Positions 1-64,000 of a DNA stretch of 64,000 bases are shown here, piece after piece. Location: assembly GCA_030737835.1 (NCBI GenBank), contig CM060847.1, positions 682,001-746,000 of the forward strand, in the 5' to 3' direction. This DNA is from Acorus gramineus. Taxonomy: Eukaryota > Streptophyta > Magnoliopsida > Acorales > Acoraceae. Under the pieces are notes generated by a model. The model was not told the DNA's origin, did no database searches, and saw nothing but the letters and a program-made list of their open reading frames with translations. The translations under genes and the position numbers were made by a program. Numbering within the stretch: the first letter of the stretch is position 1; every line of letters starts with the position of its first letter.

Positions 1-284
1 TTGATTCCCTTTACTGGTTAACTGTAGTTGTTTGGTTTGCAAAACTGATTTCTTTTTTTCAGCTTTAGATAAATTTGATGCAGTTTATTTAACCATTTTT
101 CCCCATTCCCGCAACTTATTCATTGTGAGAAGCATCTAGCAAATAACAAGCTCATAGATTGATGGTTGCGTAGCATTTGTGCAACAATCTCCTGCATGCA
201 TACCATTGCCATCTTTGTCTTTTAAGAGTTGTTTGTGATGATAATAATGATTTTAAGCCACATTAAAACCCGTAATTTATCAGT

Positions 285-975
285 ATGGGTTATAGATATG
301 TTGTTTGTGTAATACAAGATCTCCTCTGCAAGAGATGGATAAATAACAAAGCACAATTTGGATACAACTTTGGATGCTAAGACTTTTCTCCATAGGTAGA
401 GGATTCCTAATTCTTATGACTTGCTGGAACCAAGTTCTAGGGGGTCTACAGTAAATCGTATCATGCACCTTTCAGACTTTCCATTCCATTGAAATTCAGT
501 GATGTCATATGGCATTTTTTAATGGAAGTGGGTTCTACATATGAATGGGAATGGATTGGATAATGACAGAATGAAAAACAGTGGTTAAGTTTGTGATAAT
601 GAATAATGAATTTAAGTAGCATTGGCAGTTGTTGTAAGTTATCAATTTATCATTATTGATGACAGATATACTGTTTGTTATACAAGATATCCTTTGGAAG
701 AGATGGATAAATAATAAAACTAAAGTTGGCTTGAAATGTGGGTACTAAAGGCTTTTCTCCACATGAAAAAGTTTCTTAATTCTTATGAGTTTGTTGAAAT
801 CAATTTCCATTTGGTCTACAATAAGTCACATTATTCACCTTTTGGACATACCATTCAGTTGAAATTCATTGATGTTACTCGGCAGTTTTGAGTGGAAGTT
901 TGTTCTTCATTTGGGCAGGACATGCATTGGATAATGATGGAATGAAAACAGTAATTAAGGTTGGGGATAATTGCA
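285..975. repeat. Diverged direct duplication, period about 371 bp
   Basis: Two similar segments follow each other in the same orientation, about 300-590 and 671-960. Landmarks recur in order: a motif ending in tacaagat, then gagatggataaataa, then cttttctcca, then attcttatgag or attcttatgac, then ttgaaattca, then ggataatga. They differ by many substitutions and small indels, so the duplication is old. I see no coding potential. The rest of 1-1,433 holds nothing I recognise. Confidence 0.7.
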
Positions 976-1445
976 CTGCATTTTCAGTTTTAATATCTGA
1001 TTAACACTTGCACATCTATTCTTTATGTTGAAACAACGGCCCCCTTTCCCAACCCCACCGTTATTCACCCCACCCCGCTTAAAAATGAAAATTCTGTTTT
1101 TCCAAAGGTTGGTTGTCGAATTAAGGAAGCCCAGTTCAGATGAACACCCGTACTTCTATCTTTATGTTTCTTGAACAAATTAGCGCAGGGAAACAAGCAT
1201 ATATGCATTCTTTACAGAGAAGAAATTACAGTTATTTCGTTACTGCAATCTTGAGATCACAAGACGTTGTCTTGCATTTTTGCAAATGCATGAAAGTTGA
1301 GGATTGTGGAATTTGCCATTTGTATGTCCCCCATAAATTGCTATCTCAAGATATTTCAGGAGTAGAAGCTAATATGAGGCGGAAGTTTATTCATGAATAC
1401 ACTTTGGTGTGTGTGAGAGCTTCAAAGATGCTTCACAGAACATAG

Positions 1446-1790
1446 TGCGCAATTGGAATCTCACTAAACTCTGACAGGTTTAGTGAGGCTTTAATGATTG
1501 TCAAGGAAATGGGCTTTGATCCTTCAAGCTCTTTTTTCTGTTTAGCTCTCACCATTGTAGTGGGAAGAGACAAATCAAAATGGGAAGAGAAAATGGAGTT
1601 GTATAAGAGCTTCGGTTGGTCTGAAGATGATATAGTTTCAGCTTTCAAGAGGCAGCCTCAAATTATGGCCATATCAAAGGAAAAAAAATAGAGGATGATG
1701 GATTTCTTTGTGAAGGAACCCGGGTGGGGGCTATCTTTTGTTTCTAGATACCCGAATATACTGCTGTATCTCAACATATATGAAATAATG
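1446..1790 (+). pseudogene. mTERF-family fragment with in-frame stop
   Basis: A continuous frame reads RFSEALMIVKEMGFDPSSS, then WEEKMELYKSFGWSED, then a TAG at 1689-1691, then RMMDFFVKEPGW and SRYPNILLYL in the same frame. This is the repeat pattern of plant mTERF proteins, which are organellar nucleic-acid-binding proteins made of helical mTERF repeats; the family normally continues for about 300-400 residues. Only about 110 codons are present. No organellar transit peptide or upstream mTERF repeats precede it, and the reading dies out after about 1790. The TAG sits where the family usually has Ile or another residue between Lys and Arg, next to an A8 run, so a slippage indel followed by a second change is possible. 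I infer a degraded fragment, not a working gene. Confidence 0.8.
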
Positions 1791-2515
1791 TATAACAAAA
1801 TAATGATGGAATCTAATTATTTAGTTTCAATATTTTAAAAATAAAATGTTTAAATATTGGGATAAACCTGACTCATTTAAATAGGATGGAACATTGGAAC
1901 ATGATGGTATTTGTTGAGGAAATGTTTTATTACAAGGAGCTGTTACACTTAATTTTCTTTTTACATTTCAAAATGCAGTATACGTCTCGTTAATTTTTTT
2001 TATATTTATTAAAAATAGTTTCATTCAACTTAAAATAGAACGATATACATTTTGTATCAAAACATATGCTCTAAACGATGTTTATTATTTTTTTAAAAAT
2101 AAAAACACGTAGTGTAAATTTTGAATTGTAAAAAAAATAAATAAGATTATAAGGATTCTTGTATATACACCCTTGTTAAAATTTGATATTATGAAAATAC
2201 TCCTGTTAAATTACACAGTGTAAAAATACCCCTCAAAAACCTTTAAATTGTGTAACTATACTTCTATCACTAACACCATTGTATGAACTCTAGTTAAAAA
2301 CTCTAACTTAACATAAGAAATGACCTAGATATCCGACCCGGCCCGGCCCGTTTCACTAATAGAAGACTAAAATAGTAGATGTACGTTGGATACATAGGAT
2401 CTCTATGATATAGAATGAACGGTCACGAATGTCTTGTCATCCACACAAGGTCCCCTCCTATGTATATATATATATAATGAAGCAAAGCTAAAATCTTGGT
2501 TGCCCTAAATCAAGC

Positions 2516-2606
2516 CATGGAGGCTGGGTTGGAGGAAGCGAGGCCTCTTCTGGTTCTCGACGAGCTACCTGAGCATCTCCGGCTAATCCTCTTCTCCAAG
2601 CTAAGC
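2516..2606 (+). other. Orphan coding-like segment (MEAGLEEARPLL...)
   Basis: An ATG at 2516 opens about 30 codons of protein-like sequence (MEAGLEEARPLL, LDELPEHLRLILFSKL) with a higher GC content than its surroundings. A TA-rich stretch at 2463-2476 lies just upstream. I do not recognise the family. No GT donor follows the conserved part, and the reading turns into low-complexity Phe-rich sequence. The last 36 nt (2571-2606) recur inverted at 3451-3486 with few mismatches. It may be the remains of a first exon. Confidence 0.3.
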
Positions 2607-2619
2607 TATCTTTATATTG

Positions 2620-4580
2620 ATATGTTCCCCTATCTCTTTTTCTTTGTTTTCTGTCTGTGTTTTTTTATTAGGGGTCTGATCATGGGAAACCCAAATCGCT
2701 TGTTTTTGTGTCAAACAAGTGATTTTGATTGTGGGTTTTGATGTTTTAATGAAAAATCGTCTGAGTTTTTGTTGGGTTTTGAAGAACATCAACTAGAATG
2801 TTGAAAATCCAATGAGTTTGACTCTAGATTTGTTTGTTTTTTTAAAAGAAAAATTGTTTGGGTACGTGTAGATCTACAAGATCTTGGGTCAAAGTTTGGA
2901 TCTTTATATGCATGTATGAAGATTTGATCATTGAATAAATGTGTTTAAGTTCAGTTAAGCATAAACATTATGAAATCTAATGAGTTGAATCTAGATTTGT
3001 GTTTTTTTTTTTTTTTTGAAAAAAATAAAATAATCTTTGTCATGCAGATCTACACGATTTTGGGTCAAAGTTTTTTTTATTTTTTTTTTTGTACTATCGA
3101 TATTTAATTATTTAATCATTAAATACATGGATCTGAGTGAGTTATCTGAGTAAACTAATATTGAGATTTCGATGTTGACTTTGAAATGCTATTTTAATCC
3201 AAAAGGTTCTGAAACAAATGAACTTGATATTAATCGGTGATAATTGATTGGAAACATCAGATCTGCCAAATTTTAAGCTAAAACAATTCAATTTAATAAA
3301 TGAAATGGCAGATTTCCATGGATCAATGTACAAAGCCGCAAGATTTATGATTCATAAACCACTAGATATGAAGGATAGTTGAACCACCCCTATGTTAACA
3401 TATTGAGATGGGGGGACATTCATCATTTTCAGATCCTGGAAAATACCTTTGCTTAGCTTGGAAAAGAGGATTAACCCGAGATGTTCGGTTATATACTTGT
3501 ATGCAGGAACAGATGCTACAGATATTCCATCTATTTGCACATGCCAAGGTAATGTTTCCCTTGTTTGAGAACTTTCTCTTGTTATCTATGCTGGGATAAT
3601 TTTTTTCATTTATTATGATGGTTTGATGTATTTTTCATATATGAAACAAAGATGTTTAGTATGGTTGACTCATTTGTTTGGTATAGCATTGGCTTGAGCA
3701 TGTACATACAGGTAAAAGTGTAGGGAATACCTTTGTCACTATTTATTTCCTGACTGATATTGTAAAACCATTGAAATAGTAGGTTTGCAGGCTATATTAC
3801 ACATTATAATTCTCATCACTGATCTCTAAATTGTTCTTTTATGAGACATTTTGAACTAGTTAATTATATCAAGCTCGAACTGAGATTTTTCAGTGTGACG
3901 ACCTCTTATCCTATCTCCATGTTGGTGTGTGAATCGACATTGATGGGTGATTAGTGGCTTATGTGTTTTTGCCCAAAGACAAATCATGTACATGATTATG
4001 TTGTATTTTTTATTTCCAAATGAGGTCCCATGCTATAGTCATTGAATTGATTATCAAATAGGCTTCATGTGGATGGGATTGTGCTTCTATCTTATTTGAG
4101 CATCTTTTTTATGTGCTTGGACTACTTACTTGACATGTGAAATGATCTGTCAAAGTTTTCACCATGATATAAAGATTCATCAGTTTTGCTTCAAATTCCA
4201 ATCCCCCAATCTCATTTGGTTGACAAACATAATTTTTTATACTTCTGTTACCAGTATCTGGAATTTAAAGGGGAACCCTACAGCTGATTTTGCAAGTAGT
4301 CCTTGAAATTCTTTTGTTGCCAGCATTGGCCCTGTCATACTACTGGACTGGCATAGCACAGCCCACGGCACGGTTGGTCCATCAAATTGCTGGACTGGGC
4401 CGCCCCATTCTGCTTTGTTTTATGGAAAATTTAAAATGCACATCACATGTTTTCACTTTTTTTTTTTTAATAGTAAACATCGTTTAATGAGGTGAATGTT
4501 TTGGTAAAAATGTATATCGCTCCATTTTGAGTTGAATGAATCACATTTCTAGCAAGTGTAATTGGGAGAATCAACCGGCC
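2620..4580. other. Intergenic DNA, no gene recognised
   Basis: AT-rich sequence with long T runs (about 3001-3017 and 3070-3091). Apart from the inverted 36-nt match at 3451-3486 I find no splice-supported exons, RNA genes or clear mobile-element ends. Short open frames here have no recognisable protein character. Confidence 0.6.
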
Positions 4581-4584
4581 TTTA

Positions 4585-4870
4585 GGCATTCGAACCCAGT
4601 TCGAATGAGAAATAAAAGGCCTTTCGGCGTTCGAACTCAGTTCGAACATGGTTCAAACAGCCCTTCAGGCATTCGAACCGCATTAGAATGTGGTTCAAAC
4701 AGCTCTTCAAGCATTCAAGCCTCATTTGAACAGGATTTGAATGACCCTTCAAGCATTCAAACCTAGTTTGAACTGGATTTAGGCATGCAAACCCAGTTTG
4801 AAAAGCATTCAAACAGACCTAGTTAAAACGGGATTCGAACGGGCCTTAGGCATTCAAATCTCATCCGAAT
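4585..4870. repeat. Minisatellite, 42-bp period, about 7 degenerate units
   Basis: The core ggcattcgaac (variants agcattcaaac, ggcgttcgaac) starts at about 4585, 4626, 4668, 4710, 4752, 4782, 4804 and 4849. The first spacings are 41, 42, 42 and 42 bp, then shorter and irregular ones. Each unit also holds short inverted pairs such as ttcgaa with ttcgaa. Because 42 is a multiple of three, both strands carry repeat-encoded open frames (Ser/Asn/Arg-rich on plus, Asn-Pro-Val-rich on minus); these are by-products, not genes. Unit divergence increases from left to right. Confidence 0.85.
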
Positions 4871-4899
4871 GGAAACGGCCATAGTTGGGATTTCTCCCT

Positions 4900-5410
4900 T
4901 GCAGGGGGTGAGGGTACTGGTATTGAAAAAATGAACATAATTTTTTATACTCTTATCGTTGATAATCTATTAAAAAAATTAACATAATATTTTGCACTAC
5001 CTATGTGTCCTATTGTTAGTGGTTAACTCAGAGGATCTTTGTATTTTTACCACAAAACATTCAAACTCATGCCTATATATTGTATGTTTTTTAGAAGAAA
5101 AAAATAAAGCATGCAATGTGCAGTTGCATGTATTGTATGTGGACCTCACTATATATAGGGTTCGTGCATGTTTTAAAATTATGTATTATGGATTGTATTT
5201 TGGACTATAAAAAAAAAACTTTAGTGTAACAGTGCCCTAATCGCTTGTTATTATTATTATTTTTTTTAATCATTTATACAAACATCTATCCGTGTAAGTT
5301 ATCTATATATATTAATATGGTTAGTGTATATATGGTTACATTCTCTGTCTTCCTCAAGACTCTTGGCACCAGGAAAATCAAAGTCTAGTGTGTTAAAAGA
5401 GTGTTGCACA
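4900..5410. other. AT-rich intergenic DNA
   Basis: Poly(A)/poly(T) runs and TATA-like stretches only. I see no gene or repeat of note. Confidence 0.6.
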
Positions 5411-5905
5411 TTTTTTTTTTTTTCAGTCTCAATTGAAGTCTTGATAGAAAATTAATGAAGCATGTAGGCATATGTTTTAATAAAAAAAATTTACATTTTT
5501 TACACGTGTATTCATATAATTTATTAGATAATATGTTTTATTTTTTATAAAAATGTGATGTAGACTTTTTTAAAAAAATTAAAAACACAAGTCAAAACAT
5601 CCCTCATTTTATGCTCCACTCTCAAGCCTGGAGTGCAGACCAGTTAGGAGTGATATCATCACATCACTGTTGTATGGACTTTAAGGAGAGAAGGAAAATA
5701 TCAGACAGAATCATTTTGTAAATCTAAATTTTTAAAAATAGATATATTTATTTTATTAAATATATATTTTTAAAAAAGAGTAAAATGTGTATTGAATGAA
5801 TTCAATACTCACTTTATTCAATATATCCTTGATTAAGGAAATTATATACTTTGATTAAGGTTGCATGAATAACTGAATAACAATGCTCTAGTAAAAAAAA
5901 GACTT

Positions 5906-6137
5906 GGGCTGTGTTTGGTTGCACTATTGCAAAAATGAATTTATACAAAAGCTTGGTGTAAATTAATTTTACAAGTAGCTGCTTCTCTATAATTTCTGAA
6001 AATCTCTGGTTTTAAATACCTTTTTATATAAATCTATTTGTAATTTTTTACCATAATTTTTCTATTTGGAAACAGGTTTAAAAAAAACAGCTTCCTGCAA
6101 TCTTAAAAGCTGTCCAAATCCATTTATAAATGAGCCC
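5906..6137. mobile_element. MITE-like element present in both duplicate copies
   Basis: About 230 bp bounded by GGGCTgtgtttggttgcac on the left and a terminal AGCCC on the right. The corresponding stretch in the second duplicate copy begins at about 8092 (gggttatgtttggttgcat) and ends at about 8288, so the insertion predates the 2-kb duplication. The GTTTGGTTGCAC type of end recurs at 6155 and at 39,060-39,190. There is no coding capacity. The superfamily cannot be fixed from the ends I see. Confidence 0.55.
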
Positions 6138-6154
6138 TTGGATGAGGATGATAA

Positions 6155-6377
6155 GGGTGTGTTTGGTTGCGCGATTGTAAACTGATTCTGCAAGAATCTA
6201 GGTTTCAAAACTGATTCTGCAGAAAACTCACCTCCCCTAGCTTTTGGAAATCGCAGTTTTTGGATACTATTTGCCTGAAATCTGTGTGCAGAAAGCTGTT
6301 ACAGAAAAACTGTTTGGTTGCACAATTATAAAATTAACTTCCTGCAAACGCTGTTCAATCACGTAACCAAACGCACC
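6155..6377. mobile_element. MITE-like insert found only in duplicate copy 1
   Basis: Left end ggtgtgtttggttgcg and right end cgtaaccaaacgcacc form imperfect terminal inverted repeats of about 15 bp. Copy 2 has no such insert at the matching place (about 8312-8331) but carries about 19 bp of unrelated sequence there. The element is non-coding and about 223 bp. It either entered after the duplication or was lost from copy 2 with a footprint. Confidence 0.65.
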
Positions 6378-6714
6378 GTTGTGAAGTTACATTTGATGCA
6401 TAGAAATCCTACGGGGATTGTGAGTGTGAGGAAGTTCTAATGGTGAGCCTCCCTTACCTCCCAAATCTCCCACTGTTTGTGTATATTTAGTATTTACTTG
6501 TAAATAATACTCATCAACCAATTTGTGTTAAAACATAATTATTTTAATATAACTAGAGTCTCACTTTAGGAATTCGTCTGGGACTCAAACATAGAACTCA
6601 CACATCAGACACCAGCGCAATGTGTTTCTTCCCAAAAATTCATGGATCTCAACCATCTCCAAAGCTTCAAAAGAGAGAAAAGGATACGCAATCTCCGTAA
6701 GGCTGAAGATTCAT

Positions 6715-6963
6715 AAACATGATTGTATGTGTTTGTTTGGGTGTACAATTTCATTATGCACTAGTTTTCAGGAAAAGTGGTTACAAAAGAAGTGTTTAAA
6801 CATGATTGTATGTGTTTGTTTGGGTATACAATTTCGTTATGCACTAGTTTTCAGGAAAAGTGGTTACAAAAGAAGTGTTTAAGCATGATTGTATGTGTTT
6901 GTTTGGGTATACAATTTCGTTATGCACTAGTTTTCAGGAAAAATGGTTACAAAAGAAGTGTTT
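6715..6963. repeat. Three tandem 83-bp units
   Basis: Units lie at 6715-6797, 6798-6880 and 6881-6963 and are nearly identical (for example aaacat against aagcat at their starts). The homologous stretch in the second duplicate copy, 8668-8750, has one unit. Because 83 is not a multiple of three, the same peptide recurs in successive frames, which produces several overlapping small open frames that look like genes but are not. Confidence 0.9.
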
Positions 6964-7574
6964 GGATTCTGTCAAAAAAAAAAAAAAAAAACACGGTTTG
7001 CCAAACCTCCTCATTATTTTTTTTTTATTCTGGATTAAAATATATTCAATATTTATCTATCGTTACTTGTAAAAATATTAAAATCTAAAAGATAAGAAGA
7101 TATGATTTGGATAATAAGACATCTTTGATGGTTTAAAAATATTTGAAGAATTTTCAATTCACAATAGATTTTCAATATTTAATAAATAAATATTCTTATT
7201 TGAATTATTATTACGGATAGATAGCAGATAAGTAAAATTTAAGACTTTATTGTAGACATCTTCTTTCATAGATGTTAGTGTATCTAAATTTAAATTAACC
7301 TACAAATTAAAATATTGGAATTCATTTTTCTTTGATTTGTGCCTAAAAATAAGATCTACATTTTTAAAATGACATGTGGTTAGAATTAGTTCATTCCAAA
7401 TAATTTAGACAATGAAATCCACTCCCTATTAGTATTTATTTTTTATTATATCCTCAACCATACAACCATCGAGAATTTCATGTAAATATTTTTACTAGAA
7501 CCAAACACTATAACATAATTTCATGTATTATCTTTTTAGAAAAAAACAATGTAACATCATTTTCTTGAAAATCA

Positions 7575-9358
7575 TTTTTTTTTCAGTCTCAATTAAAGTC
7601 TCATATGTGTTGATAGAAAATTAATGAAGCATGTAGGCATATGTTTTAATAGAAATTTTTTACATTTTTTACACTGTGTATTCATGTAATTCATTTGAGA
7701 TTATATTTTATTTTTTATAAAAATATATATTTTGATGTATATTTTTTTAAAAAATTAAAAACACAAGTCAAAACATCCCTCATTTTATGCTCACCTGGAG
7801 TGCATTATTATGTGCTCCAGTTAGGAGTGATATCATCACATCACTGTTGTATGGACTTTAAGGAGAGAAGGAAAATATCATACAGAATCATTTTGTAAAT
7901 CTAAATTTTTAAAAATAGATATATTTATTTCATTAAATATATATCTGTAAAAAAGAGTAAAATGTGTATTGAATGAATTCAATACTCACTTTATTCAATA
8001 TATCCTTTATTAAGGAAATTATATACTTTGATTAAGGTTGCATGAATAATTGTATAACAATGCTCAAGTAAAAAAAAAAAAAGACTTGGGTTATGTTTGG
8101 TTGCATTATTGTAAAACTGAATTTATACAAAAGTTGGGTGTAAATTGATTTTATAGGTAACTGTCTTTCCATAGCTTCTGAAAATCTCTGGTTTTGGTTA
8201 CTTTTTTATTTAAATCTGTTTGCGGTTTTTTATCATAATTTTTCTGGTTGAAAACAGATTTAGAAAAAACTGATTTATGCAAGCTCAAAAGCCCTTGGAT
8301 GAGGATGATAAGAAAGGAAATGGTATTTTAGTTGTGAAGTTACATTTGATGAATAGAAACCCTGTGGGGATTGTGAGTGTGAGGGAGTTCTAATGGTGAG
8401 CCACCCTTACCTCCCAAATCTTCCACTGTTTGTGTATATTTGGTATTTACTTGTAAATAATACTCATCAACAAATTTGTGTTAAAACATAATTATTTTAA
8501 TATAACTAGAGTCTCACTTTAGGAATTCGTCTGGGACTCAAACATAGCACTCACACATCAGACACCAGCCCAATGTGTTTCTTCCCAAAAATTCATGGAT
8601 CTCAACCATCTCCAAAGCTTCAAAAGAGAGAAAAGGATACGCAATCTCAGTAAAGCTGAAGATTCATAAACATGATTGTATGTGTTTGTTTGGGTATACA
8701 ATTTCGTTATGCACTAGTTTTCACGAAAAGTGGTTACAAAAGAAGTGTTTGGATTCTGTCCAAAAAAAAAAACACGGTTTGCCAAACCTTCCTCATTATT
8801 TTTTTTTTATTCTGGATTAAAATATATTCAATATTTATCTATCGTTACTTGTAAAAATATTAAAATCTAAAAGATAAGAAGATATGATTTGGATAATAAG
8901 ACATCTTTGATGGTTTAAAAATATTTGAAGAATTTTCAATTCACAATAGATTTTCAATATTTAATAAATAAATATTCTTATTTGAATTATTATTACGGAT
9001 AGATAGCAGATAAGTAAAATTTAAGACTTTATTGCAGACATCTTCTTTCATAGATGTTAGTGTATCTAAATTTAAATTAACCTACAAATTAAAATATTGG
9101 AATTCATTTTTCTTTGATTTGTGCCTAAAAATAAGATCTACATTTTTAAAATGACATGTGGTTAGAATTAGTTCATTCCAAATAATTTAGACAATGAAAT
9201 CCACTGCCTATTAGTATTTATTTTTTATTATATCCTCAACAATACAACCATCGAGAATTTCATGTAAATATTTTTATTAGAACCAAACACTATAACATAA
9301 TTTCATGTATTATTTTTTTAGAAAAAAACAATGTAAAATCATTTTCTTGAAAATAATT
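7575..9358. repeat. Large direct duplication, copy 2 (about 1.78 kb)
   Basis: Same orientation as copy 1 and directly abutting it. The right boundary is where similarity to the 7,510-7,574 segment stops (tagaaaaaaacaatgta, then ttcttgaaaat). It lacks the 6155-type insert and has a single 83-bp unit. Substitutions between the copies are few, so the event is much younger than the 285-975 duplication. Confidence 0.9.
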
Positions 9359-9359
9359 T

Positions 9360-10896
9360 TTAAATCACCAAACATCTGATTTCATTTCATTTTCCTAGAA
9401 AATTTTCCATCAATAAGGTAAATTAGTGTAGATATCTTTATTCTGAATAAATGTAATATCATAACAATTTTTGTAATAAAATTAATTAATGATTTCTATC
9501 TATTTATGGTTATTATATTTTATATATTCATAACTTGATATTAATGCATATATATGAAATATAATATTTCCTCATTTATAGAATCAAACACTAAAAAAAT
9601 AATTTCATATCAACATTTTGCTAGAAAGCAAACAGTTGAAAATCATTTTCCGTTAAATAATTTCAATACAACCAAACGTTGAAAATGTTTTTCATTTTTT
9701 TAGAAAAGTTTTTTCGTTTAAAAGAAAATCCTTAAGAACTCAATTTACATAAAACCCAATGAACCCTAAGTGGCCACTCTGAAGTTCTGATTATTTATGC
9801 TTAGAGGTGACAAAAAATAGCAAATTTAATAAGCCCATATCAACCTGTTTCATGTATTGCAAATAGTTTGAACTTCACGTATCATATTGCATCACCATAG
9901 TGAATAGCCTTTTTCATATGCTTTAATTTGATTGAGCCACCAAAAAACATATTGCTTTGGTTATAAATGTTTTGTCTTTTGTCTTATGATTGAAACTCAA
10001 AGTGGCCCCACATATCAGACTCAGTTCTCTGTTTTTTTCTTCTTGTTTAGCTTCATTTCACTTCCACATTCTAGAAGTGAATGGTGGCCAAGCATCCCTG
10101 ATAGTTATATGCATGTACTTGATAAAAATAACAATTTATGAATAATTATTATTTTTGTTTGATTTGATCTTTATTGTTATTCTAGTCCAGTTAAAAAAAC
10201 GTGAAAGTTAGATTGTTTTTGTTGCATGATTCATCATAAATTATTATAAATATACGGTGCATAAGAAGTTCATAATTTTTTTTAACTTTTTTTTAATGAC
10301 AATCATATCTTTACATTATTATTTTTTTGTATTTGGGGAATATGTCTGTGTAAGTGATGTAACATATTTTGATATGTATAAAACAATATTTCAATCAATC
10401 CAACCTCTTTATGAGCCTTGATAAATCATTTCAACACCATTCAGAATAGTTAATTACAAATATCCTATTAAGACATAACTATTAGGCTTTATAGAGGTGG
10501 GTATATCATGGACTTATGTACTACAAAAGGGGGGCAAATTAAATTGAATTATCAATGAAGAGAGTTTATATGTAAACCATGAAATTCAAAAAATATAGAA
10601 GAAAAAAACAAACTTTATTAGCATGAACTGAAGACATATATACCCACCACTTTATTAGCAAAGAAAAATGAAAATCAAACTCCAAAAAGTTAAACCATCC
10701 CCACCCCCCAACAACATCAATCTCCTAAAATCAACACCCAAAACCACCTACCAAAACAACTCAACAAAATCTAAAATCCCACTAACCCACTTTGATTTTT
10801 TTTTTTTTCCCACCTCAAAATCCAAAAAAAAAAAAAAACAGACACAACTAAATTAGAAACATGAGACACCCCCCACAACCAAACTCACTGACAAAG
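9360..10896. other. AT-rich intergenic DNA downstream of the WRI1-like gene
   Basis: No exon, RNA gene or bounded element is recognisable. The last 250-300 bp before the WRI1-like stop codon (10,620-10,896) are A-rich on plus, so T-rich on the transcribed strand, as expected for a 3' UTR; I cannot place a polyadenylation site. Confidence 0.6.
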
Positions 10897-13038
10897 TCAA
10901 GAACATATGCTAATGGAACAAGAATACAAGTCCACCTCCATTAGCCTAACTTCCTCCCCTCCCTTGCCCTCAAAAAGCCCCTCGCTGCCACCGCCGCCCT
11001 TTGCAACCTCGATCGAATTCCCTTCGCAACCACCAATGCTTATAATGTTGTTGCTTCCGATCATCTCGGACTCCTCGAAGTAGCAGTCGATGTTGTCCTC
11101 GAAGTAGTAGTCGATGTTTCCATCAGTGAGTGACTCGAATGCGCCTGTGACAGGGTCCACGCACACGCTCCAGAGGTCGTCTTCATCGATGTTGATTGAG
11201 GGAGGTGGTGCCACAGAAGAGGCAGCTTCAGGTGGCGGTGGAGGCGGAGAAGTATCGGATTCGGGAGGCGGAGGGAGGTTTAAGTATTCGGAGTACCGAC
11301 TGATGTCAAAATTGGTGACTGCGTTGATGCCTCTGTATTCAATGGCTGCAATGTCATAAGCCTGAGCAGCCTCTTCTTGGGTGCCTGTGTCAAGAACAGT
11401 CCATGCATGATCATGAGACGCATATGCTTGTTTGTGAATATCATTCACATTGAAAATTCATAAATCCAATTGAACTGAATAAGATGACTTGTGAAATTAA
11501 CTCTCCGTTACATTAAATTTAAAGGTGTGTCTCGCATTGAAACTAGACTTAATTCATATGAATCGAATTAAATAATGAATCAAATTGAATCATTCATGAG
11601 TTTTTGTCCCTCACGTGCAGCACGTGAGGTAAATGTATCAATGTAAACCCCTAAATCACCTCATAACATAGTAAACAATGCAATGTATGCACAATGTACA
11701 CTAATGTTTCACAATATGCAATGTATAAAGTGGAGGGACAAAGAGTACTTACTAAATGTTCCCAAGTAGAGGTACTTGTTGCCGTAGATTCGCCCGATCC
11801 TTGCCTCCCACCTCCCATTGTGGTGGTGCCTGCGCAAAGAATCCCCACCACGCGACGCATGTCACACCAAACGCGCAAATATCTATTCAAACATGAATTG
11901 AATTTATTCATTCATTGATATTTCATACCTTGCGACGCCGCGGTACTTGGAGGCGCCCCTGGAGAATCCGCTGCTATTCCTCCTCAGCGAGGCGAGGTAC
12001 TCCTCCCTCGTCATCGCCTGCATCTCCTCGAACTCTCTCGCGTACGTCTCGAACTGCGATTTTAATATAAAATCACGGATTGAACACAATGTGACATGAA
12101 ATTGGACTCGCCTTTGTGTATGAGATGAAACATTTACAGGGAAATTGAGGAGGGTGTTTGATCCCCAATACTTAAGCGCGGCGAGATCATACGTTCGAGC
12201 GGCCGCCTCTTCATCATCATAAGCTCCTACATTCATCCCAAAAAAAAAAATCAAAATTGGAAGAGACATTAAAATAAGATGAATGTTCATGTTAAGAAAA
12301 ACGTGTGTGCTCTGTATCAAACATGAACACAACAGTAGTACAAAAAAGTGGTCAGATTTTCTTGATTTTCAAAAAAAAAAAAGTACCTCAAACAAACAAA
12401 AAAATTTATAATCAACAACAGATGCATAGAAAGGGAAGTTGATGAAACACTTACCCAAATAAACTATTCATCGAAATGCAGGTCGCCCATATGAAAAAAC
12501 AAAATCAAAAGAAAAGCTTTAATCAGTCCCAAAAGAAAAAAAAAAAAAAAACTGGGATCGATCTTGATTTCATTGAAAAAGACAAGTCACCTAACCTTGT
12601 CTGCCTTTCTTGCTCTGAATGGCATTCCAGCAGTCTCTGTCCCACAAATGTGCTTCATATCTTCCTGTCCATCTATGCCTATATGTGACATGCAAATCCA
12701 AACATAAGAACCAAAAAAAAAAAAAAAAGAACCCATTGAAAGAAAACACACCAACTTTGGATTTATCAGTACCTGGTGACACCTCTGTACATGGAGCTCC
12801 TCCTGGGAGGGCTGGTTGAGTCTGATTCATTGATGTCCTTCCTCCTTGAACGTTTTGGCTTCTTGGGTTTCTCAGACTGAGCAAAACCATCACCACCTGA
12901 AGAGGAAGAAATGGTGGTGGCAATGGAAGAAGAAGGAGAGGACACACATGGTGGGGACTTCTTCTTGCTCTTCCTCTTCTTCTCTTCCCCCACCTCCATC
13001 TTTGTCTTCTTTGATATGTCTCTATCAGGGGAATCCAT
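10897..13038 (-). CDS. WRI1: WRINKLED1-like AP2/ERF transcription factor
   Basis: WRI1 is the nuclear two-AP2-domain activator that turns on glycolytic and fatty-acid synthesis genes during oil accumulation. Coding exons (high to low): 13038-12773, 12678-12596, 12463-12455, 12226-12138, 12053-11929, 11829-11753, 11384-10897. They join in frame to 378 aa. The third exon is 9 nt (TTTATTTGG) and supplies Val-Tyr-Leu, the hallmark mini-exon of WRI1. AP2 domain 1 starts at [20 protein letters not shown]. The linker has [17 protein letters not shown] and [18 protein letters not shown]2 domain 2 contains [13 protein letters not shown] and [10 protein letters not shown]. The N-terminus is Lys/Ser-rich, a likely nuclear localisation signal. 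The C-terminus has a Pro run and an acidic stretch ([14 protein letters not shown]), a plausible activation region. The linker resembles WRI1 more than WRI3 or WRI4. The start is the first ATG in a Ser/Lys-rich first exon. All introns are GT-AG. Confidence 0.93.
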
Positions 13039-13048
13039 GACTCAGGAG

Positions 13049-13103
<55 letters not shown>
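13049..13103. repeat. Compound (TA)n(GA)n microsatellite in the WRI1-like 5' leader
   Basis: About 11 TA dinucleotides followed by about 16 GA dinucleotides. On the gene strand this reads (CT)n(AT)n and ends about 10 nt before the ATG. CT-rich leaders are common in plant genes. Length polymorphism here would change the 5' UTR. Confidence 0.85.
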
Positions 13104-13106
<3 letters not shown>

Positions 13107-13144
13107 CTTGAGTGGGTCACCAAAGCAGAGAGGGAGACCCATGA

Positions 13145-13152
13145 CTATATAG
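13145..13152 (-). promoter_or_regulatory. Candidate TATA box for the WRI1-like gene
   Basis: CTATATAG lies 107-114 bp upstream of the start codon at 13038 and just upstream of the CT-rich leader. Its position would place transcription start near 13,115-13,120. This is a consensus match only. Confidence 0.4.
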
Positions 13153-14186
13153 AGAGAGCTCCTTTAACCCACCTGGTTAAGGTTTTGAAACGGGTGGAAT
13201 GAATAGGTGGGGGTAGTTTTAACTATGGTTAATATTTGTTTTAGACACTTGGCTTAAAAGTGTGTCCATGCTTCCAATAGGAGTTTGAGACCTTCACTCC
13301 TTCTCATGCAAAATAAAAATTTCAGTCTCCCCAGAATCATGTTTCGAGGGCAGATTTTGAATGGGCAGATTTTTGAAAATGTTAGTGGCTGTCTTAAATT
13401 GTTTTGAATTAAATTTAAAGATATTTATTTAATAAAATATTTATTTATTTAATTGAATGTATATGTACTCATATTAGAAACACTACATATAATCTATTAG
13501 AATTGTAAGAATGGATGATTTTGAGAATGTTTGGAATGGTAATCTTTGCTGCCACTTTTGCAACTTTTATGTGCTGTAAAAAGAATTTGATTATTTGAAG
13601 ATATATTTATTTAACTAAATATGTAATATTTGCCAAAAAAAAAAAAAAAAAAAGCAAAGTACGTATCTGTTAATTTAATGCATGCTATTTTACATTCTTC
13701 CTGCTTGAGCCTACTATATACTCAATTAGAATCGTAAGAATGATTTGGTGGATCAACAGTTTTAGAGAAATAAAAATTATTCAAATCTTATGTGTAGCTC
13801 TACAATCTACACACACTGTTTGATTTTTTTTCATAATGTGAATTATATAATAACCATTTATAAAAAATTAAAAATTAAAAATTACATGATTCGTTCATTA
13901 TAAATACGAGATTAGTGTACCAGTGCCAGGTAACTGATAAAGAGGTTAACTGAACTAAAAAGTCTGATTTTTATTCAAACTATTCCCATGGTGCCCCCCA
14001 TGTATAATTCATTCCACATTTTTTCTACATATAAAAGGATCTTCTTGGGGGGGAGTTTTTCACCCAGAATGCCCCTATCACGAAAGGAGCCAACCAGTCC
14101 GATCCTTCCCATAATGCCCCCGTCTCCTCTCTTGACAGAGGGATCTCCTCAGGTGGTTCCGATGCAAACTGACCAAAATACCCCTT

Positions 14187-14196
14187 GCATGCATGC
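14187..14196. promoter_or_regulatory. Palindromic RY motif pair upstream of the WRI1-like gene
   Basis: GCATGCATGC contains overlapping CATGCA cores on both strands, about 1.15 kb upstream of the WRI1-like start codon. A further core (TGCATGC) lies at 13679-13685. RY elements are bound by the B3 seed regulators ABI3, FUS3 and LEC2, and WRI1 is a known LEC2 target. The motif is visible; its use here is inference. The rest of 13,153-14,575 is AT-rich with no gene. Confidence 0.4.
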
Positions 14197-14584
14197 TCCA
14201 TCAATAAGATATGGACAAGTGATTATGGGGGCATTTTCGTCATTAACGTGTAGTAAAAACAAAATGAAACGGACTCGTTAGAAATGTGAACATTGTGAGA
14301 AGATCTGACAGCTGGGTGGGGCTATTTTGGTCACACTTTTAAAACTGTTAATAATAAAAACAAAACAAATTTTAAAATTTGACTCTTTGTTTGCATGGTT
14401 TAAAAGTGGAAGCTCTGTGGGACCCACCACCAACCGACGGCCCAGATTGCATTCCAGCATTAGACATTTGGTGTCGACTTATCTGATTGGTTTAGAAAAT
14501 TTTTGATGGAACTTTGCATTTAATATTTAATATATTCAATGTATGTATATCCGTATATTTGTCACAATCACATTATTATTTTTA

Positions 14585-15099
14585 GGAAAAAATTCATATA
14601 ACCTTGTAAATTGATTGAAATACATGTAACCCCTTGATTTTTCTTAAAATCTACATAATCCTTTGAAAATATCTAGTAAATCCAAATAACCCCCTGAATA
14701 AAGTTTACGTTTATAAATGATGAATATTCTATGAATATTATGTTTGGTTAGCTCTGATAGAAAACATTGTATACTAAAAAAAACTCTACAATGTATTAAA
14801 AATGTGAAAAATCTTATATAATTGACGATTTTATAATATATCCAGAGAGGGTAAAATCGTCATTTTCATGAGAGTTTTCGTATTTTTAACACATTGTAGT
14901 AGTTTTTTAGTATATGGGGTTTTCCATCAGGGTTAACCAAACCAAATATTCGCAAAATATTCATCATCTATTAACGAAAATTTTATTCAGGGGGTTATTT
15001 GGATTTAATAGGTGTTTTCATGGGGTTATATAAATTTTAAGAAAAGTCAAGGGTTATATGAATTTTACTCAGATTTTAGAGGTTGTATGAATTTTTCCC
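14585..15099. mobile_element. MITE with 9-bp target duplication (Mutator-like), family founder copy
   Basis: A 515-bp element with inverted ends GGAAAAAATTC and GAATTTTTCCC, flanked by TTATTTTTA at 14576-14584 and again at 15100-15108. A 9-bp duplication is the signature of Mutator-superfamily insertion. The outer 120 bp on each side carry repeated catataaccccctg-type motifs in inverted orientation, so most of the element can fold on itself. The centre (14,700-14,960) is a second inverted pair. There is no coding capacity. Shorter relatives lie at 21641, 22505 and 63914. Confidence 0.8.
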
Positions 15100-15109
15100 T
15101 TATTTTTAT

Positions 15110-16840
15110 CATACATAACTTGTATTATGTATGAATGTATATGTTATGTACTAAAAATTACTTAAACAGTTCAAAGGAGAGGAGTGTGTGAATTAGTATC
15201 TTTTGGAGTGGTTTGTCTTCTTTCCATCTACCTCTGATTTTTATATATATATACAGTTGTGTCTCTCAAAAGAAAAAGAAAAAAATGGTGTTGTTTTCTC
15301 TCCTAAGCAACAAGATTAGGTTGCCAAATTAAACTGGAAGGATTCAGACTTCAAACCCTCTCTCAACATCACTACTGAATGCATGGATTTCTTGCATATG
15401 TTATGCATGTCTAGCTTTTCTTTTTGTTCAAATGATATCTGGATCTGATAACAAAATTAAAATAAAATCTTTGTTTGGTGAAAATCACTGTATGGCAGAT
15501 ACTGAAACAACCCATTTTTAATTTGCATAGTTTCCTAATGTTTGACATTGCTCACTGACTCTGCTAATACCAAATGCATATATGTCTTTGTCATCCAAGA
15601 ATTGAATGGAACAGTCAAATGAACAAAAGAATTAACTGATTATGGAAACAAAATTTGAATACTTCATTGAACATCATAATTTATTTCTCTTTTTGGTTGA
15701 GAGGAGAAAGAAAATCAAATCCATTCCTTGCACATTACAACACAATGGACAATTCTTTTCTTTTTTGGAGAGTAAAAACAAACACAATAATCATCCGATT
15801 TGTCGACCAACCGCTAACGACAATAACGCATCGTTAACTAAAATTATGATTGATTGCGATCATAAATTTCCCGACAATTTACGACAAATTTTCTTTTTTT
15901 CGAATGGAGAAACAAAAAGAATTTTCTCCTGAAAATCTGAATTTGTCGTGATCCCAAAAAAAAAATTTAAACTTTAATGATCATTTACGACAAATACTCT
16001 TCCGGATGACATACAACAATTTTTACTTTTATTTTCAAAACATGTTAACAAAGGTATAGCACCTTAAAAATTATGAATTTAGCAGTTAAACACTTGTGGC
16101 ATAATCTTTAATTCAGATATCTCGAAGTGTTAAGACTCATCATTCAACTGCTCAAAATTAAAGATAATTTTTTTACAAACAAACTAAACCATGGCACCAC
16201 TTTTGACATCCTTTTCCCCATTTATGCATGTAAAAAGAGATTCAAATCTTATATTTCCTTTTTATTTTCTTCTGGTAAAGTTATATTGCCTCATTTGTCA
16301 TCTGACAAACATAGCTAGACCATTATTAGTGACCATGCTTAATGTAAACTTTTTTTTATAGGTAACAGTTTTTTATATTTAGTTATTGATCAAATATCTT
16401 TTTCTATCGACCACTCAATGATGAGAGGATGCCTCTGCCAACATGAAATACATTATAAGGTTTTATGTTAATAGAAGAGTTTATTATTCAAAGCTTCTGC
16501 TTAATTAACTATTCAAAGTTGGCATTTATTTATAATTTCACACTGAATAAGAGGACATTCTGATGAGGTCTCAATAGCAATGTGAAGCAACATGGGCAAG
16601 AATGTTTATTCAGAAGAAACAACAGGCAGGAACTGAGGAGAAATGACTAATTATTCTCATATATGTCTTAAAGTTATAGTGATATCATTTACACATACCC
16701 TCAAAAAAAATATATCATTTACACATTGAAAAAAAGGTCATTCATACATTATAACATGAAAATATATAAGCTGTCTAAATTGCTCTTTCAGATTGCATTG
16801 TCTAACAAACACTGTCTACACATACAAATGATATAATGTA
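15110..16840. other. Intergenic DNA, no gene recognised
   Basis: AT-rich sequence between the MITE and the stop codon of the next minus-strand gene. The last few hundred bases may be its 3' UTR. No bounded repeat or RNA gene is visible. Confidence 0.6.
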
Positions 16841-19800
16841 TCATTGTATTCTAACATCACAGATAAGAAGACCTCCAAAATCTATTCTGTTCCTGAGAAT
16901 TACCTTCTCATAAAGCACGCTTTCAGCCGACATACATGAATTATAATAATCCGCATTGTAGCTTGACATGATGCTTGGATAATCCACAATCTCTTCTTTC
17001 GGCTGCTCCTTTTCAAACTTCTTTATGTAGCTTTTTATGTCATGAAGTTCCCTCGATCGCATAGGCTCGCGCGCACATGAAAATAGATTGATTTCATCCT
17101 CCTCCAGCTTATCAGAATTCAATATTTCTTTGTCATTCTCAAGCTTATCAGAATTCATCAACTTTTCTGGGCTCCACTTTCCATTCATATGGTTGGTCTC
17201 CTTAATAGTGTTGCTGCTGGTGCTTGTCACGGATGCGTCATAACTCTCGTGACTAAGGGAGCATTGGCTTTGATTGTCCAGGTCCTGTGGATATAGAAGA
17301 GAATCATCGAATTTAGGTTTTTTTTTAATCTCTTGTGTTGAATCTATGAACAGGTACATAAGCCAACTTGCAATGCAAAAGTCACTTAACAGAACCATAC
17401 ATCTTTTGAAAAATAAAATATAATTGGACTATGGAACGTCAGAGTCAACTTGTATCCAGTTATAATATAATCTGGCAAAAGAACTCAAAAAAAATTAGAA
17501 TGTGTTACACGAGTTGCAGTTTGCATGAAAGGGTAGGGATAAAGAACCATTATTTTCTTGCATTACGTATTTGCATTCCCAAACTAAGTACCATTTTGGT
17601 AACAAGAATTCCTCTTTCCCAGGATTTCAATTCTGGTAGATTCCATGAGGGGGCATGAACAAAGTGTTACCTGGAATGTTCAGGAGTAAAAAAAGAATGG
17701 CAGATTCCAAACGCCATTTATTTATCTTACCCCCCGTATGGCGAGAAACATAAGGCAAGAATAATAAAGAATAGATGAGAATAGCTAAAAAAAGTTGTTT
17801 GTTTTGATAGAATAAACCCCGATAGTTATGTCTGGATAAGCTAGGATAAGGCCTGATAACTATTCTAAGGAAATGGTGGAATTGCTTATCAAGGCTTATC
17901 TATACCAATGGATAAAAATACCCTTCTCTGTCATTTTAAAAAATGTATCTCACCTAACAGACTCACACAGATTCCAAAAGCTGTCACATCTATCAAATCA
18001 ATCATATATCTCTCACACTATTCCCAGAGGGTATAATTGTCATTTAAGAAATCATAAACTCTTATTCATCACTTATCAACCATTTATCATCACTTTATCC
18101 AAGGTGAACCAAACAACAAAAAAATCATTTTTACGTTTTCCAATGAGAATAACAAAAAAGACAACCAAACAAAAAGTTGCTTATTCAGCCTAGATTGTTA
18201 TCTATCTCATTATAGCTATCCGGAGCGAATAACCTAATGTCACACCCCATACGGGGGGGGTTAATGTTTTAGCAAAAGGATAATGAGAATAAATGTCAAA
18301 CTGACCCTAAATGCCTATAAGACTGCAAATGGTTTAAGAAATTTGGGTGGTATCTGATTGATCTCTCCATTAATTTATTTTACAACAATACATAATAAAC
18401 CGAAGAAAAGCAAAAGAAAGATCAAACCACATAAAAATACCTTGTTAAGATCGATGAGGCCACTACGTAAATGACTGGTGGAGGAACTTGAACATCCAGA
18501 CAGAAAAACTTGTCTGTCAGCCACTGGAGTAGAACCAGCAGCTGAACAAAATGGTGGATCCTCTGCGGCTGAGAAGTCAGAACTGCCAAAGGTTGATATG
18601 GAGACGCATTCATCAAAATAATTCATGGCTTCTTCAGTCAGACACCTTGATATCCTCCTCCTCTCGTTGCTCATCTGAAATTATCAGCTCAATGAGATTA
18701 CTTCCAAGATGAGATCATGAGAAGAATGAATAAGGATACAAGAACATTGAATTTACTTTTCTCTTTACACGGGACTTCCGTGATGCAGAGTTCTTTGAAT
18801 CTGGAAGTATTTGCTTCAGAATTTTACTGAGTTCTTGTTCACGCTGCTCTTCAACAGCCAAATCTGCCCGGAGTTTTCTTGCACGTTCCTGGGACTGCAT
18901 GATCAATATGACGAAGTTTTTTTCTAGTAAGAATCTTCATTCCTCGGAAGCTAAAAGAACTAAACACGGATGAACCATATATACATAACCTCCTCAAATT
19001 TAGTAGCATATTCCCTTCGGATGTCAAAAATCAACTCGACAGCATCTGGATTAACCAATTCAGGATTGGCATCTGTGACATTGTCTAGGTTGATAAAAGC
19101 TGTGTTCTTTCCATCAGTGGCCTGAGTGTAAGGTCATTATGAGTAAAAGCAACTATTAATAAACTTTGTAAAACAGTAGCTAGAAAAAGAAAATGATATA
19201 TAAAACGGAATTGCATTGTGTATGTTTCGAGATAGATAAGAACCCATTGACATAGGAAGACAATAGGTAGGTAAACACTAAAGATGAAATATATAGCACA
19301 GTTCATGTTGTCGTCTAGACATCGAAGTGCTCTATAGAGTTTGAGATGCCCCAGAGAAATACATAGGATACTGGTTCTCATTATGCGTGAAAACTTAGCA
19401 CTCTCAATTGCATGAGCGATTTTACAAATAAAAATGGCATCTATAGAAGCCTCAAATATTGCATCAAATGTGGTTTACCATAAGTTTGGTGTGCTTTAGA
19501 CCACAGTGAGTTGTTGGAATGGTATATATAGACATGGAGTCCAGGAAGTAGAACTAGGGACCCAACGAAGTTGTAAAAGAGTTTGTATGTGCTCACTATT
19601 TCGCATTCTCCATCTACATAGGTAACATATTTATTCCTACAACTACTACTCACGTATTGAACTCAATCATCCATTAGACACAAATGAAGGCAACCAGAAT
19701 GTGATTGAAGGCATGTCATCTTGTGAGAACATGCATCCTGCACTGTTGAAAATGAAACCTAAAGTCCATTATAAATCGGTCTCCACAAGGAATAAGTTTG

Positions 19801-21279
19801 TTTACGTGCTATAGAAGGCATCCTTGTTCGTTGTATAGTTACACCATGACCACAATGATGGTTTAGAAGCCCCTGAACCAAGAATATGTTTGGTGTGTGA
19901 ATTCTAAAAAGATTTGTCCTTCAGTGGTTTACCATCAGGATCTGTAGAAACCACTGAATGTGTGTGTGTCATTTCTTGTTTACAAATAATAATGAAGATT
20001 CATTTCCTGTTTCTTTCTGTTCAGCCTTTGACATGCGCACGTGACAACAAAAAAATTGAATGTTCATACATACATTGACACACATGACTACAGGTATAGA
20101 TGATAGAAATGTATTAACTTGCAATTTCAAGGCTACACCTGCATCAAAAGTAGCAAGTTTTACTTCTATACAGACGGTTTTATAAATAAAATAAATTTCT
20201 AACACATAACCAGAACCATGATCTCTATGCTAAGCAAATAAACACAAAGTAAATGTGCAGATATAGTATTAGTTATCTCAACCATATGATAATTAATGCA
20301 CAGCAAGCAATTTCAATCATAACATTATAATTTCAACTTAATTACCCCTGTTCGCTCAAAAAAGTCCTGAATTGTATCCTCCTCAATTTCCGAAAAAGAA
20401 ACCGAGGACCCATCTTCCCAATTTGGAGTCTGCACAAAAACAAACTAAATGAGATTCTTATTAGAATGCATGACAATCATTACTGCAGCTATTCCCCTGC
20501 AAGAAAGCACATCAAACTCTTTCAAAGCTAAAAAATTGATCTTACAATGGGACTATCCAAATGCGTCGAAGGAGGGTGTTGACTCGACCAAGTTCTCAAA
20601 TTCCTTGTTTGATTCGAAATATTGGAGAATTTCATTACCAAATCAGGTTTTTTGTTCATACTTCCTTTAGAATTCCCAACATTTTTGCTCCTCAATTTAG
20701 AATCCAATACACTCCCACCCTCAATTTCACTCTACAGATTCATAACAACATATAACATCAAAAACTGATAAATTGACAACCCAAACAAACCAACCATAAG
20801 AAGGAAAGCCAAACCTCAGAATCCCCAAAACGCCCACTCGAAAAAGACCGGCGCCTCGACAGGCTCCGACCAGAGAACTTACCGTCTCCACCGCAACCGC
20901 TGGAGCTTCTCGAGGCCGCGCGCCCTCTCCGGGTATCCAAAGCATCGATCTTGATTGGTTTCTGATGCAACCCACAATCAGATTCTCCCAATCTCGTTGA
21001 CCTTTGGGTCTTGCGAGAATCGGGTGGGGACGGGCTTGAGCTGCTGAACAGGGGATTGTCCCTTGTATCCGAAAATTCGGATATATTCAGAGGAAGCCGA
21101 GGAGACGAGACTTCCGTTCGGTTCCTCGATGCGGCACTGACGCTTCTCGATCGCCTCTGTTGGGGTTTCTTCTTCTTGGGGTCCTCTGTTTTGGGTTCTT
21201 TGGCGTTTGAAGAACTGGCCGTGGGAGTTGCTGCAAAGGTGCCTCTTTTGGAGGTGGATTTGAAGGCCGAAACCGCCAT
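16841..21279 (-). CDS. Conserved-looking 560-aa protein, Ser/Arg-rich N-terminus, coiled coil
   Basis: I do not recognise the family. Seven coding exons join in frame with canonical GT-AG introns: 21279-20815, 20731-20546, 20429-20346, 19121-18990, 18894-18757, 18674-18441, 17284-16841 (1683 nt with stop). Every exon length is a multiple of three, so all introns are phase 0. Residues 1-155 are basic and Ser/Pro/Arg-rich (RRSRSVSAASR, SRSLSRRRSFSSGRFGD), typical of disordered or microtubule- or RNA-associated tails. Residues about 246-335 look helical and charged (DAVELIFDIRREYATKFEE, then SQERARKLRADLAVEEQREQE), a likely coiled coil ending in a basic patch (KSRVKRK). The C-terminus is acidic then hydrophobic and ends near NRIDFGGLLICDVRIQ. 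I chose MAVSAF at 21279 because upstream in-frame codons look like untranslated leader. The 1.2-kb third intron and the sixth intron (with a MITE) are the longest. Function is unknown. Confidence 0.8.
17730..18260. mobile_element. Tourist/PIF-Harbinger-type MITE in an intron
   Basis: A 531-bp element with ends CCCCCCGTATGG and CCATACGGGGGGGG, flanked on both sides by TTA (17727-17729 and 18261-18263). A 3-bp TTA/TAA duplication is characteristic of PIF/Harbinger MITEs. It lies in the last intron of the 560-aa gene. A reverse-complement relic of its right part is at about 21,950-22,170. Confidence 0.8.
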
Positions 21280-21640
21280 GTTTGTGGGGAAATCGAGGTG
21301 AAGAAAGAAAACCCAAATGTGTTTTTGATCAAAACAAGGACCCAGTTGAACTGGGAAGATTGAAAGACTTGGCGGGTTGGGTAGGTGGGGCTCAAAACCG
21401 TAGCATTCAATGGAACAGGAAAGATTTGTTTTTTGTATTTTTTGGGGGGATGAAATTTTAGACATGACAACGAGAGGCTGGTTGTGAATCACTCTGTGCT
21501 ATTTCACCTGGAATCTAGGCATCTATTTTCGCTGTTAGAAAACCTGAATTACAAAATAATATAAAATAAAATTGTTATATTTAGCATACTTTACCATCCA
21601 AAACGCAAAATTATATTTCGAATCATTTTTATTTTTTTAA

Positions 21641-21821
21641 GGGAAAAATCCATATAACCCCCTGAAATCTGGCCTAAATTCATATAACCCCCTATAATCA
21701 GACCTCAAAATCCATATAACCCCCTCCGTCCGCCTTCCGTCAGTCGAATTAACGGCGATGAATTTATACAGGGGGTTATATAGATTTAAGCCAGATTACA
21801 GAGGGTTATATGGATTTTCCC
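21641..21821. mobile_element. Short MITE of the catataaccccct family
   Basis: 181 bp from GGGAAAAATCC to GGATTTTCCC. It carries several catataaccccct motifs on the left and their complements on the right, around a central gtccgccttccgtcag segment and acggcgatgaa. It is similar to the element at 22505-22683 but in the opposite orientation, and to the outer parts of 14585-15099. Confidence 0.8.
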
Positions 21822-21949
21822 TAAAAAAAAAATTATTTATGTTTTTTTTAAAATTATAAATGACATGTGATTTCATAATCAGTACCCTGACATATTAATA
21901 ATGGAGTAAATTAACATTTACATGCATTAACATCTAATGGATTGTAAAT

Positions 21950-22170
21950 ATTTATTTTATTGTCTTTTCTGTTATTCTCATTGGGAAACGTAAAATTGAT
22001 ATTTTTGTTGTTTGATTCACCTTGGATAAAATAAGGATAAATGGTAGATAAGAGTTTATGACTTTTTAAATGACAACTATACCCTTGCATAAATTATTTG
22101 TGTTAGGAATAAGGATGAGAGATGTATGTGTGATATGATAGATGTAACAGTTTTTGGAAAAAAAAATTCT
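21950..22170. mobile_element. Relic of the 17730-type MITE, reverse orientation
   Basis: The reverse complement of about 22,170-21,950 matches 18,015-18,165: shared blocks include gggtataattgtcattta, cataaactctta, tttatccaaggtgaa and caatgagaataac. The ends are lost. It lies in the spacer between the 560-aa gene and tRNA-Ala. Confidence 0.7.
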
Positions 22171-22504
22171 AAAGATTCAAAAATGCCAAGAGGATAAGTT
22201 TTATTTTTTTTTATTAAATCTTGGGGTACATCTTATGTTGGTGTCATGAGAGTGATTTTTGTTGGGGATAAACTGTATGTGGATGAGTAATTTTGAGTTC
22301 TTTTTTAAAATACCAAGAGATAGAATATATCTCTTTTACTTATATCCCTTTGATGGGTGAACTTGTATGTTTTTATGATTTAAATAACAATTTTCTTTGA
22401 TTAAAATTAAAAGTGCATAGTATTTTGAAAAAAATTCAAAAGTAAATGTTAAACAGTTCAATTTTTAAACCGTGTGTAGAGAAAAAAATTAAATTATTTT
22501 TTTT

Positions 22505-22683
22505 GATAAAAATCCATATAACCCCCTGTAATCTGGTTTAAATCCATATAACCCTCTGCATAAATTCATCGCCGTTAACTTGACTGACAGAAGGCGGACA
22601 GAGGGGGTTATATGGATATATGAAGATTGCAGGGGGTTATATGAATTTAGGCCAGATTTTAGGGGGTTATATGGATTTTTCCC
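22505..22683. mobile_element. Second short catataaccccct MITE, inverted relative to 21641
   Basis: About 180 bp from aaaaatccatataacc to ggttatatggatttttccc. The central acggcg and ggcgga motifs appear as the reverse complement of those in 21641-21821. The two copies sit about 0.7 kb apart in opposite orientation, so the DNA between them could form a large stem-loop. 22,690-23,330 is AT-rich and gene-free. Confidence 0.8.
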
Positions 22684-23332
22684 TTTTTTTTTAAATGATG
22701 TAGTGTGCGTGTGTGTATATATATATATATATTTTTTTTTAATTAATTAAATAGTATATTTATAAAAAAAATTAAAAAATTTAATAAAATATATACTCTG
22801 AGAACTAGCGTATTAAATTGTACTAGAACGTAACCAAAGTTTCTTTTTTTTTTCATAAGAACCAAAAAAAAATTATTAAAAATATTAATTATAAATGATG
22901 TTATGTTTATTTGGTTTTTTCTCATTTTGAAATATTTTTTTATCTTTCAAGTTTGTCTTATTGAGATATTATAATAATAATTTTGAATGAATGATGCCTA
23001 TCAATTATCATCCCTAGATGTTGACACAGTTTAGTGAGAAAGAAATTAATTGGGGATAATTAATATGCCTTGGGAATAGAAAATAAAAATAAAATCTCCT
23101 TCCATGCTAATTCAGTCTGTGAAAAGATTTGACAATGACAAATTAATGGGAGGGCATTTTGGTAAATTTAGAGAGGAGAAGCCGAGAAGGTACTTTGTCA
23201 ATGCCGCCGCAAGCCGAGAGAGTCCTCGTCCGTTGGGGTCTCATTCGAAGATTCTATTTGAAAGCGAAAACCTAATAATAATAATAAGAGATGATTAAAC
23301 AAATCACATAAAAAAAATAAAAATAAAAATAA

Positions 23333-23405
23333 TGGAGATGCAGGGGATCGAACCCTGTACCTCTCGCATGCAAAGCGAGCGCTCTACCATTTGAGCTACA
23401 TCCCC
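23333..23405 (-). tRNA. tRNA-Ala (anticodon UGC)
   Basis: The 73-nt gene has a 7-bp acceptor stem (GGGGATG with CATCTCC, one G-U pair), D-loop TAGCTCAAATGGTAGAGC, anticodon loop with TGC in CTTTGCATG, T-arm GGTTCGATCC and discriminator A. The A and B box sequences match pol III internal promoters. The sequence past the 3' end on this strand has T4-T5 runs that would terminate pol III. There is no intron and CCA is not encoded, as for nuclear genes. Confidence 0.96.
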
Positions 23406-26400
23406 TTTGTTTGGTTAAACTGCTTATGAAAGATACACATATAATTATAACTGTTTTTAGTAAAGAATAAAGCATGAAAACCAAAAACTGCCTGTTTTTT
23501 TAACATTTAATTTTTTTTCATATATCTCGTAATTTTTCTTTTTCAATATATATTAAATTTTTTAAATCCATGTAAACATCTAGCATCAACTCATAAAGTC
23601 ACATCTAACATGACTTGGGACTAGAGAGGTTTTATACTTTAAATTTGAACTCATCCCATTTTATCAAAAAGAATAAAAAATTCCATATTTCCCAACCCTT
23701 ATTTTTTTAAAATTCTAATATATTTGTCCTGTAATTGTTAGGTTGTAGAGAGATGCGTTTAACTGACATGCAAAATCAAAATCTAAAATAAGAAAAATGC
23801 ACCTAATGCAAGACCCAAAATAGAGCTTTGAATTACAATAGACTCTAGAGCGCATACAACCTTGAGTAGTCTGAGATACCTTCACCACCAAACAGCTTTT
23901 CACCTCGGAAGCTCAGAAGCACAAGTAATAACAACCCACTAATTTGTCAGGATTCATGACAACTTTGGAAAAAAAGGTGCTGAGAGAACTTGAAGAGTAA
24001 AACTGAGTCCCCCACACTGCACTGAATCACCTGAGATTGAATCCTTCAGATAAGGCGTTGCAGACGAACTATGTTTCATCAATGGACTTTTCATTGAAGA
24101 GGCCTTTCATGCAGCATCTGGCGCCATATGCTTCAATATACCAGGTAGAAAGTACTGCAAACTTCTTTAAAACAATATGATGGTTGTCCAAATTTCTCAA
24201 GCCAAAATGTTTTGTACATTTAGAAAAGACTAGGACTCCCTTCAAAAAAGGACCAGCTTACAACACTGTTGGCTCAACAACAAACAAGTTTGTTGAAAAT
24301 TAAAAACATCTTTGAAACAAAACCAATTTAAAGATCACTCTTCGCAAAGAACTTTATGGATATACAAAACACCTTAGTGAGATCACAATAACATACAAAG
24401 ATGAACAGAGACGGTTAAGAAGATTCTTGGAAGAGGAGCTCCAAGTGCCAAAAGTTATTGACAGACTATCAAAGCTAAAACTTTAAACTGGCAAGACAAC
24501 AAAAAAGATTTACAAACAAAGCACATAAATTTTCAAGATAATTTGATCAATATGGTTACTACCCTGTCGCAAATAGATATTTCGGTCATGATTTGGAAAA
24601 TCATTCTATGGACAGAAGAGACAGTTAAAGTGTTGGGGTTTAAAACTAGCATAGAAAAGCTGCCAATTCCAAGCAGGCAACTTATAAGAATCTGCAAGAT
24701 TCATAAAGCACTGTCAATTACACACAATTGATATTACAACTTACAATATCCAGTAGAGCCATCTAGCACACAACTTTTATAGTGAAACTGGGTGGACCAA
24801 ATTTTGCAAATCTATAAGTAGGATCCCTGGTTAAATACAATGGATTATAATGAATTTGACCAACTTTTACCACCTTATAATGGATTTTGCCCAATCCTTG
24901 CTACCCTTCAAATCTGATGCTAATATTTGTCCCTCTTGAATAAAACTTGAAGCAAGATGGGCATCATAAGGAGGGTGTATCCCACAAAAAAAAATGTCAT
25001 ATCAAAGAGAATTCTTTCAATTGGTAATGCATTGGTAATTTCAAAAAGTCACAGAATATGGAAATGTTCTAGGTAGTCTCTGCACTAAGTAGAAAACGTT
25101 TCATATAATTCCTATTATACAAAGGAGTGAACTATGCTTTGGAAGTTACAATGGTTGTCTCAACCGAAAACAACATTTCTCAAATATGGCTTTCTTCTTG
25201 CATAATCCTAGTTTACATGGCATAGACTATATAATTGGAATCCTCTAAAAGCTACCCCATGAGACCCAAAGCTATCTTTCAAGCTTTTCCAAATTTAACC
25301 ACCAAAAGTTTAAGCAAAAGGTCTAAACATAATACTACTTCCGTATCAAAGGAATAACAGCAGAGAACACATGGTGAACAAAAAACAAAAAAAAGCCAGG
25401 TCATGACACATACCTTGTGCCAAAATTGGAAGAGACAATCACCTTGCGATTCTCTGAATGAAGACTGATGAACAGACATACTTAAGCCCTAACTGCTAAA
25501 TCTATACACATGCTGCACAACTAAAAGACTCAGCTTCCATTAAAAATATTTATTAGCCACTGGCTACTCGACAAAACAATTGTTGAAAAGGTCAACCCAA
25601 GATATGAAGATCTAAATAGCTTTAGCCTACCAGTGGCAGAAGATTAAAAATAATGGACGCTCTTCAGGAATGAGATTTTAATAAGAAATATTCCTCAAAT
25701 CAATCAAATATATTACTTGAATATGTAAAGTAGATAGAAAACTTTAGGAGCCCTTAAACAAGTCGAGGAAGACAACAAGCAAAAAAATGATTATTAGAAA
25801 TCAAACACCACTTAGTTCAAATCAAACTCATAGCGAAAAAAAAACTATTTGACTGATCTGGGAAAAAATGACCTTTTGACCGGCTGCCAATTGAAAATGT
25901 TTTTAATAAAAAAAAAAACCCATTGAGCATGACCTTTTCAAGACTGTCAACAGAAAAGTTAATTTTAACTCATGATTTCGATCTAAAAAGTGTCCAGTTT
26001 AACTGCAAAACACAATTGTGATGCAAGATCTATTTACTAGTTCTCAGCTTGCTGGGGCCAATAAAAAAAGGCATTATCAGTGCCCTAAGCCAAGAAAAAG
26101 AGGCCGCACGCAATGCTTCGAGAGAAATCCTGCAATATCAAACTTGGTGAGGATCCACAATACATATAACAGTCTTAGCCCATATTTCACAAACAACCAC
26201 TAGAAAAACACATGTTGCCTTTAACAGTTTTTATCAAAGTACTACAAATAAACAATGTAAAATGCAAGATCTATAATGAAGGAAATACCAACCAATTCTT
26301 AAAAGCAACAGCAACTCTTGCAATAAAGTGCATAAAGAATTCAACAAACACCATTAGATTTGAAGAACAGATAAACTAAAGAGAAATTTTATTTGAAAGA

Positions 26401-28705
26401 GATCTCAGTCCAACCTAAGGCATTAAAAGAGCTTGATAGTCAAAGACACCCTCAGAAGCTGAAAAAGAGCTTTTACACAATAATCACTAGCCATTTAAAA
26501 GGCTTTTAAGAAATAAAACATAAAAGCTCCAAATACTACATTGTTTTCACGGGGGAAAAAGAAAAATTAAAGAAAAGCTGTGGAAGACAGATCCGAAAAC
26601 ACAAGTTTTTAATAGCTGAATACTGAAACTTCATCACAACATATTTTGGAAATTGCATGACCGCAGTAGCAGGAACTCCAGAAGTACATCTGTCCACAAT
26701 TTAAAAGGGCAAATTTATAAGTGATTAGCAAAACGAAACAATACAAGATGTAACTGCAGTTTTGAAAGGGAAAAAAGTACTCGAAGCATGTACTCAAATT
26801 TAAAAAATGCAAAAAAAAAAAAACCATGCAAGTACTCGAAGCAGAATAGTTGTGTCCAAAAATCCCTACAACATATAAACAATGACTTTGAGAGGCCAAT
26901 GAAATCTTAATGCAATCTACTTAGAAAACATATTATTTAGTGATTTTGTAAATAATTACACAAGGAAAATTTCATCATCAAGCAATTCCTTATGAAACAA
27001 AACTTTAAATTAACCAAATATCATGGCACTCATCCAAGTCACATCTATAGTTGTTTTTTTGATAAAGAAAAATTTTAAAAACTTTGCTAGAAGGATACAT
27101 CTATAGTTGGTTTGTGATGCAGATTATAAATTCATGAAAAGGAAATAAAATATGAGGGTGCTACAGAGGACATTAAACAAGGACTTAAAAGTGGAGAAGT
27201 AAAGTTCTTCTCAGTGGCACAGATTAATGCATTGACCAAACAGAGTAGTGCAGCTAGAAAAATTTGACTTCTAATGTCGACAAACATTAGAATTATGCTG
27301 TTTGTTTCCACACTTGTAAGTTTCATACTGAGAATACATCTACTTATGCCTCAGGCTAGCACCATAAAATATTATTCGCTTATACATAAAACTCCCGGTT
27401 TTAAAACGTATCTTTGATGTAGATGAATCTATTCTCCCATTTAAACATAAACAATCTTCTACAATCGGGAGGTAGATTAACCCGTGCACTACCCTCACCA
27501 CACCACACCACCCCTACTTGGGTCACCTCCCTTCCATGTGAATCTACTGACCTTCCATGGGGTTTAACAAACCTGTGAAGCAATTTCAACTCTCATATCA
27601 AATGCAATAACCTAGGCTCACACCACAAAACTATATCATCCATTTTACCCATAAACTCACAACTTTAAAAACATGTCTCATTGTGTAAGAATATATCATA
27701 TATAGGCACAGACAAAATTCATTCATCAAACCCCAATGTGAGACTACATTGTGGCACTAGCCTCACCACATTTTTTCCCTATTTAGGTAACCTCACCCCT
27801 ACCTGGGCCCGCCTGTTGGATTGTTAGCACAGCACAATGGTCAACTACAAGATTTTTGTAATAAGTACCCCAAAAACACTCCCTGAGCAATGATTTCAAC
27901 GCATGAACTAAGTGAGACACATGCGTACATTATACCATACCAACAAGCCTTTTACCATCTACTTCAGGTAAGTTCACTAAAACACCTCCATTTTTAATAC
28001 TCCATAACATTGATCAATGATTTTTCATCTCATGTACCATCCCCTATTTTGGCCAGTATCCAGAATTGCAAAGCCATCAGAAGCATTTGTGCACATGTGA
28101 GTCACAAAAAAATATTCACATAAACATGTGCCTGTATTACTCAATTGCATAAATTTTCAAAATACACAGATCTACACAATTATGCTGTTTCAGAAAAATA
28201 ATGAAATGCTATGGAGGGTGTTAAATAGCCCAAGTAATAAAAATTTCTAAAAGAAGACATGAAAAGATAAAATCTTTCTTAAATACTGTTACATTTGAAG
28301 ACAAATATATATGGATTTGAAAGTTTTGTCCTGAAGAACCTTCAAAAGTCACATCAAATCAATGTGATCTTAATCCTACAATGGGTATTCTATACATGAT
28401 TTTACGTGTTATAAATTTCCAATAAATAACTTATATCAATACACGATAGATAAATAAAATTAAACCATGTCCACAACAATTAAATCATACAAAACCATGT
28501 CAAAAGCACCAAATAATACTTCTACAAAAACATGCAAGAGTCCTAATTATTTTTTAATGACTAAGCTCTATGATAGACATAGGTTAACCTTTGACTAAAA
28601 CCTTCTGCTCAAATTAGCATTAAAATTGAATATTTAAATATGCAAATAGCACACCCAATCTAACAACGATAAATTCCACCTTGGCAAACTTACCAGAGTC
28701 CTTAC
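23406..28705 (-). other. Gene-free 5.3 kb; probable spliced 3' UTR/introns of the UBA2-type gene
   Basis: No protein-coding exon is recognisable on either strand. The stop codon at 28706-28708 is followed at once by GTAAGG, and a second donor-like GGTAAG lies 11 nt further on, so transcription and splicing probably continue into this region. Exon-like islands with an AG acceptor before less AT-rich sequence appear on the minus strand near 26,130-26,020, 25,500-25,410 and 24,130-23,990. Which are real exons cannot be told by eye. 27,400-27,850 is a CA/CT-rich stretch. Confidence 0.45.
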
Positions 28706-30112
28706 CTAGTGGCCCGTGTATCCTCCCATATATCCTGTCTGGCCCCTTCCCCCACTCCCCTGTCCCATCTGTGGGTTCCCATATCCCCCACCCTGCATTG
28801 CAGGCTGGTTCCCATACCCACCCATCATGGCAGGGTTAGCAGCCGGATTCGCATACCCACCTTGCATCACATGCTGCCCATTATTCACCATCTGCGCACC
28901 CCCTGGGTTCACTACAGACCCAGCACCCGCAGTGCCCAGGAGATTCGTAAGCCCCAGGCCAGTACCCTGGGCTGCAAGCAGAGCCGTGATCGCCTGCCCA
29001 ATAGCCGGGTTAAACCCAGCGACAGCCCCAGGCCCTGCTGCAGCTGGATTATAACCCATTCCACCAGCCACAGCCGGGGACTGGCCGACCATATGTGCAG
29101 GCCCAGGCCCCCCTGCAAAGCCAGTATTATCACTCCTCGGAAAGTGCGTCGGGCGCGGGTTCTGGTGGGGGAACATGCCAACCACCTTGTTTGGCTTCGG
29201 CCCATCGATGGCCTTCTGGCAGTGCAATATATGACCATCAAAGCTCTTGTGTGGCTCCTCCAAAGCCTTTCTCGCGCTCTCCACCGACTTATACACGAAC
29301 AAGGCGAAACCTTTTGGCTTCCCCGTCTGCTTATCCATCCCCAACGGCCCTTCCTCGATCTCCCCGTACTTTGAAAAGAACTGAAGCAGCTTCTGCGGGT
29401 CAAGATCCGCCGAGACATTGCTCACATAGATCTTCTTCTGCGTGTGCTCCGACACAGGCAAGGCCGGGGGTTGGGTTGGGGCGGGCCCAGCGGACGCCAG
29501 CTGGCAGGCCGTCATGCGGTTCCCAATCTTCTTCTGGGGCTCCAAAAGGGCCCGACGTGCCCCGACCCGGGTCTTGAAGAGGATGAACCCGTAGCCCTTG
29601 GACTTCCCGGAGACCTTGTCGCGGACGGCGTTGCAGTCCTCGATCTCTCCGTAGCCCCGGAAGGCCTCGGCGAGGGTCTCGGCGGTGGTATCCCAGCCGA
29701 GGCCGTGGACGAAGATCTTGCGATGGACCGGATCGGACTCGGCGGACCGGGTCACTCGGTCCATCACGTCAGGGTGGGCCTCCGCCGCCTCTTTCAGGAG
29801 CTCGATCAGCTGCTCCTTCGTGAAGGGCTCCAGGAGCTTCTCCACCGCCTCCGGCTCGATATCCCCCGGCTCTGCATCCCCACCGCCGACGCCGACGTCG
29901 GCGGAAGAGGGGGTTTCGGTTTGATCGGGGGTTTCGTCGTCGTCTTCTTCATCTTCGTAGGTCTCCTCTTCGTAGAGCGTCTCTCCTTCGTTTAGGGTTT
30001 CTTCGGTTGAAGCGGCGGCGGTGAGGGTCGACTCTTCGAGGGTTGGGGTTTCTTCTTCGGCGGCGGAGGCGGACGGGCCGGATTTCGGGGTGAGCTTTCG
30101 TTTCTTCGCCAT
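28706..30112 (-). CDS. UBA2: UBA2-type RNA-binding protein with two RRMs
   Basis: An uninterrupted 468-aa frame. UBA2 proteins are nuclear hnRNP-like proteins that associate with UBP1, bind U-rich RNA and are linked to mRNA stability and wound or ABA responses. Residues 1-95 start with a basic MAKKRK, then are very acidic (DEEDDDE near 55-60). RRM1 is about 132-207, with RNP2 IFVHGL (133-138) and RNP1 KGYGFILF (172-179). RRM2 is about 227-303, with RNP2 IYVSNV and RNP1 KGFALFVY. From about 310 on the protein is Gly/Asn/Met/Gln-rich with repeated GGYGN and GGYANP elements, a low-complexity tail typical of the family. The length is close to that of Arabidopsis UBA2a. The start is the ATG at 30112. 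Codons are GC-rich compared with surrounding DNA. The stop abuts a 5' splice site. Which UBA2 member it is cannot be decided here. Confidence 0.93.
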   Translation of the reverse strand: MAKKRKLTPKSGPSASAAEEETPTLEESTLTAAASTEETLNEGETLYEEETYEDEEDDDETPDQTETPSSADVGVGGGDAEPGDIEPEAVEKLLEPFTKEQLIELLKEAAEAHPDVMDRVTRSAESDPVHRKIFVHGLGWDTTAETLAEAFRGYGEIEDCNAVRDKVSGKSKGYGFILFKTRVGARRALLEPQKKIGNRMTACQLASAGPAPTQPPALPVSEHTQKKIYVSNVSADLDPQKLLQFFSKYGEIEEGPLGMDKQTGKPKGFALFVYKSVESARKALEEPHKSFDGHILHCQKAIDGPKPNKVVGMFPHQNPRPTHFPRSDNTGFAGGPGPAHMVGQSPAVAGGMGYNPAAAGPGAVAGFNPAIGQAITALLAAQGTGLGLTNLLGTAGAGSVVNPGGAQMVNNGQHVMQGGYANPAANPAMMGGYGNQPAMQGGGYGNPQMGQGSGGRGQTGYMGGYTGH

Positions 30113-31122
30113 GGATGGATGAATCGGTTCGATTGAGCGAAAATGAGGGTTAGGGTTTGCGGGAAGGGACGGATGGCTTTATTTATGGTGACGATGTTTC
30201 AATGCGAAAAAAATTCCCTTTTTTTTTTTGCGTTTAATGGAGACCATTTGATTTTCTGAATCGACGGTCAATGTTGACTGGATGATGACGTACGTGATTG
30301 GCCACAGGGGAGAGACCCTACTCGCATGTGACGTCGTAATTGTAAAAATAAAATCCGATACAAAATCTGATGAACTTATCTACGGGTCCTCAAAGTTATC
30401 CTCATATTAATTTTAGGTCCCTATCACTTTTGAAGTTTTGAATTAGTTAGTTTAGTCTTTAGTGAATGTATTTTTTATCGGTATTTCCATGGGTTTATTT
30501 TTTTCCATTTCTTTCCCATTTCACTCTTGTATTTTCTTGTTGGTTGTTTATGCCCATCTCCCTTCCACACAATCACAATGATTCTTAATATCAAGATAAG
30601 TATATTTCTAAATGAAACATTTCTAAAACTCAAATATCAAGATGTATATGTTCTAATCATTAAAATGTGTAGTGTATATGGAAGTGTTAATAATGTATAA
30701 GAGATATTTTTCAATATACATGAAAATACGAACAATGTATATGAAATTGTGGGAAAGGGACATTTTTGTTCCTCATGAAAGGGCTTCAAAATAATTTTCT
30801 ATTGTCTTAGACACTTAAAAAAATTTAAAAAGTTTTAGGGATCTAAAAATAATAAATTGATAACCATAAGGATCCTGAATTAATTTTTTCCCAATTTTTT
30901 AAACAAAGTAAACCCCAAACAAAATTTAAATTGTGATATAAAGATATTTATATAAGATAATTTAAATTGTGATATAAAGATATTCATGGATTCTATTATT
31001 CCTATCTGAAACAAGATGTGGAATCCAACCTAAATCCTTTCAAATAACAAACTTTATTTTCTATAAATATATAATCACATTGTAACAAATTCATTTTTCA
31101 TAAAATAAAAAATAAAAATTCA
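30113..31122. other. Divergent intergenic spacer between UBA2-type and LARP genes
   Basis: Both flanking genes are transcribed away from this 1-kb spacer, so it must hold both promoters. The UBA2-proximal 200 bp contain aaccctaa-type telobox sequence in the leader. The LARP-proximal 220 bp (30,890-31,110) recur in degraded form at about 37,400-37,600. Confidence 0.6.
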
Positions 31123-34100
31123 ATGACATCTCCAACAAATACAGAAGAAAATGCAGTTGGAGTGCCTCCTCCTCAAAGAGGGCCGCTGAGAAGAGAGCTT
31201 TTGAACTCTCCCCGAACCCGTTTACATTCTCAGGTATGAAAAATTATTTCTTCAATTTTTTTATATCCATTGTGTGAAATGTTTATTTGAGTCTTTTGAA
31301 AGATAAATGTTTTAATTTTTAAATAATTTTTTATACGATTTTTGGATGGATTTCCATCATAGATAATAAGCCGAATAAACATATGGATGATCTTTTTTGT
31401 TTTTATTAGTGTTATTTTCTGAATAATGTTTTTATTGTTGTTACTATTAATTCATATACTTTTATGGATAAGGAGAGAGTATATATTTAATTTGTATTAC
31501 AAAAAAATATTAAAGCATACGAAGACTAAATCCAGTCAATTCCTTAATTAACATCAACTATAGACTCATCACAGTGCATCCCGAGGAAGATCTTTGATAC
31601 ATCCTTATATTATTGGTTATTTCATTCAATATATATCGTATTGTTTCATTTGATAATCTAGTGTTTTTAAAATGGGACTTTAAATTCACATAATTTATTC
31701 ATTTTACTATCATAAAAAAACTGAATAGCTTTTTAAAAGTTAATTTTTTATTTTTAAACAACTAAAAAATATAGATAAGCTTTAAAAATTAAATAAATTA
31801 ATTCAAAAACAAAACAGAAAATCCCAATAAAAAATAAATAAGATAATAAAAACAAAGAAAGGAACAAAAAAAAACCTGGCTATGAAAAAGAAAAAAAAAA
31901 TAACATGTGACTTATAATATTTTGTTATTTGTAAATAAATAATAATTAAAATAAAATCCAGGTAAAATACAAATCCAAGAACAAAATACAAAACCCAAAA
32001 CCCAATAATATAGGGATAAAAAACAGGGAAAAAAAAGTAAATAATAACAAACGTAAAAATTTTAACAAAAAAACCTGAAAATAATTTTTTTAAAAAAATT
32101 GAAAAATAACATATACTAAATAAATTCTATATGAACTAATCAACTGCATATTCAATATTTCATAAAACTGACAATGTTAACAAAAAAAAACTATATTATT
32201 AAATACTATGGGAAATTAAATATTGAAAAATGTTAGACTGAGTCATATTCACCGATCAAAACCCAAACCTCATATGTTTTCATTTTTAAAAAAATATTAA
32301 GTATCATCTTATGAGACATATGTTTTGATACAAATGCATATAACTCTATTTCAAGTTGAATGAATTCATTTTTAGTAAGTATAATAAAATATTTTATGTG
32401 GTATATGCAACATGTATATGTTTTACTGAATTTCTAATGTGGTATATAAGACTCTGTTTTGACGTGAAAAAAAAAACATAGCGTAATAGCACTATATTGT
32501 TTGGTTGGACGGCAGACCAGCCGATGGGCCTGGGCCTGGGCCTGGTGATTGACTTCTAGGGAAAATGAATGCGAATGTGATGGGCTGACATTGCATATGA
32601 CTTTTCTGTTGGTCTTCACGTGAAGGCCGGGGCCCACGACTATTTTTGCTGCACAATCTTTTGTCATGATTTATTTGGTGATCGACAGGAGATGGTGGTG
32701 GCAAAAATCTACAGTTTTTCGAAAACTATATATATATATATATATATATTATATTTATTTTGAACTGAAATATTTGTTATACCAATACATTGGTTATTAT
32801 AACTCACAAACCCGTCTGTTCATAATCCTTCCTAGGGTTTAGAGTTCTTTTTCATTTTAGTTAAGGTTTTAAAGGACTGATTGATGTGTGTTTGAAACTA
32901 CTCTTGGGGCATGAAGTTCGGCTTCAACTGGCGAAAAGTGGTTCTTTTAATGTGTTGATTTTCTCTTAAATTTTAAGCAGTGAAAGACTTCTTGTTGCAG
33001 CTGTATAAATTATATTGTATATACACTGAAAAAACTTGTTTTTTTCTTTGGAAATGTACCCTGTAGAATATAAAAGTTGATGGAATGTTAGACACACTAG
33101 GCTGGTTTGATAAGGGGATAAATGAGTAAGAGAATAATTTATCCCTGTTTGGTATAAAAAATAATTAGAAATAATCAGGATAAACTGTGAATAGTTGTCT
33201 AATTTTAAAATTAAAATGAAGATATTTTTTTTATCTAAAAGCTGGAATAACATTCATCCTCATTTTTTATTTTAATTTTAATAAATGTGAATATGAACAA
33301 AATTGATAGACTTTTTATTCCTTAAAATTAAAACTAAACTCCTTGACAAACTAACCCAAGAAGAATAAACATCTATTTTTTGTTTAAGATGTTAGTTTTG
33401 ATGCAAGTTCTAATGGTGAAGTAGTTTATTGCTTATTGGAAATGTTTGTTTTATTCCAGGGACCTATAAGGCATCATACCTCAACTTTTGGTGTGAGCAA
33501 TAATCATCATTTGAATAATAACCAACAATTAAATCAACAACACAATGCTCCTACAAATGGCACACGTCCACTTTGGTCCCATTCTCAGAGTTTCAACAAT
33601 TATGAGAATGCTCCACATTTGTACCCCATTTATCCAGAAGCATATTATCATGGGATGATAAATTCTGGTTTTGAGAATCCCATGCACAGTTATATACCAT
33701 ACAATCATGAAGGTGGAAGACCCAACGCTCAGATGAACTTCTATCCTCCACTCCCAGGGGATCATCATGGATATTTTCACCAATATCCATATGATCATGT
33801 TAACAGACAACATCTTGCACCATGGGATGTTAATGTGAACATGGGGTGGTCCCACCCATGGATCTTTGATCCCCAAAACAGTGACAATATGTTTCAAGAT
33901 GTTGTACCAGGACCTTATTTTGGTCCACCTAACTTCGTCAATGGACAATCTTTTACAGGTATATATCATTGTTGTATCATTTGATGGTGCATGTTTTGCT
34001 ATGTTTTTTTATGACTTACTTGACAATAGCTCATATTCTTGATTTTAGGTCCTGCTCATCCAGAGATATCAAGAAGAGGACCTCCACCTCACCAAATACA

Positions 34101-35178
34101 TTCTCATAATCCTCACCCTCACAGGCTAACCTTGAGAAATAATGTGGTGAGACAAGTAGAGTATTATTTCAGGTAATTAAAATTGTTTTTTCTTTCCTAT
34201 TTGGTTGAGCTTTACATGAAATTATTGTATATTAAATATATTATTTTTCCAGGAATTGTAACATTCAAATTTTTATATGATTTGTGTCCCATTGTTTTTG
34301 TAGTGACCAAAATTTGCCAACAGATTTTTTTTTGAAAAGGCAACTAGATGATCAAGGATGGGTTTCAATAAATAAAATTGCAACCTTCAAAAGAGTATGT
34401 TATCACTTAATTCACTTCATTCATATGTAATTTTTTTTTATACTCAATTCATATATAACTTGAATTTTAATAGCTGACATTTTGTGTCACTCATGATATT
34501 AGGATTACAGTTTTATATGACATTGAAATCTCTCTAATGTCTCTGAAGATATGGTTTTTATCTAAACTTGCAGCTTCAGAGTATGACCAGAGATATCCCT
34601 TTCATTTTAGATGCATTGCGGAGCTCCACCTTTATAGAAGTGCAGGTTATCCATTAATCTCTTGCCTTTAACATTTTCTAGATATTTATTAATATATGTG
34701 CTAATAAAGTTTTGGTGAAAACCATGTGCTTCTTCTCTGCTTTTTTTATCACCTCACTATCATAATTTTTTTCTACTTGGACTGATAGGGTAACAAAATA
34801 CGAAGGCGCGATTACATGACATGGCGAACTACCTCAGAAAATCAGGAGTCTTCAGCTAGGGCTGGAATGCAACCTGATCATCCTGACAACAATGCCAATA
34901 TTAAAGCAGAGGTTCAACGCCCTCTAGCAGGGATGAATATCTCGGGTCAACATATCTCTACTACACATGATGATAGTATTCAACCATCTAATAATGGATT
35001 AGAATGTGAACAACAAGCGTGCGATAACGAAAATTTGGTCGTAAACATAACAAACATTGGAAGTGTGTTTTTTAACATAATATGTAATTCTAAATCACAT
35101 GTTCAAGCAGACATGTGTGAAGCTCCAGCATCTAAAGAGGAATCAGTTGATGACTCTCCAAACGACCAGAAATCTTGA
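31123..35178 (+). CDS. LARP1: La-related protein (LARP1-type, La motif)
   Basis: LARP1-type proteins bind mRNA through a La motif and influence mRNA stability or translation in the cytoplasm. Six exons join in frame: 31123-31233, 33460-33958, 34049-34172, 34304-34394, 34574-34645, 34789-35178 (428 aa), all with GT-AG introns. Residues 38-230 are His/Asn/Pro/Tyr-rich and low complexity. The La motif is about 233-306: NVVRQVEYYFSDQNLPTDFF, QLDDQGWVSINKIATFKR, then SSTFIEVQGNKIRRRD. The conserved aromatic residues are present. No RRM or DM15 repeat follows, as in the short plant LARP1b/c type. It is shorter than typical family members, mainly at the N-terminus, and the first intron is 2.2 kb, so the short first exon is the least certain part. 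The 3' end converges on an AGO-derived fragment. The last exon has a degraded copy at 39,550-39,790. Confidence 0.85.
33099..33360. mobile_element. Possible MITE in LARP intron 1
   Basis: About 260 bp whose ends, taggctggtttgataag and ccttgacaaactaaccc, are loosely inverted, with an AT-rich interior. The inverted repeat is imperfect and I cannot identify a target duplication. The intron also has a TA run at about 32,728-32,750 and a triple GGGCCT repeat at about 32,525-32,544. Confidence 0.35.
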
Positions 35179-36860
35179 AGTGGGACATTACTTATCAGAA
35201 GGTAATACTGCATTTTATTTCATCTATGCTTTATGCTAATTAGTGCCTCTTAACATAAGCTATAAGATTTTATGAACACTTAATATATTATTTCTGGAAT
35301 TCTTTTTAACATCATAAACCAGCATGTATGCAAAATTTCATACCATCTATACCAATTGATGATGAAATTGATTATGGTATTATATTCATATCATGCTATC
35401 TCATCAACTGCTTTGTGCGTTGACAATTTGTCACTAGCTATAGGAAGTTATGAACACCTTGTTTTCTGACATTGCTTTAACATTACATAACCAATTTGTA
35501 TGCATTAAAATTCAATCTATGCTGATGATGAAGCTGATCATGGTATTTACATCATCTCTTCTGCTTTTCCAACTTTTGATACTTGATATATATAACAAGA
35601 CAGGACACAAAGCTTTTCAAGAAGAACCAAGATTTTGAAAGGTTGTTGATGGAGAGTATTACTTCAAAAAGGCACTTAGAGCTGCGGATGGCCTTCTCTC
35701 AGTTTTTTTTTTTTTTTTTTTCAAGGTACAAGCGCTTGTGTTTTCTCTTGTTTTTTTTATTTTTATTTTCCCCCATTTGACTCAGGACCATCCAGATATA
35801 ATGATTTTTTTATGGGGGGTTGCGATATAATTGTTTTTTTTTTTATGTCAGACTTACGGTCAATAAGAAGCTGGAATTAGATTATTCATCTCCTTTTTAT
35901 TCTTATTATTTTACCATTTATAGTGGTGCTGGTATCTTTTCAAAGGAGTAAAATATCCACGAAAAAATAATAATAAAATACCCACTAGAATAAGGTTATA
36001 TGAGTTGCATGAGAATACTTCATACAACTAATTGGAAAATATGGTCATAAAATAAAAGATGGGCACTGTTACATGTAGTCTTTACATAAAATCTTGCATT
36101 TTTTTGTGTTGGAGTATATACTTTATTTTTTTAGCGAAGATGCATGATTAAGTATTGTAATGTCACAAAGATGAGTTTACATTTGTCATGTGCAAGACAA
36201 TTAAGTTAAATGTGACTGATGTTTCATGAAAATCTTTCAATTATGCCCACCAAACATCAGATTTTGATTTCAAAAAGTTCAGAGGGGAAATAAGAACATG
36301 AAGGGGTCCTAAAAGTCATCCAAACCACTTGCCTTCCCTCCAGCAGTAGAAAAATGTCATATTGCATAATTTGGGATGAATGCTTGACAATTCTGGCACT
36401 GTAATGCCCCCTGAAGATGCACTTCTGCTGTGGTTGGAGGGGAACTCAGACTCATCACTGGACCTGATGAATTCAGATACATGAGTTGCAGCCAAGTTCG
36501 CGTAGTATAGAGGCTTAACTGCAACAGAAGCATCACTTTCAAATTAGACTTAAAAAACTATGTAAAGATGCAGAGATGATTTCAACAATGACAATATATT
36601 CATATAATTTAGTAGGTTAGATATTCATATCTATAGCTAGTGTGTGCTAGTGAAGCTATTATGGATGTAAATATAGGGAGTTATAATTAAGAATAAATAT
36701 CCAGATTATCCATTGAAACAGCAGTGGTGCTTCTCTGGTACCTGTATCAGTGCAGCCACAATTCAATTCATCATTATTGAACCGAGAAAATAAAATGATG
36801 ATTTGCTGCATATAACAATTTGAGAGAGATGAACTCAGGAATGCGACAGAGTGAAAACAT
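35000..36860. repeat. Segmental duplication, copy 1 (LARP 3' end plus AGO 3' end)
   Basis: Matches 39,560-41,470 in the same orientation along its length. Shared stretches are the last LARP exon, the spacer (for example ttttccaacttttgatactt, tgttacatgtagtctttacat, atgcatgattaagtat) and the last two AGO exons. The copies differ by substitutions and small indels. Copy 1 contains the intact LARP end; its AGO end is broken. Confidence 0.9.
36341..36860 (-). pseudogene. 3'-terminal fragment of the degenerate Argonaute
   Basis: Contains recognisable copies of the last exon (36518 downwards) and the 32-nt exon before it (36741-36710) of the AGO gene at 40,959-46,460, plus a few bases of the next exon's flank near 36,840. 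The translation keeps YYANLAATHVSEFIRSSDE and ends near CNMTFFY, but the stop codon has become TGC. The donor after the 32-nt exon reads GGATAATC instead of GGTATTC, so it cannot splice normally. All upstream exons are missing. Like the intact neighbour, it has Asn in place of the catalytic His, so that change predates the duplication. Confidence 0.88.
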
Positions 36861-37199
36861 GTTAGTGTGATGTGAATATACTAGTAAAAATTAAAACATG
36901 ACACATAAAAGGCATAGATGCAAGCACGCCGATATTGCTATGAAATATATTCCAAAACAAGAGTCCAATGGTAATGTGTGTGTGTGTATATATATCACAT
37001 TAATCACATATTTCACATTATCTCTCCTAGATACAATTCGTTATTATTATTGCTCAATTACAAGTTCGATTTTTGCATTCCGATACAATGTATCACTTTT
37101 TCCTTGTTTGAGATTTTCATTAAATTTTGAGATAGTGGAGGATACTGAATGATTTAGAACCTGTAGAGTTAAAACTCACATTACAAAGGAAAATTGAGG

Positions 37200-37620
37200 T
37201 ATAATGGATATTTGCACCCATATGTGTATAATTATGTCAATAGACAACACCATGCAGCATAGGGTTAAAATGAGATTTGCACCATGGAGTTCATATGTGA
37301 TTGGTTATGCCACTATAACATGGGGTCTAACACATGGATGTTTGATACCAAAATAATGACAATGTGTTTCATAATGTTTGAATCAGGATATTGATTATAA
37401 TTGTAAAAATAAATTCCAAATAAAATTTCAAACAAAATTAAAATTATGATATAAAAATACTGATAGATTCTACACTTATTGTTCCTATCCAAAACCGAAT
37501 GGGTGGAATCCCACTCAAAATCCTTTCAAATGACAAACTCACTCTCTTTTATAAATATCCAATCAGGTGATCATATTATAATAGGTTTTCTCTCTCTCTC
37601 TCTCTCTTCCTAAAAAGAAG
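37200..37620 (+). pseudogene. Shuffled LARP fragments (exon 2 part and 5' flank)
   Basis: About 37,203-37,390 resembles LARP exon 2 around 33,770-33,920: blocks such as tagacaacacc, ttgcaccatgg, acccatgg or acacatgg, tttgat..caaaa.agtgacaatatg-like sequence and tgtttca. It has frameshifts and gaps. About 37,395-37,610 resembles the LARP 5' flank at 30,890-31,110. The order is rearranged, with exon 2 sequence before 5' flank, so this is a scrambled relic and not a gene. A CT run lies at about 37,590-37,607. Confidence 0.7.
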
Positions 37621-38458
37621 AATAGGCTTTCTCTTCAAAAAAATTTAAAAGGATTCTCTCAAAAAACTGATGAGACTTCTACAAGGTCGTATTAGAAAAT
37701 GTGCATTGATAAACTCAACCAGGACAATACCTAGAAATTATATTTGACAATATAAAAACACATGAATCACATTAAATCATAAATAAAGAGAATGGAAAGA
37801 AGTAGCACATGGAAGCGAGCAAAGCTCTGTCCTCAGTGAATAATTCCTCTCATGCATAGGGTTGTCTACTCTATCATAGATAGATATGATCACATAGGTT
37901 ATGTTTTTTTAGGGTGCAAGCTACGGAAAAATCACAGTAAAGAACTTGGATTCTTTCCGGCGCCCAAGACTCAGAATTAAAAAAGAAATAAAAAAGTCTC
38001 ACAGTTATCAAAATAATTAATTAGGTCGTATTGAAGAAAGATTGAATACACGATTAATGCATTTTGGTCTTATGCGCCTAATATAGTGACTGTGTGATGT
38101 GAATGTACTAGTATAATAAAAAAAAAAACTAGTCTTGCGTGATAATTAAAATATTATTAATAAAGTATGTGATAGGTTTAAAATATTTTAAAAAATTCAA
38201 ATTACATAAATATTTATGAAATAAATTTTAAATAATACAAATAATATTTATAAAATTCAAAATAATACTCGATCTACATGTGGGGAATCCGAATATGCCC
38301 ACACCAGACTCAAATATCGATTATAAAATGCGTTTTTGGGTATATACACCCCATCATCAAACTGATTATTCATTTAGTTTGGTTAGGTTTGATATAATTC
38401 TGATTTTTAAAAATATTTACATTCAATCACTATGTTTTATAACATTATTTAACGTGTC

Positions 38459-38767
38459 CATGGTGCGATATGGAGATAATGTCCCTCTCTATCACGGAGT
38501 AGAGATGAGGGATTTCTCTCGACAGAGGCCGTTTAGATATCATCTTGTAGTAGCATAGAATTGTGTGGGGGGAGTCTCTTGAAGTAATTGGTAGATATCA
38601 CGCCTATTAATCATTCAAACCCCCCGTGTCTTTTGTTTCTATGTCATGATTGTCTTTTTTCTTCTTATTTTTTTATCTGTATCCTCTCATCCCCAATTCA
38701 GACTTATAACCCACTTTTAATAATAAAAGTGTCATAGCAAGATCTACATTTTCTAAAAAAAAAAAAA
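38459..38767 (+). mobile_element. Poly(A)-tailed retro-insertion with 18-bp target duplication
   Basis: An insert of about 309 bp ending in an A run is flanked by the same 18 bp (aacattatttaacgtgtc) at 38441-38458 and 38768-38785. An A tail with a long target duplication is the signature of LINE-mediated insertion. The body is less AT-rich than its surroundings and ends in aataataaaagtgtcat before the tail. I cannot tell whether it is a 5'-truncated LINE, a SINE or a retrocopied transcript. Confidence 0.8.
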
Positions 38768-39059
38768 AACATTATTTAACGTGTCATATGTTATATTAAT
38801 ATTGTTATAAACGTTATTTTATTTTAAAATAATTGGTCATGTTTTTAAATTAGTTTGTTAATAAATCTAATTATATATAAAACCTAGAATTAATTAATAT
38901 ACAAATTAAAATTACATATTTAAATAATTTTTTCTGAAATTAATAATTTGTGGTTTCGAAAAGATAGATTTGATAAATATATCACGTTATCCTTTAAAAT
39001 ATTAAAAATATATAATTTTTTTATTTCCATTCTTACCTTTAACCTAAAATCAAACATAA

Positions 39060-39195
39060 TTAATAACTAACGTTTGGTAACAAGATTGCACAACTGATTT
39101 TCTACAAATGCTAGGTTTAAAAATAATTTTATAGGAAGTTGTTACATTAAATCTGTTTGGTTGCACAATTTGACAGTCGTGCAACCACACGCTGC
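39060..39195. mobile_element. Relic of a GTTTGGTTGCAC-type MITE
   Basis: Contains aacgtttggtaacaagattgcac, then tctgtttggttgcacaattt, and ends in gtgcaaccacacgctgcc, similar in style to the elements at 5906 and 6155. The ends are decayed. Confidence 0.45.
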
Positions 39196-39289
39196 CTAGA
39201 GATAAATTTGAAAAATGAAAATTTTACAAAAGAATTGACTTAAAAACTTAAACATTTTCACTTAGTATAATAGATAAATTAAAAAAGAC

Positions 39290-39545
39290 ACGAAAGGCAT
39301 GGATGCATGCATGCCAAAATTGCTATGGAATATATTCCAAAATCTAATGATAATGTGTGTATATATCTAGCACATTAGTCACATATTTCACATCAGCTCA
39401 ACGAGATCCAATTCATTATTATTATTGCTCAGTTACAAGTTTGATTTTTGCGTTCTTGATACATTTGTATCAAATTCATTAAATTTTGAGATAGTGGAGG
39501 ATAAAATGATTTAGAACATGTATACTCAAAACACACATTATAACA
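39290..39545. repeat. Copy of the segment at 36,900-37,180
   Basis: Shares gaaatatattccaaaa, then acatatttcacat, then attattattattgctca.ttacaag, then aaattttgagatagtggagga with 36,900-37,180, in the same orientation. It shows that the duplicated LARP-AGO junction carried more flanking DNA than the genes alone. Confidence 0.75.
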
Positions 39546-39549
39546 CTCT

Positions 39550-39790
39550 GTAGCAGGGATGGAAATCTCGGGCGATAATAGTATTCAATCATCTAATAGT
39601 GGATTAGAATGTGGCATTGGAAAAGCCGTATGAACAACAACCATGGGATAACGGAAATGTGGTTGTAGCATAACAAACACTGGAAGAGTGTTTTTTAACA
39701 TAACATGAAATTTTGAATCACATGTTCAAGCAGACGTGTGGAGCTCCTGCATCTAAAGAGGAATCAGTTAACGACTCTAAATCTTGATTA
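39550..39790 (+). pseudogene. Degraded copy of the last LARP exon
   Basis: Follows LARP exon 6 from about 34,930 to 35,178: gataatagtattcaa, tggattagaatgtg, atgttcaagcagac, ggagctcc.gcatctaaaga, ending in ctaaatcttga. Several indels shift the frame and create stops, and the rest of the gene is absent apart from scrambled pieces near 37.2 kb. It lies convergent with the intact AGO gene, mirroring the arrangement at 35 kb. Confidence 0.85.
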
Positions 39791-41470
39791 AGAGGTAATA
39801 CTAGTGACATGCTCAAAGTATTTGTGGTATTTTATTTCATTTATGCTATATGTTGTTGTGTTTAGCACCTCTAACTCAAGCTATAGGATTTTATGAATCT
39901 AGAATTCAGACTATCTATTCCAATTAATGCTGAAATTGATTATGGTGTTATATTCATATTATGCTATTTCATCAACTGCTTAGTGCATTGACAATTTGAC
40001 ACTAGTTATAGGAATTTATGAACACCTTGTTTTCCAACATTGCTTTAACATCACATAACCAATTTGTATGTTAAAATTCAATCTATGCTGATGATGAAGA
40101 TGATCGTGGTATTTACATCATCTCTTCTGCTTTTCCAACTTTTGATACTTAATATATATATAATTCTCATATCCCATTGATATAACCTGACAGGACACAC
40201 AACTTTTAAAGAAGATAAATTGTTGATGGAGTGTATGTGATGACTTCTACTTATGGCTCTCTTTTTTTTTTTTTGGTGTGTGTATGTGTGTGAGAGACTC
40301 AGTACAAGGGTGCAAGCTCTTGTATTTTCTTTTCTTTTTAATTTTCCTCCATTTGATTCAAGACCTCTAAATATAATGGTTTTTTTTATGGGGCTTGCGA
40401 AAAAATGTTTTTTTTTTTTTTTTTTTGGAATGTCAAACTTATGGTCAATAAGAATCTCCATTTGATTCTCATTATTTCACCTTTTATTGTGGTGCTTGTA
40501 TCTTTTAAAAGGAGTAGATATTCACAAAAAAATAATAATAAAATGCCAAGATCCAATAGAATAAGTTTATATGAGTTGCATGAGAATAATTCATACCACT
40601 AATTGGAAAATATGAACATAAAATAAAAGATGGGCATTGTTACATGTAGTCTTTACATAAAATCCTGCTTTTTTTTTTTGGCATTGGAGTATATACTTTA
40701 TTTTTTTAACGAAGATGCATGATTAAGTATGCGATCTCACAAACATGAGTTTACATTTTTCATGTGCAAGACAATTAAGTCAAATGTCATTGATCTTTTA
40801 TGAAAATCTTTCAATAATGCCCACCAAATATCAGATCTTGAGTTTCAAAAAGTTCACAGGAAAATAAGAACATGAAGGGATCCTAAAAGTCATCCAAACC
40901 AATAAGTATTCTCAAATGGAACCAAATCTACAAAGCCAAACTACTTACCTTCCCTCCATCAGTAGAAAAATGTCATATTGCGCAATTTGGGATGAATGCT
41001 TGCCAATTCTGGCACTGTAATGCCCCCTGAAGATGCACTTCTGCTGTGGTTGGAGGGGAACTCAGTCTCATCACTGGACCTGATGAATTCAGATACATGA
41101 GTTGCAGCCAAGTTCGCGTAGTATAGAGGCGCAACTGCAACAGAAGCATCATTTTCAAATTAGACTAAAAAACTATGTAAAGATGCAGAGATGAATTCAA
41201 CAAAGATGGTATATTTAACCCCATAGAATTTAGTAGGTTAGATAGTCATATCTGTAGCTAGTGTGTGCTTGTGAAGCTAACTGGATGTAAATATAGGGAG
41301 TTATAGTTAAGAATAAAAATCCAGAATACCTATTGAAACAGCAGTGGTGCTTCTCTGGTACCTGTATCAATGCAGCCACAATTCCACTTATCATAATCGA
41401 ACCGAGGAAATAAAATGATGATTTGCTGCACATAACAGCTTGAGATAGATGAACTCACGAATGTGAGAGC
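39560..41470. repeat. Segmental duplication, copy 2 (LARP relic plus intact AGO 3' end)
   Basis: Partner of 35,000-36,860. Here the AGO side is intact and runs on into the full gene, while the LARP side is broken. 39,800-40,958 is non-coding spacer with T-rich tracts. Confidence 0.9.
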
Positions 41471-44400
41471 GCAAGAACAAGTTCCTGTAGAGCATCGGCT
41501 GAGAAGCCTATCTCATTTAGAAGAACATGATAGTGTGTTGGTCTTGATGTTCCCTGCCAAAATATAATGGTAGTGTTATGTGAATGTACTTAGTATAGTC
41601 AATCTCTTAGGCTCCCTTTGGAAGGTTAAAATTTTTTGAAACTTAACCCATTTTTAATCTTTGGAAACTTATTATCATTATTATATAAACCATTTTCATC
41701 TGTGGTTGTCCTCTTAATCTTTTTTATAAATTGTACATCTTTTTAAAATACAAATTTTATCCCCAATTTAATGTGGTTACTGTGTGGTAATACAAGAGAG
41801 AGAAGAGGGGTGACTGATGCACCTATCTTTTTTATTAATACTTTAAAAGATGTTTATTTTATGTGGGTAAAAAATAGTATAAATCATAATCCATATCTTA
41901 GACGGAATAGTGAAAACATTTCTTTGAGGATCAATTCTAATAACAGAAGTACTTATATCTTTGTTGTCAAATGACATTTAAATATCTTTTCAGCTTTATA
42001 TAATACAATTATATGCCTTGAATAAACAAACGATAACGTCTTTATGAGAAAACTTACAATAATTCCTGCATGAGAGCACATGTAGAAGTCATTGTATCGT
42101 GGGTGACAAACTCCAGTATCGACAACAGTCCCTGCATGTGGTAAATCCTTCTTCAGGAAATAGATGGTACTACTGAAAATATCTCAGAGGGTAACTTGGA
42201 TGGCAATTGAAATAGGAAGAACATAAGCAATTATTTCTATATTTTATCACCAACCAAGAAAAACAAAAATTTTGCGACATTTGTTGATGAAAAAGCATGA
42301 ATTTTTATAAAATTCATGATAGGGTATGTGAAAGCTAACCTGGGGGTACATTATAGCTAGAACTTTTCAGGAAAAATTTAGTCCAATGTTTCTTCTGTGC
42401 GACAATCACCGTGAACTTGGGAAGTTTTTCAAAGCGTGACTGAAATCTACAGGCCTGCAATAATGGAACGACATGGCCTGTGTTATCAAATCCAAAATAC
42501 TCAACCAATTTGAAGAAATATATCAGAGTGAGTACCTGTATAATTTGATCCAATTCAATGTTCAATACTTGATCAAACTGTGAATCATATGCTCCAGACC
42601 TGAACAATGTGTGAGGAGTCAAATACAGCTAAGTCACTCCAACCATGGAACACAAAATAACGTTCACTCAAATCAGTGATCACATGCAAGCATACCGGAA
42701 AATGAAAATCTGCTCAGGCTTTTGGCCACCTGAACTTGTGTAGAATTCCTGAAACAGCTCCCTGAAATCACAAGTAATTAGAAATCATATAAAATAATTT
42801 ATTTGGATACTGATAGTATGATCCATTTGTTCTCTTAGTTATGAACACAGTAAAGAATGCGTACCAAATTATGCCTTTATCTTCATTGTTGGGCTGTGGA
42901 TTGAATAAGAAATCTATCATTTGAAACTTGGGTGATTGAACTCTCACTGTTGCTACATAGCGTGAGATCGAGGGCCACTGCCTTGAACCTACCACCTGAT
43001 ATAATGAAAAACCAGAATTACTCACCTTGTGTGTATTTAAATAATGCACCAACAAACAATCAAATAAACTTTACCGTTGCAAAAAATGGCATGTTGGGCT
43101 GGTAAGTGCCCCCACGGGTAATATCCAACCCCAAAATCATTGTAGGAACCTTAGAGACTTGGGAAATTAAAGGCAAGCATTCTATAGGCACTACGAAATT
43201 CAAACCTCCTAGCTGTGAAATGAAGAGCAGTTTTAAATGATTTGGATGGGTTTAAAAAGATGGAAACTATGTGAAGCAAATGATATGGAAGAGAGTGATA
43301 GGCCTTCTCACTTTGGCATTGATATCCAATACAAGATTTGTCATATAAGAACGATCATTAAGTTTTGGGAGAGCTAAACATTGAGTGACAATGCCATGTT
43401 CCACCACACATCTCTTCTTCCATGGACCTTCAAGTTAGATACACTTACAAGAAATTAAAAAAAATACATTTTAAAGAAGATAATCAAAGAAAGTACCCAA
43501 ACTCCTCAACTTACCATAGATATTGTCATTGTTTTTCTTGGCCAGGATGCATAGAACAAACTCTGGAGGATTGTCGGATAAGGCCTTCCTCATTTGTTGA
43601 AACATTTGATCCACTCTAACTGTCAAAGAACATTTTGTCCAATGAGAATCCTCTTCAAAGATCTTCAATAATGGTTCGACGAGCTGCAGTGGTAATTAGG
43701 ATATAAAGATCAAACCAAATTGTAAGTGATGTTCCAAAAATCAGAATGCACATGCTTGAGGACTGTACCAGTCCTTTTTGTTTTGCACATTTCACAAGTT
43801 GCTCGAACACTTGAAACGATTTGTTAGTTGCAGAGAAATTCACAATAGCCCAGCGTTTAATCTTTGCGGGTTCATAGACTCTCTGAAAAACAACAAATAT
43901 AACTGTCAGAATTCATTTTTTCCAGCATGTTCTTTTGCATGCAAAGAGAACCACTTTAAACACCTCGTTGTTGAGACACCAACGCCCACGTTGTGGAATG
44001 ATTTCCTTTCCATTGCCCACTCTCAGCTGTTGTCAATTAATGTAATAAACATACAAAAAAGTGAAAATGCAAATTCAACAACAAATTTTTTCCCCTCAGA
44101 GAATAGAAATGTACAAACAGGAGACCTTTGGAGGTTGTAGGACTCGGCCATTCAATTGAGCAAATCCAGTACTAATTGTAATGCCACAAGCATGCATCAT
44201 AGGGTCCACATTGTAATCTTCGCTCTTCAGTGCCTGCAAAAGACGCAAAAAGGAATGTGATATATTAAGCAGCATGACCACCATGGTTTCAATATGCATT
44301 GTTAAAGTTGTGAAATGCAAAGTGGAAATTCACTCACACGTTCCCAATCAATATCTTGCACTGTCTTCACATTTTGGCTTTCCAATATGAAATCTAGAAG

Positions 44401-46460
44401 AGGTCCATGCTTTAAAACCAATGCCTTATAAACATCTGTACATGGAAGTGATAAACAAAGAACCAAAAACTAAATTAACTTAAATAGATGCACAACATTA
44501 GGTGAAAATAGAACATACATAACTTATCATTACCAAAATTAAGAGTCAAGCCTATCTGGGTCTCTTGGAAGCTAGTATGGAATCCCCAGCCTGATGGACC
44601 ACCTCCTGACTCTCCATTTTGAGATTTGTTCTGGAATGAAGACTGGCTTAAAAGAAGGGATCCTCTGAGAATGCACAGAAAAAAAAAGACAAACAATGTC
44701 ATAAGCAATTTAAACTATTAACAACCATGTATAGCCCAAGCATGTGTAGGAGATGTGTAACATTCATGTGACATACTGTTTTGCTGTGTGTTGCCTCAGT
44801 ATGATATCCAGCACTTTTAAAGCCTCCTCAGACATCGCAGGGTCGTGTTGGTGCAAAGCGTTGATCGGGATTTTAGATGAGAAACATATCTCAACCTTAA
44901 AGGTCTTTGGACGATCCATTCTCTGCCTCTTGCAATCACTCTCATTAGCTCCGTTCCTACCAATGCTAGTTCTTCATCCAAAAAGATATTTTAAGCTATA
45001 TAGTCCATGATGTAGCATGAGTATACATACATTGCCATGATACGTATTTCAGTTACCAAATTCATCAAATACTCGAAAGGCAATATCTTGTATTGATAAG
45101 TCACCCAATCTTACAAGTGTGCAATGTTCAGTGAATGGGTACAACAACAGTAATAAGCCAAGCTTAAAGGAATCAATGCATGGGTTTTCAAGATTTTCAG
45201 TGAACCAACATGAAAAAAAAAAAAAAACATGAAAAGTCATTGTGTAATGAATATAACAAGGAAAAAGAAATTTTTCCCAAGAATGTACACAGAACCATGA
45301 AATGCAGTGCCATGAAATACAAAGACTAACCAAAGAATTCAATGTATGGGTACATAATATTTTACACCAAACCAGCACGCAGAAACACATTGGGTAACAA
45401 AAAAGTTATTCCAAAATTTTTTATTTTCATTTTTTGGGTGTAAAACATAAATTGCATATTTGCATGCATGTGACAAAGGCAGAGTCATTAATTCCAATAT
45501 CAAATATTGTAAAACAAACAAAACAAATGCAAATATGGAGCATCACACGAGTGACTTCTTAAACACAAATAAGCATGCATGCATGAGAGGGATTTAGTGG
45601 GCCCACTTGTTTGAATGGTGGGCCGGGAGGCCCACAGTGAAGCAGAGCCGATTCTGAGGCAGAGGGCCCACGGTGTAGAGCCCATTCACCCCATCAAACA
45701 CAAATGGCTTCCTCAACAGCTTTTCCGAATACGTCTCCCAAACTTTCTCCAACACTTTCCTTCCCAATATGCCCCTCCCCTCCACGGGCCTCCCGTTCTC
45801 AAAACGTATCAAAACCTTCCCAAAATGTCCATAAGAAGAAAAATTAGAAGCCTATCCAACCCATTTAAAAACAGAAAAAAAATGTTACATTCAATCCATT
45901 TTACAATATAAAACACAGTTCACCTATGTTTTCATTTTAAAAAAAAAAATCATATTCATCATGATATATGTGTTTTTATAAAAGATAAAATACATCTTCC
46001 ATTTAATTGAATGTTATCATTTAAAAAAATGTTAAAAAAATTCAAAGAGAGACATGAGACTGCGTTTTAAGTGTAAGAAAACTGACACTGTATTGAAAAA
46101 AGTGAGTTTTATCTAATGAGGTATATAGTTTTATAAAATATAAATCATACACTCCGAATGGTTTCATTTATAAAAAATATGAAAAAATTTCAATTTTAAA
46201 ACTGTAAAAAAAATTGAGTATAACAACATGGAAAAACTCACGTTGTAACGAAAGAAGTGGGTTTTAAGGCCCATATCAGTGAATGAGGCCTTGAAATGGT
46301 TGGAGAGGAGGTCGATGGGCCTTCCGGCGGATCCATAACCGGGTCTCAACATGGGGACCCGTTTGGACTTCACTGACTGGGCTGCATTATTTGGTGGAGG
46401 AACCATTGGAGGTGGTGGAAGCATTGTTGAAGACACTGTTTTTCTACTGTAAGTCTTCAT
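40959..46460 (-). CDS. AGO4-clade Argonaute lacking PAZ, catalytic residues lost
   Basis: Exons (high to low): 46460-46242, 45815-45607, 44956-44777, 44664-44534, 44435-44338, 44233-44126, 44026-43964, 43882-43769, 43683-43515, 43427-43312, 43212-43075, 42995-42865, 42761-42696, 42599-42536, 42454-42340, 42131-42058, 41553-41459, 41361-41330, 41134-40959; 2298 nt, 765 aa, no stop or frameshift. Most exon lengths equal those of the adjacent AGO4. N domain and linker 1 are present (to residue 279, ...QDIDWER). The next exon begins ALKSEDYNVDP in linker 2, so the three exons covering AGO4 residues 309-435 (PAZ) are absent. MID keeps Tyr430, Lys434, Gln446 and Lys469, the expected guide 5'-phosphate contacts. 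PIWI tetrad: Asp499 kept (ILGLDITRG), then Gln540 for Glu, Ser582 for Asp (IFRSGAYDSQF), Asn715 for His (YYANLAA). The C-terminus is MTFFY. Splice sites are canonical; the exon 2 donor (AA|GTGGGC) is weakest. It could be a recent pseudogene, but the open frame argues for use. Confidence 0.9.
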
Positions 46461-47265
46461 TACATTTTATAAGGCAAACAAAACTTTATGAGAGAAGGTT
46501 TGAAGACCATACAACAACAGAAAGGCTTTTTATGTTCTATGGTTTGAGGTGTTGGAAATGGTGTTGGTGCAGCTTGGCTTTGCTTGCTGTACTGAAAAAA
46601 AAAAAGTGGTCACAGATTTGATTCTCCATTGTGAGGTATATATGATTATACCACCTTGCATGTATCATACATGCTGTGAAAGAAGCACATCATTATCATT
46701 ATTATTATTATTATTATTTAATAAAAAGAGTGAGCTCTGTTTACTTACCCACTGTTTGGTATACAAAAAATAATTAAACAGAGAAAAAAAGAGAATTACA
46801 AGATTTTATGTGGTTGGTATTCTTTATTCATTTTGGACACATTTTTGTCTTTTGTGTTTGCCATGAATAAACATGAATAAATTGTACCATCCTGGGTTTT
46901 TACCAACTTATTTATTCATTTGTCTACGTTCTTATTATTAACACAAATGGGGGATTAATCGACATCCATATATTAGGTGTTACCATGTCATGTCAAAGAA
47001 GAGTACATAAATAAAATCAGGTAGCAATAATTTACCTTTTTTTCAAAATAAATGTCATGTGAGAGAATCTTATCAATAATAGAAGCTAAAAAAATATAAA
47101 GGACATGCTCAAACAAAGAATATTGGGTGCAATTCAGTAGATAAAAAGGGACAAAAGAAAAGAAAAAGTTGGACCATAAGAAGAAAAATGTATATTAAAG
47201 TGAGTCCTTTGAGAAGAATGACTTGTTGTATATATTGTGGAGTCTGATAATGTGCAAAGAGAATT
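46461..47265. other. 5' flank of the PAZ-less Argonaute gene
   Basis: AT-rich, with an ATT/TTA repeat tract at about 46,690-46,721. It should contain the promoter and leader of the minus-strand gene; I cannot pick a convincing TATA box. Confidence 0.5.
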
Positions 47266-47587
47266 GTTAGCGCTACGTAGGGTTAGACGGGGGTCTGAGG
47301 GCAGCACCCCTAAAAATTTTTTTTTTTAGGTGTCTTTCGTGTATTAATTTTTTTGTCCTTGATGAGATATCAGTATAAAAAAGCATCTTATATTTTTCAT
47401 TAGACTCTAGAGGTTTTTATCTTCGGTGTGACCATTGTAAAAACTTCTCATTGATAGTGGATTGATCTCTGGTGTGCTCCGTGGACGTAAGCAAGATTTG
47501 CCGAACCACGTAAATTTTTGTGTCTTTGCTTTGATTTGTTTATTTATTTTTTTTATTGATTACATCTGAAGATCCGAAATCATAACA
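47266..47587 (+). mobile_element. LTR remnant, Ty1/copia-like (solo or truncated)
   Basis: Contains motifs usual in plant copia LTRs of the Tnt1/Tork type: a GTCTGAGGGCAGCACCCC stretch, a TATAAAAAAG box, then the R/U5-like CTCCGTGGACGTAAGCA followed by GCCGAACCACGTAAATTTT, ending in CATAACA. No primer-binding site, gag/pol or second LTR is visible, and I find no matching 5-bp target duplication. 47,590-48,420 is AT-rich with no gene. Confidence 0.6.
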
Positions 47588-47589
47588 TG

Positions 47590-50022
47590 ACTCAAAGGAA
47601 AATCGATCCACTGATTTTGCCAGATGGTTTATTATACAACATAAAACAATTATTTCAAAAAAAAAAAAAAAAAAACTTAGGATAACAAGTATGTGTAAAT
47701 GGTATATATATCTAATCTATATATTACACTTTATAAAACTGAAATATGAAAATTCAGATTGTATGATGTATAAACATAGTTTTATGATATACAGTATAAA
47801 AATAGCGTATAATACTGTGGCTGGGCAATATTGTTACATTGAAAGGAATTTGTTTATCTATCATTTCTTAAACTTTTTAAGTGATTGTCTGTTTATTTCA
47901 ATTAGCTTGTTTAGGCAATAAGGAATATCTGACAATCACATGATTCAGACCCACTTTATTGTCCTTTTTTATATAAAAGTTTTAATAAATGGCCACACTT
48001 GGTTAAAACGACAAGACAGAATTTATAGCAATTAAAACTTTTTTATTTCATTTTATTTTATTGGCTTTTAAGGAAGGGAAATCAGTGCAAAGGTCAAAGG
48101 ACAAAAACATTTTTTTTTGGGTGTGCACACCTTCAAAACTTATCATGTCAAATGCCTTGTAAAAACTATGATACTATTTTTTTAAAAAAAAAGGGAGAAA
48201 TTAATTGGAGGTCTTTCAAGTCTTCCGTTTATTATTTTATAGTCTCTGATACTTTTTAAATATTTATTTTAGAAAACAATTTAAAATAACCATTCCTCAG
48301 GTATTTCAAATTTATACAAAAAAAAATTGGATTTTAAAATTAAGGTGGTTTTATAATATAAAAAAAAATGAAATGTGTGAGTTGGATGCAATCATAAATA
48401 TCCAGTTCCAATTACAAATTACAACTTACAAACCCAGTTCAATTTCACTACATACACTGTAACACTGTGCACACATCACAAAGCTGCAAATATAAAGTTA
48501 TAAACAATTTTGAATATATAAAAAAGTACTGCAAAAAATATGTGCAAAACTTTATCCCTCTTCTTATTTTGATAATCATTTGCCTTCCATCCCTTCTAAC
48601 GAGGTAAGAATCTGAGCTGATTATTTTGAGAATAATTTGCAAAACCATGTAAGAGTCTGAGCTGCCAAAGGAAAATTTGGGGGTGGCATACAGGAAGGCT
48701 GATGTAGCACAAAAGTACAAATACCACTCTGTAAAACGCTTATTTTCTTTTTGCTAACTCATCCTTCATTTAATAAAATAAAGAACATCTAAACACAAAA
48801 ATAGGAAGACGAGTCTCTTTTTCGACACGAATGTCACGTTATGTACTTCTCAACTTTTATTCTTTTCTTTTCTAACCTCTTTTTTTTTAGTTGTGTATAC
48901 ATACACTGTATACATATGTATGTATACACACGCATACACAACAAAAAATACACACCAAAAAAGAACCAAGACATTATCCACATAAACATTCAAGGATGCT
49001 AGGCATTATTATTTATTGCATCAAAGGATTTATTAAACCTTTTTACATACCTTGACCGGACATGTTAATTTTACAATCTTCCACTTCAAATTACAAAAAT
49101 TAAACATTTTACAATAGACATTTTTCTGGGTCACAACAATACTGTAGAAGCAGACCATACCGTCCAATTCATGGCAGACAAGCTCCACAATACATTACAT
49201 GACACTGTCACACTATGAGAGCCCATCATGACATCATCTAGTACACACGTTTTACATGCCAAAGGAGACAATGAAATGTTAAAGAGAATAAAATTAACAA
49301 AACCCCAACATTCACGAGCCTTCCAAGTTCCAAACACAATATCTATTATAGATGAATATTGAGGAGCCTTTCAAAGTCCCAAATTTAAATCTCATTGAAT
49401 CTTTTCAAATTCACAAATCATTCCAAAGCTTCTTGCCGTGGAAATTTTGCTCCTATTGTTATTGACTCCTTATTATCCAATAAGGATGTCAAATTACTCA
49501 ATGATTTTATTAATCATTCAAAACAACCAAGAAAATCTTGATTACCAGTGCGTTCGATCTCTATCCACTTATCCCAACAAATTCAAGATCCATGCAAGTA
49601 AACAAGAAGTCACTTTCTTCAAGAAGAGTAACACAAAATTAAAAACATGTTTTACAGATGATTTCACCAAAACAGAAATAATTTAAGCTGAACTCCCAAG
49701 AAGTTCAATCCACCATAAAAACAGAAAACAGTCCCCATGTACATACTACATAAAACACTCCCCCATAACTTAGATTCAAGCTCATCACGAAAACAAACAT
49801 AACTAAATAGTTCCAGCACAAAAAATGAGCTTCAAAACCCTACCTACCTACCACCAGGGACCTTACTTACATGAAACCCTAAAAAAAGAGAGTACCAGAA
49901 ACCAACCATAACATACTCCTCCAGAGGTGGGGCATGTTATAAAAACAACAATACCACCAAAGCCCAAAAAAAAAAGCGTGCCCAAAACAAAACACGAGAC
50001 TTTCAAAACAACTCCCCCAGCC
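47590..50022. other. Intergenic DNA downstream of AGO4
   Basis: No splice-supported coding sequence. An alternating purine-pyrimidine tract rich in tgtata/tacata lies at about 48,895-48,945 and can fold on itself. The last few hundred bases before 50,023 should include the AGO4 3' UTR. Confidence 0.6.
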
Positions 50023-53000
50023 CTAGCAAAAGAACATGGAGCTGCTTACCTTCTCATGCAGACGAGGCAGCTCGGGGACCGGTACGTTGCCAGCAGAGGT
50101 GACTCCTCCATGACCCGAGGAAGTCTCCGACAGGTCATCAAACTTCATAAATTGCCCCATCTGGCTTGCCGCCAAATGAGCATAGCAGACTGGTGCAACT
50201 GAAGCAAAGAAATCCATCAAAAGTTGGTGGAAAGATTTGTGATATATAAAAAAAAAAACAAAAACAAAATTTTATAGAGGTATCCAGAACATGATAGCAA
50301 TTGCTGTCAAGAAGAAGAATCATGATATGAGACTCACCGACAGAAATAGCTGTTGTGCTTCTTTGGTAGCTGTTTGACATAAAAAGAAAAGTATTAGGAG
50401 TTATTTTAGTTCAGAATATGATTGGAGAAAAAAAGAGCATAATAGGAATTAAAAAAAAGAATTTAGTTTACTTACACATATGAGAGAGAATGGACAAGCT
50501 CCTGGAGGTCATCAGCTCCGAATCCGATCTCATCAAGCAAAACATGGTAATGTGTTGGCCTAGTTGTTCCCTGTTTAAAAGGTGTATCAGGAATTAAAGT
50601 GGACAATCGATATGCTTGTCTCAAAAAATTTCTGGGTAGTAACGTATAAAAAGGTCAAGAACAGCTTACAATCATCCCAGCATGAGCACACATGTAAAAG
50701 TCATAGTTCCGCGGGTGACAGACCTTGTTATCAACAACAGTACCTGCATGGAGATCATAAAACTCCAGAACCAGATAAAATAATGGAGACCTTAAACAAC
50801 TAAATAAAAAGGAAGGTTCAGTAAGAGTTTAAAATGAGATGCACCTGGGGGGACATTATCAGGGGAGTTTGTCTGGAAAAATTTGGTGTGGTGATTTTTC
50901 TGGGCTATGATCACAGTAAACTTTGGACACCATGTCTCATCCAGGAACTTACAAGCCTGCAAGAAGGTTCAATCAAGCTTACAAATACTTACTTTAACTA
51001 CAACAAATGATTAAGGATGGAAACAAGTCTTACCTCAATAATCTGATCAAGTTCAATGTTCAAAACTTGATTAAACTGTGATTCACTAACTCCATCCCTA
51101 TACATCAAAGAATGAAAAGTATAACAACAGAGAGAATAAAATCTTCACATTATTAGGAAGGGCAGGTATTTTATATGGCAGGATGAACAACTTGTGTTAG
51201 TCCCCCAACTCCTAACACATTCAGACAGAATATGAGCACCTCGACGGTCAGCCTAAAAAAGGCATTTCTACATGATGCATGATTAAAAAAAATCCATGGA
51301 GAAATATTATGCCACAGAAATATCACATAAACAGTCATCAATGACAAATGATAACTAACAAGTAAGGATGTATTTTGACCTATACATATTCACTGCTAAA
51401 CATGCATCAAGTTCAACCCAGCAGGATCAGCACCAGAATCATGCTACAGCAAACATAAAAGTTACACCTTCATGCATCTAAAATGAAAGGACCTAAATAT
51501 CATGTAAAATCAACTGAATTGGGTATAGAGTGCACAATAATATAGGAAAATAATCACCTGAAAATAACAATCTGGTCAGGCTTCCTTTTCTGGGAACTTA
51601 CATAGAAGTCCACCAACAGCTCCCTGAAATAAAATTTTAAGAATCTGTTCAGCAAAACAAAAAATGGCACACACTACAAACATAAAAAAAGTATTGAGAT
51701 CTTGAGAGTCAAAAATCACTACAGAAATGATGGTTATTGAGTATACAAGACCTAATAATGCCATCATCATCCTTATCAGATACTGGCTTGAAAAGGGAAT
51801 CGATCATTTCCACCTTAGGCGACTGTGTCCGAACTGATGCTCGATATTTAGATATCAGTGGCCACTGTCGAGAACTAACTACCTATAAATTAACAGAAGG
51901 ACAAACATTCCAAAACAAGGGAATTAAACAAAAATTATACAATTTCACAAAAATTTACAACAGAATTTTAGCAAAGGAAAGAACAAAATATATAGGAAGC
52001 ACATTACCGCAGCAATGGAAGGAATATCTGATTGCCCAGGTGAACCATGAGAAACATCCATACCAAGGATAATGGTAGGTGCCTTTGAGACCACCCCGAG
52101 GTTATGTGACTGCTCAATTGATAATAATGAATTCATACCACCAAGCTGTGGGAAAAGTGAGACAAGATCAGAGACACTAATTGCCTTGGGAAAAAGCATG
52201 AACAATTGATATATGATATACTGACAAACATGGGCAAACCTTGGCATTGATTTTCAAAAGAACATTAGTCAAATACTGATCATTGACTTTCATCGGGGCA
52301 ATGCATTGTGTCACAATACCAAATTCCGCCAAATTCTTCTTCTTCCATGGACCTTGTAAAAAAAGTCAAAATGCATGTCAGATTTTTATTCTTATAAATG
52401 ACACTGAACAATAGAATGGATAACAGACCATATATGTCACAGTTTTTCCTCTCCGGTAGAAGGCAGAGAAGAAAAGTTGGTGCTCCAGGAAGCTTGGTCT
52501 TTATTTGCTCGAACATATCATCCACCCTAGCAACAGGAGGAGCACGTCGCATTTGAGGACTTTCTTCAAAGATTTCCCCAAATGGTTGTTCGATATTCTG
52601 CAAAATGAACACAGAAGCTCAGCCTGACAGAACAAGAAAAAAAACTGCATAAAAGATGTGGATAAGAAACCTACAATGCCTTTCATTTGACCACATCTGA
52701 TCAAATCAGACACTAATTGCCTCGCATTGCAGCGCGCTGAAAAATTTACCACTGCCCACTTACTGACAGTCATCGGCTGAATCAGCTTCTTATTATTAAA
52801 ATTCCACCGCCCATTCCGGGCAAAAAAGTCTTCACCATTGCCAGCTTTTAACTACATCAGGAAGAACATAAGCACATGCGTTAAACAAAAAAATAATGCA
52901 ATCAAGCACTAATAGAAAGCGAGGAGGTATTCATCAAAAATTAAACAAATCAGCATTCAAAAATATTAAATACTGATCGATTCACACAAAAAAAATAAAG

Positions 53001-55524
53001 CATTAAAAAAAACTCAACATGAATTAAAAAATTTACCCTAGGAGCTTGTAAGACCCGTCCTTCGACCTGTGTAAAATTTGGATTTATGCTGATGCCACAA
53101 GCACGTAACATAGGTTCAGCATCATAATTGCTTTTCTTCAAAGCCTGCCATATTATCAGTATGAACATTAAGTACACAATTCAAACGTAAAATTGAAATG
53201 CACTTGACAAGGAAACTTACTCTGTTCAGTACATCCATTCTTTCTTGTGGTTTCTGCCTCGACTTCTCTACCAGTGATGCCCTTTGTAGAGTAGATAGAG
53301 ACTTAGTATATCGTTGAAGCGAAACCAGTGTGCAAAACTAAAACAGAACACAGAAATATTGTCAGTGCACCACATAGGGAGAATCTACATATCACAATAA
53401 ACAGATAAGTGGCCACAGTAGCCACTGGCCAGCTCACCTCCAACGGAATGTAAGTTGGACGCTTTGGTCGTCCAACATTAATGCAAGGAAAATCAGCAGA
53501 ATAACGCAATTCCACTTTTTTCAAATTGACAAAATAATCATATACTGTGACCTCTTCTGCATCACAGTCCCCATCAGTCCCAGTTCTCTGCTTCAGAGTA
53601 AAACTGCAACAAGAAAAAAACGAAGTTAAAAATGGCACGAGGACAACAATGCATACAGAAAAGATTCAAAATGACACTGACAAGCATCTCTAAAAAGTCT
53701 TGCGTGCAACAAATAACATAAAAAAAAAAGGCTCAAGTGCTGTAGAACAATCCACTGTAATAATACTATGTTGGACATATAGAAAAAGATGGTTCAAAAC
53801 AATACATCTCATTAACAGATTGTTAATCAAATTAACACAACTCGAGGTAATCTGAGAAAAGAACTTCTTCAAAATATATAAGGTGACACTAACCACTGTT
53901 GTTTACAGGGAAGTTCGCTTAGCCCTGTAATTTTGCACTCCATGTTATTGGGCATAGTTTTAACTCTGAGGTTTTTCAGCATGCGCTTTGCCTGTTGACA
54001 ACAAACTACTGAAACTTAGTATCCTTCCCATCACAATGCTGAATTTCAGAAAATATAAGAACTTGCCTTAGCCCAGTCCACATCATATGGCGACCTCACA
54101 TTCTGATTTGCAAGGAGAAAATCTACAACAGGTCCTGGTTTAACAATCATGGTGGTAGACACATCTGTGTGCGACAGAAACATTACAAAGTCAATGCAAA
54201 TTTCACATAATCAATAAGGTTGGTAGTAAGAGAATATTTATGAGCGCAAAAAACTGTTAGGAAAATTGAAGGGCACTCTAAATATTACTTACAGACAAAA
54301 CATGGACAAAATAACAAGTATTAGGTTACTCTACAATGATATATATGAAAAAACAAAGAGGTGAAACTAAGCAATGCATAAACATAGAAAGAAAACTACC
54401 AATATTCAAAGAGAGCCCATTTTGAGCAGTTCGAAAACTTGAGTGGAAACCCCTACACCCTGTCACACCTCCTCCAAGATCGGTGAAATTAGTTGGATCA
54501 TTGTGAAAAAAAGATTGTCGCACAAGTAAGCATCCCCTGGAACAAACGTTAAACCCAAACAATGCTTGAGCAATAAGGATTGAAATAAATAAAAAGACGA
54601 AAGCTTGCATGAGAGATAGCGAATGCACAGGGAAAACACTTACTGCTTTGCTGCATGCTGCCTCAGGATGATGTCCAGCACCCGGAGAGCTTCCTGAGAA
54701 TTTTCAGATTCACGCCCCCTTAAAGCATCACCAATTGCTTGCATGGGTATCTGGGCAGCATAGATAATTTCAACTTTGAACTTCTTCGACAGAGGAGGTC
54801 GTTTCATCCTCTTCCTATCACCTTCACCTGGAGAGTCATTTCCACCAGGACTCCCATTCCCATTTGTAGCAACCCTAAATGAGGAATGATTTTCAGCAGA
54901 TGTGCAACAAGTTTAAATTATTAAATAGATAAAACAAGGAGACAAGTCTCTAGTAAACCTGTCAGAGGAGATTTCATCTAGCACAACCAAAAATTCATTG
55001 TTCTTTTGGGGAAGTGCCCCAATTGTAAACAGGCTTTTTTCCCCGTCGTACGCAAAATCTTTGCCCCCCAATTCTGATGAATATGCCTGTTGTAGCTTGT
55101 CAATAACCCTTCGTCCAATACCCTTACCATCAACAGGGCGATCATCTTCATATTTCAAAGCAACCTGTTTAGAACATTCAAAAAATTATAAGAGATGCAA
55201 TCATTTCAACCACAGAAGCCTCCAGAACCACAGGAAGATATAGGTGAAGAATAAAGAGAGAAGGTAACTTACACTATAATGGAAGAAGTGACCACTGGTA
55301 TTGTTCACTTTCACTCCAAAATGGTTGGTGTAAAGAGGGATTGGTTGGCCTTTCTTTCCAAGACCAGTTCTTGCCATTGGTAGCCTCTTGGGTATTGTAG
55401 GCTTTTTAGGTGCTTCCACCTTTTTCCCTTCAGCTTTGATGGGAACAACATTAGGGGGCAGCGGAGGAGGTGGCGGTAAAGCCAACCCAGAATTTTCTCC
55501 TCCTACATCTTCGGAAGGCTCCAT
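50023..55524 (-). CDS. AGO4: Argonaute 4
   Basis: AGO4 loads 24-nt siRNAs and guides RNA-directed DNA methylation in the nucleus. Exons: 55524-55273, 55164-54959, 54874-54644, 54536-54400, 54164-54067, 53991-53894, 53603-53438, 53337-53221, 53144-53037, 52851-52675, 52597-52429, 52352-52240, 52145-52008, 51882-51752, 51623-51558, 51097-51034, 50956-50845, 50743-50670, 50570-50476, 50369-50338, 50198-50023; 2760 nt, 919 aa (Arabidopsis AGO4 is 924). Order: Pro-rich start, N domain, L1, PAZ (within about 309-435, [18 protein letters not shown]), L2, MID, PIWI. Catalytic residues: D654 ([11 protein letters not shown]), E695 (KVEMID), D737 (IFRDGVSES), H869 (CYAHLAA). It ends SSSMFFC, usual for AGO4. 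MID has Tyr586, Lys590, Gln602 and Lys624. The fifth intron uses a GC donor (AAG|GCAAGT); the others are GT-AG. The AGO4 clade includes AGO6, 8, 9 and 16, but length and C-terminus fit AGO4 best. A paralog lies 3.6 kb downstream on the same strand. Confidence 0.96.
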
Positions 55525-57300
55525 GAGTCAAAGATTACTCAAAGGCGTCACTGAACAGAACAACAACAAAAAAATGAACATAAAAATCAGTATGCTTGAA
55601 CAACAATATCTCTTCACTCTTGCACAAAAACAAAGAATTAAATTAAACAGGCAACATTGATGATAGCAATTTCAAGCAAAAAATGGAATAGATTTAGGAA
55701 AATCAACCATTGAACAAAAATACACGTTAAAGGATATACCAGAAAGCAAAATGAAAACAAAATTACACATTACCTGCATTACCAATAATTGATTAAAATG
55801 CAATATAATTACACTAATTAAAAAACATAATTTAAAGTATCACTATTGGTCAACCATCAACATAAAAAATAAAAATAACCAGGTGTAACAAAGTCCACAA
55901 TTCTAAAGCTTAAACAGACGCAAATACTCAGATAAAATACAACATCCAACAAATGCAGAGTATCATGAGAAGTTCAAGTGCATGTCTCCATAAAAGATAT
56001 ACACCAGCTACATATTCTAAATGACAAAATCAGCTACAAATTAGAAGAAATCAACATGGAAAGGTACAATAACAAACAAGATGCAAAATGTAGCTTGAAG
56101 CCCCTTAAAACCTCTACATAAGACTTAACACACAGTTAAACAAACTTCGGCCACCGAAGAATAGACATGCAATAAGATTAGATAATCAACAATGTTTTAC
56201 ATATATCCGCATTTACAACTAATGGCAATGATAGTACCCAAATTTTAACATAAGTATTATTGTTAAACAAGAATCATAAAAATATTAAACATATCACTTG
56301 AACGAACATATTAACTGCAAAGATCTAAAAAAAAATATTATACAATGAAAAAAATGCAAATAAAAATCAAATGCTGCTTTTTTTTCAAAAAGATATGTAA
56401 TAAGTCAAGTAAAATATTTAAAAAAAGAAGGCCTTGAAACAGAAACAAAAAAGATAAAAGCAATTACCCAAAAAGAAGACAAAAAATATCAAACCATATA
56501 AAATAATAGAACACCTGGAAGAGTAAAAATAAACCCTACAAATAGAAAAAGAGCAAAAACAAAAATTAAAAAAAAAAAACTACTGCGCATAAAAATTGTT
56601 TCAAACAAATATTTTATTGTAGAACCAAAGAATATAGTGCACTAACAAAAAGCAGACAAAATGTCCCAACATCATCAGAAGAATAAAAACATACATTACA
56701 GCGAATCCAAAAAGGCCCTATAATAAACTAGTAAAGCAGAACCAGAGAAAACCCAGAAAGAGTTGAAACAAGGCCTCAAAAAGACATAAAACCCTAAAAA
56801 AGAGTGTTTATCGCACCGCAGTAACAAAAGACACGACAAATATTATGAAAACCAAGAAATATCCAAAATGTATATCTTCAAAAACCTTAAAAACAAAGCA
56901 AAAACTACCAGAAACCAAAAAAGAGAACAAAATACGGAAGAAAACCAAAACCTGAAGACGACTTCATCAAACAAAAACCCTAACAACTCAAAACAAGCAC
57001 AGCAAAACCCTAGATTTAAAAAGAGTCCGAAAAAAAAGGCACTTCGACAGTGAATACCTAACAAACAAAGACCAAGACGAGAACCAACGAAGAGGAAAAC
57101 CAAAACCAGGAGGCAGTCTCATCAAACAAAAACCCTAAAAACTCAAAAAACATAATCGCTGCAAAACCCTAGATTTGGAGAGGTTAAAAAAAACGCACCT
57201 CAACAGGCAAAGCCTCTCTTTTCGAAACCCAGAAAAACAAAACCAAAACCCACAAAAGTCTCTCTCACTTCACAACAACTTCGGTTTCATCTCTTTTAAG
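55525..57300 (-). other. AGO4 leader and probable 5' UTR intron
   Basis: 1.8 kb of A-rich (plus) sequence with no coding exon, followed upstream by AAACCCTA-rich sequence and a CT-rich stretch near 57,300. Plant AGO4 genes commonly carry an intron in the 5' UTR, and several donor- and acceptor-like sites exist here. The exact leader cannot be drawn. Confidence 0.45.
56935..57190. repeat. Imperfect tandem repeat, period about 154 bp, with telobox motifs
   Basis: tcatcaaacaaaaaccctaa occurs at about 56,966 and 57,120. Both copies are preceded by gaaaaccaaaacc and followed by gcaaaaccctagattt, then a run of A and a gcac.tc.aca motif. AAACCCTA is the plant telobox, frequent in promoters and leaders of genes active in dividing cells. 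The repeat lies in the presumed AGO4 5' UTR or promoter. Confidence 0.7.
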
Positions 57301-57680
57301 TATGGGCTCTCTCTCTCACGACGCACGTACGATCGTGCCACGTCATCGCCCCACTCTCACGTGTCCCTCGTCTCCCCCTCCTCACGATTCCGCATTTACA
57401 ACATTGCCCTCTGATCTTAACCGTCTAAAGTGCGGTAAGCACGGATGGACGGTGGATGTGAAGGGTAAGTGGAGGAAAGGTCACGTGGAAATTCGGGTTT
57501 TGAATCACGCGCTCTTTGGTTGCCCGATTTGTTGGGAGAATCGATTAGGGGCATTCGGGGGTATTCTTGGAATACAAATTGTGAGGTCATTTGGTATCGA
57601 ATGTGGTGGGGATATTTTCGGAATGACGACCAACTTTTTTGTGTTTACTGTACTCACCAAATTAATTGTGATGAAATAAA
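57300..57680. promoter_or_regulatory. GC-rich promoter-like island upstream of AGO4
   Basis: CT-rich sequence at 57,307-57,317, then cacgtac, ccacgtcatc and cacgtgtcc (ACGT-core elements), in a stretch clearly richer in GC than its surroundings. It lies 1.8-2.1 kb upstream of the AGO4 start codon, consistent with a promoter ahead of a leader intron. A small open frame here has no protein character. Confidence 0.4.
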
Positions 57681-57689
57681 GGGTTATTT

Positions 57690-58285
57690 TGTTTTCATCC
57701 TTTTAAAATAAGTCAATCATTAAAAACTCCTTTTAAAAATATAATATTATTATAAACTCTATTTAAATGTTAATTGGATTTGTAAAAAATTTAAATAAGT
57801 TATTTTTTAACCGAATAAGTTATTAAAATATAAATTGACAATAAATTCTTACACTAAAAAATATCCTAACTTGATAGAAAAAAAAACCCTTCCATTGATC
57901 TAAACCCTTTTCCATCAAAAAAAATTTGGGAGTACTAATTTCTTTTTGTTTTGTTGACTGTTGGGTTTTACAAATCCAGTTAACATTTAAAGAGGATTTA
58001 TAATTATATTGTGTTTTATAGTATTTTTTTAATAATTTCCCTGTTTTATGAGGGATAGAAACTAAATAACATTTTTTTTCTATCAAGTTAGGATTTTTTA
58101 GTAATGGAATTATTGTCAATCCATCATTTAATAATATATTCAGTAAAAAATAATTCATTTGAGTTTTTTACAAATCCAATTAACATTTAAAAGGGGTTTA
58201 TAATAATATTGTGTTTTAAAAAGAATTTTTAATAATTTGAATGTTTTAAAAGGGCGTGAAAATTAAATAACTCTTTCTATATGTG
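57690..58285. mobile_element. Foldback element with arms of about 110 bp
   Basis: 57,690-57,800 and the reverse complement of 58,166-58,280 match with few differences (shared blocks include ttattataaact/c and aaatgttaattggatttgtaaaaaa). A further partial copy of the right arm lies inside at 57,975-58,075, and a tcaagttagga motif is inverted around the centre. It is non-coding. Confidence 0.7.
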
Positions 58286-58289
58286 CTGG

Positions 58290-60730
58290 TTATACCCTTT
58301 CTATATGTAAGCCTACCACTAATTACAGGACATTCAATTATAATATTCATTCATTGTGAAGCATGAAAAATGACAATTTTACCTATAACAGCAACCACCC
58401 TAATCTAGCCTTAAAAATATTCACCCTAAAAATTCGTTATGTTGCTGCTTTCCCCCTCCCACTGCTGCCCTCTCTCTCTCTTTCTTTTTTATATCCCTCA
58501 CCTCCCACTCTCCTCTGTCGCTTCCTTTCTTTCTCCACATCGCCGCCTCTCGAGCCTCTCGGCACTCTCTCTTTCTTTTTTTCTGTTCTTCTTTTTCCTT
58601 TCATCATGTAATCGCACTGAATTTTTTTGAGAGTAGGATTGTAACATGAAGGGGTTGCTTTAACACCCCCCATACATTGTGTTTATTTGTGTGGTGTTGT
58701 GTTGTTGGTTTGTTGTGAGATATGCATGACAAATGATATTAAGCAGATTCGAATAACTATGATGGATGAAAAGTGCTAATTAAGATAACTTATCGTCAAA
58801 TTAAATCTTAACCCCATTAAAAAGAAAAGCACGAATTAAAAAAATGTTAGGTTGTGATGACAAAATGATGATCAAGGGGCTTGTCAAGGTGAAGTCACGA
58901 GAAGGAAAAGAGTAACAATGAAACACCAAGTTTGATCTATGTTCATGTAAATGTTGAACTGGACCTAAAGAGCTTGGGGTGCTTGTAGCTTATTCAAGAT
59001 ATATGTTACGCCAATCATTATTCAGAGATGTGCATAGAGTGTGATGAGTGCACATGATACCAAGTTAATACATTTATTTGGTGTTGTGTGTAATGATTGA
59101 ATTTGACTTTCGGTAAGAAAAAATTGAATTTCACTTGGAGATATGTTCGAACATGTGATCGGGTTACCCATGAAACTCATGACACTGTCATCCGCTCCAT
59201 CAATCCTATGTGATGCGATGGTAGCCCGACTTATCCGGCTAGTATTGACCGTCCCCTAACTAGGTGTTTATGGTACATTCTCCCTTTCCCTTAGAAGGAG
59301 GTCTAGAGCGTGAGTCTTGCTTTCGTACTATGGTGAGATGTGAAAAATAAGTTGATTCCGGTGGCAACCCAAGTCAGAGCCTATATTTGATTCAAGAATA
59401 TTTGATTCAAGAATAAATTTAGAATAAATTGAAATTAATTGAAATAATGTCTGGATGACTGAAATAAATGAGAATTATGTCAGAATTAACTTATATGTGG
59501 ATTCTATCCACCAATTAGAATTAAGTTATTCTAGTTATTCAAATCAAAAGAATATGTACGTCCATTGTCGAATCAACTGTCATCGCCTTTTATAAATCAA
59601 CTATCATTATTTTTTTATCTTTTATAAATCTTTATCTACACTTTATTCATATTTTATCTAAACAACAAATTTTTTATTATTACATTCTCCAATAAAAAGA
59701 ATTCAAAACACAATTAAACAAAAAATTATTTTATCCTTATTTATACTTAAATAGTCATAAATCTCAAAATGATTTTATTCTTAAATCAATCATGAGCTAA
59801 ATGGTCGTTGTCTCATCGTGATCGAATGAGTTTTACATAGATAATAATAGGATAGTGTTACATCCAGCCCCATTTCCAACTTCATTTTCAGTCTACATGT
59901 GTTTTGAATTTTTTAAAAATAGTATACCCCATCTAATAAGATACATGCTTTTATAAAAAAATGAAACATATACTCCAATTAATTGAATAGATCTATTTAT
60001 AAAAAATGTAAAAAAATTATTTTAAAACATATGCTTTGTTAACGTGAGCATATGCGTCGATAAAAATACAGGGCTAAAAGCCCCCCCCCCCGGTTGTTAC
60101 GTGGGTGCAGATATGAAAATTTTGATTAGAGTTTATATCAATCTATGAAAATATATAAAATCTCAAATATTATACTCGTGAGAAAATAATGCCTAATACT
60201 TTCCATTATAGATGCAACTTTGGTCGGTTAAAATAAATTCAAATTGATCAAAACCATTTTTTTTCCCGGATTTGGGTTAATAGTTTTTGTTTGGTTTGGG
60301 TGTGAATTAAAAAATTAATAAAGCGATTTACTTTGATTTGTATTTGATTTTACTTAAAAAAATCAAATTAATTAAATCGAATTAAATTTAAACATATGAT
60401 TATCAATGACCAATATTCATTTTGATGATTCTTTTCATATTAAATACTATATTGTTATTATGCCATCAACCTTTATAAAAAAGAAATGAATACATTAATT
60501 TATATTATCAATCGTAACATTTAGATATTTATGTAAAGTTATAAACGAACTCCAAAAAGAACTTTAACAAACTCAAATTGTTGGGAAGAATTTTTTTTTG
60601 TGTTATATGTGTTTATCTTTAACGGCTTGGTTCGATTCTGTTTAATTTAGGTTGATCAAACTATATTGGATAGGTTTAGTTTTTTATTTGGTTCAATTTT
60701 TGAGGTTAAATGTGATTATAATTTATAGTT
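58290..60730. other. Intergenic DNA, no gene recognised
   Basis: 58,440-58,620 is pyrimidine-rich with many CT runs. 59,160-59,390 is less AT-rich and could be an old retroelement piece, but I recognise no motif. A run of about 13 C lies at 60,079-60,091. 59,390-59,800 is AT-rich. Confidence 0.5.
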
Positions 60731-60734
60731 CACT

Positions 60735-61446
60735 GGGTATGTGAAAAATCGAATCAAACCAACCAAATTATACCCCTATTCTCTAATATGACCCATTTGG
60801 GTAAAGATATAAGTTTGGGATTTTTATTTTTAAGTCTTCATAAACATGCTTATTTACGGATTGATCCTTCTATGCTTTATATTTCTTTTCCAGTTCCTAT
60901 ATTCAACCGCCTATTTGATTTTTAGTCCCTCCATCAAACGTCCGTCCATACACCGTTAATATGTGAAATATGATTTATTCTTAAGTCTCTGTAAACTATG
61001 TTATTTAGTGATTAATCCCTCCCATCTTCATATTTTACAGGGATTAATCACTAAATAACATAGTTTATAGGGACTTAACACTAAATAGCATAGTTTATAG
61101 GGATTTAAAAATAAAATCACATTTCACAAATTAACCGTGTATAGATGGACGTTTGACGGGGGGACTAAAAACCAAATAGACGGTTAAATATGGGGATTTA
61201 AAAAGAAATATGAAGAAATGAAGAATCGATCCCTAAATATGCATGTTTACATGGACTTAAAACTAAAAATCCATAAAAAAATAAATAACTTTATTATTAA
61301 TGGAATAAGTGAGTCGGTTTATATTTATTACAAGAATAAATAACTTTACTATTAATGGAATAAGTGAGTATGTAAAAAATCAAACCAAACCAACTAAATT
61401 ATACCCCTATTCTCTAATATGGCCCGTTTGGGTAAAGATATAAGTT
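60735..61446. repeat. Direct repeats of about 80 bp flanking the 60.8-61.3 kb palindrome
   Basis: 60,735-60,812 and 61,366-61,446 share aaatcaaaccaaaccaac-like sequence, then attatacccctattctctaa, then gtttgggtaaagatataag. They lie in the same orientation on either side of the long inverted repeat, with an extra short repeat (aataaataactttattatt.atgg) around 61,285-61,360. Confidence 0.8.
60816..61279. repeat. Long inverted repeat, arms of about 220 bp
   Basis: The left arm starts gggatttttatttttaagtc and the right arm ends gacttaaaactaaaaatcc. They pair through cataaacatgcttattta, tccgtccatacac or its counterpart gtgtatagatggacg, and meet at ttagtgattaatccctcc against agggattaatcactaa near 61,030. 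The palindrome is non-coding. If transcribed it would give a long hairpin, and as DNA it could extrude a cruciform. Confidence 0.85.
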
Positions 61447-61859
61447 ATTATGGGGTTTATACTTATTACAAAAATAAATAACTTTATTATTAATAGAATT
61501 AGTGATTTTATGTTTGATTGTATTTTTTGTTATTTTCATTGAAAAATGTAATAATAAAGATTGAGTTATTTGGTTGATGAAAAGTAAAATATGAATAAGT
61601 TGTAAAAAGTTGATTTGACATGTGGACCACATTGATACATAAGAGGTGATAACATGTGATTTGATGTGATGACATGTGGATCTCTTTATACCAATGAAGA
61701 AATAATATAAATCCAGGGGACCTGGAGTACAAATACCAGCTTACTCTCACATAATTTTGCATAGTTATACCCTTTTATTCTCTTCATCCAAATATCTTTG
61801 TTTTGTTTTGTTGTTTATTTTTTTCTATCCCCACTTATTCCTTCCCAAATGCCCCCTAC

Positions 61860-62480
61860 ATGTAAACATGTATGGTGTCACAACCTCAGGAGGGCAAATG
61901 GGCAAGAGTTTAACGGGGGAAGGGTGGATTTGCAAAAATAACATCGACCGTTTAATACCGGTCAGATTTTCCAAAAAAGTATTCCCAAAATACACCTACG
62001 AAGGCGACTGGACAGTAGGAAGAAAACGGGCAATCCCATACGTGAACACCAACAATTATTTATTCCCTGAATACACCTCTGTGGCTAACGAGAAAATACG
62101 TGCGTAGTCGTGGCTTCGATCTTGAATTGACCGGATCTTCAATCCCTTCCGTCGGATCAAGTCTATGTACGGTCCGATTGGCAGAAGGGCATTTTGGGAA
62201 TATTTCGTCGGAAGCTGCGCAGCCGAAAAGAAGAGATGGTTTTATCGGGTCTGTCGCCTTGTCCCTATGACAGTGACGTCCCTCTGTTTCTTTTTTTTTT
62301 AATCGAGGGGGTTGTTTTTTAATGAGGACATGAGTTATATCGTCACACCGTGATTCTTATGATTCGCTCCCGACAATTGGAAATCCAACCGTTGGAAATG
62401 AATCTGCTCGTCATCAATGATAGTGGAGGACAGTTTTTAAAGTGGACGCTGTTTATAGTCCAACCGACAAACCCACTCCA
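61860..62480. promoter_or_regulatory. GC-richer, promoter-like island
   Basis: A sharp rise in GC and loss of poly(A/T) tracts, including cagtgacgtcc near 62,270 (ACGT core). The open frame at 61,757-62,107 begins in AT-rich sequence, has no homology I recognise and lacks splice support, so I do not call a gene. Such islands often mark promoters in this window (compare 57.3 kb). Confidence 0.3.
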
Positions 62481-62484
62481 CCGT

Positions 62485-63300
62485 GTATGTATTCAATAAA
62501 TATATATATATTCTTACCAATATATGTATATTATATCTGTTATATAATTACATATAGGTTTATAATAATAATATAATTAATTGAAAATATATAAATAAAT
62601 AATCAAAAGATATTCGACCTGTAAATGTGATTAGCATAACTTTTTCATTTTTTAAAAAATGATTTGGTTTGTTGGAATATTTAAATTTCTGTCTAGATTC
62701 TTTAAAAAAAAAATTGAGATTGATGACATTCAATTAGTTTATAGTCTCAAATATAGTTCAATGTATTTTGTTAGGTCTTACCACTAATTGTAACGATATG
62801 TATATTGTGTATTGTGGAAAAATTCAAACAATCCCCCACTAACAATCTCACTTTTTTTAAAGTTTATATAACTCCTATAAAAACACATGTAAAAAATCAA
62901 ATGACTTTATTATTAAATTTTTGTTGACAGATTATGATTATTTTATAAATATTCTATTTATTTAATCCTGATTAAAAACACAGTATACTAAAAACATTTA
63001 CAATACATTAAAAATATAAAAAATCATATATAAATATCAATTTTACTCCTGTCGGAAGAGTAAAATCGTCAGTTATGAAAAAAAAAATTAATAGGGTATA
63101 TGAAGTAGTGAAAAATATACAATTGAATATGAAGCTATAAAAAGTAATGGAAAATGATGTCCATTCTTGTGTATAATCTCATAATTAATAACATTGGCTC
63201 ATTTAAAAAAAAAAAACTTGCATATTAAAATATATTGTTATATGGATGAAAATATATATTAAAATATATTAATATATTTATAAAATAAATTAAAAAAATA
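62485..63300. other. AT-rich DNA with an internal relic of the 14,585 MITE
   Basis: 62,940-63,090 resembles the interior of 14,585-15,099: tataaatattcta, then agtatactaaaaa, then acaat.cattaaaaatat, then gagtaaaatcgtca. No ends remain. The rest is low-complexity AT DNA. Confidence 0.6.
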
Positions 63301-63349
63301 TAATTTATACACTACAATAACTCGGTATGATATGACATTGTAGCCTGAG

Positions 63350-63690
63350 CTGTAAAAGGTCTGATTGTATTAGCAAATGGAAAAATGTTGAAAGGTTGGT
63401 GGGCCGAATACACAGGATTCTGGCACCCACACCGGTAGGGACTACGTCTACGGAAGTCGTATACGGTTGATAGCGACGCGGAACGGTCCTGATGACATCA
63501 TTGAAGGCAGAGGAACAATCAAGACCGTTGATTCGGTAGTATGTCGCTGTCAACGTTCGTTGATTAGGTTCACGTCACGGTGGTCCCAAAATTCGAAAGC
63601 ATCACACGATGCACGCTGCTCGGGATTTGGATGATCCCACCCCATGTGGTGGTTGATTAACCGTTTGATCTGACTATGATTACTTGACCC
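63350..63690. promoter_or_regulatory. Second GC-richer island, possible promoter
   Basis: Includes tgatgacatcatt and ttcacgtcacgg (ACGT and TGACG cores). No exon is recognised. It may belong to a gene beyond the window edge. Confidence 0.3.
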
Positions 63691-63913
63691 TCTATAGACG
63701 GAAAAAAAAAAGTGAAAGGGACAACACAGCAGCTATGGTTTGAAAAAATATCTACTAGTTTGGAGACAATTAAATGCCCATTTAATTGATTTTGCATTTA
63801 TGATAGCTGCACCTGCCTTGTGTGTCGTCATTGCATGGAAAGAATTGGGAAAGAATAGGAGGCTACAACATGGAGAATAAATATAAAAACTTTCTGTTTA
63901 GTAAAAAACAGAG

Positions 63914-64000
63914 GGGAGAAATTTCATGTAACCCCGGTAAACTAATTAAAATTTATATAATCTTTTGACTTTTTTTAAAATCTATATAATCCCCTGAAAA
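63914..64000. mobile_element. Left end of another catataaccccct-type MITE, cut by window end
   Basis: Starts gagaaatttcatgtaacccc and continues with atttatataatcttttgac and atctatataatcccctgaaa, in the same order as the first 110 bp of the element at 14,585. The rest lies outside the window. Confidence 0.7.

Follow-up and report, generated by a model that had tools for sequence, protein, structure and literature searches.

The 64-kb stretch of DNA analysed here (the window), from the marsh plant Acorus gramineus, carries two neighbouring AGO4-type genes on the minus strand. One of them, gene B, is a canonical AGO4, and the other, gene A, has no PAZ domain. Is gene A a real gene that has lost PAZ, and what could its product still do? 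The features on which the answer rests are as follows.

40959..46460, minus strand: gene A, a PAZ-less AGO4-clade gene; 19 coding exons, 765-770 aa, from the splice-joined frame and Pfam
44338..46460, minus strand: gene A exons 1-5; N-terminal extension, N domain and linker 1 (L1)
44234..44337, minus strand: gene A intron 5, 104 nt, phase 0, where the PAZ cassette is missing (L1 ...DWER / ALKSED... L2)
43515..44233, minus strand: gene A exons 6-9; linker 2 (L2) and the first part of MID, with the Y529 equivalent late in exon 9
43963-43883, minus strand: extra intron of gene A, 81 nt, within the exon homologous to gene B exon 10
40959..43427, minus strand: gene A exons 10-19; the remaining MID and PIWI, with the tetrad D-Q-S-N and D at the K566 equivalent
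50023..55524, minus strand: gene B, a canonical AGO4; 21 exons, 919 aa, with exons 6-8 (53991-53221) as the PAZ cassette
34969..37183, minus strand: truncated tandem copy of gene A exons 18-19 (36740-36343) with 3' flank, in partly rearranged order

Exon structure and the missing PAZ cassette

The 19 exons of gene A were joined without an internal stop, and all 18 introns are of the GT-AG type. Exon 3 has three in-phase acceptors (44971, 44965, and 44956), which give 770, 768, or 765 aa; the open 765-aa frame of 19 exons described in a first-pass annotation was reproduced with the acceptor at 44956. For exon 2 we prefer the start at 45815, which reproduces the exon start of gene B, while 45851 is an alternative in-frame acceptor 36 nt upstream. 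The version with exon 2 from 45851 (12 additional residues, 780 aa) was used for the homology searches, Pfam, the comparison with P0205, the tree, the conservation analysis, the neutral-expectation estimates, the residue alignment, and the exon mapping. Intron 2 has weak or ambiguous splice sites at both ends. The median donor strength, scored with a donor matrix, was 1.36 bits in gene A versus 2.37 bits in gene B. Weak donors exist in gene A, such as that of intron 6 (AAG/gtctcc, -2.7), but the weakest donor of gene B (-4.3) is weaker still.

Of the 18 junctions of gene A, 15 are matched by public gene models (predictions rather than transcripts). The A. gramineus model P0163 ('Protein argonaute 4A [Acorus gramineus]') backs the 12 that lie between exons 6 and 18, and the three between exons 3 and 6 are backed by the A. 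calamus model P0205 ('argonaute 4A'). Junctions 1/2, 2/3, and 18/19 are matched by neither model. P0163 corresponds to the linker 2-MID-PIWI part of gene A, with 100% identity over 99% of a 412-residue query; it spans gene A from exon 6 into intron 18 only, and exons 1-5 are absent from it. P0205 is 93% identical to gene A over 391 aligned residues. It omits exons 7, 10, 15, and 16 and parts of exons 8 and 11, a skipping that may come from lesions in the A. calamus gene or from faulty prediction, and exons 1-2 and 18-19 in the present reading are absent from it. No convincing match to the start of P0205 was found in the window. At the other end, the final residues of the model resemble 38398-38347 plus either an out-of-frame exon 18 (41364-41332) or the fragment copy (36744-36709). 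P0163 was the sole protein nearly identical to gene A in the best 120 of 739 and the best 120 of 466 matches. Since gene B, taken as a control, likewise had no near-identical read-assembly match in the best 120, this scarcity says nothing on the expression of gene A. Gene B itself is annotated as P0122, 'Protein argonaute 4B [Acorus gramineus]' (100% identity across 89% of gene B), a model that is incomplete (825 of 919 aa).

Exons 1-5 of gene A correspond to exons 1-5 of gene B, exon 6 to exon 9, exons 7 and 8 together to exon 10, and exons 9-19 to exons 11-21. The phases are identical throughout, and every difference in length is a multiple of 3 when exon 2 is taken from 45851. The exon-for-exon match to AGO4 noted earlier thus holds apart from residues 309-435, except that one extra intron splits the equivalent of gene B exon 10. 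The exon-intron structure of the AGO4 clade, for which gene B was the sole comparison, is therefore shared by gene A with one intron extra and three exons gone. The 81-nt intron (43883-43963) is either a gain in gene A or a loss in gene B.

The three exons without a counterpart in gene A are gene B exons 6-8, which comprise 381 nt or 127 codons (residues 309-435) and are in phase 0 at both ends. Gene B without this cassette remains an open frame of 792 aa. Since the cassette is phase 0 at either end, a single deletion could drop PAZ in frame. In gene A the reported junction 44338/44233, where DWER is followed directly by ALKSED, is as claimed, a phase-0 GT-AG intron with the donor CGT/gtgagt and an acceptor ending in tcttttgcag. 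Directly before the cassette in gene B, intron 5 has a GC donor at 54066 (AAG/gcaagt). A donor of the GC type could favour alternative splicing, and skipping of gene B exons 6-8 would yield an in-frame PAZ-less AGO4.

Pfam PAZ is present in the annotated model of gene B. The gene A protein matched five families at E values up to 10, none of them PAZ, at a limit where HMMER filters still drop most matches above about 0.1. When six AGO4 PAZ regions were compared with the 64-kb window by tblastn, the next-best match outside gene B had an E value of 0.14, and the idea that the PAZ exons lie elsewhere in the window was rejected. Gene A thus departs from a canonical Argonaute, in which PAZ holds the guide 3' end.

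The first-pass annotation had proposed a search of related genomes for the same exon loss, and the L1-L2 junction was found to be identical in A. calamus: P0205 reads ...QNVKTMQDIDWEHALKSEDYNVNP... and gene A reads ...QNVKTVQDIDWERALKSEDYNVDP... at this position. Since the junction is common to both, PAZ was lost before the two lineages diverged, and the occurrence of the junction in a second species makes an assembly error there very unlikely, so that this explanation was rejected. PMC10282084 places the split of A. gramineus and A. calamus at about 9.9 Mya (95% interval 5.6-21.6), with a Ks peak of 0.058. Judged from the sequences, the PAZ loss is real, leaves an open frame, and predates the species split. 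One deletion between two phase-0 introns, probably in a single step, would have taken out the three exons before that time. In the matches listed, which are top hits, 186 of 282 proteins have linker 1 and MID-PIWI. Among these 186, six cover under 60% of the PAZ cassette, and two of them, P0205 and P0211, have none or almost none of it. A PAZ loss common to two species is unusual in this sample of top hits.

Domains and catalytic residues

Pfam detected N, L2, and PIWI in the gene A protein above the cut-offs, with 288 bits for PIWI. MID (24.5 versus 27.5 bits) and L1 (13.6 versus 22) were below their cut-offs, which counts against a working gene. We take the numbered residues of human AGO2 to be those of the catalytic tetrad, the 5'-phosphate pocket, and the seed contact. 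In the alignment, D597, E637, D669, and H807 correspond to D, Q, S, and N in gene A, whereas DEDH is kept in all of the 23 full-length AGO4 rows; three of the four slicer residues have thus been lost. P0205 shows the same E-to-Q and D-to-S changes, and the histidine position is outside its model. Since Q and S are common to gene A and P0205, the catalytic glutamate and the second aspartate were, like PAZ, lost before the species split. The gene A protein should accordingly be non-slicing, as far as its residues predict. The earlier picture of a PAZ-less Argonaute was right as to PAZ and incomplete, because it overlooked the destroyed slicer centre.

It had also been suggested that the protein could bind a guide 5' end without holding the 3' end. 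Retention of four of the five residues of the MID 5'-phosphate pocket (equivalents of Y529, K533, Q545, K566, and K570) speaks for this, and the replacement of K566 by D and of H712 by W speaks against it. These two changes may impair 5'-end and seed binding and possibly abolish guide binding. In the region taken as the tryptophan (GW-partner) pocket, some AGO4-invariant residues are altered in gene A; the human 694 and 698 positions, which fall in a less reliably aligned part, are changed from L to Q and from W to E.

The predicted structure of P0163 (424 aa), with a modest mean pLDDT of 68.7, has the MID-PIWI fold. Its best structural match is AtAGO10 7swf, with an E value of 6e-28, a TM-score of 0.74 by query length, and an rmsd of 6.3.

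Origin and constraint

In the phylogenetic tree, gene A and P0205 formed a pair with 100/100 support, whose stem branch of 1.29 changes per site is about ten times the median end branch (0.13). The 12 AGO6/16 rows formed a 100/100 clade that excludes gene A, which agrees with descent from the AGO4 clade. The placing of gene A inside or beside AGO4 received support of 23/0, and topology tests did not reject a sister relation to gene B (AU p 0.41) or a grouping with the monocot AGO4s (p 0.15). An origin of gene A in the Acorus lineage is thus not rejected by the sequences compared. Three fragmentary AGO4 rows (P0173, P0203, and P0238) were in the tree and were excluded from the 23-row conservation and residue counts. 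Over about 760 residues gene A is 50.3% identical to gene B and 49.5-53.2% identical to 22 AGO4s. The synonymous sites of gene A and gene B look saturated, with an unreliable NG86 dS of 4.4 and differences at 100 of 161 fourfold sites. Since the identity to gene B is no higher than that to other AGO4s and the synonymous sites are saturated, a recent tandem copying of gene B was rejected. Gene A would rather be an old, fast-evolving AGO4-clade paralogue adjoining a normal AGO4 in Acorus. No orthologue of gene A outside Acorus was recognised in the best 120 of 739 and the best 120 of 466 matches (search spans, proteins of about 429-1365 and 227-721 aa), where gappy models can rank low, as P0205 did.

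At columns that are invariant in the 23 full-length AGO4s, gene A keeps 213 of 293 residues, including all 11 in linker 2, and at the other columns it matches the consensus in 196 of 463. This preferential retention suggests that the fold was probably under selection through much of the history of gene A. When the frame of gene B was allowed to drift neutrally to 50% identity in simulation, a mean of 19.7 stops arose, with at least 10 in each run (n = 20).

Constraint since the species split was estimated by the dN/dS comparison that the first-pass annotation had called for, here against A. calamus. Gene A and P0205 differ at 26 of 391 residues, compared with a neutral expectation of 45 at a Ks of 0.058 (P 7e-4). 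The resulting dN/dS of about 0.56 assumes that the Ks of the gene equals the genome peak of 0.058; at a gene-own Ks near 0.03 it would be neutral and not below 1. The 391 residues leave out the exons skipped by P0205 and may be the better-kept ones. In a comparison of 392 columns with 27 differences, one residue more than the above count, the two species differed at 4 of 115 kept AGO4-invariant columns and at 23 of 277 other columns, which is suggestive only. Constraint after the split looks weaker than that on a strongly conserved gene.

Under neutrality, 2.8 stops, 2.1 splice-site hits, and 3-9 frameshifts (about 8-14 lesions) are expected on the A. gramineus branch when indel/substitution ratios of 0.05-0.15 are assumed, and none was seen. 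The probability of this outcome is 4e-4 to 8e-7 with indels and 0.008 without them. Because the splice sites of gene A were picked to keep the frame open, the test was not blind, and the absence of lesions should be read as an upper-end argument.

The truncated tandem copy has AT instead of GT at the donor of intron 18 and a stop codon changed from TGA to TGC, and its codon differences from gene A are amino-acid-changing in five cases and silent in one. By these marks the copy is decaying. Two other features were observed in the window. A single-exon open frame of 468 aa (28706-30112, minus strand) has two RNA recognition motif matches, and inverted and direct repeats clustered upstream of gene B (57699-58266) are possibly a small mobile element.

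Possible roles and comparison with known Argonautes

We give roughly an even chance to gene A being a weakly maintained, non-slicing pseudo-Argonaute. It would still be coding in A. gramineus for a protein with N-L1-L2-MID-PIWI, in which the 5'-phosphate pocket is partly retained and the 3'-end pocket is absent. Such a product, if it is made and works, would most likely act through its fold and partner contacts and not as a loaded effector, perhaps by occupying AGO4 partners or by a brief hold on small-RNA 5' ends. The decoy, dominant-negative, or small-RNA-turnover role put forward in the first-pass annotation would be a hypothesis. In its strongest form, it seems unlikely: Acorus would have retained, over some 10 million years or more, a dedicated PAZ-less, slicer-dead Argonaute, created by loss of the phase-symmetric PAZ cassette, as an endogenous dominant-negative that regulates AGO4-type RdDM through competition for partners or the 5' ends of small RNAs.

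A weakly maintained protein is slightly favoured over a decaying AGO4 paralogue, a young pseudogene that is still open in the assembly by chance and gives no working protein, although decay is a serious contender. The long stem branch, the loss of PAZ and three of four catalytic residues, the exon skipping of P0205, as expected of a lesioned copy, the dead 3' fragment adjoining gene A, and the only moderate dN/dS all fit decay, but the 19 exons contain none of the lesions expected at the assumed indel rates, and the conserved columns are preferentially retained. That the A. gramineus model P0163 is partial is a weak argument for decay, since the gene B model is likewise short. The start of P0163 in exon 6 and its stop in intron 18, together with the poor splice sites of intron 2, might instead mean that the locus gives two shorter products, one with linker 2-MID-PIWI and the other from the N-terminal part. 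We consider this improbable, because P0205 connects the A. calamus equivalents of exons 3-6 across the PAZ-less junction and the phases of gene A follow those of gene B throughout. An artefact, in which the PAZ exons were lost in assembly or mis-annotated, or are located elsewhere, is hardly credible. The published Acorus assemblies, likely including the source of the window, are PacBio-based and had indel errors in the raw assembly before polishing, according to PMC10282084. Against an artefact, the second species' gene model has the same junction, the window gave no PAZ match outside gene B, and a GT-AG intron of 104 nt occupies the site.

A PAZ-less relative of AGO4, common to two species and with an intact AGO4 as its neighbour, offers a natural test of the abilities of an Argonaute without PAZ and slicing. 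The phase symmetry of the PAZ cassette, seen in gene B, means that deletion or exon skipping could produce an in-frame PAZ-less AGO4. This symmetry, the junction shared with A. calamus, and the loss of the slicer centre are new here. In the literature searched, at the level of titles and the beginnings of abstracts, no plant AGO was described as being without PAZ, which is not proof of absence. The first-pass annotation knew of no described plant AGO with this architecture; public gene sets do contain PAZ-poor plant AGO4 models, P0211 and P0238. A tea survey counted a protein as an AGO only if it had N, PAZ, and PIWI domains, a rule by which PAZ-less AGO genes can be filtered out; the missing PAZ in that survey belongs to a Dicer-like protein and not to an AGO (PMC8060290).

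Gene A resembles the plant AGO4 clade, represented by gene B (P0122), in exon structure, phases, the order N-L1-L2-MID-PIWI, and four of five 5'-phosphate residues, whereas it differs in having no PAZ, D-Q-S-N for D-E-D-H, D at the K566 equivalent, an extra intron, and a long stem. P0205 of A. calamus is alike in the PAZ-less junction, its identity over the aligned residues, and the E-to-Q and D-to-S changes, and unlike in that its model skips several gene A exons. P0211 (Ambrosia) and P0238 (Festuca) also have N and L1 followed by PIWI with no Pfam PAZ match, and their coverage of the cassette is 0% and 31%. In contrast to gene A, neither has a Pfam L2 match, and model or assembly faults are possible; P0211 otherwise resembles an ordinary AGO4. 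The Archaeoglobus Ago and the Leishmania PIWI-like protein belong to other lineages and presumably have no close relation to AGO4 and did not arise by loss of an exon cassette. What they have in common with gene A is that both the Archaeoglobus fulgidus Ago (PMC10954474) and the Leishmania PIWI-like protein (PMC3528672) are members of the Argonaute family without PAZ.
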